Source of the DNA: Flavobacterium sp. I3-2
GTDB lineage: Bacteria; Bacteroidota; Bacteroidia; Flavobacteriales; Flavobacteriaceae
NCBI RefSeq assembly: GCF_013389595.1
Contig: NZ_CP058306.1
Span: forward strand, 3,224,001-3,288,000
DNA length: 64,000 nucleotides
Reading direction: 5' to 3'
Program-made: the position numbers and the translations under genes
In this document: one piece after another, positions 1-64,000 of the stretch
How positions within the stretch are numbered: position 1 is the first letter of the stretch
How the letters are laid out: each line of letters starts with the position of its first letter
Notes under the pieces: model-generated
What the model was told of the DNA's origin: nothing
The model's database searches: none
The model's input: the letters and a program-made list of their open reading frames with translations, nothing else

Positions 1-2
1 AA

Positions 3-608
3 GTGTATAAAATTGTACCATTTGAAATACATATTACTACAAACTATTTGACCCCATGTCGTCAAAATGAGTTTATTGCTGTATGTGCTAAGATTGATGC
101 CAAACCATTAATGATAGAACTTTCGGCGGGTAAATTTATAAAACAACCTATGTTTAGTAAAATAGTATTTTCAGATAACATTAAAAATGTTTTAGCCATT
201 TCTACCGAATTATCAAAACATTTAACTAAAGAGAATTTTATAATTAAACGTCTCAAAATTGAGATTCCTGCAGAAAATTTCGATTTATTTCAAAATTATA
301 AATCTTCTTTTCAAAAATATTTTGAATGGCACGGGAAAATTGATTATTCTCAAATTGATAATTTAAATGAGATTTGTAAAAAACACAACGTGCATTTATC
401 ATTAAATTCATTAAAAAATGAAAGTAATAAACGTTTTATCACTTTGAGAGAATTTGGATCTAAAATTGAATTTGAAAACAGAGTAAATAAACTCGTAAAA
501 GACCTTAAAAAAGGTAATTGGACAATTTTTAAACAAGAAGCAGAATATTGTATTTATGATAACAATAAATTTCTAGATACAGGCTGGCTACCTCAATTAG
601 AGAATTAA
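3..608 (+). CDS. Hypothetical protein, partner of AbiEii-like nucleotidyltransferase
   Basis: 201 codons from a GTG at position 3; because the window begins here, the true start may lie upstream, so treat the N-terminus as uncertain. No named domain is recognised. The C-terminal third has a recognisable shape: HLSLN at 131-135, RFITLREFG at 144-152, then EAEYCIYDN and LDTGW at 179-195, a pattern I believe occurs in uncharacterised proteins of several phyla. No signal peptide or membrane segment. The stop codon is 2 nt before the ATG of the next gene, an AbiEii-like nucleotidyltransferase, so the two are almost certainly cotranscribed and may act together. It does not look like the winged-helix antitoxin AbiEi. 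Function unknown. Confidence 0.7.
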   Translation: MYKIVPFEIHITTNYLTPCRQNEFIAVCAKIDAKPLMIELSAGKFIKQPMFSKIVFSDNIKNVLAISTELSKHLTKENFIIKRLKIEIPAENFDLFQNYKSSFQKYFEWHGKIDYSQIDNLNEICKKHNVHLSLNSLKNESNKRFITLREFGSKIEFENRVNKLVKDLKKGNWTIFKQEAEYCIYDNNKFLDTGWLPQLEN

Positions 609-610
609 AA

Positions 611-1660
611 ATGGAAACAACCGAATACAAAAAATTTGAGATGATAGCTCACGAAGCTTTTATTCGTAGAGCTGCTTTAATCAATTCTCCTTTTATGTTA
701 AAAGGTAGTTATGTAACTCGACAATATTTCAATAATTCTAAAGATAGAATTCCTGCTGACCTTGATTGGGTTTACCTAAACAAAATCAATGATGAAGATA
801 CTGCAAAAGAAATATTTAATAAATGGGCTACTGAAATAACTGAACTTAAATTAAATGATGGGGTAAAATTTAGATCTTTTAAGGAAAATGAATTTTGGAG
901 AAAAATTGACTATGCTATGGCAGATGATTTTCCAACAGTTAATACTGATTTAATATGTTGGGTTGGAGAAACTAAACTTGATATTGATATAGACATTTCA
1001 TTTAACTTGGATATTGACCACTCGCCAATTTCATTAATTTATAAACCAATTAATGGAGAATTTTTTATTATAGCTAACACTGTTCCATTAAGTTTACAAG
1101 TGTCTTGGAAAATACACCAAACACTGGTAAGGCCTCGTTTTAAGGACTTATTTGATTTAATACATTTAGTTCAAAACCATAGCTTTGATAAAAAAACATT
1201 AGAATTATCTAAACAGGCACTTATCAAGGAATGCAAAGCAGACAATGTGGATTTAAATAAATTGGTTTATTTTCTGAATTATGAAATTGACAAACTTTTC
1301 CCAAATAATTCCATTAATGAAAATTGGGATTATTGGAGGCTTCAAATAAAAAAACAAAATTATACTGAGAGAAATATTTTAAATTATGATAGTGCAGCTG
1401 ATTTAACAGACGTAGATAAATTACCTGTCAGTTTATCTATTTTTCTAAAACAATTTAAAGAAACATTGGAAAGTAAAGGGCTAAATATAGAATTAATTAC
1501 TGATTTAAAAATCTCTCCTACAAAGGATAAAACAAAGCTTGATGGGACAAATACCAATTTAAATCAAAATACCGTTCAACTGCAAGATAGTAAAAAACCA
1601 ATTGTGTTGGCTAAACAGAAAGTTAGTATTTGGAATAGTATTAAAAAGATATTTAAATAA
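611..1660 (+). CDS. AbiEii/AbiGii-like nucleotidyltransferase
   Basis: 349 aa with features of the MNT-type nucleotidyltransferases grouped as AbiEii/AbiGii toxins: a KGS at 31-33, followed about 17 residues later by the DLD pair (D50, D52) that would bind metal, a third acidic patch (D124, D126, D128), and the family's later RPRFKDLFDL block at 174-183. The last 50 residues are low-complexity and basic, with no assigned role. In the known type IV systems the enzyme transfers nucleotides to tRNA or other targets and is restrained by AbiEi. Here no AbiEi-like gene is present; the only partner is the 201-aa gene 2 nt upstream. Family assignment is from motif recognition; the toxin role is inference. 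Confidence 0.65.
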   Translation: METTEYKKFEMIAHEAFIRRAALINSPFMLKGSYVTRQYFNNSKDRIPADLDWVYLNKINDEDTAKEIFNKWATEITELKLNDGVKFRSFKENEFWRKIDYAMADDFPTVNTDLICWVGETKLDIDIDISFNLDIDHSPISLIYKPINGEFFIIANTVPLSLQVSWKIHQTLVRPRFKDLFDLIHLVQNHSFDKKTLELSKQALIKECKADNVDLNKLVYFLNYEIDKLFPNNSINENWDYWRLQIKKQNYTERNILNYDSAADLTDVDKLPVSLSIFLKQFKETLESKGLNIELITDLKISPTKDKTKLDGTNTNLNQNTVQLQDSKKPIVLAKQKVSIWNSIKKIFK

Positions 1661-1829
1661 AACTTAATCTAACTCGTTGTTTGAAAAAGAACTTAATTCA
1701 GTCTAAATTGAACGTTTCGGATTTGATTTTTTTTTCTTCGATAAATTACAAGACTGTTTGATTTCATTGTAAAGTACAACCAAAAAAAAATATTTTAAAC
1801 GAAAATAAAATCACAAATAAAAGGGACAA

Positions 1830-2249
1830 ATGAAAATAATTGTTGAAGCTATCATTTCAAAAGATACTAACTTAGTTTGGGACTTTTGGACAAAACCTGA
1901 ACATATCACAAAATGGAATTTTGCCACAGATGATTGGCAATGTCCAAAGGTAGAAAATAATTTAGAGGTTGGTGGAAAATATTTTGCAAGAATGGAAGCT
2001 AAAGACGGAAATTTTGGATTTAACTTTGAAGCAATTTATGATGAAGTGATTGACCTACAAAAAATCACTTATACAATGAGTGACAATAGACAAGTAACAA
2101 CAACGTTTGAAAATCTTGACGGTAAAACAAAAATAACTACAATTTTTGACGCTGAAAGTTCAAACCCAATAGAAATGCAACAACAGGGATGGCAAGCGAT
2201 TTTGAACAATTTTAAGAAATATACCGAAAAAAATTCACCGTTAAAATAG
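1830..2249 (+). CDS. SRPBCC / AHSA1-domain protein
   Basis: 139 aa covering one START-like SRPBCC fold. The N-terminal strand VEAIISKDTNLVWDFWTKPEHITKWN is the usual AHSA1 (Aha1-like) opening, followed by a GGKYFARMEAKDG loop, a Y/F-rich strand series and a C-terminal helix containing GWQAILNNFKKY. Such proteins bind small hydrophobic ligands; the substrate cannot be inferred. Soluble and monocistronic: 169 bp of AT-rich DNA separates it from the upstream nucleotidyltransferase, and the stop codon is followed at once by a foldable repeat element. Complete and apparently functional. Confidence 0.8.
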   Translation: MKIIVEAIISKDTNLVWDFWTKPEHITKWNFATDDWQCPKVENNLEVGGKYFARMEAKDGNFGFNFEAIYDEVIDLQKITYTMSDNRQVTTTFENLDGKTKITTIFDAESSNPIEMQQQGWQAILNNFKKYTEKNSPLK

Positions 2250-2250
2250 C

Positions 2251-2466
<216 letters not shown>

Positions 2467-2491
2467 AAATTTTAACCAAACCAACTCAAAA

Positions 2492-3334
2492 ATGAAGAAA
2501 ATAAAATTAGTATTACTTTCCTTAATATTGATTAATTGTCAAACCAAAAAATTAATTTCTAAATATCCAGTAAATATTGGCGATATTGAATTTGATCCTA
2601 AAACTGATAATCCAAATTTTAAACTTTGTTTTGATAAAAATGTACTTCAATATTTTTGGGGCACAAATGAAATTTAAAATTTTAAAGGTGAAAAAATAGC
2701 ATTGGACAAAACGTTTTTTGATAATTATAAAAATCAAAATTTTACCGAACAATCAGGTTTAATTAGAATTAGATTTATAGTGAATTACAAAGGTGAAACT
2801 GATAGATTTAGAATTTTGGAAATGGACGAAAAAGGAAACCTTGGGTATCGTGGATGGTGTAGACACCAATTTTTCAGAGATTATAAAGGAGCGATTGAAG
2901 ATTTTGAAAATTTAGAAAAATTGTTTAATGACATTGGATATTCACAAAATGGCTATTATCATTTGCAAATTGTTAAAGCAATATGTTATAGTGCCTTAAA
3001 TGAAAAACAAAAAGCTATTGAAATCATAAAAAAACAATTTGAAAAAGAAAATTATCAAATTGGCCTTTTTGATTATTATCAACTTGGTGTTTGCTATTAT
3101 CAACTTGAAGATTTCGAAAATGCTTAAACTGCATTTCTCTAACAATCAGGCATCAGTGAATTTGCTGAAAATTATTACCATCTTGGAAAAATTGCAAAAG
3201 TTCAAAATAATACTCCTCAATTTGAAATCTATAAAACAAAGGGAATTCATTTATACCAAAATGGAAATTATTTAAAAGATGATTATACACATCATTATAA
3301 CAAAATTTATTTGGAAACTATTGAGAATGAATAA
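2492..3334 (+). pseudogene. TPR-like lipoprotein gene with three in-frame TAA codons
   Basis: A single reading frame runs from the ATG at 2492 to TAA at 3332-3334 (281 codons) but contains three internal TAA codons at 2675-2677, 3125-3127 and 3140-3142. No frameshift is needed: the protein sense continues in the same frame after each stop. The N-terminus is a lipoprotein signal with lipobox cysteine at residue 16 (LILINC). The middle and C-terminal parts contain two or three TPR-like helical pairs (DYKGAIEDFENLEKL, DYYQLGVCYYQLEDFENA, ENYYHLGKIAKVQN). It would be an outer-envelope lipoprotein if intact. Recently inactivated pseudogene is the simplest reading; a sequencing error cannot explain three independent substitutions easily. 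Confidence 0.75.
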
Positions 3335-3522
3335 GTGTGTTTTTTTATTAATAGTAATTACAAAATCAATATTGAAGTTTTCTTACATTGAATATTTTTA
3401 CAATTTTTAAAATAAAAATAAATTCCGTTTTATTTTTTGGTTAACTCACCTATTTACGATTTGTCGAACAATATGCTCTAAACCAAAATTCATAATAAAT
3501 ATAAATTAAACTAAAATATCAA

Positions 3523-4098
3523 ATGAAAAAACTTATACTATTTCTATCAATTATATTTATTTTTCAATGTTGTAGTAGTACTAAGCGAAATAATTCAACT
3601 AGTATAAGTCAAAAAATAAATAATCCTAAAGAATCAAAAAACATCAATTACACGGTTGAATCTATAAAATACATTCGCGAAATACCATATATTGAAAACT
3701 GTAATGATCAAATTTTTTGGAATTTAGTAATACAAGGTAAAGATAATATTCCTGATTTAATTGATAAATTAACTGATGAAACCAAATTAGAAGCCGTTTA
3801 TGTACCAAGTTTTGGTGATGAATATACAGTTGCTGACGTAGCTTTAATAATTCTCAAAGAAAAAATAAAAGACATTCCTATTTTTGAAATCATAAATCAA
3901 AATCTTAGTACCGAATGCGGATATTGCACTTATTGGTATTTTGTGAGGGGAAATAAGAAAAATAGATATTTTTTACAGAATAATTTCAAAAAATGGTATG
4001 AAACCAATGAAAATAATTTAATTTGGGTTGAGTCATTAAAATCATTAACAGGCGATTGTCTTTCACCAGCAAAAGGACATTATGAAATTAAAAAATAA
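3523..4098 (+). CDS. Hypothetical lipoprotein
   Basis: 191 aa beginning with a lipoprotein signal peptide (MKKLILFLSIIFIFQCC, lipobox cysteine 16 or 17), so probably anchored in the cell envelope. The mature part has no domain I can name: a charged segment with ENCNDQIFWNLVIQGKDNIPDLIDKLTD around 55-85, and cysteines at ECGYCTYW near 132. Monocistronic, preceded by 188 bp of noncoding DNA that holds the ACTCACCTATTT motif (3446-3457) also found in the upstream repeat element. Composition is as AT-rich as its neighbours. Function unknown. Confidence 0.8.
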   Translation: MKKLILFLSIIFIFQCCSSTKRNNSTSISQKINNPKESKNINYTVESIKYIREIPYIENCNDQIFWNLVIQGKDNIPDLIDKLTDETKLEAVYVPSFGDEYTVADVALIILKEKIKDIPIFEIINQNLSTECGYCTYWYFVRGNKKNRYFLQNNFKKWYETNENNLIWVESLKSLTGDCLSPAKGHYEIKK

Positions 4099-4170
4099 GT
4101 CATTTTACTCGATAATATGAGATAAGTTAACAAAAACTACAAAATGTATAGTCCACACAAATTTTAAATT

Positions 4171-4650
4171 CTATTTCTCATGTGGTTTGAACAAATTTAA
4201 AGGCAATTCCAAGCTGTTTTTTGTAATTCCCATGACGACAATTGTGCGAAACTTTTTGATATTTTCATTGCCAAAAAATATGCTTCGGGTAAGATTTTCG
4301 TAATAAGCCATTGATGGAACAACCATTACCAGAAAAAAATCGGACTCGCCAGTAACATAATAACATTGTTGAATTTCAGAAACTTTTTCAAATTCATATT
4401 TCAAAGCATCTATTTGTTCTATTTTTTCGCTGTCCAAAAAAATCTCAACAAGAATAGTAACATTATTTCCTATTTTTTCTCTATCAATTACAGTAATATC
4501 TTTTTCGATAATTCCCAATTCGCGCATTTTTTTTATTCGCCTCTGGACTGCAGCTGCAGATAATCCAATTTCGTATCCAACATCTCTTTGTGGAGTTAAA
4601 TTATTCTTTTGAAGAATATTTAAAATTTTATAATCAAATAAATCTAACAT
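4171..4650 (-). CDS. Lrp/AsnC family transcriptional regulator
   Basis: 159 aa with the two domains of the Lrp/AsnC family: an N-terminal winged helix-turn-helix (about 4-60, including the recognition region GLSAAAVQRRIKKMRELGII) and a C-terminal RAM/AsnC ligand-binding ferredoxin-like domain (about 66-150, with YYVTGESDFFLVMVV). Such regulators respond to amino acids. It is transcribed divergently from the EamA exporter at 4749, a classic pairing in which the Lrp protein controls amino-acid export. The intergenic region carries an inverted repeat that covers both presumed -7 elements. Confidence 0.9.
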   Translation of the reverse strand: MLDLFDYKILNILQKNNLTPQRDVGYEIGLSAAAVQRRIKKMRELGIIEKDITVIDREKIGNNVTILVEIFLDSEKIEQIDALKYEFEKVSEIQQCYYVTGESDFFLVMVVPSMAYYENLTRSIFFGNENIKKFRTIVVMGITKNSLELPLNLFKPHEK

Positions 4651-4669
4651 TCAAAAATTATTAATGAAA

Positions 4670-4730
4670 CAAAATTGCAAAATAATCATCAAATTTAATG
4701 AAAAAACAATATCATTTTAGTGCAATTTTG
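4670..4730. promoter_or_regulatory. Divergent promoter region with inverted repeat, candidate Lrp site
   Basis: CAAAATTGCA (4670-4679) and TGCAATTTTG (4721-4730) are exact reverse complements, 41 bp apart, in the 98-bp gap between the Lrp gene and the EamA gene. Read outward, each half contains CAATTTTG, close to the Bacteroidota -7 element TAnnTTTG, placed about 18-19 bp before each start codon. The symmetry suits either two matched promoters or binding by an Lrp multimer that represses both. Confidence 0.5.
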
Positions 4731-4748
4731 CAAAAACAATAGATTTTA

Positions 4749-5681
4749 ATGGATACGAAAACTAAAAAGGGAATAATATTAGGAATAATAGCTGCAACAT
4801 TTTGGGGAATTTCAGGAACGTTAGGACAATTTTTATTTCAACATAGAGGAATAAATGTAGAATGGCTCATTACATTGAGATTATTACTATCGGGCATTGG
4901 ACTTTTAATTCTTGCAAAAAGCACAAAAAATAATATTTTGGAAATTTGGTATCATAAAAAAGATGCCATTCAACTTTTTACTTTTAGCATATTAGGAATG
5001 GTTGGTGTGCAATATACTTATTTTGCTGCAATTAAACATTCAAATGCAGCAACTGCAACTGTTTTACAATTTGCGGGGCCAATATTTATTGCCGTTTTTT
5101 TAGCTTTGAAATTTAAAAAATTTCCCAATAAACTAGAGTTATTAGCCATAATTTTAGCCGTTATAGGAACTTTTTTGTTAGTGACTAAAGGAAATTTCAA
5201 TTCACTTTCGATTTCTGGAACCGCTTTGTTTTTTGGAATTGCTTCTGCAGTAACATTAGCAATTTATACGTTACAACCCAAAAAATTATTAAAAAAGTAT
5301 AATTCAGCTTTAATTGTTGGTTGGGGAATGCTTATTGGTGGAATTGTCTTCAGTTTTGTAAAAGCGCCTTGGAAAGTTTCAGGTGAATGGGACATAAAAA
5401 CATTTTTGGCAATAGCATTTATAATCATTTTTGGGACATTGATTGCTTTTTTCTCATATCTAAATGCGGTCAAAATTATTGGCGGTCAAAAAACAAGTTT
5501 ACTAGCTTCTGCAGAACCACTAGTTGCTGTAATTTTATCAGTCATTTGGTTAAAAACCTCATTGTCTATTATTGAATTCATTGGTAGTCTTTGTATAATC
5601 TCAACGGTATTTTTATTAACAAAAAAGAATCCAAATAGAAATCATGTACAAAAATATATAAAAAAACAAAAAATGATGTGA
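4749..5681 (+). CDS. EamA-family (DMT) transporter
   Basis: 310 aa inner-membrane protein with about ten hydrophobic helices arranged as two EamA repeats (roughly 6-142 and 152-290). Typical drug/metabolite-transporter signatures include GIIAATFWGISGTLGQ at the start, AAIKHSNAATATVLQFAGP in repeat one and GGQKTSLLASAEPLVAVILS in repeat two. Substrate is unknown, but the divergent Lrp/AsnC regulator suggests an amino acid or related metabolite exporter. The short basic tail after the last helix (KKNPNRNHVQKYIKKQKMM) is cytoplasmic. Complete. Confidence 0.9.
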   Translation: MDTKTKKGIILGIIAATFWGISGTLGQFLFQHRGINVEWLITLRLLLSGIGLLILAKSTKNNILEIWYHKKDAIQLFTFSILGMVGVQYTYFAAIKHSNAATATVLQFAGPIFIAVFLALKFKKFPNKLELLAIILAVIGTFLLVTKGNFNSLSISGTALFFGIASAVTLAIYTLQPKKLLKKYNSALIVGWGMLIGGIVFSFVKAPWKVSGEWDIKTFLAIAFIIIFGTLIAFFSYLNAVKIIGGQKTSLLASAEPLVAVILSVIWLKTSLSIIEFIGSLCIISTVFLLTKKNPNRNHVQKYIKKQKMM

Positions 5682-5715
5682 AACAAAAATTTAATTATCT
5701 TTATATCTAAGAAGT

Positions 5716-5737
5716 AAAAAGTGTGTAAGTTTTAAAC
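5716..5737. repeat. Possible remnant of an IS256-type end
   Basis: The segment from 5716 contains GTGTGTAAGTTTTAAA, matching the reverse complement of the right end of the IS256-family element at 44008-44036 apart from a one-base gap. No transposase fragment lies beside it, so this could be a solo end or chance similarity in AT-rich DNA. Confidence 0.25.
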
Positions 5738-5823
5738 CAATTTATGCTTATTTTTGAAAAAGGCTCAGATTACAAAATCCAAGCCCTAATATTTTTAATT
5801 TACATACTTTAAGATACAATATC

Positions 5824-7431
5824 TTAATGATGATATCGAAGATTATATTCTTTTGGATATTTTATCTCATACGAAAATGGAATTTTAGCCATTGATCCAC
5901 TTGCTATATTCCTATTCCAAAGAATTGAACCAGTATCTTTATCAAAATTACCATCGCCAAGTTCCAAAGCTTTTACAACAATTTTACTGTTTTCACTTAT
6001 CGGAATTTGGTCTAAAATTTCGATATCAATGGAACTTTTTGTATTATTTCGAATTGAAATTTCGTAAGTTTCTGTTTCCCATTTATTCGAATTTAATGTT
6101 TTGGTTGCCGTTTTATCTTCTATTTTAAAACGTTTTGCAATAATTCGTTCGTCAACACCTAAAGAAATCGGGAAATCATCTTTTATATAATTTGTGGTAA
6201 TAGAAGTTTTTCCAATATAATTATCATCAAAATATATCGAAGCTTCACCCGAAATTAAATTTAAGTTTTGCCAATTTTTCACAAAAGCCATTAAATAAAC
6301 CTGATTGCTTACTTTTGGAACTACATGATATTTATATTCGGCTTGAACCGTTTTTTTATCCAAAATTACATATTGCTCTTTGTCTTGACTTTTTATATTT
6401 TGATTGTAATTTAATTCATACAAAATATTCATCTGACTTTCTGCAACTTGAGTAACAGGAACATCAAACGCAACTTCTTCTGACTTTTTATCACGCATTT
6501 GATAACTATTTGCATAAACTCGCATATCGCTTGAACCTTTAGCTGATATCATATCAAAATTCTGAGAAACATATTCACTTACATACAACGGATTTAAAAT
6601 TGGTCTGTCTTGATTATAAATCGGTAAATAAGTTGATAAATGAAGTTTTATGTTATTCCAGTCTTGTCCTGTTTTTTGATACACAGCACCTTTATAAACT
6701 ATTTCTAACGGTTCTTTTACAGATATGGCTCTTAAATCATAAGACGGAACCCAACCTGCATTATTTACAACATACGAAATATTTATGGATACGTTTTGAG
6801 TTGATTCTGATTGAATCTCTAATAAAAGCTCTTTATTATTCTTGTTTTTATTAACTCCAAATTCTTGAATCTTATAATTAACATCTGTAATTTTAGTTTG
6901 TAAATCGCTAATTTTTTCATTCAACTCAAATAATTGTGTTTCAATAGTTAGCATTCGCGTAGAATAAAAATCAGAAAGTTTAATTAATTGTTCTTGAGGC
7001 GTTACCTTGTCACTTTCAGAAACTTTTAAATTATTTTCGATTAAGTTTTTTTCGCCTTCAAGAGTTGAAGTTTGAATTTCAATTAAACTTTTTTCTCTGT
7101 TTAATTTTTTGGCTTCTTCAATCAAAGCTTTTTCTTCAGCAGTTGGTTCAACTTTGTCAAGATAATTATTATGCGGAACAATGGACATTAAAGTTGTTCC
7201 TTTCTTCATTTCTATTTTATAAGTTTCGTCAATCAAATCATTTGGTAAATTAACAATCCGAATTTGATTAATTCCTTTTTGTAAGTTCAATGAAGTTTCA
7301 CCAAAAACTTTGGCCTTTGATAAATAAACTGTTGCAGCTTTTACCGTTATTTCTTTTTTGATTTCTTGAGCATTGACATTTAAATGAGTAGCCAATAAAA
7401 CAACAAAAATCCAGATGTTTTTTATATTCAT
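5824..7431 (-). CDS. DUF4139 (MuiA-like) envelope protein
   Basis: 535 aa with a signal peptide (cleavage after about residue 21, NVNA-QE). An N-terminal DUF4140-like domain spans about 25-120 (KEITVKAATVYLSKAKVFGETSLNLQKG), then a charged, probably coiled-coil stretch about 85-190, then the DUF4139 domain from about 205 to the end, including the characteristic NNAGWVPSYDLRA and GAVYQKTGQDWNNIKLHLST. Proteins of this type were first noted as mucoidy inhibitor A homologues; biochemical function is not known. Secreted to periplasm or outer membrane. Monocistronic, with convergent EamA gene downstream and divergent RNA-ligase-like gene upstream. Confidence 0.88.
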   Translation of the reverse strand: MNIKNIWIFVVLLATHLNVNAQEIKKEITVKAATVYLSKAKVFGETSLNLQKGINQIRIVNLPNDLIDETYKIEMKKGTTLMSIVPHNNYLDKVEPTAEEKALIEEAKKLNREKSLIEIQTSTLEGEKNLIENNLKVSESDKVTPQEQLIKLSDFYSTRMLTIETQLFELNEKISDLQTKITDVNYKIQEFGVNKNKNNKELLLEIQSESTQNVSINISYVVNNAGWVPSYDLRAISVKEPLEIVYKGAVYQKTGQDWNNIKLHLSTYLPIYNQDRPILNPLYVSEYVSQNFDMISAKGSSDMRVYANSYQMRDKKSEEVAFDVPVTQVAESQMNILYELNYNQNIKSQDKEQYVILDKKTVQAEYKYHVVPKVSNQVYLMAFVKNWQNLNLISGEASIYFDDNYIGKTSITTNYIKDDFPISLGVDERIIAKRFKIEDKTATKTLNSNKWETETYEISIRNNTKSSIDIEILDQIPISENSKIVVKALELGDGNFDKDTGSILWNRNIASGSMAKIPFSYEIKYPKEYNLRYHH

Positions 7432-7569
7432 AATTACATGTAGTTTGGTTAAATTGATAAAAAGTTAACAAAAAATTATCGGAAATAAAACAAAAATCGT
7501 GCTAAAATCATTTTACATAAATAATGATGTGATTTAAAACCTTAACATCAAGAATTAAAACAACTTTAC

Positions 7570-7577
7570 TATTTTTG
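7570..7577 (+). promoter_or_regulatory. -7 promoter element immediately before a start codon
   Basis: TATTTTTG fits the Bacteroidota -7 consensus TAnnTTTG and ends 4 nt before the ATG at 7582. If used, transcription would begin at or next to the start codon, giving a leaderless mRNA. No good -33 TTG was found at the right distance, so this may be chance. Confidence 0.3.
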
Positions 7578-7581
7578 ATTT

Positions 7582-8151
7582 ATGGAAAATCTAAATCAAA
7601 AATATAGCATTGCAATAGTACCAAAACCCGAAATTGTTTTACTAATAAAATCATATAAAGATTTATTAGCTAGTAAAATAGGTAGCTATAAAAGTAAAAA
7701 TGCAATGGCACATATTACCATAAAAGAGATTTTTGCTAACGAAAGAGAACTTGAACTTACTATAAAACAACTTAATCGTTGCTGTGAAAATGTTTTTCCG
7801 TTTTCGGTTCATTGCGCTGATTTTGGAAGTTATCCAAGTAATAAAACAATCTATATTAAACCTGATTTGGATTCAAAAAAAGTCTTATTCGAGATAATGA
7901 AAAAAGTTCAGAAAAGTACATCAATCAAAAGCAATCACATCAGTTCTGACCCGCATATTTCAATTGGAAGAGGAATTGTAAAATTTGAAGAAGCCTTAGA
8001 AATTTTAAATTTTCCGTTAGATTTTAATTTTATAGTAGATGCAATTGTCATCCGAAAATTCAATCCAGAAATTAGACAATATGAAATTTATAAAACCATT
8101 CCGTTTTTGAGTTTACCTAATCAAGAACCTCAACAAATGAGTTTGTTTTAA
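7582..8151 (+). CDS. 2'-5' RNA ligase / 2H phosphoesterase family protein
   Basis: 189 aa with the two histidine motifs of the 2H phosphoesterase superfamily: HIT (44-46, in MAHITIKEI) and HIS (125-127, in DPHISIGRG), about 80 residues apart as expected. Members include ThpR-type RNA 2',3'-cyclic phosphodiesterases and LigT-like enzymes acting on RNA ends or cyclic nucleotides. Substrate here is not determined. The TAA stop overlaps the ATG of the downstream DUF4184 gene by one base (TAATG), so the two are translationally coupled. Confidence 0.85.
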   Translation: MENLNQKYSIAIVPKPEIVLLIKSYKDLLASKIGSYKSKNAMAHITIKEIFANERELELTIKQLNRCCENVFPFSVHCADFGSYPSNKTIYIKPDLDSKKVLFEIMKKVQKSTSIKSNHISSDPHISIGRGIVKFEEALEILNFPLDFNFIVDAIVIRKFNPEIRQYEIYKTIPFLSLPNQEPQQMSLF

Positions 8152-8867
8152 TGCCATTTACATTTGCGCATCCAGCAATTTTATTACCGTTCCGAAACAA
8201 ACTTTCTGTAACGGGTTTAATTATTGGTTGTATGTCTCCAGATTTTGAGTATTTTATACGATTAAAAATTTATAGTAATTTCAGTCATACTTTCTGGGGC
8301 ATCTTTTTTTTCTGTTTACCTGTTTCATTAGTACTTTCGATATTATTTCATCAAATTATTCGAAAACCATTGATAGAAAATGTTCCAAATTATATATACT
8401 CAAGAGTTGCTGTTTATCATGATTTCAGTTGGATGAATTATCTAAACAATAATAAAATCAAAATAATTTTATCGATTTTAATTGGTGCTTTTAGCCATAT
8501 TTTATGGGATAGTTTTACACATGATGACGGATTTTTTGTAAATCAACTTGACTTTTTGAAAAGTAATTTAACAATTCATCAAAAGGAAATTCCTGTTTTA
8601 AAAGTTTTACAACATTTAAGTACAATTATTGGTTTAAGCTATATGTTGATTCTTTTTCATCGATTACCAAAATTAAATAAACCAAAAAATCGAATTGGAT
8701 TGCGCTATTTCTTTATGATTTTTATACTCACAATTTGTTTTATTTTACCATTAATCCAAATAAATCCGAATACTTTAAAAATTGGAAATCTAATAGTTTG
8801 TTCAATTAGTTGTACTTTTATTTCAATTGTAATAACATCTATTTTTATAAAGAAAAAGCAACCTTAA
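8151..8867 (+). CDS. DUF4184 family membrane protein
   Basis: 238 aa integral membrane protein that begins MPFTFAHPAILLPF, the hallmark of the DUF4184 family, with GCMSPDFEYFIR near 27-38 and further histidines (SHILWDSFTHDDGF near 115) that resemble metal-dependent hydrolases of the YdjM type. About five or six hydrophobic helices. Function is unknown in the family. Overlaps the preceding gene by one base; the last codons overlap the left arm of a terminator hairpin. Confidence 0.85.
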   Translation: MPFTFAHPAILLPFRNKLSVTGLIIGCMSPDFEYFIRLKIYSNFSHTFWGIFFFCLPVSLVLSILFHQIIRKPLIENVPNYIYSRVAVYHDFSWMNYLNNNKIKIILSILIGAFSHILWDSFTHDDGFFVNQLDFLKSNLTIHQKEIPVLKVLQHLSTIIGLSYMLILFHRLPKLNKPKNRIGLRYFFMIFILTICFILPLIQINPNTLKIGNLIVCSISCTFISIVITSIFIKKKQP

Positions 8868-8881
8868 ATCTAGGTTGCTTT
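8855..8881. terminator. Bidirectional terminator
   Basis: AAAGCAACCT (8855-8864) and AGGTTGCTTT (8872-8881) form a perfect 10-bp stem with a 7-nt loop, flanked by A- and T-rich tracts, between the convergent DUF4184 and DEAD-box genes. Confidence 0.85.
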
Positions 8882-8886
8882 AAATT

Positions 8887-10152
8887 TTAAATTCTATTTC
8901 GTTTTTGTTTATTTGACCTTTCAGTTGCTTTGGCTTTCGTTTTTTCTTTTGGTTTAATATTTGATTGTTGCGAACGACTTGGTCTAGCCTTTTGTTCTTT
9001 CTTTTCAACAACAAATACTTCCATCGGATACGGGTGATTTTCAATTACTGGCACTTGAATTCCAGTGATTTTTTGAATATCTTTTAAATAAGCTTTTTCT
9101 TCATAATTACAATACGAAATGGCAATTCCTTTTGCTCCTGCTCTACCCGAACGACCAATTCTGTGGACGTAGGTTTCAGGAATATTAGGCAAATCGTAAT
9201 TAATCACGTAAAGTAAATTATCAATATCAATTCCACGAGCTGCAATATCTGTTGCGACTAATACTTTAATTTCTTTCGATTTAAAATTATCCAACGCGCG
9301 TTGTCTTGCATTTTGTGATTTATTTCCGTGAATCGCGGCAGCCTTTACGTTATTCTTTTCTAAAAAACGAACTATTTTATCTGCACCATGTTTAGTTCTT
9401 GTAAAAACCAAAACACTATCATCAATATCTTTTCTTAAATTATCTAATAATAAAAAATTTTTATTTTCTTTATCGATAAAATAAACTGATTGCTGAATGG
9501 TTTCAGCTGTTGTAGATGCAGGTGTTACCTCAACTTTAACCGGATTTGTAAGTATTGAATTAGCCAAACTCAAAATACTATCTGGCATGGTAGCTGAGAA
9601 AAATAAAGTTTGACGTTTTTTAGGAATTATTGTTAGAAGTTTTTTAACATCATGAATAAATCCCATATCCAACATACGGTCAGCTTCATCCAAAACAAAA
9701 ATTTCGATGTGCGCTAAACTGATGTATTTTTGATTGATTAAATCTAAAAGTCGTCCTGGAGTTGCTACTAAAATATCAACACCATTTTGTAATCTTTTTA
9801 CTTGATTATTTTGATTAACTCCTCCAAAAATAACCGTGGTTCTCAAATTTAGATTTTTTCCATATTCTTGAAAATTTTCTTCAATTTGTGTAGCTAATTC
9901 ACGTGTTGGCGTTAAGATTAAAGTAGTTATTTTTCGCTTACCTTTTTCAGGTTCACGTTTTGCTAATTGTTGTAAAATCGGAATTGCAAACGCAGCGGTT
10001 TTTCCTGTTCCTGTTTGTGCGCATCCAAATAAATCTTTTCCTTGTAAAACATGCGGAATTGCTTGTTCTTGAATAGGTGTAGGTTTTTCGTATCCTTGGG
10101 CTTCTAAAGCCTTTTGAATAGGTTCTATTAATTGTAAATCTTTAAATGTCAT
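8887..10152 (-). CDS. DEAD-box ATP-dependent RNA helicase (RhlE-like)
   Basis: 421 aa. All core motifs are present: Q motif (TPIQEQAIP, about 25-33), Walker A AQTGTGKT (45-52), PTRELA, TPGR, the DEAD box (about 154-157, [12 protein letters not shown]), SAT (FFSATMP), VFTRTK, ARGID and HRIGRSGR. A basic C-terminal tail rich in Lys/Arg/Ser follows (about 385-421, ending KQKRNRI), as in RhlE-type helicases that use it to bind RNA. Cytoplasmic; likely in ribosome assembly or cold adaptation. Monocistronic. Confidence 0.95.
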
Positions 10153-10285
10153 TCTGTGTTTGAGGAAATTCTATCTAAATACAGAATCCTCTTTTTATAA
10201 AATTTTTACAAAGGTGCGTTTTTAAAATGAATAATCTATTCTTTTTTATGATTTGTTGTACATAAACAATAAAATCCCTTATTTT

Positions 10286-10335
10286 TTATGCATAATAAAA
10301 AAAAGTTGGAATTAAAATTTATTATACCTATTTTG
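10286..10335 (+). promoter_or_regulatory. Promoter of acyl-CoA ligase gene with TATGCATA palindrome
   Basis: A -33 element GTTG (10305-10308), a 19-bp spacer and CTATTTTG (10328-10335) form a reasonable Bacteroidota promoter 40 bp before the start codon. Directly upstream lies the 10-bp palindrome TTATGCATAA (10286-10295), which shares the core TATGCAT with the long palindrome in front of the MarR gene at 12295-12326. This suggests shared control by that regulator, though an 8-bp match alone is weak in this composition. Confidence 0.45.
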
Positions 10336-10374
10336 CATTAAGAATATTTAAATTTTTAATAAAACATAAATATT

Positions 10375-12156
10375 ATGAACACTATAATCACACGACTATT
10401 TGATATCCCTTACTATCAACTTCAACATTACCCGTTAGATAAGACTTTTGTTACAAAACAAAAGGGCGTTTGGGAATCTACTTCTACTACAGATTATATA
10501 AACAAAGCAAATGCCGTTTCGAGAGCATTGTTGCAAATGGGAGTTAAAAAAGGTGATAAAATTGCACTTATTACTTCTAGCAATAGAACGGAATGGCATA
10601 TTATGGATATTGGTATTCTTCAAACAGGCGCTGTTACTGTACCGATTTATCCGACCATTTCCGCGGATGATTATGAATACATTATTAAACATTCTGAAAG
10701 TATTTATGTTTTTATATCTGACAAAGAAATTCTAGAAAAGTTAGATAAGGTAAAGTTGAATATTCCTAAATTAAGAGGTATTTTTTGTTTTGATGAAATT
10801 TCTGGATGTGCCAATTGGATACAAGTTTTAAATGCTGGTTTCGAAGCTTTTAACCAAGACCAAGTTGAAGCTGTTCGCAATAACATTCATCCAACAGATT
10901 TAGCTTCCATTATTTATACATCGGGTACAACCGGTAAACCAAAAGGTGTGCTTTTAACTCACGAAAATATCATTGCAAATGTGCTTGGTAGTACAGAACG
11001 TTTTGATATTATTCCCGGAACATCAACATCATTAAGTTTTTTACCTTGTTGTCATATTTTTGAAAGAACCGTATTATACATTTATCAATACAACGGTGTA
11101 TCGATTAACTTTGCGGAATCGATTGATACCATTTCGCAAAACTTACAAGAAATCAAACCTAAATTAATGACGGTTGTGCCTCGAGTTCTTGAAAAAGTTT
11201 ACGATAAAATTCATGCAAAAGGTTCAGAATTAACCGGAATAAAAAAGAAATTATTTTTCTGGGCAATGAGTTTGGGTGAAAAATACGATGTGCCAAACAC
11301 CAATAGCGGATGGTACAATTGGCAACTTAAATGGGCAAGAAAATTAATTTTCTCAAAATGGCACGAAGCTCTTGGAGGAAATTTAAATTATATGGTTTCT
11401 GGTTCTGCTCCACTTTCGCCTCGTTTGGCTAAAATTTTTGCAGCTGCAAATCTTCCAGTTTTAGAAGGTTATGGTTTAACAGAAACTTCTCCTGTAATTT
11501 CAGTTAATGACCGAAGAAATAACGGTTGGCGAATTGGTTCTGTAGGAAAAGTTCTAAGTAATGTAACAGTTAAGATTGCTGAAGATGGTGAGATTTTAGC
11601 TCAAGGTCCATCTATCTCACAAGGTTATTATAAAGATGAAGAAAAAACGAATGAAGCTTTTATAAACGGATGGTTTCATACTGGTGATATAGGAAAAATT
11701 GACGAACAAGGTTTTTTATTTATAACCGACCGTAAAAAAGAAATGTTTAAAACATCTGGCGGAAAATACATTGCACCACAGATGATTGAAAACACTATGA
11801 AACAATCTCGTTTTATCGATCAAATTATGGTTGTTGGTGAAGGTCAAAAAATGCCAGCAGCCTTAATTCAACCCAATTTTGAATTTATTAAAGAATGGGC
11901 AACCCGAAAAGGAATAACTCCTGGATTTAGCTTAGAAGAAGTTTGTAAAAACGAAGAAGTTCGTGGCAGAATTCAATCTGAAATAGATACTTTGAATGAG
12001 AAATTTGGTAAATGGGAACAAATTAAAAAGTTTGAATTAACTCCAAATGTTTGGTCAATCGATTCGGGTGAATTAACTCCTACCTTAAAATTAAAACGAA
12101 AAGTAATTTTAGAAAAATATAAAGAGTTACATAATAAGATTTACGAAATAAAATAA
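10375..12156 (+). CDS. Long-chain fatty acid--CoA ligase (AMP-binding)
   Basis: 593 aa acyl-adenylate-forming enzyme that activates fatty acids with ATP and CoA, the entry step of beta-oxidation. The P-loop-like signature YTSGTTGKPKG is at 181-191, followed by LSFLPCCHIFERT, the GYGLTETSP motif (A5) and the hinge region GWFHTGDIGKIDEQGFLFITDRKKE with the catalytic C-terminal lysine region TLKLKRK near the end. Closest in kind to the Bacteroidota/eukaryote-like FAA1/FadD15 group. It lies just upstream of the MarR-fadN-fadA-fadE cluster on the same strand but has its own terminator, so it is a separate unit of the same pathway. Confidence 0.93.
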   Translation: MNTIITRLFDIPYYQLQHYPLDKTFVTKQKGVWESTSTTDYINKANAVSRALLQMGVKKGDKIALITSSNRTEWHIMDIGILQTGAVTVPIYPTISADDYEYIIKHSESIYVFISDKEILEKLDKVKLNIPKLRGIFCFDEISGCANWIQVLNAGFEAFNQDQVEAVRNNIHPTDLASIIYTSGTTGKPKGVLLTHENIIANVLGSTERFDIIPGTSTSLSFLPCCHIFERTVLYIYQYNGVSINFAESIDTISQNLQEIKPKLMTVVPRVLEKVYDKIHAKGSELTGIKKKLFFWAMSLGEKYDVPNTNSGWYNWQLKWARKLIFSKWHEALGGNLNYMVSGSAPLSPRLAKIFAAANLPVLEGYGLTETSPVISVNDRRNNGWRIGSVGKVLSNVTVKIAEDGEILAQGPSISQGYYKDEEKTNEAFINGWFHTGDIGKIDEQGFLFITDRKKEMFKTSGGKYIAPQMIENTMKQSRFIDQIMVVGEGQKMPAALIQPNFEFIKEWATRKGITPGFSLEEVCKNEEVRGRIQSEIDTLNEKFGKWEQIKKFELTPNVWSIDSGELTPTLKLKRKVILEKYKELHNKIYEIK

Positions 12157-12171
12157 ACTGCAAAAAAAATG

Positions 12172-12200
12172 AAAGCTTTCTCTAAATTTGAGGAAGCTTT
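12172..12200 (+). terminator. Terminator of the acyl-CoA ligase gene
   Basis: AAAGCTTTCTC (12172-12182) pairs with GAGGAAGCTTT (12190-12200), 11 bp with one G-T wobble and a 7-nt loop, followed by TATTTTT. Confidence 0.75.
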
Positions 12201-12294
12201 TATTTTTAAAAAGGACATATTTAATAAATTAAAACCAATGAAAAAACATTTTTTTTAAACATAATATAAAAAATATATAAACTTATAAAATTTT

Positions 12295-12336
12295 AAAAAA
12301 ATAGTATGCATGCATACTATTTTTTTATTATATTTG
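12295..12336 (+). promoter_or_regulatory. 32-bp palindromic operator overlapping the marR-fad promoter
   Basis: Positions 12295-12326 are a perfect 32-bp palindrome: six A, ATAGTATGCATGCATACTAT, six T. The -7 element TATATTTG (12329-12336) follows directly, and the expected -33 position (TATG, 12305-12308, 20-bp spacer) falls within the palindrome. A dimeric repressor bound here would block the promoter. The gene that follows encodes a MarR regulator, so autoregulation and control of the downstream fad genes are the natural reading. It could also fold as a hairpin in RNA, but it lies upstream of the transcription start. Confidence 0.7.
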
Positions 12337-12356
12337 AGTTATTACAAATTTAGCTT

Positions 12357-12785
12357 ATGAAAAATCAAACTATAGATTCAGTCATTAAAGCTACTTGGCA
12401 GGCCATTGCGAGAATGTATAACGAAGACGCTTCTAAATACGGTGCAACAATGGCTTTGGGATATGCTCTTTTAAATATCGATAAAGAAGGAACTCCTTCA
12501 ACATCTTTAGCTCCAAAGTTAGGAATGGAACCAACGAGTTTAACTCGAACACTAAAAACAATGGAAGAAAAAGGATTAATCGAAAAAAGAAAAAATCCAA
12601 AAGACGGACGAGGTGTTTTTATACATCTTACTTCACTTGGAGTTGAAAAAAGAGCTTTATCTAAAGGTAGCGTTTTGCAGTTTAATGATAAACTTTTAGA
12701 AACATTTACACAAGATGAATTGGTTAAATTTATTGAAATGCATCAAACCATTCAAGAACTAATCGCATCGAAAAAAATATATTAA
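12357..12785 (+). CDS. MarR-family transcriptional regulator
   Basis: 142 aa with a central winged helix-turn-helix: recognition region APKLGMEPTSLTRTLKTMEEKGLIEKRKNPKDGRG at about 52-86, which includes the wing DGRG typical of MarR proteins, between N- and C-terminal dimerisation helices. First gene of the beta-oxidation cluster, 26 bp before fadN, and preceded by the 32-bp palindrome. It most likely represses the locus and is relieved by acyl-CoA or fatty acid, but the ligand is inferred only from context. Confidence 0.9.
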   Translation: MKNQTIDSVIKATWQAIARMYNEDASKYGATMALGYALLNIDKEGTPSTSLAPKLGMEPTSLTRTLKTMEEKGLIEKRKNPKDGRGVFIHLTSLGVEKRALSKGSVLQFNDKLLETFTQDELVKFIEMHQTIQELIASKKIY

Positions 12786-12811
12786 CGAACAACTAAATAT
12801 TCATACCAATT

Positions 12812-15202
12812 ATGAAAAGACTTATCAAAAAAGTGGCTGTTATCGGTTCCGGAATTATGGGTTCTGGTATTGCATGTCATTTTGCAAACATTAGTGTCGA
12901 AGTTTTATTATTAGACATCGTTCCAAATCAATTAACAGAAGCTGAAGAAAAAAAGGGTTTAACTCTAGAAAGTAAAGCAGTTCGTAACAGAATGGTTAAC
13001 GACAATTTAGCAGCATCTTTAAAATCTAACCCGTCTCCTATTTATGACAAGAAATTTGCAAACCGAATTTCTACAGGAAACACGACAGATGATTTAGCTA
13101 AAATCAAAGATGTTGATTGGATAATTGAAGTTGTAGTTGAAAGACTTGATATTAAAAAAACCGTTTACGAACAAATTGAAAAATTCAGAAAACCTGGAAC
13201 TTTAATTACTTCAAATACTTCTGGAATTCCGATTCAGTTTATGAGCGAAGGTCGTAGCGAAGATTTCCAAAAACACTTCTGCGGAACACACTTTTTCAAC
13301 CCTGTTCGTTACTTAAAATTATTTGAAATCATTCCAGGACCAAAAACATCGACTGAAGTTTTAGATTTTTTAAATGGTTATGGAGAAAAATTCTTAGGAA
13401 AAACATCGGTTATAGCTAAAGATACTCCTGCATTTATTGGTAACAGAATTGGAATTTACGGAATCATGAGTTTATTCCACTTGGTAAAAGAAATGGGATT
13501 AACTATTGAAGAAGTTGATAAACTAACAGGTCCAGTTATCGGACGTCCTAAATCAGCAACTTTCCGTACGGTAGACGTGGTTGGATTAGATACTTTAGTT
13601 CACGTTGCCAACGGATTATATGAAAACTGTCCGACTGACGAAGCTCATGAACTTTTCAAACTTCCTTCATTCATCAACCTCATGATGGAAAACAAATGGT
13701 TAGGAAGCAAAACAAAACAAGGATTCTACAAAAAAGTAGATAAAGATATTTTATCATTAGATTTAGAAACTTTAGAATATCGTCCAAACAAAAAAGCTTC
13801 TTTCCAAACTTTAGAATTAACTAAAACAATTGATAAGGTTGTTGACCGTTTTAAAGTCTTAGTTAAAGGAAAAGATAAAGCGGGTGAATTCTATCGTAAA
13901 TCTTTTGCAGGTTTATTTGCTTATGTATCTAACCGCGTTCCAGAAATCACGGACGATTTATACAAAATTGACGATGCGATGAAAGCTGGTTTTGGTTGGG
14001 AACATGGACCTTTCCAAATTTGGGATGCTGTTGGTGTTGAAAAAGCATTAGAATTTATGAACGAGTTAGGTGAAAAACCTGCGGCTTGGGTTCAAGAAAT
14101 GCTAGATTTTGGAAACAAATCGTTTTATACAGTTAAAGATGGAGCTAATTATTACTACGATATCGCTTCTAAATCTCAAAAGAAAATTCCAGGACAAGAC
14201 GCTTTTATCATTCTTGATAACATTCGTGAAGCGAAAAAAGTTTGGGGTAATTCCGATACAACTTTACACGATTTAGGTGACGGAATCTTAAACTTAGAAT
14301 TCCACTCTAAAATGAACTCTATTGGTGGTGGTGTAATCTCTGGAATCAACAAAGCTATTGATATTGCAGAAAGCAAATACGATGGTTTAGTAATTGGTAA
14401 CCAAGGTGCAAACTTCTCTGTTGGAGCAAATTTAGGTATGATTTTTATGATGGCTGTAGAGCAAGAATACGATGAGTTAAACTTCGCTATCAAAGCTTTC
14501 CAAGATACGATGATGCGTGTACGCTATTCAGGAATTCCAGTAATTGCTGCTCCTCATACCATGACTTTAGGCGGTGGCTGTGAACTTACGATGCATGCCG
14601 ATAAAGCTGTTGCAGCTGCAGAAACGTATATTGGTTTGGTTGAATTTGGTGTTGGTGTTATTCCTGGTGGAGGTGGTTCTAAAGAAATGGCTTTACGTGC
14701 TGCAGACCAATTCAAGAAAAACGATGTTAAATTAAACGTTTTACAAGAATATTTCTTAACAGTAGGTACAGCTAAAGTTGCAACTTCTGCTTACGAAGCT
14801 TTCGATTTAGGAATCTTACAAAAAGGTAAAGACGTAGTTGTTGTAAACCAAGCACGTCAAATTGCTGAAGCTAAAAAACATGCGTTATTAATGGCCGAAG
14901 CTGGATATACACAACCAGTTCGTCGTAAAGATATTGAAGTTTTAGGTAAACAAGCTCTTGGGGCATTCTTAGTGGGAACAGACGGTATGATGGCTGGTAA
15001 ATATATATCGGAACATGACCGTAAAATTGCTAATAAATTAGCTTACGTTATGGCAGGAGGAGACTTATCTGAACCAACTTTAGTTTCCGAACAATACTTA
15101 TTGGATTTAGAGCGCGAAGCTTTCTTATCATTATGTACAGAAAGAAAAACATTAGAAAGAATCCAATTCATGTTAACAAAAGGGAAACCGTTACGTAATT
15201 AG
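12812..15202 (+). CDS. fadN: 3-hydroxyacyl-CoA dehydrogenase / enoyl-CoA hydratase, FadN type
   Basis: 796 aa bifunctional beta-oxidation enzyme with the dehydrogenase half first and the hydratase half last, the order of Bacillus FadN and the reverse of E. coli FadB. The N-terminal Rossmann motif is GSGIMGSG (12-19); the HAD C-terminal domain includes DTPAFIGNRIG and RTVDVVGLDT; the crotonase half starts near 490 and contains GANFSVGANLG and LGGGCELTMHADKAVAAAETYIGL-type oxyanion and catalytic segments. It hydrates enoyl-CoA and oxidises the 3-hydroxyacyl-CoA using NAD. Followed by a small four-helix-bundle gene and then by the thiolase. Confidence 0.95.
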   Translation: MKRLIKKVAVIGSGIMGSGIACHFANISVEVLLLDIVPNQLTEAEEKKGLTLESKAVRNRMVNDNLAASLKSNPSPIYDKKFANRISTGNTTDDLAKIKDVDWIIEVVVERLDIKKTVYEQIEKFRKPGTLITSNTSGIPIQFMSEGRSEDFQKHFCGTHFFNPVRYLKLFEIIPGPKTSTEVLDFLNGYGEKFLGKTSVIAKDTPAFIGNRIGIYGIMSLFHLVKEMGLTIEEVDKLTGPVIGRPKSATFRTVDVVGLDTLVHVANGLYENCPTDEAHELFKLPSFINLMMENKWLGSKTKQGFYKKVDKDILSLDLETLEYRPNKKASFQTLELTKTIDKVVDRFKVLVKGKDKAGEFYRKSFAGLFAYVSNRVPEITDDLYKIDDAMKAGFGWEHGPFQIWDAVGVEKALEFMNELGEKPAAWVQEMLDFGNKSFYTVKDGANYYYDIASKSQKKIPGQDAFIILDNIREAKKVWGNSDTTLHDLGDGILNLEFHSKMNSIGGGVISGINKAIDIAESKYDGLVIGNQGANFSVGANLGMIFMMAVEQEYDELNFAIKAFQDTMMRVRYSGIPVIAAPHTMTLGGGCELTMHADKAVAAAETYIGLVEFGVGVIPGGGGSKEMALRAADQFKKNDVKLNVLQEYFLTVGTAKVATSAYEAFDLGILQKGKDVVVVNQARQIAEAKKHALLMAEAGYTQPVRRKDIEVLGKQALGAFLVGTDGMMAGKYISEHDRKIANKLAYVMAGGDLSEPTLVSEQYLLDLEREAFLSLCTERKTLERIQFMLTKGKPLRN

Positions 15203-15213
15203 TACTAAGACAC

Positions 15214-15646
15214 AAGTATTAAGCATTAAGACAAAAAAAATTGGATATGCATAATTTCGAAAAACTTAAAATTTGGGAAAAAGCGATGGAAATTGCTGTT
15301 GAAGTATATGAAATATCATCTCTTCTACCTAAAGATGAAAAGTTTAATTTAATTCATCAAATTAAAAAATGTGCTGTATCTATCCCATCTAATATTGCCG
15401 AAGGAGCTGGAAGAAATTACAATAAAGAATTTATTCAGTTTTTAGGAATTGCTAATGGTTCTACATTTGAATTAATAACACAATTAATACTTGCCAAACG
15501 TTTAAATCTAGTTGATAACGAAAAGATTCAACCTATAATAGATAAATTGATAGAAGTCTCAAATATGAATTTTGCTCTTAAGAAATCATTAAACAAATGA
15601 TAAATCAAAGAAAATCTTAATTCTTAATTCTACAATCTTAATACTT
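15214..15646. repeat. Inverted repeats bracketing the four-helix-bundle gene
   Basis: AAGTATTAAG (15214-15223) and CTTAATACTT (15637-15646) are exact reverse complements. Both lie in longer degenerate tracts of ATTAAGA-like units: left side TACTAAGACACAAGTATTAAG then CATTAAGAC, right side read in reverse AAGTATTAAGATTG then ATTAAGAATTAAGA. The repeats point inward and enclose exactly the 119-aa gene between fadN and fadA, which suggests that the gene and its flanks moved in as one unit. Confidence 0.6.
15247..15600 (+). CDS. Four-helix bundle protein (S23/IVP family)
   Basis: About 117 aa from ATG 15247 (an in-frame TTG lies two codons earlier). It has the full pattern of the four-helix-bundle family first found in 23S rRNA intervening sequences and related to Avd of diversity-generating retroelements: FEKLKIWEKAMEIAVEVYE, then KCAVSIPSNIAEGAGRN at about 45-61, then FIQFLGIANGSTFELITQL. 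Basic surface and small size suggest nucleic-acid binding, but the role of these solo genes is unknown. It splits the otherwise contiguous fadN and fadA genes and is bracketed by inverted repeats. Confidence 0.9.
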   Translation: MHNFEKLKIWEKAMEIAVEVYEISSLLPKDEKFNLIHQIKKCAVSIPSNIAEGAGRNYNKEFIQFLGIANGSTFELITQLILAKRLNLVDNEKIQPIIDKLIEVSNMNFALKKSLNK

Positions 15647-15652
15647 AAATAA

Positions 15653-16834
15653 ATGAAAACAGCATATATAGTTAAAGCATACAGAACGGCCGTAGGTAAA
15701 GCACCTAAAGGATTATTCCGTTTTAAAAGACCGGATGAGTTGGCTGCCGAAACCATCGAATTTATGATGAATAAAGTGCCACAATTAGATAAAAAACGTA
15801 TTGACGACGTTATGGTTGGAAATGCGATGCCAGAAGCAGAACAAGGTTTAAACATGGGACGTTTAATTTCATTAATGGGATTAAAAGTGAACGATGTTCC
15901 TGGAGTAACTGTAAATCGTTATTGCGCATCTGGATTAGAGACTATCGGAATGGCAACAGCAAAAATCCAATCAGGAATGGCGCATTGTATCATTGCTGGT
16001 GGAGCTGAGTCTATGAGTTTTATCCCAATGGGAGGTTATCGTGCTACACCAGATTACGGTGTTGCTAAAGAAGGACATGAAGATTACTACTGGGGAATGG
16101 GTTTAACAGCAGAAGCTGTTGCAAAACAATTCAACATTTCTCGTGAAGACCAAGATAAATTTGCTTTTGAATCACACATGAAAGCCTTAAAAGCTCAGGC
16201 AGAAGGAAAATTTGATTCGCAAATTATTCCAATCACAGTAGATCAAACCTTTATAAATGAAAAAGGTAAAAAAGAAACAACTTCTTACACCGTTTCTAAA
16301 GATGAGGGACCTCGAGCAGGAACAAGTGTTGAAGCATTAGCTAAATTACGTCCAGTTTTCGCAGCTGACGGAACAGTTACAGCTGGTAACTCATCACAAA
16401 TGTCTGACGGAGCAGCGTTTGTATTAGTAATGTCTGAAGATATGGTAAAAGAATTAAACTTAGAGCCAATTGCTCGTTTGGTAACTTTTGCTTCCGCTGG
16501 TGTTGAACCTCGAATTATGGGAATCGGTCCTGTAAAAGCTATTCCAAAAGCGTTACTGCAAGCAGGTTTAAAACAAAACGAAATAGATTTAATCGAACTT
16601 AACGAAGCATTTGCTTCTCAATCATTAGCTGTAATTCGTGAGTTAGATTTAAATCCAGAAATCATCAACGTTAACGGAGGTGCAATTGCTTTAGGACATC
16701 CGCTAGGTTGTACAGGTGCCAAATTATCTGTTCAGTTATTCGACGAAATGAAACGTCGTGGTAACAAATACGGAATGGTAACTATGTGCGTAGGTACAGG
16801 TCAAGGAACTGCTGGTATTTATGAACTATTATAA
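15653..16834 (+). CDS. fadA: Acetyl-CoA C-acyltransferase (thiolase), FadA type
   Basis: 393 aa thiolase that cleaves 3-ketoacyl-CoA with CoA to acetyl-CoA, the last beta-oxidation step. The nucleophilic cysteine is C91 in NRYCASGLE; the C-terminal catalytic pair is seen in [16 protein letters not shown] (His) and [10 protein letters not shown] (Cys). An ELNEAFASQ block also fits. Length is normal for the family. It follows fadN and the inserted four-helix-bundle gene, and precedes fadE, giving the Bacillus fadN-fadA-fadE order. Confidence 0.96.
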
Positions 16835-16841
16835 ATTATAA

Positions 16842-16965
16842 AACACTACAATTTTAAACATAATAAAAACACTGCTTTATTCGTAAAACATAATAAAACA
16901 CTACATTTTTTTATAAAACATAATAAAGACACTACTTTACTTATAAAGCATAATAAAAACATTAT
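16842..16965. repeat. 30-bp tandem repeat between fadA and fadE
   Basis: Three full 30-bp units (16858-16887, 16888-16917, 16918-16947) with partial units on either side. Each begins ACATAATAAA, carries an ACACTAC-like middle and ends TATAAA or GTAAA. Units differ at several positions. There are no spacers, so this is not a CRISPR. The rest of the 216-bp gap up to fadE shows no gene. Confidence 0.9.
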
Positions 16966-17050
16966 TAAAAACGATTAACCAAACAATTAGTTGAACTTGA
17001 AATAGGGACGGAAGCTTTTTCATTTCTTTTCATCTTAAAAACATAAAATT

Positions 17051-18847
17051 ATGGCAAATATCACAAGAGGAGGTCAATTCTTAGTAAAAGAAACCCTTTC
17101 ACAAAACATTTTTACTCCAGAAGATTTTTCTGAAGAACAAGTTATGATGCGCGATTCAGTTAAAGAATTTATTGACCGCGAAATTTGGCCAAACAAAGAA
17201 CGTTTCGAGAAAAAAGATTACGCCTTCACAGAAGAATGTATGCGTAAAGCTGGAGATTTAGGATTCTTAGGCGTAGCTGTTCCTGAAGAGTTTGGTGGTT
17301 TAGGAATGGGATTCGTTTCTACCATGTTAACTTGTGATTATATTTCTGGAGCAACAGGATCTTTCTCTACTGCTTTCGGAGCTCATACAGGAATTGGAAC
17401 GATGCCAATTACTTTATACGGTACAACAGAACAAAAAAATAAATACGTTCCTAAATTAGCTTCAGGCGAATGGTTTGGTGCTTACTGTTTAACTGAACCA
17501 GGAGCGGGTTCTGATGCAAATTCAGGAAAAACAAAAGCTGAATTAACTCCAGACGGAAAGCATTATAAAATCAACGGACAAAAAATGTGGATTTCTAATG
17601 CTGGTTTCTGTAATGTAATGATTGTTTTCGCACGTATCGAAGACGATAAAAACATTACGGGATTCATCGTTGAATACGACCCGAACAATTCAAACGGAAT
17701 CACTTTAGGTGAAGAAGAACACAAATTAGGAATTCGTGCAAGTTCAACACGTCAAGTTTTTTATAACGATACCTTAGTTCCGGTTGAAAATATGTTGGCT
17801 GGTCGTGGTGAAGGATTTAAAATTGCAATGAATGCCTTAAATGTTGGTCGTATTAAACTTGCTGCAGCTTGTTTAGATTCACAACGTCGTTTGATTACTA
17901 ACTCAGTAAAATACGCTAACGAACGCATTCAGTTTAAAACTCCAATTGCAAACTTCGGAGCTATTCGTTCTAAAATTGCTGAAATGGCTACAAATGCTTA
18001 TGTTGGAGAATCTGCATCTTACAGAGCTGCTGGAGATATCGAAAACAGAATCAATGCGCGTTTAGCTGAAGGAGCTTCACATCAAGAAGCTGAATTAAAA
18101 GGTGTTGAAGAATTCGCTATTGAATGTTCTATCTTAAAAGTTGCAGTTTCAGAAGATGTACAATCTTGTGCTGACGAAGGAATTCAAATTTTTGGTGGAA
18201 TGGGATTCTCTGAAGATACACCAATGGAATCTGCTTGGAGAGATGCTCGTATTTCTCGTATTTACGAAGGAACAAACGAAATCAACAGAATGTTAACTGT
18301 TGGTATGTTAATTAAAAAAGCGATGAAAGGTCACGTAGATTTACTAGGACCTGCAATGGCTGTTGGAGAAGAATTAATGGGAATTCCAGATTTTTCAACT
18401 CCAGATTACGATGAATTATTTGCTGAAGAAAAAGCATTATTAGCGAAATTGAAAAAAGCTTTCTTAATGGTTGCTGGATCAGCAGTTCAAAAATATGGAA
18501 CTGAATTAGATAAACACCAACAATTATTAATGGCTGCATCTGATATGTTAATTGAAATTTATATGGCAGAATCTGCCATTTTAAGAACCGAAAAATTAGT
18601 TGCTAAAATTGGTGAAGATGCTGCAAAAATTCAAATTGCAATGACACGTTTATACTTATACCATGCAACAGATATCATTAACAACAAAGGAAAAGAAGGA
18701 ATTGCTTCTTTTGCTGAAGGTGATGAACAACGCATGATGTTAATGGGATTACGCCGTTTTACAAAATACGACAATATGCCAAACGTAGTTGCTTTACGCG
18801 ATATTATTGCTGATAAAGTAATCGCAGAAAATGAATATTGCTTTTAA
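17051..18847 (+). CDS. fadE: Acyl-CoA dehydrogenase, FadE type
   Basis: 598 aa, the length of Bacillus FadE (about 594) rather than of the short 380-aa enzymes; the extra C-terminal domain covers about 420-598. Core motifs: CLTEPGAGSDANSG (about 144-157) and KMWISNAGF for FAD and substrate binding, GRI and QIFGGMGFSEDTPMESAWRDARISRIYEGTNEI, which includes the catalytic glutamate region (YEGTNEI). It makes the first oxidation of beta-oxidation. The gap before it holds a 30-bp tandem repeat, which may carry an internal promoter or processing site; otherwise it is the last gene of the fad cluster. Confidence 0.95.
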   Translation: MANITRGGQFLVKETLSQNIFTPEDFSEEQVMMRDSVKEFIDREIWPNKERFEKKDYAFTEECMRKAGDLGFLGVAVPEEFGGLGMGFVSTMLTCDYISGATGSFSTAFGAHTGIGTMPITLYGTTEQKNKYVPKLASGEWFGAYCLTEPGAGSDANSGKTKAELTPDGKHYKINGQKMWISNAGFCNVMIVFARIEDDKNITGFIVEYDPNNSNGITLGEEEHKLGIRASSTRQVFYNDTLVPVENMLAGRGEGFKIAMNALNVGRIKLAAACLDSQRRLITNSVKYANERIQFKTPIANFGAIRSKIAEMATNAYVGESASYRAAGDIENRINARLAEGASHQEAELKGVEEFAIECSILKVAVSEDVQSCADEGIQIFGGMGFSEDTPMESAWRDARISRIYEGTNEINRMLTVGMLIKKAMKGHVDLLGPAMAVGEELMGIPDFSTPDYDELFAEEKALLAKLKKAFLMVAGSAVQKYGTELDKHQQLLMAASDMLIEIYMAESAILRTEKLVAKIGEDAAKIQIAMTRLYLYHATDIINNKGKEGIASFAEGDEQRMMLMGLRRFTKYDNMPNVVALRDIIADKVIAENEYCF

Positions 18848-18868
18848 TTTAATATAGCTTATTAATGA

Positions 18869-18902
18869 AAAAGCCCACTTGAAATTATCAAAGTGGGCTT
18901 TT
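18869..18902. terminator. Bidirectional terminator after fadE
   Basis: AAAAGCCCACTT (18869-18880) and AAGTGGGCTTTT (18891-18902) form a perfect 12-bp stem with a 10-nt loop between the convergent fadE and the gene at 18906. Confidence 0.9.
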
Positions 18903-18905
18903 CAT

Positions 18906-19592
18906 TTAAAATTTATAAAATAATTTTACTTGTAAATTTCCATTAATATTTGTTTGTTGTCCTTCTTTTCGGTATCTACTACCAAAATCCCAAAAGTTAG
19001 AATCTTCGTCTCTTAAACTTAAATTAACAGGATCAGAAAAAGTAACATCCACAAATTTAACTCCAAAACCGAAAGATGGATTTATACCAAAAGTTTTTGA
19101 TTTATTAAAATGAGCAAAAAAGCCATAATTTACATTAAAAGCAATTTTTTCTCGTTTAAATTTTATCTCATCATATTCAAATAGTACTTCATTTCCTTGA
19201 TTATTTCGCTCACTACTTTTAAAATAATCATCAAATAAAGTTTCTGTATGATGGATTTGAATAAAATCTACAGATACATAATTTTGAAATCTTTGATTTG
19301 GATTAAAAATATATCCAAACTGTAATCGATAAGCAAACAACATATAATCTTCCGAATCACCATTACTTCTTCCATTGTATCTATCTATTGAATGCCCTAA
19401 TTCAATTCCTGCAAAATAATTACTACCAAAATTTCTCATATAACCGATTGATAACCGATTTGGAGGAACTATCAAGGCCGAAACATCTAAATAAACCGTG
19501 TTCTTTTTCTGTTCAACTTCTTGAGCATCTATTGTATAACAACCTGTTAACATAAAAAAAGTAATAATAAAACTTTTATAATTCATTTTCAT
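18906..19592 (-). CDS. Hypothetical outer-membrane beta-barrel-like protein
   Basis: 228 aa with a signal peptide (MKMNYKSFIITFFMLTGCYTIDAQ); the cysteine at 18 is followed by a signal-peptidase-I-like site at IDAQE, so either processing is possible. The mature protein is a series of short amphipathic strands rich in aromatic residues (NRLSIGYMRNFGSNYFAGIELGHS, LQFGYIFNPNQRFQNYVSVDF, ISINPSFGFGVKF-like segments) and ends in a strand finishing with F (LQVKLFYKF), the pattern of an outer-membrane barrel of about eight strands. No specific family recognised. Divergent from the gene at 19671. Confidence 0.7.
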   Translation of the reverse strand: MKMNYKSFIITFFMLTGCYTIDAQEVEQKKNTVYLDVSALIVPPNRLSIGYMRNFGSNYFAGIELGHSIDRYNGRSNGDSEDYMLFAYRLQFGYIFNPNQRFQNYVSVDFIQIHHTETLFDDYFKSSERNNQGNEVLFEYDEIKFKREKIAFNVNYGFFAHFNKSKTFGINPSFGFGVKFVDVTFSDPVNLSLRDEDSNFWDFGSRYRKEGQQTNINGNLQVKLFYKF

Positions 19593-19638
19593 GATATATT
19601 TTTTTACTAAAATAACATTTTATTTAATTATTAGATTT

Positions 19639-19646
19639 TATATTTG
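19639..19646 (+). promoter_or_regulatory. -7 promoter element
   Basis: TATATTTG, a perfect match to TAnnTTTG, 25 bp before the GTG at 19671. It overlaps an in-frame TTG at 19644 and so argues against that codon as a translation start. Confidence 0.6.
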
Positions 19647-19670
19647 TTAAAAAAAATAAAAACGAAACTA

Positions 19671-20483
19671 GTGGAAAATTTAAACGATAAAACTGAGACT
19701 GGACATAATTCATTTGAACCTCAAAAAAAATCTAATAAAAAATTAATTCTAATTATTATTTCAATTATTGCTTTAGTAATTGCCCTTGGAATTGGAATTT
19801 TCTTTTTTGTTTATAAAAAAACACAAGATTATAAAAATGAGCAAATTGAATTATCTGCAGAAGAAAGAGTTGCAGCAATAAACAGTTTATTTTCTGTGTC
19901 AGAATTCGACGCAATTCCAGATAATTATAAAGCACATATTTATGATTTTATGGAATATAACAACTTTTTAGACGGTACTTATTTCTTAACTAAAATATCG
20001 GATCGTGCCAAAAATGTTTTTGCATTTGGTGATTTTACAAATGATGACAACGAAGAAGATGATTTAGCAATTATTATAGAAAGTAATGATTTCAAAAGTT
20101 CTAAATTGGTAGTTTTCAATCACAAAGGTGAACTTTTATACATTGAAGATTATGAATATGACTTACCAACTATTAATTCATATAAAGTAGGTTCAAAAAT
20201 ATATATGGATGAATTAAAATTGGTTCCTTCTCCTTGTGACGGTTTGATTATTAAAACACAATATTTCAAAAAAGCTTTGGTTTACGACAAAAAGGACAAA
20301 AAATTCAACACATATCATCAATACACACAAGAAGAAATTGATGCAATAAAAAATGAAGAAGATTATAATGAAGAAGATTATGACGAAGAAGTTGTAGGTG
20401 AAGCTCAAGTTGACGTTACGAAAACCATGGAAGTCACGCCATATAAATCTGAAGATGATTTCAAAATTCAAGAAGTTAAATAA
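19671..20483 (+). CDS. Hypothetical membrane-anchored protein with acidic tail
   Basis: 270 aa from GTG 19671; an earlier in-frame TTG (19644) sits inside the promoter -7 element and was rejected. A basic leader (KKSNKK) precedes one transmembrane helix (LILIIISIIALVIALGIGIFFFVY, about 25-48), leaving a large periplasmic domain. That domain contains an ANVFAFGDFTNDDNEEDDLAI-like acidic segment and repeats of NEEDY/DEE near 228-245. No family recognised. Ends with its own terminator. Probably monocistronic. Confidence 0.75.
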   Translation: MENLNDKTETGHNSFEPQKKSNKKLILIIISIIALVIALGIGIFFFVYKKTQDYKNEQIELSAEERVAAINSLFSVSEFDAIPDNYKAHIYDFMEYNNFLDGTYFLTKISDRAKNVFAFGDFTNDDNEEDDLAIIIESNDFKSSKLVVFNHKGELLYIEDYEYDLPTINSYKVGSKIYMDELKLVPSPCDGLIIKTQYFKKALVYDKKDKKFNTYHQYTQEEIDAIKNEEDYNEEDYDEEVVGEAQVDVTKTMEVTPYKSEDDFKIQEVK

Positions 20484-20488
20484 AAATC

Positions 20489-20523
20489 AAATGCTGTTTA
20501 GATAGAATTATCAGACAGCATTT
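20489..20523 (+). terminator. Terminator
   Basis: AAATGCTGT (20489-20497) pairs with ACAGCATTT (20515-20523), followed by further T residues. Confidence 0.75.
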
Positions 20524-20640
20524 TTTAATTCAAAGAATATCAAAATTTCAATTTTAAATTTTTTAAACATACTAAAACCAAAAATTCTCAGTTTTAACTA
20601 TGTTTCGAAATCATCTTTAATAAAATATATCAAAAGTAAA

Positions 20641-21051
20641 ATGAATAAAATTACAATTGCTTCGGCAATGATCCTTAATACAAAAAATGAAATCTTATTG
20701 GTACGAAAAAAAAACTCAACTTATTTTCAATTACCTGGTGGTAAAGTAAATAATAACGAAAATCATTTCGAAACTTTAAAAAGAGAATTATTAGAAGAAA
20801 TCCAATTAAACATTGATGAATCTAAGTGTGTTTTTTTAGGTAGTCATGAAACAGAAGCAGTTAATGAAAAAAATACGCGCGTTTGTGGTAACTTATTTGA
20901 AGTAATTGATACTAACTTAGATAACATCCAAATTCAAAATGAAATTGAAGAAATGGCATGGATCAACCATTCAAATTATAAAAATTATAAATGGGCGCAT
21001 TTGGCAAAGGAATTTATCCTTCCGATATGGCTAAAAAAACAAATTAAATAA
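20641..21051 (+). CDS. Nudix hydrolase
   Basis: 136 aa with one Nudix box at about 37-59: GGKVNNNE then RELLEEIQL. The acidic RExxEE core that binds metal is intact, but the conserved glycine after EEx is replaced by Gln. The N-terminal strand ITIASAMILNTKNEILLVRKKNS is typical of MutT-like enzymes that clean up oxidised or non-canonical nucleotides. Located 20 bp upstream of the TonB receptor gene, probably cotranscribed with it or merely adjacent. Substrate unknown. Confidence 0.9.
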   Translation: MNKITIASAMILNTKNEILLVRKKNSTYFQLPGGKVNNNENHFETLKRELLEEIQLNIDESKCVFLGSHETEAVNEKNTRVCGNLFEVIDTNLDNIQIQNEIEEMAWINHSNYKNYKWAHLAKEFILPIWLKKQIK

Positions 21052-21071
21052 AAAACCATATACACAAAAAA

Positions 21072-23444
21072 ATGAAAAAGAATCTTTATCTTTTACTTTT
21101 CTTTATTTTTAGTTATTCGCTCTCTGCTCAAGTGCTTTTTAAACTTAACGGAAAAGTTAAAAACAATAACAATGAATCACTTGCAGATGTTGTTATTTAC
21201 ATTTCAGAAATAAACAGAGAATTAACTACCGATTCACAAGGTAATTTTGAAACCGATTTAGCAGCTGGAGATTATACCATATTTGCTGAATATTTAGGTT
21301 TTGAAAGTTTTCAACAAAACGTTACAATTACTAAAGATCAAAATTTAAACATTCAACTAAAAAGTTTAGGAGATGAATATTTAGATGAAATTGTAATTTA
21401 CGCAGACGGCAAAAAGATTGATGTTCGTAAGCCAGAAATGAGTGTAAATACATTAACTGCAGCTGAAATCAAAAAACTTCCTGTTGTTTTAGGAGAAACC
21501 GATATTCTAAAATCGATTTTACTTTTACCTGGAGTTGTAAACTCGGGCGAAGGAACTTCTGGGTTTAACGTTCGTGGTGGTGGTTCGGATCAAAATCTTT
21601 TGCTTTTAGATCAAACCAATGTATTTAGTTCTTCTCATTTGTATGGATTTTTCTCGGTTTTCAATAACGATGCGGTTCGAAATATCAAATTATACAAAGG
21701 TGGTATTCCTGCGCGTTATGGCGGAAGAGCTTCATCTGTTTTGGAAATTGACCAGAAAGTCGGAAGTTATGAAAACTTCAGTGCTTATGGTGGAATCGGT
21801 CTTTTATCAAGTCGTTTAACTGTTGAAGGCCCAATTATTAAAGATAAATTTTCTTATTTACTTTCTGGAAGAGGTTCTTATGCTCATTTATTTTTAAAGT
21901 TAACAGATATTAAAAGTACCGCATATTTTTATGATTTAAACGCCAAATTAAGTTACAAATTTGACGACTACAACAACTTAAATTTGACTTCATATTTTGG
22001 TAGAGATATTTTTAAATTTAATACTGCTTTTAATAATAATTTCGGTAATACAATTGTTTCTGCAAATTACAACCATAGATTCAACGAAAACATCAAAGGA
22101 AAATTATATGCTAATTTCACCGATTATCAATATAATTTAACGCTTGGCTTTGTAGGTTTTGATTGGAATTCTGGACTAACAAATTATGATTTCAAATATC
22201 ATATTGACCAAAATATTTCAGATAAGTTAGATTTAAAATATGGAATTCAAGCACAATATTATAAATTTAATCCAGGAACTATTGAACCAATTTCTGCAGA
22301 TTCACAAGTAAATTATTACAAAATACCTAATAAATTCGCATTTGAACCTTCTGTTTTTATTGAAGCAGAACAAGAATTAAGTTCCATTTTCCGTGTGAAT
22401 TATGGGGTTCGTTATTCTCAATTTTATCGTTTAGGTAAAGAAGAAATTAACAATTACGCCAACAACAATCCAGTTATTTATAATCCACAAACCGACGCGT
22501 ACGAAAAAGCTACTCCAATTAGTCAAACATTTTACGGTACAAATAAAAAAATAAGCTTCTTTGATAATTTCGAACCAAGAATTGCACTTTCTGTACAAAC
22601 CCAAGAAGAGCAATCTTTGAAATTCAGTTTCAGTAAAATGGCGCAATACATTCATGTAATTTCTAATACAAATGCTGCGACACCTTTAGATATTTGGGAA
22701 CCAAGTGGCCCGTATGTGAAACCACAAATTGTGTATCAATATGCGGCTGGATTTTTTCAAAACTTTAAAGACAATAATTATAGTTTAGAAATTGAAGCGT
22801 ATTACAAAGACGGAAAAAACCGTTTAGATTATATTGATGGCGCAGATTTAATCGGAAATAAAGCTATCGAACAAGTTTTACTTAACGGAAAAACAAGAGC
22901 TTACGGAGTTGAATTTTTATTCCGTAAAAACTATGGTAAATTCAATGGTTGGGTTGCATACACGATTTCAAAATCGGAACAAAAAACCATTGGAAAAACA
23001 CCTGGCGAAGTCGGAATTAATCATGGAGAATGGTATCGAACACCATATGACAGAACGCATGATTTAACCATTGTTGGAAATTATGAATTAAACAAAAAAT
23101 GGTCGTTAAGCGGAAGTTTTATTTTACAATCGGGTCGTCCAGTAACGTATCCGGTTGCTAAATATGAATTTTTAGACCAAACGATTAACGATTTTGATGA
23201 AAGAAACAATTATAGTTTACCTGCATTTCATCATTTAGACATTTCTGCTACTTATGTTCCCAATCCAGACAGCAAAAAAAGATGGAAAAGCGAATGGGTT
23301 TTTAGTATTTATAATGTTTACGGACGTAAAAATGCAGCTTCAATCAGCTTTAGAGAAAATGAAGATTTTAGAGAAAAAACAGAAGCTGTTAAACTTTCTA
23401 TTTTCGGAATTGTACCAAGTGTAACGTATAATTTTAAATTTTAA
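21072..23444 (+). CDS. TonB-dependent receptor with CarboxypepD_reg domain
   Basis: 790 aa outer-membrane receptor. Signal peptide to about residue 19 (YSLSAQ), a CarboxypepD_reg-like beta-sandwich (about 22-110, FKLNGKVKNNNNESLADVVIYISEI), a plug domain (about 118-225, with GFNVRGGGSDQNLLLLDQ and GGIPARYGGRASSVLEI) and a 22-strand barrel to the C-terminal TYNFKF. No SusD partner follows; instead a DUF4249 lipoprotein gene starts 3 nt after the stop, a pairing found across Bacteroidota. Substrate unknown. Length is on the short side for the group but complete. Confidence 0.93.
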   Translation: MKKNLYLLLFFIFSYSLSAQVLFKLNGKVKNNNNESLADVVIYISEINRELTTDSQGNFETDLAAGDYTIFAEYLGFESFQQNVTITKDQNLNIQLKSLGDEYLDEIVIYADGKKIDVRKPEMSVNTLTAAEIKKLPVVLGETDILKSILLLPGVVNSGEGTSGFNVRGGGSDQNLLLLDQTNVFSSSHLYGFFSVFNNDAVRNIKLYKGGIPARYGGRASSVLEIDQKVGSYENFSAYGGIGLLSSRLTVEGPIIKDKFSYLLSGRGSYAHLFLKLTDIKSTAYFYDLNAKLSYKFDDYNNLNLTSYFGRDIFKFNTAFNNNFGNTIVSANYNHRFNENIKGKLYANFTDYQYNLTLGFVGFDWNSGLTNYDFKYHIDQNISDKLDLKYGIQAQYYKFNPGTIEPISADSQVNYYKIPNKFAFEPSVFIEAEQELSSIFRVNYGVRYSQFYRLGKEEINNYANNNPVIYNPQTDAYEKATPISQTFYGTNKKISFFDNFEPRIALSVQTQEEQSLKFSFSKMAQYIHVISNTNAATPLDIWEPSGPYVKPQIVYQYAAGFFQNFKDNNYSLEIEAYYKDGKNRLDYIDGADLIGNKAIEQVLLNGKTRAYGVEFLFRKNYGKFNGWVAYTISKSEQKTIGKTPGEVGINHGEWYRTPYDRTHDLTIVGNYELNKKWSLSGSFILQSGRPVTYPVAKYEFLDQTINDFDERNNYSLPAFHHLDISATYVPNPDSKKRWKSEWVFSIYNVYGRKNAASISFRENEDFREKTEAVKLSIFGIVPSVTYNFKF

Positions 23445-23447
23445 ATC

Positions 23448-24251
23448 ATGAAAAAAATCTTATATACTTTAGTAATTGCTTGTAGTTTATTTTTTACAAG
23501 TTGTGAAGATGTGATTGATTTAGATTTAAATCAGTATGAAAAACGTGTGGTTATTGACGCCAATATTTTTGTTGGTGAAAATAATTATAACAAAATCAGA
23601 TTGTATTATTCGGCTCCTTTTTATGCAACATCTTACGAGTATATTTCGACAGCAACTGTTACAATAAAAGATTTAAATACAAATATCAATTATCCGTTTA
23701 CGTACACATCAAACGGAAATTATGAAAACAATGCTTTTAATCCGAATGTTTTAAACGAATATGAATTGAACATTTCTTATGATGGCAAAGTTTACAAAGC
23801 CTTTTCAAATGTTACACAAGCTCCAATTATTCAAAATGTTGAGCAAATAAACAATGCTGGTTTTTCTGGTAAAGATTATGAAATTCGTTTTTATTATCAA
23901 GATGATCCAAACGAAGAAGACTATTATCTTTCACAAATTAAAAATGATGATGAAAATGAGTTTAACATCAGTAACGACCAATTTACAAATGGGAATTTAA
24001 GTTATGATTTATTTTTTGCTGAAGAAGATCAATTAGGTGTAACATATTATTATTGGTTAACCAAAATCGATAAAGATTATTACAATTATTTAAACAAAAT
24101 GTTTAGTAATGCTGCTGCAAGCGGAAATCCTTTTGCAACACCAACCGGAACATTAAAAGGTAATATTACAAACACAACTAATACTGATGATTTTCCTTTA
24201 GGTTATTTTCACATCGCAAAAAGAGAAAGTGTAATCTACACCATTCAATAA
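23448..24251 (+). CDS. DUF4249 family lipoprotein
   Basis: 267 aa with a lipoprotein signal (MKKILYTLVIACSLFFTSCED, lipobox Cys 19) and the DUF4249 pattern: C-E-D-V-I-D-L-D immediately after the cysteine, then VVIDANIFVGENNYNKIRLYYSAPF. Found as partner of CarboxypepD_reg TonB receptors in Bacteroidota; probably a surface lipoprotein that helps capture the receptor's substrate. Translationally coupled: its ATG is 3 nt after the receptor stop. Confidence 0.9.
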   Translation: MKKILYTLVIACSLFFTSCEDVIDLDLNQYEKRVVIDANIFVGENNYNKIRLYYSAPFYATSYEYISTATVTIKDLNTNINYPFTYTSNGNYENNAFNPNVLNEYELNISYDGKVYKAFSNVTQAPIIQNVEQINNAGFSGKDYEIRFYYQDDPNEEDYYLSQIKNDDENEFNISNDQFTNGNLSYDLFFAEEDQLGVTYYYWLTKIDKDYYNYLNKMFSNAAASGNPFATPTGTLKGNITNTTNTDDFPLGYFHIAKRESVIYTIQ

Positions 24252-24255
24252 ATTT

Positions 24256-24282
24256 AAAAACTCTCAATTTTTGGGAGTTTTT
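24256..24282 (+). terminator. Terminator of the receptor operon
   Basis: AAAAACTCTCA (24256-24266) pairs with TGGGAGTTTTT (24272-24282) with one T-G wobble and a 5-nt loop, followed by more T residues. Confidence 0.85.
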
Positions 24283-24321
24283 TTTATCACGCAAAAAAAC
24301 ATTTTGTAATAAACTAAAAAT

Positions 24322-24402
24322 TGAACTGCACCCAAAAGTTTGAACAGATTAAAAATTAAATGTTATAAAAATGAGTCCGATTTTGTTTCGGATTCATTTT
24401 GT
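24322..24402. mobile_element. Remnant of an IS3-type insertion sequence end
   Basis: TGAACTGCACCCAAAAGTTTG (written from 24322) resembles the terminal repeats of IS3/IS150-group elements common in flavobacteria. About 50 bp further is a hairpin, ATGAGTCCGA (24371-24380) with TCGGATTCAT (24388-24397), of the kind that ends such transposase genes. No transposase sequence remains; the IS256-like remnant begins at about 24404. Assignment rests on recall of the end sequence, not on a search. Confidence 0.4.
24371..24397. terminator. Hairpin within the IS3-type remnant
   Basis: ATGAGTCCGA and TCGGATTCAT form a 10-bp stem with one wobble pair and a 7-nt loop, followed by TTTTG. Confidence 0.6.
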
Positions 24403-24403
24403 T

Positions 24404-25800
24404 AACACTGTCCAGAATTTTATGTAAACAGAATTAAGATGGGTTTGACTGTTTTTACAGTTGAACCCTTTTTTCAAATATCGCTAAAAATTCATTTAAA
24501 ATTACGTCCCAATTATGAATTGGTTGTGTCCATTTTTTAGTAATTTGCATTAAAGAAAGGTATACTGATTTTTTTAATGCCTCATCAGTAGAAAATACCA
24601 TCTTGTTTTTGGTATATTATCTGATTTTACCGTTTAAATTTTCAATTAAATTTGTGGTGTATATAATTTTTCTAATTTCGATTGGGAAATCAAAGATTAC
24701 GGTAAATTCATCCCAAATCAAAGACTCATCGAGTTCTAATTTAAAATAGAATCACATGAGATAATTATTTCTCCAAGATTGAATTGCATACGGATATTTT
24801 TGATTCCATTTTTCAGCAAAACGTTCTAATTCTTGAGCTGCCATTTCTCTATTAAGAGCGTTGTAAATCAGTTCATGTCTGAAGTAAACTTCTTCTTATC
24901 TTTCCAAACCACATATCTTGCAGAATTTCTAATTTATTCATTTTTTTATTGTTTAATTACGGAATTCATGATTGCTTAGTAGTTGATGAACTACACAGAT
25001 CTGTGTAGTAGCTTGTGTGAATCGATTTAAATTATCAATTACTGTAACTAAAATACTTTCAACACCACGAGCTTTTAAGTCTGTTAATACACCTTGCCAA
25101 AAGGCTGCAGATTCATTTTGCCTAAGCCACATACCAAGCATTTCCTTGTGACCATCCCGATTCAAACCAACAACTTAATAAAAAGTTTTATTGTTTACTT
25201 TACCGTCTTGACGAACTTTAAATACGATTCTATCTATCCAAACAATACAATAAATCGGGTCTAACGGACGATTTTGCTAATCAAGAACTTGTCGATTAAC
25301 CTTGTCGATTAACCTTGTCGGTTATAATTGAAATAGATTAAGTAGAAAGCTTATAACCATATAGTTCATAAAGTTCTTGTTGATATCTGATACACTTAAC
25401 CCTTTAGCGTAAAGAGAATTACCACATTTTCAGATGGAATGGTTTTAGATTGATGTTTAGGAACCACAATAGATTCAAAACTTCCGTCGCTATCACAAGG
25501 AACTGAAATTATAGTTTCGCCATGTTCGCTTTTTAAGCGCTTAGAAGTCGAACCATTACACGCATTGTTACTATCATTTTTTTCATTTTTAGAGTAACCT
25601 AAATGCGCATCAAGTTCGTCATGTAACATCGCTTCGATTAAATCAGAATGTAATTCCTTTAATAATTTACTTAAGTCTTCTTGTATTTTTAAACCTTCTA
25701 AAAGTCCTTGGTCTTTGATAATTTTGCCTACTGGTGATTTCATAATAAACTGTGTAAATAAATTCTTTTTGGTATTTATTAACACATTTATTTGTTTTAT
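24404..25800 (-). mobile_element. Decayed IS256-family element, copy 1
   Basis: The left boundary is taken at ACACTGTCC (24405), which in reverse complement resembles the right end of the copy at 42.9-44.0 kb (both end ...TTACA..., ...AGTGT). TATGTAAACAGAA (from about 24420) is shared with the left end of the other copy. The right boundary near 25800 is approximate; no clean repeat was found there. No target-site duplication could be recognised. Confidence 0.55.
24455..25785 (-). pseudogene. IS256-family (mutator) transposase, degraded
   Basis: Reverse-strand translation recovers successive pieces of a mutator-type transposase. The N-terminal part (25396-25785) has MLHDELDAHLGYSKNEK, the central part (24953-25165 and upstream) has QNRPLDPIYCIVWIDRIVFKV and MLGMWLRQNESAAFWQGVLTDLKARGVESIL, and the C-terminal part ends KKSVYLSLMQITKKWTQPIHNW then FEKRVQL and a stop at 24455-24457. 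Several in-frame stops and frame changes separate the pieces, and part of the catalytic DDE region is damaged. It is not able to make a functional enzyme. Distinctly more decayed than the second IS256-like copy. Confidence 0.85.
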
Positions 25801-25802
25801 AG

Positions 25803-25832
25803 TTTGATTTTAACTTAAAATTATTAATTTTG
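25803..25832 (+). promoter_or_regulatory. Promoter of the SGNH-like lipoprotein gene
   Basis: TTTG (25803-25806), an 18-bp spacer, and TAATTTTG (25825-25832) match the Bacteroidota -33/-7 pattern 30 bp before the ATG at 25862. Confidence 0.6.
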
Positions 25833-25861
25833 AATAATATTTTATAATTAAATCAATCACT

Positions 25862-26752
25862 ATGAAAATGATTTTATTAAGTTCATTATTTGCAATTGCA
25901 ATTTTAGTTTCTTGTGATAAGAAAAATGATGCCAATGGAACAAATTCAAATGATTCATCTTCAGAATCTAAAGAAACAGTTGCAAAACCAACAGCTCCTA
26001 AATCGGAAGGAACTGTTCGTGTGTTATTTGTAGGAAACAGTCACACAGAATATTTTGTGAGTTTTCCAAAAGTTTTAGAAGCTCTTTGTAAAGAAAATGG
26101 TAAAAATGTTGAAGTTTTATCGTTGTTGCAAATGGGTGAAGGAATTGATAAAATTATTTCATCTAATAAATCTGCAGCTGATAAAATGTTTGGACAAACC
26201 GATGCCGATGGAAATTATATTGATTTCGTAATCATGCAAGAATCTACTCCAATCGCGATTCAGGAAGTTGATAAATTTAATTCGAATACTAAAATGTTAC
26301 ATGACTTAGTGGCTAAAAACAGTCCTGGTGTAGCAACTTATGTATATCAATTAATGGCTCCTTTTGAATTTGGAAGTTCTGATTTCAAAGATTATCAGCC
26401 TGTTTTAATTGAAAATGTGAATAACGCTGCGAAAGCTTTACCAAATGCTGGAGTAATAAATTTTGCTACTGTATTAGCTTCAGCTTATGAAGGAAAAGAA
26501 GGTTATAATCCTAAGAATAATGAAGTAGATTTATTACGTTTTACGGATACTTCTAAACATATGTTGAATGATGCGGTTTTCTTAAATTCAATTGTTTTAT
26601 ATCAAAATTTATTTGGAGAAACTCCTAAGATTCCACAGCAATTACCACTTTCTACAGGAACTTCTGATAATGATGATATTAAAATGATGGATGTAAGTAA
26701 AGGAGTTTCAAATCCGGATGCCTTACTTAAAATAGCTACTTCGTTTAAATAA
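25862..26752 (+). CDS. Lipoprotein, SGNH/GDSL hydrolase-like (DUF4886-like)
   Basis: 296 aa with a lipoprotein signal (LVSCDKKND, Cys 19) and a Ser/Asp-rich linker to about 55. The catalytic-looking block VRVLFVGNSHTEYF (about 57-70) is SGNH block I of the DUF4886 kind, in which the Ser of GNS is the nucleophile; IMQEST near 120 would be a later block. The final Asp-His pair is less clear: DTSKHMLNDAVFLNS near 238-252 has the right context. Probably an envelope esterase or carbohydrate-active hydrolase; substrate unknown. Confidence 0.65.
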   Translation: MKMILLSSLFAIAILVSCDKKNDANGTNSNDSSSESKETVAKPTAPKSEGTVRVLFVGNSHTEYFVSFPKVLEALCKENGKNVEVLSLLQMGEGIDKIISSNKSAADKMFGQTDADGNYIDFVIMQESTPIAIQEVDKFNSNTKMLHDLVAKNSPGVATYVYQLMAPFEFGSSDFKDYQPVLIENVNNAAKALPNAGVINFATVLASAYEGKEGYNPKNNEVDLLRFTDTSKHMLNDAVFLNSIVLYQNLFGETPKIPQQLPLSTGTSDNDDIKMMDVSKGVSNPDALLKIATSFK

Positions 26753-26773
26753 TTTACAATTTGTATATTAATG

Positions 26774-26809
26774 AAATACCCCTTGAAGATTATACTTCAA
26801 GGGGTATTT
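26774..26809. terminator. Bidirectional terminator
   Basis: AAATACCCCTTGAAG (26774-26788) and CTTCAAGGGGTATTT (26795-26809) make a perfect 15-bp stem with a 6-nt loop between convergent genes. Confidence 0.92.
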
Positions 26810-26810
26810 T

Positions 26811-29084
26811 TTATCTGATTAAAGAGAAATGACCTCTTAATTCTTTACCATTTGAAAAATTTACTAAAAACCAGTAATCACTAGGTTGCATTGGTTTTCC
26901 ATTACTGGTACCGTCCCAAGAAAACTCTGATTTCATTCGGTATAATAATTTTCCATATCTGTCAAAAATTGAAATAATTGCATTTGGATCCATGCGAGTT
27001 AAATTTGGAATACGCCAAGTATCATTGAAACCATCATCATTTGGTGTAATGAATCTTGGATAATCTAAAATATAAACACTTAAAACTTTTTCTCCACAGC
27101 CAGTTAAATCTCGGATATAAACGGTATAAGTTCCAACGCTTAATCCAGTGAAAACATTTGATAATTGATAATTGATTCCATCAAGAGAATATTCAAAAAC
27201 ACCGTTGTCGTTGACAATAATCGTTATTGAGTTATTAGATTCATTAAAATCAGTTGTTATTATTTGTACATCTGTAGGTCCACTTGAAATAGTTACATTA
27301 AATGATTGTGTAATTTCGCAACCTTCGATTGAAAAATAGGTAACGGTATATAATCCAGCTGTAGAAACTTGAATACTTTGTGCTGTTTCTCCAGTGTTCC
27401 AAGTGTAATTATTATTTTGATTGGAAGCGGTTAATGTTAACATTTCACCTTGACAAATTGAAAATTCTTGTAATGGTATGTTTTGTGTATTTACAACATT
27501 CAAGTTAACTTTTAAAATGGCAACACAAGTTCCGTTAATTGAAACTTTTGCAAAGATTTCTTGTTGATAAGCAATTGTATTTGTAAAATTAGTCGGAAGT
27601 GGATTGGTTTCGTTATTTGCATCCTGCGTAGTTAAATAAAAATCAATCATATGGTTTTGACCGAAATTGTTTTGCATACGAATTTCCTGAGCAATTTCAG
27701 TCAAATTAAAACTTGTAAATCCATCTGTTGAATTAGCATCAGCATCACATTTCGTTTGATTGATTGGAGCAATATTTTCGGAATTGATCAATAAGTTAAT
27801 TGTAGCCACATATTCACAACCACTTTCAGAAACAATACGAGCAAAAACTTGCGTTCCATTCGTAGCGTTAAAAGGTATTGCTGTATTTATGACCCCAGAT
27901 AAAACTCCATTGTTGTTATTTTGATAAAAACTTATTGAGTCCAATGGATCAATTGTAATTAATTCGATGGCGTCATTAATATTGAAAGAAGCGGTATTTT
28001 CATTAGCTACTCCACAAAGTTGTAAATTAACTGTTTGTTCAAAATCAAATAAATCGTATTCAACAGTGATTTCACCTTCAGAAATACAACCATTTTGTTG
28101 TGTGATTTTTACTTTATAGATTCCGGCTTCTGTTACAGTGTAAGTACCTTGACTTTGATTTGGAATTAAAATATTGTTTTTAAACCATTGATAAGTTGCA
28201 TTAGATGTTGTTGCATTTAATGTTAAAGTTTGATTAACACACAATGCGTTGTTATTTGCAATTAATTTATTAGGACCTAAATCAACTTCAGCATTAAAAC
28301 TATTTGCTCTTAAAAAAACAGCAGAATCATAAAGTGCATTTCCTTGGTCAGCAATTACGATTTTAATTCGATATGTATTTCCTGGAATTACTGCTGTTTC
28401 GACATGCATAGGAACTGTATTTCCATTATATGCAATAGGAGAATTTATGTCGTTGTAACTAGCAAAATACTGTGCGTTTGATGCAGGACAAAGTCCACCT
28501 GCGCCACGGATTGTACTCGATGTTACTGGTGTATTTGTTCCTGGTACTAAAGCTAGGTTTTGAGGTGTTGTTCCGGCAGTTATATTCGTAAGAATAAAAG
28601 CAAAACCATCTGTATAATTACATTGATTTTGAGTTCCGTTGATTAAATATTGCTCTGAAGCAAAAATATAATCAAAACGAATTGTATTGGCAGTCGGAAT
28701 AAAATCAAAAATTAAACTTGAAGCATTGTATGTATTGTTGATATTTACAGCGTTTTGTAAATCCATATCTCCAGTCCAACTGCTAGGTCCATCGCTTAGA
28801 GTAGCGAAACTTGGTCCAGGAGCTGCTGATAATTTACCTGTAGTCAGTACAATTCCTTCATCGAAAGGAAAACTTGATTGCGCTTTGTTAAAATATCCCC
28901 AGCTTTTCATTCCATCAGGAAAAGTGTAGCCGTTGAAATTAACATTTAAAACATTAGTACATGTTCCGTTTATGAAACCATCGATTAATTGTTGGTTTGT
29001 AAACGTATTATTTACTGTGATTTGTTGCGCAAAAATAGTTTGCGAAAACAAAATTAAAAACAGTATTTTGTGGATCATCTTCAT
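26811..29084 (-). CDS. T9SS type B sorting-domain protein with choice-of-anchor L domain
   Basis: 757 aa secreted protein. Signal peptide to about residue 19 (FSQTIFAQ), a choice-of-anchor L domain (about 25-265: DFIPTANTIRFDYIFASEQY, DGFAFILTN), Ig/PKD-like repeats in the middle (ATYQWFKNNILIPNQSQGTYTVTEAGIYKV and similar), and the gliding-motility-associated C-terminal sorting domain (about 670-757: FITPNDDGFNDTWRIPNL, ISIFDRYGKLLY, WDGTSNGKPMQPSDYWFLV). The C-terminal domain directs export by the type IX secretion system and attachment at the surface through PorP/SprF-type proteins. Likely adhesin or gliding-related surface protein. Confidence 0.93.
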   Translation of the reverse strand: MKMIHKILFLILFSQTIFAQQITVNNTFTNQQLIDGFINGTCTNVLNVNFNGYTFPDGMKSWGYFNKAQSSFPFDEGIVLTTGKLSAAPGPSFATLSDGPSSWTGDMDLQNAVNINNTYNASSLIFDFIPTANTIRFDYIFASEQYLINGTQNQCNYTDGFAFILTNITAGTTPQNLALVPGTNTPVTSSTIRGAGGLCPASNAQYFASYNDINSPIAYNGNTVPMHVETAVIPGNTYRIKIVIADQGNALYDSAVFLRANSFNAEVDLGPNKLIANNNALCVNQTLTLNATTSNATYQWFKNNILIPNQSQGTYTVTEAGIYKVKITQQNGCISEGEITVEYDLFDFEQTVNLQLCGVANENTASFNINDAIELITIDPLDSISFYQNNNNGVLSGVINTAIPFNATNGTQVFARIVSESGCEYVATINLLINSENIAPINQTKCDADANSTDGFTSFNLTEIAQEIRMQNNFGQNHMIDFYLTTQDANNETNPLPTNFTNTIAYQQEIFAKVSINGTCVAILKVNLNVVNTQNIPLQEFSICQGEMLTLTASNQNNNYTWNTGETAQSIQVSTAGLYTVTYFSIEGCEITQSFNVTISSGPTDVQIITTDFNESNNSITIIVNDNGVFEYSLDGINYQLSNVFTGLSVGTYTVYIRDLTGCGEKVLSVYILDYPRFITPNDDGFNDTWRIPNLTRMDPNAIISIFDRYGKLLYRMKSEFSWDGTSNGKPMQPSDYWFLVNFSNGKELRGHFSLIR

Positions 29085-29106
29085 TTTGCAAAGATAATCA
29101 TTTTTT

Positions 29107-30930
29107 TTATTGATATGGTACTGTAGTTGGTCGGCCAGAGTTGAAACGCATTAAATCAAAGTTATCATTACGTATATTATTTGTTTTGATGATGTTTCTT
29201 CCGTTTCCAGGAATTGTTGGATAAAGAGCTATTGAAAATTGAATATTCTGAAAAACTAGATAATCATTATTTAAAAGAATACCAATGGCTATTTTAGAAT
29301 ACATTTCATTTGAAACAAATTTGTTGTTTTCATCTCCTAACCATCCTAATGAAGCGGATAAAAAAGGACTGGATCTAAATCCTAAAATACTTCCTGGCGC
29401 ATAAGATTGTGTTTGAAAACTCAACAAAACACGCTTGGTTCCAAATAAATTATAACTATAAAAACCATCAATACCATTTTCGATTCCATTTAAATTAATT
29501 CGATCTTTTGAGTAATCCAATCGATTGTAACCATAAACCAATTCAGGGTTGAAAAATTGTCTGAATTTCCAATTTCTGTATTCATATATTCTTGAGAAAA
29601 ACATTCCTTTGATACTTAAAACACTTTGTTCAGCTTTGCTTCCGTTATAAAAAGTTCCCCATTCTACATTTACACCAAAATAATCATCATTAACAAATTT
29701 ACCAATTGAAAATTCCGCACCTATATAGGGTCTTAAAATTCGATTCTTCCATTGCAAACCTCCAGTTATCGAAAAGTTTTTACCATAATTCACGTCTTCA
29801 ATCAAACCATAATTGAATAAATATTTAGTTTGCTTGTATTGCGATGAAGAAATTGCAAGTGAACCTAAAAGAAAACGTTGATCAGTATATAAACCTTCTG
29901 GGTCATTTGAAGGCATTGGATTCTCTTTATAATTGATTACATTATATCGTAATGATGTGATAAAGTTTGTGATGTTTTTTTCTTCGGGTTTAGAAATTCT
30001 AAAAGCTCTACCAACCCAAACGTCATAAACATTATATTTTATATTCGTAAACTCGTAATTGTTGTTTACATCAGGAATAGAATCTTTATAGAAAATTTTC
30101 GAAAGCGTTATTCCACCAGCATATTTTGCAAGAGGCGAATAAAATGGACGTTCAACGTAAACTGATTTTTGATGATTTTTAGCAAAGTCAATATCGTATA
30201 AACCACCCACATTGATAAAAGTATTTTTGATATTATTTACTTGATATTGCGCGCGAAAAGCGTGTTTGTTTTGTATGAAATTTGTTTTGTATTGTGTTGA
30301 TAAATAGTGTCCAAAACCTCCGAAATTTCTAGAAACCAAACGTATTCTTCCTCCTGAATTAGATAATGAACCAGTTGGGTAAATACTCCAAGCATCTAGT
30401 ACTTTGATATCGATATCAACAGAATCAGGATTATTCGGAATTAATATTGGAGTGATTTTTACTCTTCGAATATAACGTTGTGTACGCATTAAACGTTCAC
30501 TTTCTTTTATTTTTACAGAATCTAATTTTTGATCAGGCTTAAATAATAAAATATTTCTGATTGTAAATTTTTTTGTTTTTAAATGTGCTTTATTTCCAAG
30601 TCGTTCAATTCTTTTTTTCGGTATTTGTGTCGAATCATCAATCGAAAAACCAAATGGATCCATGGTTTGGATGTCAATATTTCGAATGATTTTTCCTTCA
30701 AAAGGACCATAATTGATGGTTTCAACTTTATTAATTTCTTTTACTGTTGTCGGTTTTTGGGTTGATTTTTTTTTGAAAACTAAATTTTCAATTGATTTAA
30801 AAAAGTTATTTTTTTTTTGCGGTTTTTGATTATTCTCAACCGAATTTACTTTAGGTATAGTATCGCTATTTTGTGCTTTTGTTTGAAGACACAAAATCAA
30901 GAAAAACAGTATGTAAATTTTTTTTAGCAA
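29107..30930 (-). CDS. BamA-like outer-membrane protein
   Basis: 607 aa with a signal peptide (LCLQTKAQ, about residue 20), a basic linker, then a POTRA-like region (about 70-185: GKIIRNIDIQTMDPFGFSIDD, TIRNILLFKPDQKLDSVKIKESERLMRTQRYIRRVKI, DIDIKVLDAWSIYPTG) and a beta-barrel to about residue 595 (SRNFGGFGHYLSTQYKTNF, RAQYQVNNIKNTFINVGG and onwards). It resembles the BamA/TamA family found in extra copies in Bacteroidota. The exact client or lipid substrate is not known. Last residues RPTTVPYQ are unusual in not ending with an aromatic residue. 22 bp before the T9SS gene. Confidence 0.82.
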   Translation of the reverse strand: MLKKIYILFFLILCLQTKAQNSDTIPKVNSVENNQKPQKKNNFFKSIENLVFKKKSTQKPTTVKEINKVETINYGPFEGKIIRNIDIQTMDPFGFSIDDSTQIPKKRIERLGNKAHLKTKKFTIRNILLFKPDQKLDSVKIKESERLMRTQRYIRRVKITPILIPNNPDSVDIDIKVLDAWSIYPTGSLSNSGGRIRLVSRNFGGFGHYLSTQYKTNFIQNKHAFRAQYQVNNIKNTFINVGGLYDIDFAKNHQKSVYVERPFYSPLAKYAGGITLSKIFYKDSIPDVNNNYEFTNIKYNVYDVWVGRAFRISKPEEKNITNFITSLRYNVINYKENPMPSNDPEGLYTDQRFLLGSLAISSSQYKQTKYLFNYGLIEDVNYGKNFSITGGLQWKNRILRPYIGAEFSIGKFVNDDYFGVNVEWGTFYNGSKAEQSVLSIKGMFFSRIYEYRNWKFRQFFNPELVYGYNRLDYSKDRINLNGIENGIDGFYSYNLFGTKRVLLSFQTQSYAPGSILGFRSSPFLSASLGWLGDENNKFVSNEMYSKIAIGILLNNDYLVFQNIQFSIALYPTIPGNGRNIIKTNNIRNDNFDLMRFNSGRPTTVPYQ

Positions 30931-30961
30931 CGAGTTTTTAGTAAAAGTTAAATGTATTGAT

Positions 30962-31405
30962 TTAGGTATTTAATTCCAAATCTTTAATGTAATCTTCATA
31001 TTCATAAAAGAAAATTTCAAAAGCATTCATTTGTTCATTGAAGAATTCAAAAATTCGTGGCCAAGTTTTTTTATTATTTGAACTCACTTGATCTAATTCA
31101 ACCCAAATACGACTGATTAATTTTCCACTTTCTAAATATAAGTTTCTTTCAAAAAGCGCATCAGGAACATGCTCTTCCCAAAGAATTGTTCGAAGAGATT
31201 CAATTTTTTCGTAATAAATTTTTCGTTTTTCATCGTCCTTACATTCAATATCAAGCATTACCATTGCTTTTTTGTTATCTACATAAAACTTAAACGCAAA
31301 ATCTTTGATTTTTGTATCAAACAACAACCATTTTCTTGGATAAGCTTCTGCAAAATCAATCCAAAATTGTCTTTTAAGTTGTTGTACTTCTTCTTTACTG
31401 AACAT
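30962..31405 (-). CDS. DUF4268 domain protein
   Basis: 147 aa, almost entirely one DUF4268 domain: the opening RQFWIDFAEAYPRKWLLFDTKIKDFAFKFYVDNKKAMVMLDIE and the end NKKTWPRIFEFFNEQMNAFEIFFYEYEDYIKDL are typical. The domain is related to nuclease-like folds and also occurs fused to restriction-type proteins, but the stand-alone form is uncharacterised. Soluble, no signal. Divergent from the Nudix gene at 31475. Confidence 0.85.
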   Translation of the reverse strand: MFSKEEVQQLKRQFWIDFAEAYPRKWLLFDTKIKDFAFKFYVDNKKAMVMLDIECKDDEKRKIYYEKIESLRTILWEEHVPDALFERNLYLESGKLISRIWVELDQVSSNNKKTWPRIFEFFNEQMNAFEIFFYEYEDYIKDLELNT

Positions 31406-31474
31406 TTTAATTTATTTTTAGGATATAAATATATTTAATTTTTTTACTTTTATTTCTACTTAAGAAAATGATTT

Positions 31475-32113
31475 ATGTTATTCGATAAATTCTTAGAATT
31501 AATCCCTAAAATTGAAAAAGAACCTTTGCTTTCTTCAGAAGCTCATAAAAAAATGGCTCCATTAGAGCGATTAAAATATTATGAAAATTATGACTATTCC
31601 ATTCATAATCCTAGAAAATCCGCGGTTCTTTCTTTATTTTACCCCAAAGATACGCAAACCTATTTATTATTAATCGTTCGTTCAGAATATGTAGGTGTAC
31701 ATTCTGCTCAGATTTCTTTTCCTGGAGGTAAAATGGAAATATTTGATAGTACATTACAAGAAACTGCTTTGAGAGAAACGGAAGAAGAAGTCGGAATTTC
31801 AAGAGATAAAATTGAAATTATAAAGCCATTTTCTGAATTGTATATTCCTCCAAGCAATTTTTTAGTTTCTCCATTTATGGGAATTACAACAGAAACAATT
31901 ATACCAAAAATAGATACACGAGAAGTTTCTCATATTTTAGAGTTACCAATTCACGATTTATTAGATAATCGATTGATATCTAATGTGAAAATGACAACTT
32001 CATATGCAAATGAAATTGAAGTTCCCGCATTTATAATTTCAGAACACATCGTTTGGGGAGCAACTGCAATGATTTTAAGTGAAATAAAACAGACTATAAA
32101 TAATGTTATATAA
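31475..32113 (+). CDS. CoA pyrophosphohydrolase-type Nudix hydrolase
   Basis: 212 aa with a canonical Nudix box: GGKMEIFDSTLQETALRETEEEVGI at about 88-112, preceded by SAQISFPGG, which matches the UPF0035/NudL signature of enzymes that cleave CoA and acyl-CoA to 3',5'-ADP and phosphopantetheine. Cytoplasmic. Directly upstream (35 bp) of the acyltransferase gene on the same strand, a plausible two-gene unit linked by CoA chemistry. Confidence 0.9.
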   Translation: MLFDKFLELIPKIEKEPLLSSEAHKKMAPLERLKYYENYDYSIHNPRKSAVLSLFYPKDTQTYLLLIVRSEYVGVHSAQISFPGGKMEIFDSTLQETALRETEEEVGISRDKIEIIKPFSELYIPPSNFLVSPFMGITTETIIPKIDTREVSHILELPIHDLLDNRLISNVKMTTSYANEIEVPAFIISEHIVWGATAMILSEIKQTINNVI

Positions 32114-32148
32114 AAAAGTCTTTTGTAAATTTGTAGATTGTACTAAAA

Positions 32149-32967
32149 ATGAAATTTATGGGATTATTGAGAAAAGATCCGTTCGGGCATGTACTTCTTT
32201 TTAAAAAATGGCTCATAAGAATCTTTGGATTTATTACGCATAAGCGATATAGAGGATTTAACGAATTAAGTATTGAAGGCTCTGAAATTATAAAAAGTTT
32301 ACCAGAAACGAATGTGCTTTTTATTTCAAATCATCAGACCTATTTTGCTGATGTTGTTTCTATGTTTCATGTTTTTAATGCAAGTTTAAAAGGACGAGTT
32401 GATAGTATTAAAAATGTATTTTACATTTGGAATCCCAAATTGAATATTTATTTTGTTTCTGCTAAAGAAACCATGAAATCTGGAATTCTACCTCGAATAA
32501 TGAGTTATGCTGGTGCGATTACCGTAGAACGAACTTGGCGCGAAAAAGGAAAAGACGTTGCAGAAAAAAAAGCTGTAAATCCAAATGATACTGAGAATAT
32601 TAAAATTGCTTTAAATGACGGTTGGGTAATTACATTTCCGCAAGGAACAACCAAATCATTTAAACCTGTACGTAAAGGAACCGCTCATATTATTAAAGAA
32701 CACCGACCGATTGTTGTTCCGATTGTGATTGACGGTTTTAGAAGATCTTTTGATAAAAAAGGAATTTGGTTAAAGAAGAAAGGAATTCTACAATCAATGG
32801 TAATCAAAGAGCCTTTAGATATTGATTACGATAATGATTCTATTGATGTTATTGTTGAAAAAATTGAATTCGCAATTGAACAGCATCCATCATTTTTGAA
32901 AGTTGTTCCTGCAGAAATTTTAGAAAACGAAAAGGAATTAAATAAAAAACGACGTTTCAATTATTAA
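32149..32967 (+). CDS. 1-acylglycerol-3-phosphate O-acyltransferase family protein
   Basis: 272 aa PlsC-type acyltransferase. The catalytic HxxxxD motif is seen in NHQTYFAD (about 61-68); the second block is FPQGTTKSFKPVRKG (about 164-178), corresponding to the EGT phosphate-binding motif with Gln in place of Glu; a VPIVIDGF block follows. Such enzymes acylate lysophosphatidate at the membrane surface in phospholipid synthesis, or in Bacteroidota ornithine- or other acyl-lipids. Complete; followed by a strong terminator. Confidence 0.87.
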   Translation: MKFMGLLRKDPFGHVLLFKKWLIRIFGFITHKRYRGFNELSIEGSEIIKSLPETNVLFISNHQTYFADVVSMFHVFNASLKGRVDSIKNVFYIWNPKLNIYFVSAKETMKSGILPRIMSYAGAITVERTWREKGKDVAEKKAVNPNDTENIKIALNDGWVITFPQGTTKSFKPVRKGTAHIIKEHRPIVVPIVIDGFRRSFDKKGIWLKKKGILQSMVIKEPLDIDYDNDSIDVIVEKIEFAIEQHPSFLKVVPAEILENEKELNKKRRFNY

Positions 32968-33004
32968 GACAAAAAAATCGGCAAAAGCCGATTTTTTTGT
33001 CTTA
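32965..33004. terminator. Bidirectional terminator
   Basis: Perfect 18-bp stem: 32965-32982 pairs with 32987-33004 around an AAAA loop, core ATCGGC/GCCGAT extended by A and T tracts and TAAGAC/GTCTTA. It lies between convergent genes and overlaps the stop codon of the acyltransferase. Confidence 0.95.
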
Positions 33005-33012
33005 AATATATT

Positions 33013-33450
33013 TTACCACTTCAAAGGAATATTCAAACCAAAAGAAAACGTAAAACCTTCTATAGGTTTTAAATCCTTTTTCGTGTTGGTTTCAATTCCA
33101 TATCCAAAAGTAAAATCGATGATTGTTAATACAGAAAATCCAACTTTTGGAGTTACGGTATAAGGCGAAACTTCTGCTTCAATCATAGGTATAATTAAAT
33201 AATCTGTCTTTGGATAATACGTTAATCCAACTTCTGGAATAGCTACAAATTTATTTCTAAAATGAGCCAAATTTGCAGTTGCATCAATTTTATATGTAAA
33301 ATTATTATTTGAATTATGTAAATAAAAACCACCAATTTTTGCCATATTTCCACTTTGCGTTTGGTACGAAATCGTAGGTCCGTAAATATTAGTTTGCGCA
33401 ACAGAAATCGAGGTAATCAATCCGAATAATATAAGAAAGTGTTTTTTCAT
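33013..33450 (-). CDS. Hypothetical secreted beta-barrel-like protein
   Basis: 145 aa from ATG 33450, chosen because a clean signal peptide (MKKHFLILFGLITSISVAQ) starts there; an earlier in-frame ATG at 33489 would put 13 hydrophobic residues in front of it. The mature part is alternating strands with aromatic ends (TNIYGPTISYQTQSGNMAKIGGFYL, AEVSPYTVTPKVGFSVLTIIDFTFGYGIET), consistent with a small outer-membrane or periplasmic barrel. No family recognised. Lies 51 bp downstream of the NAT gene on the same strand. Confidence 0.7.
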   Translation of the reverse strand: MKKHFLILFGLITSISVAQTNIYGPTISYQTQSGNMAKIGGFYLHNSNNNFTYKIDATANLAHFRNKFVAIPEVGLTYYPKTDYLIIPMIEAEVSPYTVTPKVGFSVLTIIDFTFGYGIETNTKKDLKPIEGFTFSFGLNIPLKW

Positions 33451-33501
33451 ATCAATTAATTTAATAAATAGTTGGATTATGAATTTCAAAACGAATGCTT
33501 C

Positions 33502-34305
33502 TTAAAGAAATGTATTTAGTTTTTTATCCAAAAATTCTTCTTCTTCTGAGATTTCGATGTTAAAAACAGAAGTAATTATATTTTTTAATTCTTCGATAGT
33601 TTCAATTTTTAAAGTTTTTGATGTACCGTTTAAATCATATGTTTTAAAAATATTATTTACAAGTGAATATCTACCATTTTTATCAGCCTTAGAAAGGAAA
33701 AGAATGTTTGTGAAAATGAAATCCGGATTTGTAGAAGTGTACCAATTACCAACTTCAAAATCTACAAAATATTGCGGATTTTTATTAAATCTATACATTG
33801 ATTTCCAGTTGTTATTTATTCTTGTTTGCAAAACAAAATCATCTTCAAACTTTATAATTTGGTATGTTTCATGAGGCGTTTCTTGAACTTCATCTAAAAC
33901 AAATTTAAGTGGTGAAGTCAATGTTTGCGCTCCGAAACCAACATCTATAATATATTCAATTTGATTATAAGTCACTAACAGAAACATATGTGTTAATGAA
34001 GTAATTGAATTTATTGAATCATTCCAAACAACACGTCCTGCTAAAGGTCTAACTTCAAAACCAATTTCAGTTAAAATATGTAAAAATAATGTATTTTGTT
34101 CGTAACAATATCCACCTCTTTTCTTTAAAACTAATTTCGCTACAATCGAATTTATATCAATTTTAACGGGTAGTTTTAAAAGTGGATTTATGTTTTCGAA
34201 TGGAATTGTAATTGCATGTAGATAATTCAATTTTTTTAAAATTTCAAAATCTACTTTGCATTCTTCAGTAAAACCAATTCTTTCAAAATATTTGTTTAAG
34301 TCCAT
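33502..34305 (-). CDS. Arylamine N-acetyltransferase
   Basis: 267 aa NAT fold. The catalytic triad is visible: Cys in RGGYCYEQN (about 64-72), His in SLTHMFLL (about 107) and Asp in IDVGFG (about 122). The family consensus around the cysteine is RGGxCxExN, matched exactly. The enzyme transfers an acetyl group from acetyl-CoA to arylamines or related amines; the natural substrate in flavobacteria is unknown. Cytoplasmic. Confidence 0.93.
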   Translation of the reverse strand: MDLNKYFERIGFTEECKVDFEILKKLNYLHAITIPFENINPLLKLPVKIDINSIVAKLVLKKRGGYCYEQNTLFLHILTEIGFEVRPLAGRVVWNDSINSITSLTHMFLLVTYNQIEYIIDVGFGAQTLTSPLKFVLDEVQETPHETYQIIKFEDDFVLQTRINNNWKSMYRFNKNPQYFVDFEVGNWYTSTNPDFIFTNILFLSKADKNGRYSLVNNIFKTYDLNGTSKTLKIETIEELKNIITSVFNIEISEEEEFLDKKLNTFL

Positions 34306-34384
34306 ATTGATTTATGTCTTCTGTGATTTATCGATTATTTATTTATATTATTTAAAATTGATTTACAAAACCATTTTGAATAAA

Positions 34385-34412
34385 AAAAGCTGTAGATAAA
34401 TTTACAGCTTTT
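34385..34412 (-). terminator. Terminator after tpiA operon
   Basis: AAAAGCTGTA (34385-34394) pairs with TACAGCTTTT (34403-34412) with an 8-nt loop, directly after the tpiA stop on the minus strand. Confidence 0.85.
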
Positions 34413-34417
34413 AAACT

Positions 34418-35170
34418 TTATATTGCGCTAACAATAGCAGAAAAATCTTTTGGATTTAAAGCAGCTCCGCCAATTAATCCACCATCAACATCTGGTTTAG
34501 AAAAAATTTCTTTAGCATTATCTGGTTTCACGCTTCCACCGTATAAAATAGAAGTATTGTTAGCTACGTTTTGATCGTATTGATGAGCGATCTGTTCACG
34601 GATAAATTGATGCATTTCTTGAGCTTGTTCTGGCGTTGCAGTTTCTCCGGTTCCAATTGCCCAAACAGGTTCGTAAGCAATTACGATGTTTTCCCAAGCT
34701 TGTTTTGGCAAATGAAACAAAGCATCTTTTAGTTGGTAATAAACGACATTTTGAAATTGCTTGCATTCACGATCTTTTAATTCTTCGCCAACACAGAAAA
34801 TAACACGCATTTTGTGTCTTAAAGCTGTATCAACTTTGCTAGCTAGAGTTCCGTCTGTTTCTTTAAAATATTGTCTTCTTTCAGAATGTCCTAAGATAAC
34901 GATGTCAACGCCAATGCTTGTCAACATATCAGCAGAAATTTCACCAGTAAAAGCACCACCTTCAGCTTGATGCATGTTTTGCGCAGCAACTCCAATATTT
35001 GTGCCTTCTAATTGTTGTGTAGCAATTAATAAGTTTGTGAATGGTGGAGCAACAATGATCTCAACTTCTTTATCGTTTGGTAATTCGTTTACTAGTTCGT
35101 TTAAGAAAGCTGAAGTTTCTTGTGCATTTTTATGCATTTTCCAGTTTCCGGCTACAATTGAATGTCTCAT
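34418..35170 (-). CDS. tpiA: Triosephosphate isomerase
   Basis: 250 aa, the normal length. Catalytic residues are present: N10 and K12 in AGNWKMHK, His in ILGHSERRQYF (about 95), Glu in AYEPVWAIGTG (about 168) and the phosphate loop LYGGSVKPDN and GGALIGGA-like segment. It interconverts dihydroxyacetone phosphate and glyceraldehyde-3-phosphate. Last gene of a tightly packed minus-strand operon: 1 nt separates it from the thioredoxin-like lipoprotein gene. Confidence 0.98.
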   Translation of the reverse strand: MRHSIVAGNWKMHKNAQETSAFLNELVNELPNDKEVEIIVAPPFTNLLIATQQLEGTNIGVAAQNMHQAEGGAFTGEISADMLTSIGVDIVILGHSERRQYFKETDGTLASKVDTALRHKMRVIFCVGEELKDRECKQFQNVVYYQLKDALFHLPKQAWENIVIAYEPVWAIGTGETATPEQAQEMHQFIREQIAHQYDQNVANNTSILYGGSVKPDNAKEIFSKPDVDGGLIGGAALNPKDFSAIVSAI

Positions 35171-35171
35171 A

Positions 35172-35792
35172 TTATTGGTCTTTTTTTTCTGAATTTTTTA
35201 AAATGAAAAGGAACGTTTTGTCATCGGCAGCGATGGATTTATAATCGACAATCTTTCCTTCTTTATTAACGATGATGTAACGCGGAATCCAATCTAAATC
35301 AATTGACTTTCCAAATTCGCCACTCATTTTTTCGTTTAAATAATAATGCGAACCTTTAAGTTTATATTTTTCTATCGCTTCTTTCCAAGCTTCAGGTGTT
35401 TTATCTAAAGATAAGAATACATAAGCTACATCTGGAAATTGTTCTTGCATCTTTTCGATAGAAGGAATTCCTTTGATACAATCTGGACACCAAGATGCCC
35501 AAATATCAATAACAATAGTTTTTCCTTCATTCGCTTTTAAAATGTTTTTAAATGTGATTTCAGTTCCTTCTAAGGATGTGAAATTTTTATCTAAAGTAAC
35601 CGTTTTAAATTCGTCAGAGTTGATATTACTATTGTCTTTTATTTTTAATGTATCTTTTAGATTATCAAATCCACTAGCAATTTTACTATCAATAGATTCT
35701 AAATCTTTTTTGATATTAGATTCATTATTTTCTTTACATGCGCTAAAGAGCATAGCACATACAGATAAGGTAATTAAAACTTTCTTTTTCAT
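35172..35792 (-). CDS. TlpA-like thioredoxin-fold lipoprotein
   Basis: 206 aa with a lipoprotein signal (LFSACKENN, Cys 19) and a C-terminal thioredoxin fold with the WCPDC active site (IDIWASWCPDCIKGIPSIEKM, about 95-115) and a cis-proline region WIPRY. Such TlpA/ResA-type proteins reduce periplasmic disulfides or assist cytochrome c maturation. Asp at the third position of the CxxC spacer (CPDC) is common in Bacteroidota. Fits in an operon with a DoxX protein that also has a thioredoxin-like C-terminus. Confidence 0.9.
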   Translation of the reverse strand: MKKKVLITLSVCAMLFSACKENNESNIKKDLESIDSKIASGFDNLKDTLKIKDNSNINSDEFKTVTLDKNFTSLEGTEITFKNILKANEGKTIVIDIWASWCPDCIKGIPSIEKMQEQFPDVAYVFLSLDKTPEAWKEAIEKYKLKGSHYYLNEKMSGEFGKSIDLDWIPRYIIVNKEGKIVDYKSIAADDKTFLFILKNSEKKDQ

Positions 35793-35793
35793 A

Positions 35794-36870
35794 TTAATTC
35801 AATTTTATTTTAGGATCTAAATAAGCATAAATCATATCAACTAAAATTGTAATTACTACAAATGTTGTTGCTATGACTAAAACAGATCCCATAATTATAG
35901 GCAAATCTAAATTGTTTAATGCATCTACAATTTCTTTACCAAGTCCGTTCCATCCGAATATAAATTCGACAAAAACCGAACCTGCTAACATAGATGCAAA
36001 CCAACCAGAAACAGCTGTAACAACTGGATTTAATGCATTTTTTAATGCGTGTTTATAAACAATTTTTGCAGTTGATAATCCTTTTGCTTTTGCTGTTCTG
36101 ATGTAATCTTGACTTAAAACTTCAAGTAGCGAATTTCGCATTAATTGGATGACAACACCAAGCGGACGAATTCCTAAAACTACCGCTGGTAAAATACTGT
36201 TTTTTAATTGTAAATGAACGCCTTCGCCAAAATCATCTACCTCGTATAAACTTCCGGTCATGTTTAATCCGGTATATTCATTTAACACAAAACCAAAAAT
36301 CCAGGCAGCAAGAATCGCACAAAAGAAAGACGGTAAACTCATCCCGAATGTACTGATGATTGCAATGGTTTTATCAAAAGCGGTGTCTTTATATAAAGCT
36401 GACAAAATTCCTAAAAAGATTCCTAAGAAAATTGCAATTCCAACTGCAAAAAACGCTAAGAAAATCGTATTTGGTAATGTTTCTGCAATAATGTCCGTTA
36501 CCTTTTTACCATTTTTTTGAAAACTTTCTCTTAAGTAAGGAGCTTTTAAAACGACATCTGTATTTTTTGTACTAAATAATTTAAACCCATTGTATTTGTC
36601 TTGGTCAAAGAACGTATAATTATCTGTGTTTTTTGAATGAAACGACAAAACAGATAAATCATTTAAATAATTTACATATTGTTGTGAAATCGGTAAATCA
36701 AAACCGTATTTCTTTTTGATGATTGCTAATTGTTCAGAGTTTTCATTTTGGTCTAACATCATTCGAGCTGGATCTCCAGGTAAAATATTAAACAAAAAGA
36801 AAACAACCGTGATAACACCCCAAAGTGTTAATATTCCATAGCCTAATTTATTTAAAAAATAACGTAACAA
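35794..36870 (-). CDS. ABC transporter permease, DppB/OppB family
   Basis: 358 aa inner-membrane permease with the N-terminal GILTLWGVITVVFFLFNILPGDPARMM signature of DppB/OppB proteins, six transmembrane helices and the EAA loop (about 250-268: DYIRTAKAKGLSTAKIVYKHALKNALNPVV). A hydrophilic insertion of about 60 residues (roughly 70-130) lies between the first and second helices, as is usual in the flavobacterial version. No OppC, ATPase or binding protein is adjacent, so it works with parts encoded elsewhere or has become a solo gene. 1 nt from each neighbour. Confidence 0.9.
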   Translation of the reverse strand: MLRYFLNKLGYGILTLWGVITVVFFLFNILPGDPARMMLDQNENSEQLAIIKKKYGFDLPISQQYVNYLNDLSVLSFHSKNTDNYTFFDQDKYNGFKLFSTKNTDVVLKAPYLRESFQKNGKKVTDIIAETLPNTIFLAFFAVGIAIFLGIFLGILSALYKDTAFDKTIAIISTFGMSLPSFFCAILAAWIFGFVLNEYTGLNMTGSLYEVDDFGEGVHLQLKNSILPAVVLGIRPLGVVIQLMRNSLLEVLSQDYIRTAKAKGLSTAKIVYKHALKNALNPVVTAVSGWFASMLAGSVFVEFIFGWNGLGKEIVDALNNLDLPIIMGSVLVIATTFVVITILVDMIYAYLDPKIKLN

Positions 36871-36871
36871 A

Positions 36872-37975
36872 TTATTTTAAAGTTAATTTAGCAGCATCTT
36901 GCCAATGTAATTTTTCTACAATTGTACCGTATTCAACCACAACTAAACTCGGATTTGCTCTTTCAATTGTTTTTAAAGTTGTAGCATCACAGAAATAGAA
37001 ATCAAAATTGAAATTAAATTCAGAATTATATTTAGATATTGTTTCGATATTTGAAGCTGTCAACGCAATCACCTGATAACCTTTATCTTCTGCTTGTTTT
37101 GAAATTTCGTTTAATTTACCTAATCCTTCTTCTGAAGCTAAATCAAGATTATAACTCACAAACATTAAAAGTTTTGGTTCTTCTAAAAATTGGTCCAAAT
37201 AATTTTCACCATCTTTTTCAATAAAAAAATCATGAATTGGCGGTTCGTAACCTTTTACTAAAAGTTTTTCTTCACGCGAAACGAATTCTGCATTTGCAGG
37301 TAAATTAGCTAATTCATCCATTTTGAAATCTTTTTCAACTCCATCAACTTTGTATTTAAAGATGATGTCGTATTCAGATTTTGGAGCTCCATCTGGAATT
37401 TCCATTCCCTTACGGATATTTGTTCCTACTTTATAAGCTCTGAAATCAATCACAGGCAAATGATTTAAAACGTGAAATCCTAAATATCCACATAAAATTA
37501 ATGTGATTATTGAAACTGCGTAATTTAAACCTGAAGATTTGAATATTGGTAAAATATATTTTTGTCCAGCAAATAAGATTAAAATCAAAACTAAAAGAAC
37601 CACATCTTTTCCGAATGATTGCCAAGGTGTTAGTTTTAAAGCATCACCAAAACATCCGCAATCTGTAACTTTATTGAAATAAGCCGAATAGAAAGTTAAG
37701 AATGTAAAGAATAAAATCATTAAAAATAAACTCCATAAAGTAAATTTCTTTTTAAATCCAATTAGTAATAAAACGCCAAGAACAACTTCAACTATGACAA
37801 CAAAAACAGCAATACTTAAAGCTAAAGGTTGTAAAAATGGAAGATTGAAAACAGCTTCAGAAAAATATTCGTCTAGTTTAAATGAAAATCCAACGGGATC
37901 ATTTAGTTTAATTAATCCAGAAATAATGAATAAAAATCCTACAAAAAATCGGGCGATTTGAGTTATAAATTTCAT
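36872..37975 (-). CDS. DoxX-like membrane protein with thioredoxin-like C-terminus (BT_3928 type)
   Basis: 367 aa. The first half has four transmembrane helices of the DoxX/MauE kind (ARFFVGFLFIISGLIKLNDPVGFSFKLDEYF, then FYSAYFNKVTDCGCFGDALKLTPW with a DCGCFGD motif at about 105-111). A further helix near 150 leads to an extracytoplasmic domain resembling a thioredoxin fold without a CxxC (LLMFVSYNLDLASEEGLGKLNEISKQAEDKGYQVIALTAS). Likely tied to redox or methylamine-type electron chemistry in the envelope; exact role unknown. In operon with the TlpA-like lipoprotein. Confidence 0.85.
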   Translation of the reverse strand: MKFITQIARFFVGFLFIISGLIKLNDPVGFSFKLDEYFSEAVFNLPFLQPLALSIAVFVVIVEVVLGVLLLIGFKKKFTLWSLFLMILFFTFLTFYSAYFNKVTDCGCFGDALKLTPWQSFGKDVVLLVLILILFAGQKYILPIFKSSGLNYAVSIITLILCGYLGFHVLNHLPVIDFRAYKVGTNIRKGMEIPDGAPKSEYDIIFKYKVDGVEKDFKMDELANLPANAEFVSREEKLLVKGYEPPIHDFFIEKDGENYLDQFLEEPKLLMFVSYNLDLASEEGLGKLNEISKQAEDKGYQVIALTASNIETISKYNSEFNFNFDFYFCDATTLKTIERANPSLVVVEYGTIVEKLHWQDAAKLTLK

Positions 37976-37990
37976 GTTATATTTTTTTAA

Positions 37991-38563
37991 TTATTTAGTT
38001 TCAGCTAATCCCATTAAAATCAATGAGAAAACTGCATAGTTAATCATATCTTGATAATTGGCATCAATACCTTCAGAAACCAAAGTTTTTCCTTGGTTAT
38101 CTTCAATTTGTTTAACACGTAAAAGTTTTTGTAAAATAATATCTGTACAAGAACTCACACGCATTTCGCGCCAAGCTTCACCGTAATCGTGGTTTTTATT
38201 CAACATCAAATTTTTAGTTTCTTCGATGTGTTTGTCATAAAGCGCAATAGCTTCTTCGTTAGTTAAGTCGGGTTTTGTTGTAATTCCTTTCTCGATTTGA
38301 ATTAAAGCCATCACACAATAATTGATGATTCCAATAAATTCAGAAGTTTCGTCTTCATCTACTTTTCTAACATCGTTTTCTTGTAAACTGCGAATGCGTT
38401 GTGCTTTAATAAAAATTTGATCGGTTAAAGAAGGCAATCTTAATATACGCCAAGCACATCCGTAATCTTGTAATTTTTTCGAATATAAATTTTTACAAAT
38501 GGTGATGATGTTATTATATTGTTCTGAAGTATTATTCATTGTGAATTCTATATTTTTTATCAA
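37991..38563 (-). CDS. DUF1599 protein
   Basis: 190 aa containing two related halves of the DUF1599 (nucleotide-modification-associated) type, each with a DYG motif: KKLQDYGCAWRILRLPS near 29-45 and NKNHDYGEAWREMRVSS near 119-135. The internal duplication is visible by eye. Soluble, no signal. First gene of the tpiA operon, 15 bp upstream of the DoxX gene, divergent from folP. The biochemical role in cellular genomes is not known. Confidence 0.88.
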   Translation of the reverse strand: MIKNIEFTMNNTSEQYNNIITICKNLYSKKLQDYGCAWRILRLPSLTDQIFIKAQRIRSLQENDVRKVDEDETSEFIGIINYCVMALIQIEKGITTKPDLTNEEAIALYDKHIEETKNLMLNKNHDYGEAWREMRVSSCTDIILQKLLRVKQIEDNQGKTLVSEGIDANYQDMINYAVFSLILMGLAETK

Positions 38564-38644
38564 AAATAAGAATAAACTTCAGCTTTTAAAATTTTATACA
38601 TCGTAATTTGATTAAATTTGTTTGATATTTATATAAAATAAAAA

Positions 38645-39475
38645 ATGACGATAAATTGTAATGGGAAATTGATGGATTTTGAAGTTCCGAAAGTAATGGG
38701 AATTTTAAATTGCACGCCAAATTCATTTTACGATGGTGGAAAATATACATCCGAAAATGCTTTTTTAAAACAAACCGAAAAAATGTTAATTGAAGGTGCA
38801 TCGATAATTGATATTGGAGCTTATTCAACACAACCTAACGCACCTTTTGTTTCTGAAAGTGAAGAACTTCAACGTATTTTACCGGTTGTAAATGCTTTAG
38901 CTAAAGAATTTCCTGAAGCAATTTTGTCTATTGATACTTTTCGTGCTGAAGTTGCCAAACAATGTATTGAAGTTGGTGCTTCAATAATAAACGATGTTTC
39001 TGCCGGATTTTTAGATGAAAAAATGTTTGAAGTGGTGGGTAATTATAAAGCACCATATATAATGATGCACATGAAAGGTACGCCACAGAATATGCAAAAA
39101 TTTACCGATTATGAGGATGTCATGAAAGATATGATGTTTTATTTTTCGGAACGAATTGCCACAGCTAAAAAACACGGAATTGTAGATGTAATTCTCGACC
39201 CAGGTTTTGGATTTTCTAAAACATTAAATCAGAATTATGAAGTTTTAAATAAGCTAGAATTATTAAACGAATTTAATTTACCAGTACTTTCTGCTTTGTC
39301 ACGAAAATCAATGTTGTATAAATTTTTAAACACAGAACCAAATGAAGTTTTAAACGGAACTACTGTTTTACATACTATTTCGTTAATGAAAGGAGCAAAG
39401 TTATTACGTGCTCATGATGTAAAAGAAGCAGTTGAATGTGTGAAATTAATCCAAAAAATGTATGAAAATAATTAA
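38645..39475 (+). CDS. folP: Dihydropteroate synthase
   Basis: 276 aa TIM-barrel enzyme that joins p-aminobenzoate to the pterin pyrophosphate in folate synthesis. Signatures: MGILNCTPNSFYDGGKY (about 18-34), DIGAYSTQPNA with its conserved Arg/Asn neighbourhood, SIDTFRAEVA, INDVSAG, and the DPGFGFSKT pterin-binding loop (about 180-188). Cytoplasmic. The lipoprotein gene downstream starts within its last 14 bases. Confidence 0.97.
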   Translation: MTINCNGKLMDFEVPKVMGILNCTPNSFYDGGKYTSENAFLKQTEKMLIEGASIIDIGAYSTQPNAPFVSESEELQRILPVVNALAKEFPEAILSIDTFRAEVAKQCIEVGASIINDVSAGFLDEKMFEVVGNYKAPYIMMHMKGTPQNMQKFTDYEDVMKDMMFYFSERIATAKKHGIVDVILDPGFGFSKTLNQNYEVLNKLELLNEFNLPVLSALSRKSMLYKFLNTEPNEVLNGTTVLHTISLMKGAKLLRAHDVKEAVECVKLIQKMYENN

Positions 39476-39965
39476 GATTTTACCAATCCTATCGACTTTG
39501 TTTTTAGCTTCATGTGCTAAAAATGAAATGAAAATTTCTCGAGCTGATAAATCAATTGTTACAGAATTAATTGAACAATCTCCAATTTACATTACCAAAA
39601 CTAACGAAGGAAATTTCGATATTAATGAAAATAATCGAATAGGAAATACGGATTGGGTTTTTAGTATCGAAAGTAGTTTACCTATCTCAAAATTAGTCCC
39701 TGATGTTCAACGTTTGATAAATAAAAAATATGCTGAGGGCATGCATCCTGATTCAAAAAAGGTGTATTTTTTATATATGGATTCAATTAAAAATCAAATT
39801 GCTTATTTACCTATTAATCAATTAGAATTTGTATCTGAAAAATCTGAAGGACAAAAAGTTTTGAGTTTTGATAAAAATATTTCAACAGAAAAATTTATTC
39901 AAGAAATGGTTAATGTAACAACCAACGATAGTTTGCAACCAAAAATTCAAGTTTATTTTTACTGA
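39462..39965 (+). CDS. Hypothetical lipoprotein
   Basis: 167 aa with a lipoprotein signal (ILPILSTLFLASCAKNE, Cys 18), overlapping folP by 14 bp and so translationally coupled. The mature part (ISRADKSIVTELIEQSPIYI, NTDWVFSIESSLPISKLVPDVQRLINKKY, KKVYFLYMDS) looks like a compact alpha/beta domain; not assigned to a family. The stop codon overlaps the end of the convergent rlmH gene by a few bases. Confidence 0.8.
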   Translation: MKIIKILPILSTLFLASCAKNEMKISRADKSIVTELIEQSPIYITKTNEGNFDINENNRIGNTDWVFSIESSLPISKLVPDVQRLINKKYAEGMHPDSKKVYFLYMDSIKNQIAYLPINQLEFVSEKSEGQKVLSFDKNISTEKFIQEMVNVTTNDSLQPKIQVYFY

Positions 39966-40432
39966 TGATGATATGGTTCGTTTTTAAGAATCGTAAAACT
40001 TCTATAAATTTGTTCAATTACAAATAAGCGCACCATTTGGTGAGAGAAAGTCATAGCGGAAAGAGAAATCTTTCCGTTTGCTTTTTTATAAACTTCATCA
40101 GAAAATCCGTAAGGACCGCCAATAACGAAAACCAATGTTTTAATGCCAGCATTCATTTTCTTTTGTAATTCTTCAGAAAAACCTACGCTCGAAAAAGTTT
40201 TACCATTTTCATCTAACAAAATCATATGGTCGGAACTTCCAATTTTAGATAAAATCAGTTCGCCTTCTTTTTCTTTTTGTTGCTTTTCAGATAAGTTTTT
40301 TACGTTTTTAATATCGGCAATTACCTCCAAATCAAACTTAACATAAAACGACAATCGCTTTGTATAATCGTCAATTAAAGTTTGTAAAGCTTTATTGTCT
40401 GTTTTTCCGATGGCAAGTAATTTTATGTTCAT
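39959..40432 (-). CDS. rlmH: 23S rRNA (pseudouridine1915-N3)-methyltransferase RlmH
   Basis: 157 aa from ATG 40432, the canonical start MNIKLLAIGKT; an in-frame ATG at 40477 would add 15 atypical residues. The SPOUT fold signatures are seen: MILLDENGKTFSSVGFSE, the knotted VFVIGGPYGFSDEVYKKA and the C-terminal KISLSAMTFSHQMVRLFVIEQIYRSFTILKNEPYHHQ ending in the usual HH. Methylates the pseudouridine at 1915 in 23S rRNA. 37 bp downstream of csaA on the same strand. Confidence 0.97.
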   Translation of the reverse strand: MNIKLLAIGKTDNKALQTLIDDYTKRLSFYVKFDLEVIADIKNVKNLSEKQQKEKEGELILSKIGSSDHMILLDENGKTFSSVGFSEELQKKMNAGIKTLVFVIGGPYGFSDEVYKKANGKISLSAMTFSHQMVRLFVIEQIYRSFTILKNEPYHHQ

Positions 40433-40469
40433 GCTGATTTTTTTTGCAAAAGTAAAATTTATTCGTCTT

Positions 40470-40808
40470 TTATCCAATTTTAAATCCGTTCGTCACTTTG
40501 CGTTCAGGTTCGATTAAAACAACATCTTTATCATTTCCAACAACACCTAATACCAAACATTGACTCATAAAATTAGCAATTTGTTTTTCAGGAAAATTAA
40601 CAACAGCCATCACTTGTTTAAAAAGGATTTCGGTTTGCGAATAGCATTTCGTAATTTGTGCAGATGATTTTAAAATACCAAGTTCGCCAAAATCAATCCA
40701 AAGTTGATAAGCCGGATTTTTAGCTTTTTCAAAAATTTTCACTTCGATAATTGTGCCAACACGAATATCGATTTTCTCGAAATCGTTCCAAGATATTATT
40801 TCTTTCAT
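40470..40808 (-). CDS. csaA: tRNA-binding protein, CsaA type
   Basis: 112 aa made of one EMAP/Trbp111 OB-fold: DFEKIDIRVGTIIEVKIFEKAKNPAYQLWIDFGELGILKSSAQIT at about 9-53 and KQVMAVVNFPEKQIANFMSQCLVLG later, ending in ...ERKVTNGFKIG. Such dimeric proteins bind tRNA and have been linked to protein export in Bacillus. Upstream of rlmH; divergent from the DJ-1 gene. Confidence 0.93.
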   Translation of the reverse strand: MKEIISWNDFEKIDIRVGTIIEVKIFEKAKNPAYQLWIDFGELGILKSSAQITKCYSQTEILFKQVMAVVNFPEKQIANFMSQCLVLGVVGNDKDVVLIEPERKVTNGFKIG

Positions 40809-40854
40809 TTTAATATTTTTTATAAATTTAAGAAACTTAAAAATAAAAGAAATT

Positions 40855-41430
40855 ATGGCAAAAAAAATATTAATGTTAGCAGGTGATTTTGTTGAAGATT
40901 ACGAAATCATGGTTCCATATCAAGCCTTATTATCAGTAGGATGTGAAGTTGATGTAGTTTGTCCAGGAAAGAAGAAAGGAGAAATCATTGCTACAGCTAT
41001 TCATGATTTTGTCGGTTTTCAAACTTATGCCGAACTTAGAGGACATAATTTTCAGTTAAATCAAACATTCGAAAATATCAATCTTGAAGATTATGCGGGT
41101 TTATATATTTGTGGCGGTCGAGCACCAGAATACATTCGTTTGAACGAAGGGGTACTTTTGGCTACAAAATATTTTTTCGATAAAAATTTACCTGTTGCAG
41201 CAATTTGTCACGGAATTCAAGTTTTAACTGCTGCCGAAGTTTTAAAAGGAAGAACTTTAACCGCATATCCGGCTGTTGGTCCTGATATTAAATTAGCAGG
41301 TGGTGTTTATAAAGAAATCGCTGCCGACGCTGCTATTACCGACGGAAATTTAACGACTTCACCAGCTTGGCCAGGTCATCCAGCAATTTTAAAAGAGTTT
41401 TACAAACTTTTAAATATAAAGATAGGTTAG
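40855..41430 (+). CDS. DJ-1/PfpI family protein
   Basis: 191 aa from ATG 40855 (MAKKILMLAGDFVEDYEIMVPYQAL); longer in-frame starts upstream overlap the divergent csaA gene and are not supported. Class I glutamine-amidotransferase-like fold with the nucleophile elbow AAICHGIQVL (Cys about 115) and the upstream GGRAPEY loop (about 85). Family members act as glyoxalases/deglycases, chaperones or proteases; function here cannot be narrowed. Cytoplasmic. Confidence 0.92.
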   Translation: MAKKILMLAGDFVEDYEIMVPYQALLSVGCEVDVVCPGKKKGEIIATAIHDFVGFQTYAELRGHNFQLNQTFENINLEDYAGLYICGGRAPEYIRLNEGVLLATKYFFDKNLPVAAICHGIQVLTAAEVLKGRTLTAYPAVGPDIKLAGGVYKEIAADAAITDGNLTTSPAWPGHPAILKEFYKLLNIKIG

Positions 41431-41435
41431 TTTTT

Positions 41436-41535
41436 GGACGTTCCCTCGCTCATTATATATGTAGGAGTAAAATTGTATTAAGTAGAAACCGCTCGGTCGG
41501 GCTTTCCGCTATATCTTTTTTTATTCTTTGTAAGT
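41436..41535. repeat. Left half of an interrupted conserved-looking noncoding element
   Basis: Contains GGACGTTCCCTCGCTC (41436-41451) and CCGCTCGGTCGGGC then TTTCCGC and a run of seven or more T (to about 41523). I recall this GTTCCCTCG / GGTCGGGC / CCCTAACGC series as a noncoding sequence repeated in many flavobacterial genomes. The other half lies at 42798-42832, on the far side of the IS110 element. CGCTATATCTTTTTTT on this side can pair with AAAAAAAGGATACCGC on the other. Confidence 0.45.
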
Positions 41536-41542
41536 GTCATTC

Positions 41543-41550
41543 TATGTTTG
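41543..41550 (+). promoter_or_regulatory. -7 element completed at the IS110 circle junction
   Basis: TATGTTTG (41543-41550) is a perfect TAnnTTTG. Its first T belongs to the core CT; the rest is the left tip of the element. In the integrated form no -33 sequence is correctly placed. In a circle, the right end would be joined upstream and TTG at 42721-42723 would lie 20 bp before the -7 element, completing a promoter that reads into the candidate bridge RNA. Confidence 0.6.
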
Positions 41551-41554
41551 CAAA

Positions 41555-41740
41555 TAGTTATTTTTAAATATTGTAAATCGAGAAAGAAAAGAAAGGGTAA
41601 AGAAGTAAGACTATTGATTGTCATTTGTCATATAAGACCGTTCAGAATGTTAGTTCCTTTACCCTTACTACAAAATTTGGACAGAACATTAGGTTATAAA
41701 GCCTGTATTTAGAATAGGTAAATTAGTGTAGTAATTTCTT
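41555..41740 (+). ncRNA. Candidate IS110 bridge RNA
   Basis: Two internal-loop hairpins can be drawn in the left end. Target loop: stem AAGGGTAAAG (41593-41602) with CTTTACCCTT (41657-41666), holding TGTCATT (41619-41625, identical to the left target flank 41535-41541) on its 5' side and GTTCAGAATG (41640-41649, complement of CATTCTGAAC spanning the right junction) on its 3' side, with a small GTC/GAC apical stem between them. Donor loop: stem TTACTAC (41665-41671) with GTAGTAA (41728-41734), plus AATTT (41674-41678) with AAATT (41720-41724), holding ACAGAACATT (41681-41690, identical to the right end 42733-42742) and ATAG (41714-41717, complement of CTAT at the left tip). The 5' and 3' ends are estimates. 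Confidence 0.65.
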
Positions 41741-41761
41741 TTCTGATAAAACATTTTATGT

Positions 41762-42715
41762 ATGTGTAAAATTATTGGAATTGACATTAGCAAACAAACT
41801 TTTGATGTAAGTTTTAAGCGAAAAGAACGATGGGATTATTTTGTTTTTCCTAATGAAGAAAAAGGATTTAAACAGTTGTTAAATTTGATAGAACAAGTAG
41901 ATTGGGTTGTTATGGAGGCTTCGGGCAGTTATTATTTCCCATTAGCTACTTTTTTAAGCAGTCGGAATATTAAAGTTTGTGTAGAAAATCCTTTGGTGAT
42001 CAAGCGTTTTAGTCAGACAATGCTTTATCGTGCTAAAACGGACAAAAAAGACGCAAGAACAATAGCCGAATATGGTGAAAAGTATGACTTGAAACAGTGG
42101 GAACAAGAAAGTGAAAATTGTACGAAGCTTCGACATTTATACACACGAGTTGAACTGTTAAATAAACAAATCCAACAAAACAAACGCCAATTAGAAGCCT
42201 TTGAAAGCAGTGGTTCGTTAGACAAATTTTTAGAAAAGACTATAAAAAAAGATCTTTCCAATCTTGAAAAAACCAAACATAAAATCGAAGTAGAAATGGA
42301 ACGATTAGCAAAACAGCAATACGGTCAGACTATCGAGAATATTGAGAGTATTCCAGGCATAGGTAGAAAAACCGCAATGATGCTATCTTTGATAACCGAT
42401 AACTTCAAGAAGTTTGAGAATTATAAACAGCTCATCGCTTATGTAGGGTTTAGTCCCAGAATATATCAAAGTGGAACCAGTGTAAAGGGAAAAGGACATA
42501 TTTGTAAAATGGGTAAAGCACAAATCAGAAAGTTGCTTTATATGTGCAGTTGGTCAGCTAAACATTGTAACAAAACTTGTAAAGAAATGTACGACAGATT
42601 GAAAAGCCTTGGAAAACCAGAAAGAGTAATTAAAATAGCTATTGCAAACAAACTATTAAAACAAGCGTTTGCAATAGCTAAAGCGAATGGTAAATATCAA
42701 GAAAATTATTGTTAA
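41762..42715 (+). CDS. IS110-family transposase (DEDD/serine recombinase)
   Basis: 317 aa with both domains of IS110 transposases. N-terminal RuvC-like DEDD domain (about 3-150): D in IGIDISKQTFDVSF, E in VVMEASGSYYF (about 44), and the DD pair in AKTDKKDARTIAEYG (about 93-99). Coiled-coil linker about 120-185. C-terminal Transposase_20 domain (about 190-300): IESIPGIGRKTAMMLSLI, LIAYVGFSPRIYQSG then KMGKAQIRKLLYMCSWSA, with the likely nucleophilic serine in the QSGTSVKGKGH segment. The gene is intact and is preceded by 218 bp of noncoding sequence from which the guide RNA would be made. Confidence 0.95.
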   Translation: MCKIIGIDISKQTFDVSFKRKERWDYFVFPNEEKGFKQLLNLIEQVDWVVMEASGSYYFPLATFLSSRNIKVCVENPLVIKRFSQTMLYRAKTDKKDARTIAEYGEKYDLKQWEQESENCTKLRHLYTRVELLNKQIQQNKRQLEAFESSGSLDKFLEKTIKKDLSNLEKTKHKIEVEMERLAKQQYGQTIENIESIPGIGRKTAMMLSLITDNFKKFENYKQLIAYVGFSPRIYQSGTSVKGKGHICKMGKAQIRKLLYMCSWSAKHCNKTCKEMYDRLKSLGKPERVIKIAIANKLLKQAFAIAKANGKYQENYC

Positions 42716-42736
42716 AATAGTTGCATAGAAACACAG

Positions 42737-42764
42737 AACATTCTGAACTTGTTTCAGAATCTCC
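42737..42764. repeat. REP-like hairpin re-formed at the right IS110 junction
   Basis: ATTCTGAA (42740-42747) pairs with TTCAGAAT (42753-42760) around CTTGT. The left five bases come from the element's right end and the rest from the target, so the hairpin survives the insertion. Similar CATTCTGAACTTGTTTCAG sequences are, from memory, frequent in flavobacterial intergenic DNA. Confidence 0.55.
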
Positions 42765-42797
42765 AATTTTTAAAGTTTATTCATAATTAATATAAAA

Positions 42798-42832
42798 CAA
42801 AAAAAAGGATACCGCTCCAATCCCTAACGCAA
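42798..42832. repeat. Right half of the interrupted noncoding element
   Basis: Contains AAAAAAAGGATACCGC then TCCAATCCCTAACGC (to 42829). It is separated from its left half at 41436-41535 by the IS110 insertion. Both halves carry ACCGCTC. Confidence 0.45.
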
Positions 42833-42882
42833 CCGAAGTCTTAAAGTTCAAAGGCATTATAACATAAACTATGTAAACAGAA

Positions 42883-42915
42883 AAAATAATGGGGATTTTA
42901 AAACCCCATTATTTT
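42883..42915. terminator. Hairpin at the left end of IS256-like copy 2
   Basis: AAAATAATGGGG (42883-42894) pairs with CCCCATTATTTT (42904-42915), followed by T residues. It would stop outside transcription from entering the transposase. Confidence 0.8.
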
Positions 42916-42946
42916 TTTGTTTAAACTTAAATATTTATATGGTCTT

Positions 42947-44009
42947 ATGAGAAAAGAAGATTTATTATCGGATGAATTTTTAAAGCAATTCAAAACAGGC
43001 GAAGACCTAAATGGTTTCCTTGCTCAATTACAAAAACGTGGTTTAGAAGCGATTTTAAACGGTGAACTAGATGCACATCTAGAATATGATAAACATGAGA
43101 AATCAAGCGTATCAAATTCTAGAAACGGATATTCTAACAAAAAGTAAAAACTTCTTTTGGCGAATCTCAAATTCAAATTCCTAGAGATAGAGAAGCTACT
43201 TTCAACCCAATGATTGTTCCTAAAAGACAAAACATAGTTGACGGATTAGAAAATGTAATTGTATCTTTATATGCTAAAGGAATGAGTGTTAGTGATATTG
43301 AAGAACAAATCAGAGAAGTGTATAATTTTGATATTTCTATCTCAACTATATCCCGAATAACAGAGTCGGTCTCAAATGATATTATAGCTTGGCAAAATCG
43401 ACCATTAGATCCCGTTTATTCGATTGTTTGGATGGATGGTATCGTTTTTAAAGTTCGTGAATGTTCAAAGGTTATGAATAAGACAATTTATCTTACTGTA
43501 GGATTGTACAAAGATGGAAAAAAATAGGTTTTGAGTATGTGGTTCATCAAATCAGAAATTCAGCACGTTATGTGGTATGGAAAGATAAGAAAGAATTTTC
43601 AAAAGATATGAAACAAATTTATGATGCTCCAACCAAACAAGCTGCTAAAAGTGCTTTAGAAGATTTTGCTAATAAATGGAATCATAAATATCTATATGCG
43701 ATAAAATCTTGGGGAGAAAACTGGGAAGAACTTACGGTATTCTTTGATTTTCCTATAGAAATCAGAAGGATAATTTACACCACTAATCTAATCGAAAATC
43801 TAAATGATAAGATCAGAAAACACACCAAAAATAAATTATCATTCCCTACGGATGATACTGTTTTAAAATCCGTATATTTGGGATTAAGAGAAGCTACCAA
43901 AAAATGGTCAATGCCAATCCAAAATTGGGGATTAATCCTCAATCAGTTCTTAACTATATCTAAAAAAAAGGGTTCAACTTTAATTAAAAGTCAAACCCCA
44001 TTATTTTAA
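42947..44009 (+). pseudogene. IS256-family transposase, frameshifted and internally deleted
   Basis: Starts MRKEDLLSDEFLKQFKTGEDLNGF with the family's GLEAILNGELDAHLEYDKHEK block. A missing base in the A-run at 43139-43143 breaks the frame at 43145 (TAA), and translation sense resumes in the next frame with TSFGESQIQIPRDREATFNPMIVPKRQ. At 43525 the text jumps from LYKDGKK directly to VHQIRNSARYVVW: the segment that normally holds GMWLGKNES and the TDNLxGF catalytic region, roughly 60 residues, is gone, and the frame changes again. The C-terminus (IYTTNLIENLNDKIRKHTKNK, KKWSMPIQNW) is well preserved. Not functional. Confidence 0.88.
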
Positions 44010-44091
44010 AACTTACACACCTTTTAAGATAGTGTCTTTTATTGCCAAAAAATTCCCTAAAAACAAATGTCAATAGGGATTTTTTATGATT

Positions 44092-45264
44092 TTATTTTTG
44101 CCATTCTTTGGTTTCATCGAACACATGTTGAAGTATCGCTTGCTCCATTTCATCAAAATCTACATGACGACGTGCCATAACGATTTTAGCAGTTTCAAAA
44201 GCTTTTTTAGGCAAATATGCTTGCGTGCCTTGAGCTCCTCCCCAAGTAAAATTAGGAATATAATTTCTTGGAAAACCTGCCCCAAAAACATTTGCTGCAA
44301 CTCCAACAACCGTCCCCGTATTAAACATGGTATTGATTCCACATTTAGCATGATCTCCCATCATCAATCCACAAAATTGCAAGCCTGTATTTTCAAAACG
44401 TTCTGTTTCGTAATTCCAAAGTTTAACACTTTCGTAGTTATTTTTAAGGTTTGAATTATTTGAATCTGCGCCAATATTACACCATTCTCCTAAAACTGCG
44501 TTTCCTAAAAATCCGTCATGCCCTTTGTTTGAATACGCAAACATAACAGAATTATTCACTTCACCACCTACTCTACAATGCGGTCCAACAGTTGTAGCTC
44601 CATAAATTTTAGTCGCTAATTTAACCTGAGCTTCTTCGCAAAGCGCAAAAGGACCACGAATTACAGAACCTTCCATAATTTCTGCATTTCTACCAATATA
44701 AATTGGACCTGTAGTTGCATTTAACGTACAGAAATTTAATACAGCTCCTTCTTCTATAAAAATATGTTCAGTTCCTAAAACATTTACAGTCGCAGGAATT
44801 GGTTCAGATTCACGATCTGCTGTTAACAGATCAAAATCTGCACGAATAGCAGCATCGTTTTTCTGGAAAATATCCCAAGTATGTTCAACTGTTAAAACAT
44901 CTCCTTCAAAATCAATTAATTCGTACGATTCAAAATCGATCTCATCTTGAGAATTAGTCGTAAAAAAAGCAACCATTTCATCTTCATAAACAATCGCTTG
45001 ATTTTCTTGAAGATTTTCAATCAATTCAACCAATTCAGGATTTGGTAAAAAAGATGCATTAATCATCACATTTTCTTCCAATTCAATCATTGGATATTTT
45101 TCTGAAAGATATTCTTCTGTAATTGTAGTTGTAGTTGTGCCTAGAAATTTCTCCCATTTTTCACGAATCGTCAAAATTCCAATTCGAATATCAGCAACTG
45201 GACGAGTAAAAGTAAAAGGTAAAAGATTATTCCTAACCGCTCCGTCGTATAAAATATAATTCAT
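44092..45264 (-). CDS. GlmU-like sugar nucleotidyltransferase family protein
   Basis: 390 aa. The N-terminal part (ILYDGAVRNNLLPFTFTRPVADIRIGILTIREKWEKFLG) is the shortened nucleotidyltransferase-like domain found in the Bacteroidota GlmU-family proteins, and the C-terminal part (about 190-370) is a left-handed beta-helix of hexapeptide repeats (IYIGRNAEIMEGSVIRGPFALCEEAQVKLATKIYGATTVGPHCRVGG). Probably acts on a sugar-1-phosphate in envelope precursor synthesis, but it lacks the complete GxGxxMR loop of true GlmU. The IS256-like remnant ends 56 bp downstream of its stop, so the IS did not damage it. Confidence 0.85.
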   Translation of the reverse strand: MNYILYDGAVRNNLLPFTFTRPVADIRIGILTIREKWEKFLGTTTTTITEEYLSEKYPMIELEENVMINASFLPNPELVELIENLQENQAIVYEDEMVAFFTTNSQDEIDFESYELIDFEGDVLTVEHTWDIFQKNDAAIRADFDLLTADRESEPIPATVNVLGTEHIFIEEGAVLNFCTLNATTGPIYIGRNAEIMEGSVIRGPFALCEEAQVKLATKIYGATTVGPHCRVGGEVNNSVMFAYSNKGHDGFLGNAVLGEWCNIGADSNNSNLKNNYESVKLWNYETERFENTGLQFCGLMMGDHAKCGINTMFNTGTVVGVAANVFGAGFPRNYIPNFTWGGAQGTQAYLPKKAFETAKIVMARRHVDFDEMEQAILQHVFDETKEWQK

Positions 45265-45317
45265 GTCTATGTTTTTTTCAAATGTACAAAATAGTGGTGT
45301 AAAAATACGAAAACAAA

Positions 45318-45346
45318 AAAAGCCATTCTAAAAAAGAATGGCTTTT
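45318..45346 (-). terminator. Terminator after rpmE2
   Basis: AAAAGCCATTCT (45318-45329) pairs with AGAATGGCTTTT (45335-45346), a 12-bp stem with a 5-nt loop. Confidence 0.9.
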
Positions 45347-45365
45347 ATATGTAAATTTCAGTTTA

Positions 45366-45617
45366 TTATTTACTGAATTTAGCGTATTTAGTTTTGAATT
45401 TATCAATACGTCCTGCAGTATCGATAAGTTTAGATTTACCTGTATAGAATGGGTGAGAAGTTCTAGAAATCTCCATTTTGAATACTGGGTACTCTACTCC
45501 ATCAACTTCAATAGTTTCTTTAGTTTCAACTGTTGATTTTGTGATGAATACGTCTTCGTTAGACATATCTTTAAACGCTACTAATCTGTAATTTTCTGGG
45601 TGAATACCTTTTTTCAT
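45366..45617 (-). CDS. rpmE2: 50S ribosomal protein L31, type B
   Basis: 83 aa, starting MKKGIHPENYRLVAFKDMSNEDVF and containing SRTSHPFYTGKSKLIDTAGRIDKFKTKYAK. It lacks the CxxC zinc ligands and has the inserted segment typical of type B (zinc-independent) L31. In Bacteroidota this is usually the sole L31. Monocistronic with its own terminator. Confidence 0.98.
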   Translation of the reverse strand: MKKGIHPENYRLVAFKDMSNEDVFITKSTVETKETIEVDGVEYPVFKMEISRTSHPFYTGKSKLIDTAGRIDKFKTKYAKFSK

Positions 45618-45815
45618 GATAAACCTTGTTTTTAATTAATGGATAAAAGTTACTTTGAAGCTTTACGAATAAAGGTGTAAATAACCGTTACCTTTTTGTT
45701 ATAAATTATTTTTGTTCTATTTCAGATTGCAAATTTACAATTTAATCTCAAAACACAAACATTTATACCACTTTTTTTACAAAGAAATATAACATTTCTG
45801 TAACTATCATTTTAC

Positions 45816-45823
45816 TATATTTG
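45816..45823 (+). promoter_or_regulatory. -7 promoter element
   Basis: TATATTTG, a perfect TAnnTTTG, 24 bp before the ATG at 45848; it overlaps an in-frame TTG at 45821 that might otherwise be taken as the start. Confidence 0.65.
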
Positions 45824-45847
45824 TATTCTTATATATTTATCAAAAAC

Positions 45848-46393
45848 ATGAATCAAACAATTAAAAATATTGGAATCAAATTCGGATTATTTCTAGCTTT
45901 AATCCTAAGTTTAATCAACGTTGGAATTTATTTTTACGATTACAACATTATGGCATCAACAGCAAACGGATTCATTTTATTGTTTGTTATTATCCTTTTC
46001 GGATTGATTTCTACTGCTTTGTCTAAATACAAAATTGGTGGTTTCATTACATTTAAAGAAGCTTTTACTCCCTATATTTTAACGATTTCTATCGGAATTA
46101 TTATTTCTACAATTGTACAATTTTTAATTTACAGTGTAATTGATCCTGAAACAGGGGAATTATTAAAAGAAACTTTAAGAAATATGTATGTTGAGCAAAT
46201 CATGAAATCTAACGGAACTCAAGAAGAAATTGCCGCTTCAATTGCAGAAGTTCAAAAAACAAATCCATTAGCTTTTGGTGGACTAATTTCATCTTCGGTA
46301 ATTCGAATTGCAATGCTTTCTGTTGCAGGAATTTTAATTGCTTTAATTTTTAGAAACCGTTCTGAATTTTCAAACACGCCTCAAACGAAATAA
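45848..46393 (+). CDS. DUF4199 membrane protein
   Basis: 181 aa from ATG 45848; the earlier TTG at 45821 falls within the promoter. Four transmembrane helices in the arrangement of DUF4199 (KFGLFLALILSLINVGIYFY, GFILLFVIILFGLISTAL, GGFITFKEAFTPYILTISIGIIISTIVQF, then a charged loop with NMYVEQIMKSNGTQEEIAASIAEVQ, and a last helix). Family function unknown; in Bacteroidota it is usually next to a GT2 glycosyltransferase, as here (7 bp). Confidence 0.9.
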   Translation: MNQTIKNIGIKFGLFLALILSLINVGIYFYDYNIMASTANGFILLFVIILFGLISTALSKYKIGGFITFKEAFTPYILTISIGIIISTIVQFLIYSVIDPETGELLKETLRNMYVEQIMKSNGTQEEIAASIAEVQKTNPLAFGGLISSSVIRIAMLSVAGILIALIFRNRSEFSNTPQTK

Positions 46394-46400
46394 TTTACGA

Positions 46401-47363
46401 ATGAATTTATCCATCATAATTCCATTATTAAATGAAGAAGAATCGTTACCCGAATTACACGATTGGATTGCTCGCGTAATGCAAACAAACAATTTCAGTT
46501 ACGAAATTCTATTTATTGATGATGGTAGTACTGATAATTCTTGGAATGTTATTTCTGAAATTTCAAAAAAAGATGAGAATGTAAAAGGCATTCGTTTTCA
46601 GAAAAATTATGGAAAATCTCAAGCTTTAAATATCGGATTTAAAAAAGCTCAAGGAGATGTAATCATTACCATGGATGCCGATTTACAAGACAGTCCAGAT
46701 GAAATTCCAGAATTATACCGCATGATTGTAAATGATAATTACGATTTAGTTTCGGGATGGAAAAAGAAACGTTTTGATTCGGTTTTATCAAAAAACTTAC
46801 CTTCAAAACTATTTAACTGGGCAGCTTGTAAAACTTCTGATTTAAAACTTCACGATTTCAATTGCGGATTAAAAGCTTACAAAAACGAAGTCGTGAAAAA
46901 CATCAACGTTTATGGCGAAATGCACCGTTATATTCCGGTACTTGCTAAAAACGAAGGTTTTAATAAAATCACCGAAAAAGTTGTAAAACACCAAGCTAGA
47001 AAATACGGAACGTCAAAATTTGGAATGAGTCGTTTTATCAATGGATTTTTAGATTTAATCACCATTTGGTTTTTATCTAAATTCGGAAAACGTCCAATGC
47101 ACTTATTCGGAGCTTTAGGCGTTTTAATGTTCTTTATTGGATTTTGCGCCACGTTGTTTATCGGAATTTACAAAATATACAAATTAACCGTTGGAGAACC
47201 GGCAATTTTAATCACAAGTAATCCTTGGTTTTATATTGCATTAACAACGATGATTTTAGGAACACAGCTTTTCTTAGCTGGTTTTTTAGGAGAAATAATC
47301 TTAAAAACAAATAAGAAAGAAAAAAGATACAAAGTTTCAGAAACACTTAAAATTGAAAAATAA
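46401..47363 (+). CDS. Family 2 glycosyltransferase, GtrB/DPM-like
   Basis: 320 aa. GT-A domain (about 1-225): LSIIIPLLNEEESLPELHDWI, LFIDDGSTDNSW, the metal-binding TMDADLQDSPDEIPEL (about 93-108) and the HRYIPVLA segment. Two C-terminal transmembrane helices (about 235-305: LFGALGVLMFFIGFCATLFIG and FYIALTTMILGTQLFLAGFLGEII). Such enzymes make polyprenyl-phosphate sugars for modification of surface glycans. Second gene of the 45.8-50.9 kb operon. Confidence 0.93.
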   Translation: MNLSIIIPLLNEEESLPELHDWIARVMQTNNFSYEILFIDDGSTDNSWNVISEISKKDENVKGIRFQKNYGKSQALNIGFKKAQGDVIITMDADLQDSPDEIPELYRMIVNDNYDLVSGWKKKRFDSVLSKNLPSKLFNWAACKTSDLKLHDFNCGLKAYKNEVVKNINVYGEMHRYIPVLAKNEGFNKITEKVVKHQARKYGTSKFGMSRFINGFLDLITIWFLSKFGKRPMHLFGALGVLMFFIGFCATLFIGIYKIYKLTVGEPAILITSNPWFYIALTTMILGTQLFLAGFLGEIILKTNKKEKRYKVSETLKIEK

Positions 47364-47369
47364 ACACCA

Positions 47370-49094
47370 ATGGAAATCAAATCAAACATATTAGAAAAAG
47401 TAACACAATGGCTTTCGCCTGTTTTCGATTCTGAAACCACAGAGAAAGTAAAAGATTTAATGACTTCATCTCCTGCTGAATTAGAAGATGCGTTTTATAA
47501 AAATTTAGAATTTGGAACGGGCGGAATGCGTGGAATCATGGGCGTTGGTACCAACCGAATCAACAAATATACATTAGGAAAAAATACACAAGGATTATCG
47601 CAATACTTAAAGCAAAGTTTTCAAAACCAAGAAATCAAAGTTGCTATTGCTTACGATTGTCGTCATAACAGTGATACGTTAGCTAAAGTGGTTGCCGATG
47701 TTTTTTCGGCAAACGGAATTAAAGTATTCTTGTTCTCGGAATTACGTCCTACACCCGAATTGTCTTTTGCAGTAAAATATTTAAACTGTCAAGCAGGAAT
47801 TGTTTTAACAGCTTCACACAATCCACCAGAATATAACGGCTACAAGGTTTATTGGGAAGATGGCGGACAATTGGTTCCACCACAAGACCAAGAAATTATC
47901 GATTTAATCGAAAGCTTAAAATATGAAGATATTAAATTCGAAGCAAACGAATCGTTAATTGAATACATCAATACAGAAGTTGATGAAGCTTTTGCCATTT
48001 CTGCAATCGAAAATGCAAGTTTCAATATTCCAGCAGAAGCGAAAGAAAATCTAAAAATTGTTTTCACTTCGTTACACGGAACTTCAATTAAAGCTATTCC
48101 GAATGTTTTAGCTAAAGCAGGTTATACCGATGTAAATATCGTTACTGAACAAGCAGAACCAAATGGAGATTTCCCAACGGTAAAATCACCAAACCCAGAA
48201 GAGCCAGAAGCTTTAACCATGGCTTTGAAATTAGCTGATGAAACAAATGCAGATATCGTAATCGGAACAGACCCAGATTCGGACCGTTTAGGAGTTGCTG
48301 TACGTGACAACGATGGCAAAATGGTTTTATTAAACGGAAACCAAACCATGGTAATCATGACCGCTTTCTTATTAGAACAATGGAAACGCAACGATAAAAT
48401 CACAGGTAAAGAATTCATCGGCTCAACGATTGTTTCTACTCCAATGATGTTCAATTTAGCAGATGCTTACGGTGTTGAATGTAAAGTCGGTTTAACCGGA
48501 TTTAAATGGATTGCCAAAATGATTAAAGATTTCCCTGAATTAAAATTCATCGGAGGTGGTGAAGAAAGCTTCGGATTCATGGTTGGCGATGCTGTTCGTG
48601 ATAAAGACGCCGTTGCTTCTACCCTATTGGTTTGCGAAATTGCTGCAATTGCAAAAGCATCAGGAAGTAGTTTATATAAAGAGTTAGAAAACTTATATGT
48701 TGATTTTGGTTACTTTAAAGAGCATTTGATTTCAATCACTAAAAAAGGAATTGAAGGCGCAAACGAAATCAAACAAATCATGACGAATTTACGTGAGAAT
48801 CCGGTTTCTGAATTGAACGGTGAACGCGTAGTTTTCATTGAAGATTATCAAAGTTCAAAAGCTTTAAATATGGATACGAAAGAATTAGAAGATTTAAAAC
48901 TTCCAAAATCAAACGTATTGATTTATTACTTAGCTGATGGTAGTAAAATTTGTGCTCGCCCAAGTGGAACTGAGCCTAAAATAAAATTCTATATGAGCGC
49001 AAATATGCCAATAGAAAATGTTGAAGAAATCAAAGATGCAGATGCTTATTTATCTGACAAAATTGAAAACATAATCAAAGATTTGAATTTATAA
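47370..49094 (+). CDS. Phosphoglucomutase/phosphomannomutase (PgcA-like)
   Basis: 574 aa alpha-D-phosphohexomutase. Active-site phosphoserine in TASHNPPEYNGYKVYWEDGGQL (about 148-152), metal loop GTDPDSDRLG (about 301-310), sugar-binding GGGEESFGFMVGD (about 393-405) and phosphate-binding RPSGTEPKIKFY (about 533). Length matches PgcA rather than the 450-aa ManB class. Interconverts glucose-6-P and glucose-1-P for sugar-nucleotide supply, fitting its operon mates: a glycosyltransferase (6 bp upstream) and an ABC exporter (5 bp downstream). Confidence 0.95.
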   Translation: MEIKSNILEKVTQWLSPVFDSETTEKVKDLMTSSPAELEDAFYKNLEFGTGGMRGIMGVGTNRINKYTLGKNTQGLSQYLKQSFQNQEIKVAIAYDCRHNSDTLAKVVADVFSANGIKVFLFSELRPTPELSFAVKYLNCQAGIVLTASHNPPEYNGYKVYWEDGGQLVPPQDQEIIDLIESLKYEDIKFEANESLIEYINTEVDEAFAISAIENASFNIPAEAKENLKIVFTSLHGTSIKAIPNVLAKAGYTDVNIVTEQAEPNGDFPTVKSPNPEEPEALTMALKLADETNADIVIGTDPDSDRLGVAVRDNDGKMVLLNGNQTMVIMTAFLLEQWKRNDKITGKEFIGSTIVSTPMMFNLADAYGVECKVGLTGFKWIAKMIKDFPELKFIGGGEESFGFMVGDAVRDKDAVASTLLVCEIAAIAKASGSSLYKELENLYVDFGYFKEHLISITKKGIEGANEIKQIMTNLRENPVSELNGERVVFIEDYQSSKALNMDTKELEDLKLPKSNVLIYYLADGSKICARPSGTEPKIKFYMSANMPIENVEEIKDADAYLSDKIENIIKDLNL

Positions 49095-49099
49095 ATTTT

Positions 49100-50932
49100 A
49101 TGGACGACAATTTAAAAAAAATAATTCCTTACACTAAAAAGTACAAAAGAAACGTAGTCTTAAACATTTTTTTTAATGTTTTATATGCGCTTTTCAGTAC
49201 CATTGGAATGGTCTTTATTTTTCCTGTTATGCAAGTATTATTTGCAGATGGAGAGAAAGTAACAAAATACCCAAAATATACAGGATTTATAGATGCTATT
49301 GGAAATTGGCAAGAATATTTATTTTATTACGTAAACGAATATTCCAATAAATATGGTGTTTATTATGGATTGATGATTACAGTAAGCCTAGTTTTAATTA
49401 CTTTCTTACTAAAAAATTTATCTAATTATTTTGCTTTACAAAATATCACCAAATTAAAAAATGGTGTGTTACGTGATTTACGCGAAAAAATGTACAACAA
49501 AATTGTATCATTACCTGTTTCTTATTATTCCGAAAAAAGAAAAGGTGATGTAATGTCTCGCATGCTTAGTGATATTAACGAAGTTCAATCGTCTTTTTTT
49601 CTTATATTAGAACTAATAATTAAGGAACCACTTACCATACTTTTCTCGCTAGGATTTATGTTTTACACTAGTTGGAAATTAACCCTATTTGTATTTATTT
49701 TTATGCCAATCTCAGCCTTAATTATTACTAAGATTGGAAAAACTTTAAAAGCTAAATCAACCAAGGCACAACAAGAAGGTGGTTACATGATTTCAATTAC
49801 CGAAGAAACTTTAAGTGGATTAAAAGTAGTTAAAGCTTACAATGCCGAAGCTTATTTTTCGAATTTATTCAAAGATTCGGTGAATCGTTTATTTAAGTTA
49901 ACCAATGCAATTGCTAAGAAAAATAACTTAGCACAACCTATGAGTGAATTTCTAGGAATTGTGATTATTGGAGTTCTATTAATATATGGTGGAAATTTAG
50001 TTTTAGTAGAAAAATCAATCAAAGGTTCAGAATTCCTAATGTATATTGGTTTAGCTTATAACATTTTAACTCCGGCAAAAGCAATTTCAAAAGCTTCATA
50101 TCAAATGAAAAATGGATTAGCTGCAGCAGAACGCGTTTTTGAAATTTTAGAAGTTAAAAATCCAATTATTAATAAAGAAAATGCAAAAGAAATTTCATCA
50201 TTCGATAAAGGAATTGAAATTAAAAACGTAACTTTTGCTTATAATGATGATGCCGTTTTAAAGAATTTTTCTCTAGACATCCCGAAAGGAAAAACGATTG
50301 CTTTAGTTGGACAATCTGGTTCGGGGAAAAGTACAATTGCCAATTTACTAACGCGTTTTTATGATGTAAATAATGGTGAGATTTTACTTGATGATGAAAA
50401 CATAAAAAATGTTACCATGCATTCATTACGAAATCAGATGGGATTGGTAACGCAAGATTCAATTATGTTTAACGGATCCATTGCAGATAACGTTAAACTT
50501 GGAAAGTTAAACGCAACAGACGAAGAAGTTATCACAGCCTTGAAAATTGCTAATGCTTACGAATTCGTAGCTAATCTTCCAGAAGGCATAAATACCAACA
50601 TTGGAGATTCTGGAAATAAACTTTCGGGCGGTCAAAAACAACGTATTTCAATTGCACGTGCGATTCTAAAAAATCCACCGATTATGATTTTAGATGAAGC
50701 AACTTCAGCTTTAGATACAGAAAGCGAACGCTTGGTTCAGGATGCTTTAGAAAAAATGATGCAAAACAGAACTTCGGTTGTCATTGCACACCGTTTATCA
50801 ACCATCCAAAAAGCAGATAAAATTGTAGTTATGCATCACGGGGAAATTGCAGAACAAGGAACTCACGAAGAATTATTAAACCTTGGCGGAACGTATGCCA
50901 AACTGGTTTCTTTACAATCTTTAGATAGTTAG
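49100..50932 (+). CDS. ABC exporter, fused permease/ATPase (MsbA-like)
   Basis: 610 aa half-transporter: six-helix ABC type-1 domain (about 15-345, with an enlarged first periplasmic loop about 50-80) followed by a nucleotide-binding domain with Walker A GQSGSGKST (about 405), Q-loop TQDS, signature LSGGQKQR (about 512) and Walker B PIMILDEATSALD, H-loop AHRLS. Best matches the lipid/lipopolysaccharide flippase group (MsbA/Sav1866). Last gene of the operon, closed by a strong terminator. Substrate unproven. Confidence 0.94.
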   Translation: MDDNLKKIIPYTKKYKRNVVLNIFFNVLYALFSTIGMVFIFPVMQVLFADGEKVTKYPKYTGFIDAIGNWQEYLFYYVNEYSNKYGVYYGLMITVSLVLITFLLKNLSNYFALQNITKLKNGVLRDLREKMYNKIVSLPVSYYSEKRKGDVMSRMLSDINEVQSSFFLILELIIKEPLTILFSLGFMFYTSWKLTLFVFIFMPISALIITKIGKTLKAKSTKAQQEGGYMISITEETLSGLKVVKAYNAEAYFSNLFKDSVNRLFKLTNAIAKKNNLAQPMSEFLGIVIIGVLLIYGGNLVLVEKSIKGSEFLMYIGLAYNILTPAKAISKASYQMKNGLAAAERVFEILEVKNPIINKENAKEISSFDKGIEIKNVTFAYNDDAVLKNFSLDIPKGKTIALVGQSGSGKSTIANLLTRFYDVNNGEILLDDENIKNVTMHSLRNQMGLVTQDSIMFNGSIADNVKLGKLNATDEEVITALKIANAYEFVANLPEGINTNIGDSGNKLSGGQKQRISIARAILKNPPIMILDEATSALDTESERLVQDALEKMMQNRTSVVIAHRLSTIQKADKIVVMHHGEIAEQGTHEELLNLGGTYAKLVSLQSLDS

Positions 50933-50949
50933 AATCCGTTTTTTCTCAT

Positions 50950-51007
50950 AAATCAGCTTAAATACAATAGAATTATTTTGTAAACCTATTTGTATTTAAG
51001 CTGATTT
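50950..51007 (+). terminator. Terminator of the GT2/mutase/ABC operon
   Basis: AAATCAGCTTAAATACAA (50950-50967) pairs perfectly with TTGTATTTAAGCTGATTT (50990-51007), 18 bp with a 22-nt loop, followed by further T. The rest of the 316-bp gap to 51248 shows no gene or other recognisable structure. Confidence 0.92.
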
Positions 51008-51248
51008 TTTTTGCTTGAAATTAAGTAAATCATATCTTTTGAATTTTCATCCTAACAGCTTATTTACATAATTAATATTTTTTTACACCTTTTAAAACTT
51101 TAAACAATCTGAGATTTAATTATAATTCTATTTATACGTAATCCATTCAATTTAATACTTTTCAGTATAAAACTCATAACTTCACAAACAAGAATATTGA
51201 ATTAAAACTATATTCTTTAGAAAAACAACATGAAGCAATCATTCCGAT

Positions 51249-51743
51249 TTAATTTTTGTATTTGTCCAAAAAATCGATCACTTTTTGAGCATCGTAAGTA
51301 ATTCCGTTTTCAAATGATCCGCTTTCTTGAAGTTTTAAAACTTCTCCATTTTTACTTAAAATAATAAAAAATGGATATCCCAATTTGGTACCTTCAGGAA
51401 CATATTTATCAAAAACAGCTTGATTTTTATTTTCGTTCGAATAATTCAAATGATAATACAAGTAGTTTTTAGCTAAATTCTCGCGTACAGATTTATTCTT
51501 TTTTCTGAAATCATCAAAACGCAAACACCAAACACACCAATTTCCGCCCGCTTGAAGAATGACATTTTTATTTTCTTTTTTAGCGCGAATTAATAAAGCA
51601 TTAATTTGAGCTGCTGCATCATCTTCTGGATGATAAGGTTTAATCAATTTTTCACTTTTCTTGGTTTTCGTATTTTGAGCAAACACATTTGTCGTACTTA
51701 AAAATTGAATTCCAATAATTAAAAATATAAACGATAATTTCAT
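51249..51743 (-). CDS. Thioredoxin-like secreted protein (WCVWC)
   Basis: 164 aa with a signal peptide (about residue 22, TTNVFAQ) and a Thioredoxin_7-type fold: NVILQAGGNWCVWCLRFDDFRKK (active site WCVWC about 68-72), then LGYPFFIILSKNGEVLKLQESGSFENG. Periplasmic disulfide chemistry is likely. It is a relative of the WCGWC protein at 53732. Monocistronic. Confidence 0.9.
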   Translation of the reverse strand: MKLSFIFLIIGIQFLSTTNVFAQNTKTKKSEKLIKPYHPEDDAAAQINALLIRAKKENKNVILQAGGNWCVWCLRFDDFRKKNKSVRENLAKNYLYYHLNYSNENKNQAVFDKYVPEGTKLGYPFFIILSKNGEVLKLQESGSFENGITYDAQKVIDFLDKYKN

Positions 51744-51917
51744 CTTAGTTTAATTAAAAAAAAAATAAAAGTACAGTTTATTCTCAACAGAAAAAAATAA
51801 ATTGAAGCTATAAATAGGGTAATTCAAAAATAACATGAACTAATCTTTTAAGCCTTTAACTAATTAAATTGTTTATAAATTCATTTTTAAAAAAAAGGTT
51901 TTAACATTTTAAAATAA

Positions 51918-51925
51918 TACATTTG
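51918..51925 (+). promoter_or_regulatory. -7 promoter element
   Basis: TACATTTG, a perfect TAnnTTTG, 22 bp before the ATG at 51948. Confidence 0.55.
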
Positions 51926-51947
51926 TAACATCAAATAATTGACAATT

Positions 51948-52496
51948 ATGATTTATAAATTCAGAGCGATTTTAGACGCAGAAGAAGATATTTTTAGAGA
52001 CATCGCCATTTCTGACGATAATACATTAGAAGATTTGCACAATGCTTTAGTAAATGCTTTTGGATTTGATGGTTCAGAAGGTGGTTCGTTTTTTACATGT
52101 GATGAAGATTGGATTCAGGATGAAGAAATTCCTTTATTTGATATGGGCGATGTTCCTGGTGAGCAAAAAACGATGGCAGATATTGTATTGTCTGAAATTT
52201 TATACGAAAGTCAAACAAAGATTTTATACGTTTACGATCCGTTTAATATGTGGACTTTCTTTGTTGAATTAGCAGCTATTGAAAAAAATGACGAATCCGA
52301 AGAAACTGAACTTCCTGCTTTGTTGTTCGCTCATGGTGTTTTACCAGCAGAAGCTCCAGTAAAAGATTTCAATGCTCCCCTTTCCAACGATGATATGTTT
52401 GGAGATTTTGACGACGATTACGACGATGAAGATTTTGATATGTTTGAAGGTGGCGAAGATTTTTCTGACTTCGGTTATGACGACAATTCATATTAA
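51948..52496 (+). CDS. pRiA4b ORF-3-like protein
   Basis: 182 aa from ATG 51948 (an in-frame TTG three codons earlier is less likely). The main body (MIYKFRAILDAEEDIFRDIAISDDNTLEDLHNALVNAFGFDGSE, then LSEILYESQTKILYVYDPFNMWTFFVELA) matches the IS1096 passenger TnpR / plasmid pRiA4b ORF-3 family. Despite that name the family is mostly chromosomal and of unknown function. The last 40 residues are strikingly acidic and aromatic (FGDFDDDYDDEDFDMFEGG). No transposase is nearby, so no link to mobility is suggested here. Confidence 0.85.
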   Translation: MIYKFRAILDAEEDIFRDIAISDDNTLEDLHNALVNAFGFDGSEGGSFFTCDEDWIQDEEIPLFDMGDVPGEQKTMADIVLSEILYESQTKILYVYDPFNMWTFFVELAAIEKNDESEETELPALLFAHGVLPAEAPVKDFNAPLSNDDMFGDFDDDYDDEDFDMFEGGEDFSDFGYDDNSY

Positions 52497-52521
52497 AAGC
52501 TTTCAAAATAAAAATCAAACT

Positions 52522-52546
52522 AAAGAAAACTCAAAAGGTTTTCTTT
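52522..52546 (+). terminator. Terminator
   Basis: AAAGAAAAC (52522-52530) pairs with GTTTTCTTT (52538-52546), 7-nt loop, followed by T residues. Confidence 0.75.
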
Positions 52547-52581
52547 TTTTAACTTATTAATTTAGCAAAAAAAATACGCAA

Positions 52582-53643
52582 ATGATCAATTTATTCAATA
52601 CACAAATCGAATCATTATCGATCCATCGTGTGGGAAACAAAAGTAGAAATGAAGCTATATTTTTATCAGAAAACACTTTTACTGTAAATGATGAAATTAT
52701 GCCTTTATTGAAAGATTATTTCTTTAAATCTTTTCGAGAAAAAGAAGAAAATTATTTTCAATTTACGCATGATGTAGATTTAGATTATAACGAAATGTAT
52801 AATTTTGCTTCAGAATTATTTACCAATCCAAATAATTCTCACGAAATTTCAAAGAAAATAACCAAGCATTTATTTGATCAATCAAACCATCCGCACATTA
52901 AAAACGGGGAAGTTTATGTTGCACATTTGACTAATGTTTCTATCGATAATAATGTGGTTGATGCTATTGGAATCTTCAAAAGTGAGATCAAAGCAGATTT
53001 CTTACAATTCGAAGAAAACGGATCTAACCTTGAAATGATTTTGCAACAAGGAATCAATCTTAGCAAACTTGACAAAGGTTGTATTATTTTTAATTACAAA
53101 AAAGAAGAAGGTTATAAAATCTTAACCATCGATAGCAACCGTTACGATGCGCGTTATTGGTTGGAACATTTTTTATGTGTTGATGCGTTTCAAGATGAAA
53201 ATTTCATGACGAAAAAATACTTGAAATTCGTTCAAGATTTTGCCAAAGATGTCGTTCTTCCTGCTGAAGATAAAAAGGAAGAAGTGATGTTTATGAATCG
53301 TTCAGTAAACTATTTTGCTAAGAATGATGAATTTGAAGAAACAAATTTCTTAAACGAAGTAATTGAAAATCCAGATTTACAAGCTGAGTTCAAAAATTAT
53401 AAAGTAGATCGCGGAGAAAAATATTCGATTGAAGATACTACCAATTTCCCAATTGCAAATAATGCAGTTTCTGATGCACGTAAAAAAATTAAAAACGTCA
53501 TTAATTTAGATACAAATGTTCAGATTAAGTTAGATTTTATTAATGCCGAATCTGCTGAGAAATTTATCGAAAAAGGTTGGGATGAAGAAAAACAAATGTA
53601 CTATTACTTAGTTTATTTCAACAAAGAACAAAAAACGAATTAA
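52582..53643 (+). CDS. Nucleoid-associated protein (NdpA/YejK-like)
   Basis: 353 aa of the 37-kDa nucleoid-associated protein family: SLSIHRVGNKSRNEAIFLSEN at the start, VYVAHLTNVSIDNNVVDAIGIFKSE near 112-136, CIIFNYKKEEGYKILTIDSNRYDARYWLEHFL near 166-197 and FVQDFAKDVVLPAE near 214. The bacteroidete version is as long as the E. coli protein. Expected to bind DNA or associate with the nucleoid; phenotype unknown. Monocistronic with its own terminator. Confidence 0.9.
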   Translation: MINLFNTQIESLSIHRVGNKSRNEAIFLSENTFTVNDEIMPLLKDYFFKSFREKEENYFQFTHDVDLDYNEMYNFASELFTNPNNSHEISKKITKHLFDQSNHPHIKNGEVYVAHLTNVSIDNNVVDAIGIFKSEIKADFLQFEENGSNLEMILQQGINLSKLDKGCIIFNYKKEEGYKILTIDSNRYDARYWLEHFLCVDAFQDENFMTKKYLKFVQDFAKDVVLPAEDKKEEVMFMNRSVNYFAKNDEFEETNFLNEVIENPDLQAEFKNYKVDRGEKYSIEDTTNFPIANNAVSDARKKIKNVINLDTNVQIKLDFINAESAEKFIEKGWDEEKQMYYYLVYFNKEQKTN

Positions 53644-53662
53644 TAGCTAGTTCTATAATAAC

Positions 53663-53697
53663 AAAAAGGAGTCGAAATTTATTTTCAACTCCTTTTT
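53663..53697 (+). terminator. Terminator
   Basis: AAAAAGGAGT (53663-53672) pairs with ACTCCTTTTT (53688-53697), with an inner GAAA/TTTC pairing. Confidence 0.9.
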
Positions 53698-53731
53698 TAA
53701 TTAATAACCTAAAAAAATTATGTAATTCAAT

Positions 53732-54196
53732 TTATTTTTTACTTGCCAAAATAGTTTTTGCAGATTCAATCCATTTTTCAGGCCCGCCTGCAACATAACC
53801 AACGCTTCCAACAGGTGCAAAATTTACTTTTTCATTTTCTAGTTGAGCAGTTACAAACCAAATAGTTGGATAACCTCGAACACCAAAAACTTGTTGGATT
53901 TGCGCATTTTGCATTTTTAGACTTTCATCTTGTGCAGTTCTTCTAGGAAAATCTAATTCCAACAAAACAACATTATCTTTTGCCCATTTTTTGAAATCGG
54001 GTTGCGTAAATACTTCTTTTTGCAACTTAATACACCAACCGCACCAATCACTTCCGGTAAAGAAAAGTAACAGCGGTTTTTTTGATTTATTAGATTCGGT
54101 AATTGCTTTATTAACATCGGTATGCCAAACTAATTCTTGCGCATTTGAAAATGAACTGATTAATAAAAATAGAGCAATAATAATTTTTGATTTCAT
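53732..54196 (-). CDS. Thioredoxin-like secreted protein (WCGWC)
   Basis: 154 aa with signal peptide (LISSFSNAQ, about residue 19) and a thioredoxin fold with LLLFFTGSDWCGWCIKLQKEVF (WCGWC about 51-55) and the cis-Pro region VRGYPTIWFVTAQ. This is the Thioredoxin_7/SoxW-like group common in Bacteroidota, probably a periplasmic reductant. Monocistronic. Confidence 0.92.
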   Translation of the reverse strand: MKSKIIIALFLLISSFSNAQELVWHTDVNKAITESNKSKKPLLLFFTGSDWCGWCIKLQKEVFTQPDFKKWAKDNVVLLELDFPRRTAQDESLKMQNAQIQQVFGVRGYPTIWFVTAQLENEKVNFAPVGSVGYVAGGPEKWIESAKTILASKK

Positions 54197-54333
54197 AGCA
54201 TGGATATTTTTTATGAAGATAAATATAAAAAAATTCTAAATACAAATAACTTTTTTAAAATTTATAGTAAAAGAAATCATTTAAAATGGTAATTTAAGGT
54301 TCTTAAAATCAAAACCAAACCAACTTACCTATC

Positions 54334-54771
54334 ATGAAAAAAGTGTTAATAATAATTTTATCTATTTGTTTGATTCTAGTTATCGTTGAAGCGTTGACTC
54401 CAAATTTTAATTTTGGTGACTTATTCAATACTCCAAAAACAGAAAAACACAATTCGGAGATTGAAAATACGCCAAATTTATCAACAGAAGATATTGATCA
54501 TCAAATACAAAATGAATTAAACAAAAACATTTCCGGAAAAGATAATTTTACTCAACAATGTAGTGCTTGTCACGCAATTGATAAAAAAATAATTGGTCCA
54601 AAACTGAGAGGTGTTGATTACATGACTTTTAATAATTGGACTAATAACGAAGTTTTCTACAAGACAAATATATCTAAAAGCGGATATTCCATGTTAAGTG
54701 TGCATTACAACATTACAAATTATATGACTGAAGATGAAATAAATTCGATTTACGAATATTTAAAACAGTAA
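54334..54771 (+). CDS. Membrane-anchored c-type cytochrome
   Basis: 145 aa. One N-terminal hydrophobic segment (VLIIILSICLILVIVEAL, about 3-20) is a signal anchor, followed by a polar linker and a single-haem cytochrome c domain: CSACH at about 76-80 and the IGPKLRG that usually follows. The distal Met ligand is probably in SGYSMLS (about 118). The C-terminal helix MTEDEINSIYEYLKQ is typical. Electron carrier of the periplasmic face; partner not apparent from neighbours. Confidence 0.9.
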   Translation: MKKVLIIILSICLILVIVEALTPNFNFGDLFNTPKTEKHNSEIENTPNLSTEDIDHQIQNELNKNISGKDNFTQQCSACHAIDKKIIGPKLRGVDYMTFNNWTNNEVFYKTNISKSGYSMLSVHYNITNYMTEDEINSIYEYLKQ

Positions 54772-54800
54772 AAGCCCAGATTTTCATCCGAGCTTTTGTT

Positions 54801-55433
54801 TTATTTTATGTGATGCACCATAAAGTCGGTGTTTTTTCGTACTTTTTTTAGCTGTACTTGCCAATCATTCACCTCATCTCTGTAACCTATCGGTAGTAAT
54901 AAAACACTGCGTAAGTTTTTCTCTTTAAACTGTAATAGTTCATCTAATTCGTTAGGTAAAAAACCTTCCATCGGAGACGAATCTACTCGTAAAGCTGCTG
55001 CTTCGGCCATAGCAAATGCAAATGCAATATATACTTGGCGTGCGGCATGTTCAAACTGGCGTTCGGTAGTCATGGCTGTTAATTGCTTGGTCACTCCGTT
55101 TTTATAACCGTCAGAAAAACCTTTTTCAAGATCGCGTTCAGCCTCGTAATAATCAAAGTAATGATTGATACGATCTAACGAATAATGATCCCAAGCTGCA
55201 AAAACAATCAAATGCGAACAATCTAAAACCTGCGATTGATTAAAAGATAATTTATGAATCTTTTCTTTTAATTCTTGATTGGTGATTACAAACATTTCAA
55301 AAGGTTGTAAACCAGATGATGTTGGCGCCAAACGTGCGGCTTCGATTATTTTAGCTACATTTTCATCAGAGACTTTTTCGCCGTTTAATTTCTTTGCGGC
55401 ATATCTCCAATTTAATGATTCGATGATTGACAT
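54801..55433 (-). CDS. NAD(P)H-dependent nitroreductase family protein
   Basis: 210 aa FMN-dependent nitroreductase fold of the NfsB group: SLNWRYAAKKLNGEKVSDENVAKIIEAARLAPTSSGLQPFEMFVI (about 6-50), the AARQVYIAFAFAMAEAAALRVDSSPMEGF segment (about 131-159) and VLLLPIGYRDEVNDW near the end. Reduces quinones, nitro compounds or similar with NAD(P)H. Lies 6 bp downstream of purC on the same strand. Confidence 0.93.
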   Translation of the reverse strand: MSIIESLNWRYAAKKLNGEKVSDENVAKIIEAARLAPTSSGLQPFEMFVITNQELKEKIHKLSFNQSQVLDCSHLIVFAAWDHYSLDRINHYFDYYEAERDLEKGFSDGYKNGVTKQLTAMTTERQFEHAARQVYIAFAFAMAEAAALRVDSSPMEGFLPNELDELLQFKEKNLRSVLLLPIGYRDEVNDWQVQLKKVRKNTDFMVHHIK

Positions 55434-55439
55434 AACTTT

Positions 55440-56399
55440 TTAATATTTTGTGTAAGATGCTAAAAAGGCATTTACATTTGCTTCGATACGATTTTCAATG
55501 TGCGAAACGTCTGCTTTTACAAATTCTTCACCCATGATTTTCTCATATAACTCAATATAACGTTCAGAAACTGAATAGATATAATCATCTGTCATTTCCG
55601 GAACCACTTGCCCCTCTTTTCCTTGGAAATCATTTAAGATCAACCATTGGCGAACAAACTCTTTAGATAATTGTTTTTGAGGTTCGTTGTTATCTTGACG
55701 CATTTGGTAACCATCTGCATAGAAATAACGAGAAGAATCAGGCGTGTGAATTTCGTCGATTAAAACGATAATTCCATCTTTTGTTTTACCAAATTCGTAT
55801 TTTGTATCTACTAAAATCAATCCGCGAGAATCAGCGATTTCAGTTCCACGTTGAAACAAATCTCTGGTATATTTTTCTAAAATTAAATAATCTTCTTCTG
55901 ATACAATTCCGTTTGTTAAAATAGCTTCACGCGAAATATCTTGGTCATGTGTTCCTAAATCAGCTTTTGTTGTTGGTGTGATAATTGGCTCTGGAAACTT
56001 ATCGTTTTCTTTTAAACCTTCTGGAAGTTCAACCCCACAAAGCATTCTTTTTCCAGCTGCATATTCACGAGCTGCATGCCCAGATAAATAACCGCGAATT
56101 ACCATTTCAACTTTAAACGGTTCACATAAATGACCAACAGCAACGTTAGCATCTGGCGTAGCGATTAACCAGTTTGGAACAATATCCGAAGTCAAATTCA
56201 TAAACTTAGTTGCGATTTGATTTAAGATTTGTCCTTTGTAAGGAATTCCTTTTGGCATTACTACATCAAAAGCTGATAAACGATCGGTAGCGATCATTAC
56301 CAATAAATCGTCGTTGATGTTATAAACTTCACGAACTTTACCTTTATAAACCGACTTTTGTCCAGGAAAGTTAAAGTTTGATGATGTGATTGTATTCAT
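55440..56399 (-). CDS. purC: SAICAR synthetase
   Basis: 319 aa, the longer form of phosphoribosylaminoimidazole-succinocarboxamide synthase. Recognised by the N-terminal [47 protein letters not shown], the [16 protein letters not shown] loop, and the [16 protein letters not shown] and [13 protein letters not shown] signatures. ATP-dependent step of purine synthesis. 17 bp downstream of the E1 dehydrogenase gene. Confidence 0.97.
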
Positions 56400-56416
56400 A
56401 TTTTAGTTGTGTGTTA

Positions 56417-58402
56417 TTAATAGTCCAAAAGTACTAATAATTCTTTTTCAAAACGAGCTTTTGGCAAATATTGCTCTTCTAAATTTTTCATAAACGGAAT
56501 AGGCGATTCTAAACTTGCTACACGTTTAACTGGTGCATCTAAATATTGGAAACACTCTTCCATAATAGCAGCCGATAAATCACTTGCAATTCCACCAAAC
56601 ATCGTATCTTCTTGAAGAATGATTACTTTACCTGTTTTCTTAACCGAAGCAAAAATGGTTTCGTAATCTAAAGGTTGTAATGAACGTAAATCGATTAAAT
56701 CTGCAGAAACTTCTGGATGTTTTTCTAAGGTTTCCATAGCCCAATGTACTCCAGCTCCGAAAGAAATCACGGTAACATCATTTCCTTCTTTAATCATTGC
56801 TACTTTTCCGAAAGGAATAGTATAATAATCTACAGGAACTTCTTGTTGAATTGAACGATATAAGGCTTTATGTTCAAAATAAATTACAGGGTTTGGATCG
56901 TTGATTGCCGTGTTTAACAATCCTTTGGCATCTACAGGAAAAGCCGGATAAACTACTTTTAAACCTGGCGTTTTAGTAAACCAAGCTTCGTTAGTTTGCG
57001 AATGGAAAGGTCCTGCTTGAGTTCCTCCACCACAAGGCATACGCACCACCACATCGGCATGTTCTAACCAACGGTAGTGTGATTTTGCTAATAAGTTTAC
57101 AATTGGATTGAATCCGGTTGAAACGAAATCGGCAAACTGCATTTCTACCACTGCTTTGTATTTGTTGATTGAAAGTCCCATGGCTGTTGAAACGATAATA
57201 CTTTCGCAAATTGGCGTATTACGCACGCGATCTTTTCCGAAAGCTTCAACAAATCCTTGTGTAATTTTAAAAGCACCTCCGTATTCTGCAATATCCTGCC
57301 CCATGATTACCATGTTTGGATATTTCTCCATCGATTCTTTTAAGGATTGCGAAATCGCATCGATAAAACGAATGTTTTCGGTTTGAGTTGAAGGTTTGTA
57401 ATCTTCAAAAGTATAGGGTTTGTACACATCGTTAAGCTCTTCTTCTAAACTTGCTTCGATAGCAGGTTCTTCTTGAACTTTTTGCCAATCTGTATCTATT
57501 TCATTTTTGATTGCTGCGCGGAAAGCTTCGTCTAATTCTGGAGTTAAAATGCCGTTTTCTAAAAGATATTTTTTATAGTTTTCAACCGGATCTTTCACTT
57601 TCCACATATCAAATAATTCTTGTGGAATGTATTTGGTACCACTCGCCTCTTCGTGTCCACGCATTCTAAACGTTTTCATCTCGATTAAAACTGGACGAGG
57701 GTTTTCACGCATGGAAATAGCTAACTCGTTTAATTTGTTATATACTTCAAGAATGTTATTTCCATCGATGATGTAACTTTCCATTCCATAACCAGCTCCA
57801 CGATCAGCTAAGTTTTCACAACGATATTGTTCGTTTGTAGGCGTTGAAAGTCCGTAACCATTATTCTCGATGATGAACATTACAGGTAAATCCCAAACTG
57901 AAGCTACGTTTAATGCTTCGTGGAAATCACCTTCAGAGGTTGCACCTTCACCTGTAAATACAGCAGTAATTTTGTTTTCTTTACGAAGTTTATGCGCTAA
58001 CGCAATTCCGTCTGCAATACCTAATTGCGGACCTAAATGCGAAATCATTCCTATGATTTTATATTCTTGCGTTCCAAAGTGGAACGAACGATCACGACCT
58101 TTAGTAAAACCATTTGCTTTACCTTGCCATTGCGAAAATAAACGATGTAATGGAATATTTCTTGAAGTAAAAACGCCTAAGTTACGGTGCATGGGCAACA
58201 CGTATTCATCGTTTTCTAAAACCGAAGTTACCCCAACTGCAATTGCTTCTTGTCCGATTCCTGAGAACCATTTAGAAACCTTTCCTTGACGAATCAAAAT
58301 CAACATTTTTTCTTCGATCATTCTAGGTTTCAATAATTTTTTATATAAATCTAAAAGCACTTCATTAGAAAGGCTTTTCTTGTCATAATTTAAAGTTTCC
58401 AT
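56417..58402 (-). CDS. Fused alpha/beta E1 component of a branched-chain-type 2-oxoacid dehydrogenase
   Basis: 661 aa with both E1 subunits in one chain: alpha half about 1-330 with thiamine-diphosphate motif GEGATSEGDFHEALNVAS and ENNGYG (about 150-183), beta half about 345-661 with MGQDIAEYGGAFKITQGF, FADFVSTGFNPIVN and GPFHSQTNEAWF. The fused form is the usual Bacteroidota version and decarboxylates branched-chain 2-oxoacids (for iso-fatty acids) or pyruvate-like substrates. Upstream of purC and probably cotranscribed with it, though functionally unrelated. E2 and E3 are not in this window. Confidence 0.93.
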   Translation of the reverse strand: METLNYDKKSLSNEVLLDLYKKLLKPRMIEEKMLILIRQGKVSKWFSGIGQEAIAVGVTSVLENDEYVLPMHRNLGVFTSRNIPLHRLFSQWQGKANGFTKGRDRSFHFGTQEYKIIGMISHLGPQLGIADGIALAHKLRKENKITAVFTGEGATSEGDFHEALNVASVWDLPVMFIIENNGYGLSTPTNEQYRCENLADRGAGYGMESYIIDGNNILEVYNKLNELAISMRENPRPVLIEMKTFRMRGHEEASGTKYIPQELFDMWKVKDPVENYKKYLLENGILTPELDEAFRAAIKNEIDTDWQKVQEEPAIEASLEEELNDVYKPYTFEDYKPSTQTENIRFIDAISQSLKESMEKYPNMVIMGQDIAEYGGAFKITQGFVEAFGKDRVRNTPICESIIVSTAMGLSINKYKAVVEMQFADFVSTGFNPIVNLLAKSHYRWLEHADVVVRMPCGGGTQAGPFHSQTNEAWFTKTPGLKVVYPAFPVDAKGLLNTAINDPNPVIYFEHKALYRSIQQEVPVDYYTIPFGKVAMIKEGNDVTVISFGAGVHWAMETLEKHPEVSADLIDLRSLQPLDYETIFASVKKTGKVIILQEDTMFGGIASDLSAAIMEECFQYLDAPVKRVASLESPIPFMKNLEEQYLPKARFEKELLVLLDY

Positions 58403-58547
58403 ATTAGATTTTTAGCGCTCTAAAATTAATATTTTTAAACGTAAAAAAACATATTTCACAAAAAACATTATGTTTATTTATTCAGATTTATATTTTTTCT
58501 AAACATGTTATTATTTTTACTAATATTTGGCTGAAAATTAGTTTAAT

Positions 58548-59330
58548 TTATGGTTTAAGTTTAGCATAAATTTCAAGAAATTGAGCTGGATAATCTGTAG
58601 TAATGACATCTATTTTTTCGTCTAGTAATTTCAAAAACAAATCTTCTTTATTAACTGTCCAAGAATTGGTAATCAAACCTAATTTTCGAGCGTCTTTTAG
58701 ATAGTTTTTATTTTCTTGATACACTTTATGATTGTAATCAATTCCGTCTAAACCAATTTGTTTGATTTCTTGAGGCGTTTTATCGCCATTTAAATACGAT
58801 ATTTTGTAACTAGGCAATTGTTGTTTGATGTAAATTGACGCATCATAACTGAATAATATAAATTCGATTTGCTCTTCTAACTTTTTATCATCAAGATAAT
58901 CTTTAATTAAATCGATCATTAAATAAGTTCTAGAAAGAGAAATGTTAGAAGTTTTGATTTCAAAAATCAATTTGGTTTTATTTTGTTTTAATCCTTCAGA
59001 TAAATATTCTTCAACAGTTGGTAACTTTTCACCATTTGGATGTTTACGTGTATTTAATTCTTCGTAAGTATGCGTTTCAATATCTAAACCATAAAAATCA
59101 TGATCATGATTCACCACCATTTTAGCATCTTTGGTCAAATGCACATCAAATTCGGTTGCGAAACATTCCAATTCGATTGCCTTTCTTAATGAAGCAATGG
59201 AGTTTTGTGGTAAATTAAATTCTTTCCAAGCACCTCGATGTGCAATTACAGGATTTTTGATTTGAGCCATACAATTAAATTGAATAAGCGTTAAAAAAAT
59301 AAATGTTGATTTAAAAAAAAGTGCGTTCAT
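58548..59330 (-). CDS. Secreted glycerophosphodiester phosphodiesterase
   Basis: 260 aa with a signal peptide; Cys 20 (FNCMAQ) might also be lipidated. Catalytic features: AHRGAWKEFNLPQNSIASLRKAIEL (His/Arg pair about 31-32), FATEFDVHLTKDAKMVVNHDHDF (E/D metal ligands about 57-59 and His 70/72), and KLIFEIKT near 118. Releases alcohols from glycerophosphodiesters in the periplasm or outside. Monocistronic. Confidence 0.92.
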   Translation of the reverse strand: MNALFFKSTFIFLTLIQFNCMAQIKNPVIAHRGAWKEFNLPQNSIASLRKAIELECFATEFDVHLTKDAKMVVNHDHDFYGLDIETHTYEELNTRKHPNGEKLPTVEEYLSEGLKQNKTKLIFEIKTSNISLSRTYLMIDLIKDYLDDKKLEEQIEFILFSYDASIYIKQQLPSYKISYLNGDKTPQEIKQIGLDGIDYNHKVYQENKNYLKDARKLGLITNSWTVNKEDLFLKLLDEKIDVITTDYPAQFLEIYAKLKP

Positions 59331-59401
59331 TTTGTTGTTTTATAATTTCAAACTAACAAAATGAATATTAACTAAACATCAACTCTAATTTAAATAAAAA
59401 A

Positions 59402-59424
59402 CACATTTAGAAAAACTAAATGTG
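59402..59424 (-). terminator. Terminator of the mnh operon
   Basis: CACATTTAG (59402-59410) pairs with CTAAATGTG (59416-59424), 5-nt loop, 11 bp after the last gene on the minus strand and preceded (on that strand followed) by a T-rich tract. Confidence 0.8.
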
Positions 59425-59434
59425 CTTATAAATA

Positions 59435-59830
59435 TTATTTGGATTTATTCGAATCGGATTTTGATTGAGCTTCTTCTTCATTTTCTTTGACCATGGTACA
59501 AAAACTATCCGGATCATCTTTCATTTCATCAATAATCGAATGTTTCCATAATTTTGTACCGTTTACATAAGCAACTTTTCCGATTAGATAACCAGCAACT
59601 GGAGCTGTCAAAAACAAGAAAAATATAATGGAAATGGTTTTGGTAGTTACCGAAAATTCAGCAAAATATAAGGCAGCTGCAATCAAAATTGCTCCAACTC
59701 CTAAAGTTGCCGCTTTTATAGTCACTGAAAGTCGTGAATAAAAATCAGGCATTTTATAAATTCCTACCGAAGCAACGAGTATAAATAATGCACCAAGCGT
59801 GCTTAATATCATAATTAAAATATCAGTCAT
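59435..59830 (-). CDS. mnhG: Na+/H+ antiporter subunit G (MnhG/MrpG)
   Basis: 131 aa from ATG 59830 (MTDILIMILSTLGALFILVASVGIYKMPDFYSRLSVTIKAATLGV); an ATG 30 nt earlier would overlap mnhF more than needed. Three transmembrane helices of the PhaG/MnhG family, with the typical MPDFYSRL and KAATLG motifs, then a charged C-terminal tail (EMKDDPDSFCTMVKENEEEAQSKSDSNKSK). Overlaps mnhF by 8 bp. Last gene of the Mrp operon. Confidence 0.93.
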   Translation of the reverse strand: MTDILIMILSTLGALFILVASVGIYKMPDFYSRLSVTIKAATLGVGAILIAAALYFAEFSVTTKTISIIFFLFLTAPVAGYLIGKVAYVNGTKLWKHSIIDEMKDDPDSFCTMVKENEEEAQSKSDSNKSK

Positions 59831-60098
59831 TTTTCTTACTTTTATATAAATAATAGGCAAAAGCTACTGTGCTTAAAAAAGCAATTAGTGCAAGAATCAT
59901 TGCAACATCTAAAAAGTTATAATTGTTTGTAATAATACTAAACAAAGCAATAAATCCAACTCCGATTGTTATTAATAAATCTAATGCAATAACGCGATCA
60001 ACTATTTGAGGTCCTTTAATTAAACGAGCTAAAACAATTATCATCGCTAAAGATATAATTGGCATAACCACATATGCTAAATACGTTTCTATATCCAT
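59823..60098 (-). CDS. mnhF: Na+/H+ antiporter subunit F (MnhF/MrpF)
   Basis: 91 aa, three transmembrane helices, with the MrpF signature RLIKGPQIVDRVIALDLLITIGVGFIALFSI and FLDVAMILALIAFLSTVAFAYYL. Overlaps mnhE by one base and mnhG by eight. Part of the multi-subunit monovalent cation/proton antiporter complex in the inner membrane. Confidence 0.95.
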   Translation of the reverse strand: MDIETYLAYVVMPIISLAMIIVLARLIKGPQIVDRVIALDLLITIGVGFIALFSIITNNYNFLDVAMILALIAFLSTVAFAYYLYKSKKND

Positions 60099-60577
60099 TA
60101 TCTAATTATTTCTAGAAGTTTTTTTTCAGTTCTTTCTTTCAAATTCTTTTTAAATCCATCGATGTCTTTTAGATACATAGCATGTATAAACATGTATTTT
60201 TTGTCTTTTGAAATATCAATAACAACAGTTCCAGGAGTTAGAGCAATCATATTAGCTAACATGGTAATTTCAAAATCAGATTTAGCATCCATTTCGAATT
60301 TTACAATTCCTGGTTTCATATTGTAATTTGGCGTAATAACGTCGATAGTAACTTCAATATTTGCTTTTATCATGTCGTATAAAAAATTCAACATAAAAGC
60401 AAAAATCTTAGGAACGCGTAAAAAATAATCATGGTTTGAAGTTCTTCTTCGATTTAAAAACCATAAAAGTAAAAATCCGACAGTAAAACCAAACCCAAAA
60501 TTTGTATAGTTTAGCTCACCGGTCAAGGCAACCCAAACTAAAGTTAGCAATATATTTAGTAAAAAATTCTGTAACAT
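60098..60577 (-). CDS. mnhE: Na+/H+ antiporter subunit E (MnhE/MrpE)
   Basis: 159 aa. N-terminal hydrophobic part (NILLTLVWVALTGELNYTNFGFGFTVGFLLLWF) and the C-terminal cytoplasmic domain with MIALTPGTVVIDISKDKKYMFIHAMYLKD, the clearest MrpE mark. Overlaps neighbours by one base at each side. Confidence 0.95.
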   Translation of the reverse strand: MLQNFLLNILLTLVWVALTGELNYTNFGFGFTVGFLLLWFLNRRRTSNHDYFLRVPKIFAFMLNFLYDMIKANIEVTIDVITPNYNMKPGIVKFEMDAKSDFEITMLANMIALTPGTVVIDISKDKKYMFIHAMYLKDIDGFKKNLKERTEKKLLEIIR

Positions 60578-62088
60578 TATGTATTTGTTTTCATTACGGC
60601 ATCGATGTAAATCTCTTTGTGCTTTAATTCATATGCGGCTTTTTCTGATAATTTAAAAATATTATTTGCTCCAAATCCTATAAATAAAGATACGAATGTC
60701 AGAAACACAATTGGAGCAATTAGCGCAAATTTTCCAGATTTTGGCATCGGCGTAAAATGATCCATTTCTTCAGTTAATGGTTTTGGAGATTCTTTCCAGA
60801 AAATTTCAATCCACATTCTGATAATCACAAACAAGGTAACAAAACTTGCTAGAATTAAAGTTAGAAGTAAGATGTAATTTCCTTGAGTAAAAGATTCTTT
60901 TAATAATAAAATTTTTGGCCAAAATCCTGATAAAGGCGGAATTCCTACAAGTGATAAAAATACCAAAGCAGCAAGCATTGAAAACTTTGGATAATCTTTT
61001 AGTAAACTTCCCAGACGTGTCATATCAACTGATTCGCGAATTTTTACAATCACACCGGTAATCATAAACATATTACTTTTTACAATTACATCGTGAATCA
61101 AATAGAATATGATTGCTGTAAAGGCTAATTCGGTATACAAACCAACTCCAGCAATTAAATATCCGATGTGACAAACAATTAAATAGGAAAGAATTCTACG
61201 GATGTTTTTCTTATTTAAAGTTCCTAAAGCTCCAGTAAACATGGTTAAAATTGCAATAACAATAAACAAAATTGTCGTGAAATTATCAGGAATAAAAATA
61301 ATTGTAAAGACACGAATCAAAGCGTAAACTCCCATTTTTGTTAACAAGCCTCCAAAAATAGCTGCGATTGCCGAAGGTGTTGTATGGTACGATGATGGCA
61401 ACCAAAAATACAATGGAAAAATAGCTGATTTAATTCCAAAACCTACAAAAAATAATAAAGATGTTACGGTAACCAAACCTTTATTTTCTACTTCTTGAAT
61501 TTTAATTGCTATATCTGCGATATTTAAACTACCAGTAATTCCGTATAAAATTCCGATTGCAGTCAAAAAAATCGATGATGCTAAAATGTTCATTGTTACA
61601 TATTTGATTGCACCTTCCATCTGCATTTTTTTTCCACCAACGGTCATTAATATAAAAGATGAAATAATTACAACTTCAAACCAAACATATAAATTGAAAA
61701 TATCTCCTGTTAAAAAAGCTCCTAAAAGTCCCATTATTAATAAATGAAACGTAAAAAAATATCCAAAACGAATTCGACTCACGTTTAATGCTGAGGTCGA
61801 ATAAATGCCAACGGCTAAAGAAACAATTCCGGTTAACATAACCATAATTGCACTTAAAGTGTCAGAAATAAATGTTATCCCAAATGGTGCTTTCCAATTT
61901 CCGGTTTGTAAAACAAGTACATCGTTTGTTAAAGTTAATTCAAATAATTTTACACATAAAATAAAAGCAATGCTGTTACCAATTACGCTAATTATTTTTT
62001 GAGCCAAAACCTTTTTCCAGAAACATAATAAAATTATGGCTGTGATAAAATGAACGATTATTGGTGCAAGTATAAAATTTGTTGTCAT
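60577..62088 (-). CDS. mnhD: Na+/H+ antiporter subunit D (MnhD/MrpD)
   Basis: 503 aa with about fourteen transmembrane helices of the NuoN/NuoM/MrpD proton-pumping fold. Motifs: [22 protein letters not shown] (helix with the conserved Glu about 136), [42 protein letters not shown] (Lys and surrounding channel residues), and [21 protein letters not shown]. One of the two ion-transporting subunits. Overlaps mnhC by 4 bp and mnhE by one. Confidence 0.96.
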
Positions 62089-62438
62089 ATATCTAAATCT
62101 TGAATATTTAGCGAATCAAGGTCGTCTGTTCCTGTTAATGTATAAGCTTTTTTTAATAAAACTAAAGCAAAAGCTGTTAATGCGAAACTAATTACAATAG
62201 CTGTTAAAATTAATGCTTGTGGAATTGGATCTGCATAAGCTTCTAGAAATCCAATTTGATCTTCTGGAATAATTGGAGCTTTTCCTTTTGTGATCCCACT
62301 CATCAAGAAAATGAGAATGTTAACTCCATTTCCAAGTAGAATAATTCCGATTAATAATTTAACCATACTTCTACGAAGCATCATATAAATTCCAGCTGAA
62401 TAAAGTACACCGACTAATATTACTAATAATAATTCCAT
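62085..62438 (-). CDS. mnhC: Na+/H+ antiporter subunit C (MnhC/MrpC)
   Basis: 117 aa NuoK-like protein with three transmembrane helices: [39 protein letters not shown] and [30 protein letters not shown]. Overlaps mnhD by 4 bp (ATG within its stop region). Confidence 0.96.
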
Positions 62439-62441
62439 ATA

Positions 62442-62885
62442 TTAAACATTTTCAGAAATAGTGAATATGATAGTTAAAACAACTCCAATTACAACAAGAT
62501 AAACTCCGAGATCGAATAAAAGTGCAGAACCAAATGCACCGATTACATCAACTTTATTTAAAAACCAAATACTTGTCATAAATGGTTTTGAAATTAATAG
62601 TGGCAACAAACCGCTGAATAACGACAAACTCAATCCCATTGGAATTAGAAAAAGTGGACGAAATCTAAACAACGAGATGGTTCGTTTTGTGTTGTAAGCA
62701 AATGAATGTAAAACAAATGCAATAGATGCAATTAAGCCTCCAACAAAACCTCCACCAGATAAATAATGCCCTCTAATCAAAACAAAAAGAGAAAACATGA
62801 TCAATAATGGTAAAAGATAATTCGTTGCTGTTTTTAAAATAATCGTATCAAGTTTGGGTCTACTATTATTCTCTTCTTTCTTCAT
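62442..62885 (-). CDS. mnhB: Na+/H+ antiporter subunit B (MnhB domain)
   Basis: 147 aa with four transmembrane helices and the MnhB signature LFVLIRGHYLSGGGFVGGLIASIAFVLHSFAYN (about 39-71). It is a separate gene here, 3 bp from mnhC and overlapping the end of mnhA by 20 bp. Confidence 0.94.
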   Translation of the reverse strand: MKKEENNSRPKLDTIILKTATNYLLPLLIMFSLFVLIRGHYLSGGGFVGGLIASIAFVLHSFAYNTKRTISLFRFRPLFLIPMGLSLSLFSGLLPLLISKPFMTSIWFLNKVDVIGAFGSALLFDLGVYLVVIGVVLTIIFTISENV

Positions 62886-64000
62886 CTTCTGTTTTATATT
62901 TTAAAATACTTAATACTCCAACTGCCGCAATTGACAATACAATAGTTTCGATCATTGTATCAACTCCTCGATAATCAACTAAAATAACGTTTACAACATT
63001 CTTTCCTTTTGCCAAGATATAGGCATTTTCTGCATAAAATTTACTGACTTCTTTATTTGATGGATAAACCAATGCTTGTAAAGTAATCATGGCTATTAAA
63101 ATTCCAAAAGCAGTTGAAACAATAACATCTCGTATTTTATTTTTTGTATTACTAAATTTCAAAAATGCAGGAAGCTTAAATAATACCAATACAAATAAAA
63201 CAACGGTCAAAGTATCAATTGCAAACTGCGTCATTGCTAAATCTGGAGCTCCATAAACAACGAAAATCAAACAGATTGATAATCCAACAACACCTAATGA
63301 AACAATTGCAGTTAATCGAGATTGTGTTAACGTGATAACTGTAATTGCAGAAATAATTAAAACAAAAATTACAAATTCATAAATTCTAAATGGCGATAAA
63401 TCATTTGTATTGATTTTCAAAGTTACATCTGAGAATAGTTTATATCCAACGATTCCAATGATGAAAACAATGATAAATAAAATATAACTTCTCAAATATC
63501 CGTTATGAAAAAAACGTGTGTATTTGAAGGCAAATATTTTTATATTATTTGCCATAATTGTAATTATTCTTTTAGGTCCTATTTCATTTAACTTATCAAA
63601 TCTTTCAATTGTTCTATGCGAAGGTTTGATTACAAAATAAAGCATTGTCCCCAATACGATTGTTGCACCACTAAGAAGTAAAATCGTATTCCAACCGTGC
63701 CATAAATGAAGTTCTTGAGTTACTGAACTTCGTAAAATCGATGTGGTAACTGATGAAATAATTCCTTGATCAGCAAGAAAAGGACAAATTCCAAAAAGCA
63801 ATGTAAACACAGACAAAATCACAATTGGTAACCAAAGTTTATAATCTGGTTTATGAATGTTTTCAAATTTTTCGGGTAGTTTCCCAAAGAATGGTCGAAT
63901 TCCAACTAATAGACCAGCACTTGTTAAGAATACATTTGTAACCAATACTAACGCTGTTAAAATCCAAACACTATTGTATGTCCAATAATCAAAATCAAAA
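62866..64000 (-). CDS. mnhA: Na+/H+ antiporter subunit A (MnhA/MrpA), 5' end beyond the window
   Basis: The reading frame is open to the window edge at 64000, so only the C-terminal part (about 378 codons) is present; full MrpA proteins are about 770-800 aa. What is seen includes the end of the NuoL-like part (TSAGLLVGIRPFFG), a linker, and the MbhD/MbhE-like C-terminal helices with FVVYGAPDLAMTQFAIDTLTVVLFVLVLFKLPAFL and NVILVDYRGVDTMIETIVLSIAAVGVLSIL. The second ion-transporting subunit and first gene of the operon as seen here. Confidence 0.93.
   Translation of the reverse strand, partial: FDFDYWTYNSVWILTALVLVTNVFLTSAGLLVGIRPFFGKLPEKFENIHKPDYKLWLPIVILSVFTLLFGICPFLADQGIISSVTTSILRSSVTQELHLWHGWNTILLLSGATIVLGTMLYFVIKPSHRTIERFDKLNEIGPKRIITIMANNIKIFAFKYTRFFHNGYLRSYILFIIVFIIGIVGYKLFSDVTLKINTNDLSPFRIYEFVIFVLIISAITVITLTQSRLTAIVSLGVVGLSICLIFVVYGAPDLAMTQFAIDTLTVVLFVLVLFKLPAFLKFSNTKNKIRDVIVSTAFGILIAMITLQALVYPSNKEVSKFYAENAYILAKGKNVVNVILVDYRGVDTMIETIVLSIAAVGVLSILKYKTEDEERRE

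Follow-up and report, generated by a model that had tools for sequence, protein, structure and literature searches.

A probable bridge-RNA-guided IS110-group insertion sequence with an AT core in Flavobacterium sp. I3-2

The stretch of Flavobacterium sp. I3-2 DNA analysed here (the window; 64,000 nucleotides) carries an IS110-group insertion sequence of 1201 bp (41541..42741), which is, with high probability, guided by a bridge RNA and has AT as its core. The initial annotation, made from the letters alone, had proposed an element of the IS110 group whose left end encodes a bridge RNA, and this reading is borne out by the protein domains, by guide covariation, by compensatory changes in the stems and by a covariance-model match. 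Comparison with relatives points to a well-supported lineage of a known kind, set apart by its natural AT core. We infer transcription, a circular form, strand exchange at AT and RNA-guided target choice from these comparisons.

The element, its recombinase and the relatives compared

The ends of the element were derived from the AT core, with one core copy counted inside; they are based on six identical copies in the genome, on comparison with an empty site and on core homology with relatives. All features described below lie on the forward strand. The recombinase gene (41762..42715) encodes a protein of 317 aa, which matches PF01548 (DEDD RuvC-like; 92.6 bits, cut-off 29), PF02371 (Tnp; 77.6 bits, cut-off 21.3) and NF033542 (203.5, cut-off 140). 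Residues 4-309 are similar to the recombinases of IS621 (PDB 8wt6, E 3.9e-30) and ISCro4 (PDB 9t56, E 4.7e-30), and D8, E52, D94, D97 and S237 align with D11, E60, D102, D105 and S241 of IS621. In the 20 AT-core elements introduced below these residues are conserved in 19, 20, 18, 20 and 20 rows, respectively; D8 is missing or replaced, or D94 is replaced, in two rows.

By coordinates the left end measures 221 bp and the right end 26 bp, the long-left and short-right arrangement of the IS110 group. Placement in the IS1111 group, whose bridge RNA lies in the right end, does not fit an element in which only 26 bp follow the stop codon and the RNA is in the left end. A near inverted repeat noticed by eye inside both ends (CTATGTTT, 41542-41549, and AAACACAG, 42729-42736; 7/8 letters) resembles the short subterminal repeats described for IS110. 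A folP-like gene neighbours the element, and a PF00872 (Mutator-type) transposase split into two frames lies just 3′ of it (43210-44009).

Relatives were collected by protein searches of overlapping genome sets, in which only the first few candidates per genome were scored. Matches were found in 89 of 398 genomes of the genus (E 1e-3), in 41 of 397 of the family and 9 of 395 of the phylum (both at 1e-60), and, at 1e-72, in 6 of 331 genomes of the order, 7 of 231 of the order of genome G399 and 2 of 224 of the class of genome G504. A search of genome contigs for relatives by name, covering close relatives only, gave one match. Plasmid DNA gave no match to the element, and in 2832 plasmid records all proteins were below 60% identity to the recombinase. 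From 17 sources we chose by hand 20 elements, the window element included, which had the donor motif in common and both ends readable; one of them (L055) comes from an Ignavibacteriota record. Two incomplete elements (L030, L172) and near-copies, for example of those in G399, G729, G504 and G1488, were left out.

Copies in the genome and their target sites

The genome holds six full copies with identical proteins, identical left ends and intact frames; in the other five copies identity to the window copy is unbroken over 41535-42746. All six read TGTCAT^TCTGA[A/G]C at the element (^ marks the element) and sit in REP-like repeats, the kind of target that had been proposed from the window copy, so that none of the six was found at an unrelated site. 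The left target TGTCAT (41535..41540) ends in the core AT (41539-41540) and stands directly left of every copy. On the right, the core AT and the right target form ATTCTGAAC (42740..42748), which is ATTCTGAGC in the other five copies. In these five the flank goes on as GAGC and a GTGAAA..AGTCGAAGAAT-type repeat; in the window copy it goes on as GAAC and a small hairpin.

The exact sequence TGTCATTCTGA occurs at 8 further genome sites, all unoccupied, and 6 of 14 such sites thus hold a copy. With up to one mismatch it has 100 matches in the genome, versus 18 for the reversed pattern. The joined flanks of one copy (L014) can be aligned through the join with a paralogous site that holds no copy (L051), at 87.6% identity and with a single gap over 169 columns; the alignments to L053 (10 gaps) and L054 (14 gaps) cross the join as well. 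The empty-site comparison did not map the ends elsewhere.

At one copy (L015, G000:C1:1507000-1510500; also L007) a piece of the left end of the element is duplicated on the left side: 82 bp ending in the left target guide precede the full copy, and the outer flank again reads TGTCATTCT. The tandem repeat measures about 84 bp and runs from the left tip up to the element's left target guide. Since the guide by its nature repeats the left target, every copy has a short direct repeat at which slippage could occur. Slippage between TGTCATT of the left target and the same letters in the guide would explain L015 more simply, as a tandem duplication of about 84 bp, and self-insertion into the guide of another copy was set aside for this reason.

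A promoter motif across the joined ends

Excision would join the right end to the left end at the AT core, giving the predicted circle junction ACAGAACATTCTATG. The joined ends would complete a promoter motif, TTG-N20-TATGTTTG, driving the left-end RNA and the recombinase gene. Its putative -7 box TATGTTTG (TAnnTTTG) lies at the left tip (41543..41550) and its -33-like GTTG near the right end (42720..42723). In the joined circle GTTG would precede the -7 box by 20 nt. The motif is of the Bacteroidetes type: the -7/-33 consensus TAnnTTTG/TTTG is given in PMC2483708, and the -7 box is described for a flavobacterium (PMC9723704).

When the ends are joined, TAnnTTTG stands two letters past the core in 16 of the 20 elements, and these 16 also have NTTG at a distance of exactly 20 letters upstream; the elements share descent and do not count as independent cases. 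The full TTTG is present in 13, the window element having GTTG, and TAnnTTTG is missing in 4/20. IS621 is reported to complete a promoter at its circle junction (PMC11208160); judged by motif, a promoter may likewise form at the junction in this lineage, which suggests a circle-junction promoter re-made in Bacteroidetes style.

In the inserted state TTTG was found at 18-23 letters in 2/20 left flanks (those of L024 and L174 are not long enough for a decision), and the left flank of the window copy has no TTTG at 18-23 nt. That inserted copies do not contain the upstream half of the motif would suit the idea that the window copy and its sisters, guided as described, are immobile relics. We consider this unlikely, because six identical copies with intact frames imply recent movement.

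Guides and core dinucleotide

Four guide strings had been read from the left end in the initial annotation, and all are present: TGTCATT (41619-41625) equals the left target flank (41535-41541), 42739-42748 has its reverse complement in GTTCAGAATG (41640-41649), ACAGAACATT (41681-41690) equals 42733-42742, and ATAG (41714-41717) is complementary to CTAT (41542-41545). The reading was correct for the left target, right target and left donor guides. The placement of the third string just before a CT core was an interpretation and is corrected to AT, and ATAG gave way as the right donor guide to TAGAAT, which follows the donor in relatives.

Trimmed to the matches around AT, the predicted guides of the window element are: TGTCAT for the left target (41619..41624), GTTCAGAAT, the complement of ATTCTGAAC, for the right target (41640..41648), ACAGAACAT for the left donor (41681..41689), identical to the right end of the element (42733..42741), and TAGAAT for the right donor (41710..41715), the complement of ATTCTA as at 41539-41544. 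Counted outward from the core, the matches to left target, right target, left donor and right donor are 6, 9, 9 and 6 letters long. None of 20000 dinucleotide-shuffled left ends had matches as long as these at all four guides, and none equalled the summed length. The single lengths were reached by 3.5% (left target), 0.2% (right target), 0.07% (left donor) and 21% (right donor) of the shuffles; at 21% the right donor match does not by itself attain significance, and its assignment draws on the relatives.

All four guides contain the dinucleotide AT, which they have in common and which is shared by both junctions (41539-41540 and 42740-42741). The copies in this genome share CATTCT at both junctions, and the core is ambiguous inside it, so that in the window element alone CT cannot be told from AT and relatives have to be consulted. 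In G399 the left junction is CGTCAT|CGTAAG and the right one ACAGTTCAT|TGCGAGG; in G729 they are GTCAT|CCTATG and ACAGTTCAT|TTCGAC or |TCCGAG; in G504, GTCAT|CATATATT and ACAGTTCAT|CCCGG. The letters past CAT differ between the left and right junctions of these relatives, which places the exchange in or next to CAT. From these junctions and the guide overlaps we infer that the natural core is AT, with exchange at AT, and not the CT first proposed.

An IS621-type CT core in the same bridge RNA system, with exchange at 41542-41543 and 42743-42744 and ATAG as the right donor guide, would agree with the presence of CT at both junctions of the window copies and with the published core of IS621. It appears very improbable: neither left guide runs into CT (the RNA reads TGTCATT-TG and ACAGAACATT-AG), and the right junctions of G729, G504 and G399 have no CT after CAT (TTCGA or TCCGA, CCCGG and TGCGA, respectively). 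One shared CT cannot give both these and the corresponding left junctions (CCTATG, CATATA and CGTAAG), and the right donor guides that track the donor are TAGAAT/TAGGAT/TACGAT against ATTCTA/ATCCTA/ATCGTA. With AT taken as the core of the lineage, one element (L171, G1422) departs from it, having GT at its left junction and AT at its right. GT is also found in its left target guide, and its reading frame contains a stop; L171 may be a core change caught midway, or may be decayed.

Covariation of guides with their sites

Among the relatives target guides change with target sites, a behaviour that had been named as a check of the first reading: own sites are matched better than permuted ones. 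The right target guide matches on average 5.75/7 letters at its own site versus 3.65 at the others, the left target guide 4.35/5 versus 3.46, and the right donor guide 3.85/4 versus 3.22 (0/20000 permutations each); for the left donor guide the means are 5.50/6 versus 5.23 (41/20000). These permutations ignore the relatedness of the 20 elements. With one row per distinct guide, the counts per 20000 permutations were 0 for the right target, 22 for the left target, 1660 for the left donor (4 distinct guides) and 339 for the right donor (5 distinct guides). Covariation thus appears strong for the target guides and weaker for the donor guides, of which few variants exist.

The right target guide (AT and the next 5 letters) is exact in 17/20 elements and occurs as 9 different words; L020, L022 and L081 have one mismatch each, which in L081 could be bridged by a G-U pair. 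For the left target guide, 10/20 elements match exactly at the 5 letters that precede AT; in L022 the left target reads TGTAAT, and the left target guide of L170 has CCT in place of the expected CAT. In 17/20 elements the left donor guide ACAGNNCAT matches exactly and tracks the right end, with AA in the window element, AT in L081 and TT in the remaining 15; a match is lacking in L083 and L091, and the final letter deviates in L171. For the right donor guide (AT and 4 letters) the match is exact in 16/20; L083, L084 and L093 match 5 letters, and L171 differs in the core. RNAalifold, run without guide labels, paired columns 1-5 (the element tip) with columns 212-216 (the right donor guide), with covariation; the column pair 4-213 is CG in 13 rows, GC in 5 and AU in 2.

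Two elements of one genome (G504), L084 and L093, differ in 17 of 1236 aligned columns. Their guide changes are an inserted G in the left target guide and a C-to-T change in the right target guide, and these track the targets (CGTCAT to CGGTCAT; ATCCCGGA to ATCCCGAA); two more differences fall in the loop, immediately ahead of the left guide. That the left-end RNA is a regulatory leader or antisense-type RNA of the transposase, with the protein picking the target and the matches being coincidental or by-products, has precedent in the small RNAs that regulate the transposase of the IS110 relative ISPpu9 (PMC8450116) and in sites that are short repeats, in principle readable by a protein, but is extremely improbable, since guide letters change with target letters even between these two near-identical elements, which a leader would not do.

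Predicted structure of the bridge RNA

A covariance model built without the window element has a single match in the 64 kb up to E 10, at 41563..41755 (100 bits, E 3.2e-17), which we take as the putative bridge RNA region. In the predicted fold a terminal stem (41585..41594 with 41735..41744) surrounds two arms, the target loop being followed by the donor loop. The target loop has an outer stem of GGGTAAAG (41595..41602) and CTTTACCC (41657..41664) and an apical hairpin (GTC/GAC, 41627..41638), in which relatives have double changes at 3/3 pairs. The outer stem of the donor loop is formed by 41664..41679, pairing within 41718..41735, and its apical hairpin (AGGT/GCCT) lies at 41691..41704.

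The stems change compensatorily. Own strands pair with lower energies than strands swapped between elements, the values being -20.5 vs -13.5 kcal/mol for the target stem, -11.8 vs -5.8 for the donor stem and -12.7 vs -9.9 for the terminal stem (0/20000 permutations for each). The terminal stem is the least uniform of the three and is weakest in L171. In a first alignment (A1) MAFFT had, judged by eye, shifted the target-loop outer stem by one column; hence the swapped duplexes and a second alignment (A2) of 16 rows, without the window element, L091, L176 and L171. In A2 89.7% of cells pair, versus 37-52% when slid by 1-3 columns, and double changes occur at 15/20 model pairs, counts favoured by the derivation of the structure from the same alignment; further pair types were not above shuffles (480/500). 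The covariance model, which was built from A2, was also run on 12 of the 21 sister loci in the tree described below and matches the left end of each (E 0.0013 or better), with 5 further weak matches (E 0.77 or above).

The single-sequence fold of the window RNA, also with a terminal stem around two arms, is weakly better than shuffles (z -1.91; 10/200 shuffles fold equally well). The two internal-loop hairpins noted at the outset are supported by the compensatory changes in relatives and not by this fold. In 36000-48000, Rfam had no family at gathering score; 5 sub-threshold matches were listed, none over the RNA of the element.

Predicted mechanism and comparison with known systems

In the proposed mechanism, TGTCAT of loop 1 would pair with the bottom strand of the target and GTTCAGAAT with the top strand, and ACAGAACAT and TAGAAT of loop 2 would serve the two halves of the donor junction. 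The DEDD recombinase would bring both DNAs together on the RNA and exchange strands at AT, which, by analogy with IS621, would place the element in REP-like repeats.

IS621 of E. coli is likewise an IS110-group element with a left-end bridge RNA in which the target loop precedes the donor loop. As described in PMC11208160 and PMC11208158, it also has left guides equal to the top strand, right guides complementary to it and the core inside all four guides, as well as a REP-repeat target and a recombinase with DEDD and serine residues. The two differ in the core, CT in IS621 and AT in the window lineage, and in the right target pairing, 7-9 letters in 17/20 elements of the lineage against 4-7 reported for the IS621 set. 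Unlike IS621, the lineage has the Bacteroidetes-type promoter motif in 16/20 elements, and the window RNA is predicted to fold with a terminal stem around both arms. GT, AT and TT cores of IS621 were reportedly made by engineering, and non-CT cores worked better once pairing with the right target had been extended from 4 bp to 7 bp (PMC11208160). The IS621 residues described at the core, A61, G63 and N84 (PMC11208158), are kept in 20, 19 and 20 of the 20 AT-core rows, so that those residues alone do not explain the core change.

The seekRNA described for IS1111/IS110 elements (ISEc21; PMC11187229) is the same mechanism under another name, with one target per element and, in the IS110 type, the RNA upstream of the transposase gene, as here; the main text of that paper contains neither Flavobacter- nor Bacteroid-. 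IS110-family insertion into REP sequences, in other hosts, is described for ISPpu9, ISPpu10 and ISPa11 in PMC1525189, whose text contains no Flavobacter- and has Bacteroid- in the reference list only. By protein only, the nearest plasmid-borne likenesses are IS110 transposases of Adhaeribacter/Hymenobacter plasmids (39-41% identical in the six best rows from 2832 plasmid records), and ISCro4 (PDB 9t56) is likened by its recombinase alone. In the open literature, mostly titles and abstracts, we found no publication naming an AT-core bridge RNA lineage; one may be in print elsewhere.

We think it quite likely that AT-core bridge recombinases with long right target guides exist here as a natural lineage of wide spread. 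If so, the AT core, reached in IS621 by engineering, and a right-target pairing of 7-9 letters would here have come together by evolution, and G504 would hold near-identical elements whose guides have switched between two targets. Bridge recombinases are under development for DNA insertion, inversion and excision, and the preferred CT core limits their sites. The AT lineage, with guides readable from sequence, would offer candidate recombinases for AT-core sites and, with its natural target switches, a data set on the recombinase residues that set core choice.

Recombinase tree and sister elements

A maximum-likelihood tree was built from 48 recombinases, of which 21 sister and 7 outer rows were chosen by us. 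A branch with support of 100/99 separates the 20 AT-core rows from all others. The label CT in the tree stands only for sister elements that are non-AT and has support of 55/9, and the long branches of L083 and L084 meet, which drew a warning from the tool. CTT is common to the junctions of the sister elements, except in L195, and they insert at other sites. In L195 (G1531) a right-end-like AAGCTCAGTTCA stands in the left flank directly before the left tip, as it would at the junction of a circle or of tandem copies.

In a genome of the same genus (G195) sister IS110 elements (L208-L210, G195:C1:100000-159700) lie in an integron-like array, with 5 copies at 111-139 kb and a sixth at 1336 kb. 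The best match to the integron-integrase family, at 146.6-147.4 kb, is below the family cut-off, and 14/14 control genomes also gave sub-cut-off matches. A pattern written after seeing the sites finds 12 attC-like sites, with halves 113-120 letters apart, between 110 and 142 kb, and 0 in one shuffle. The array also contains long runs of frames on one strand.
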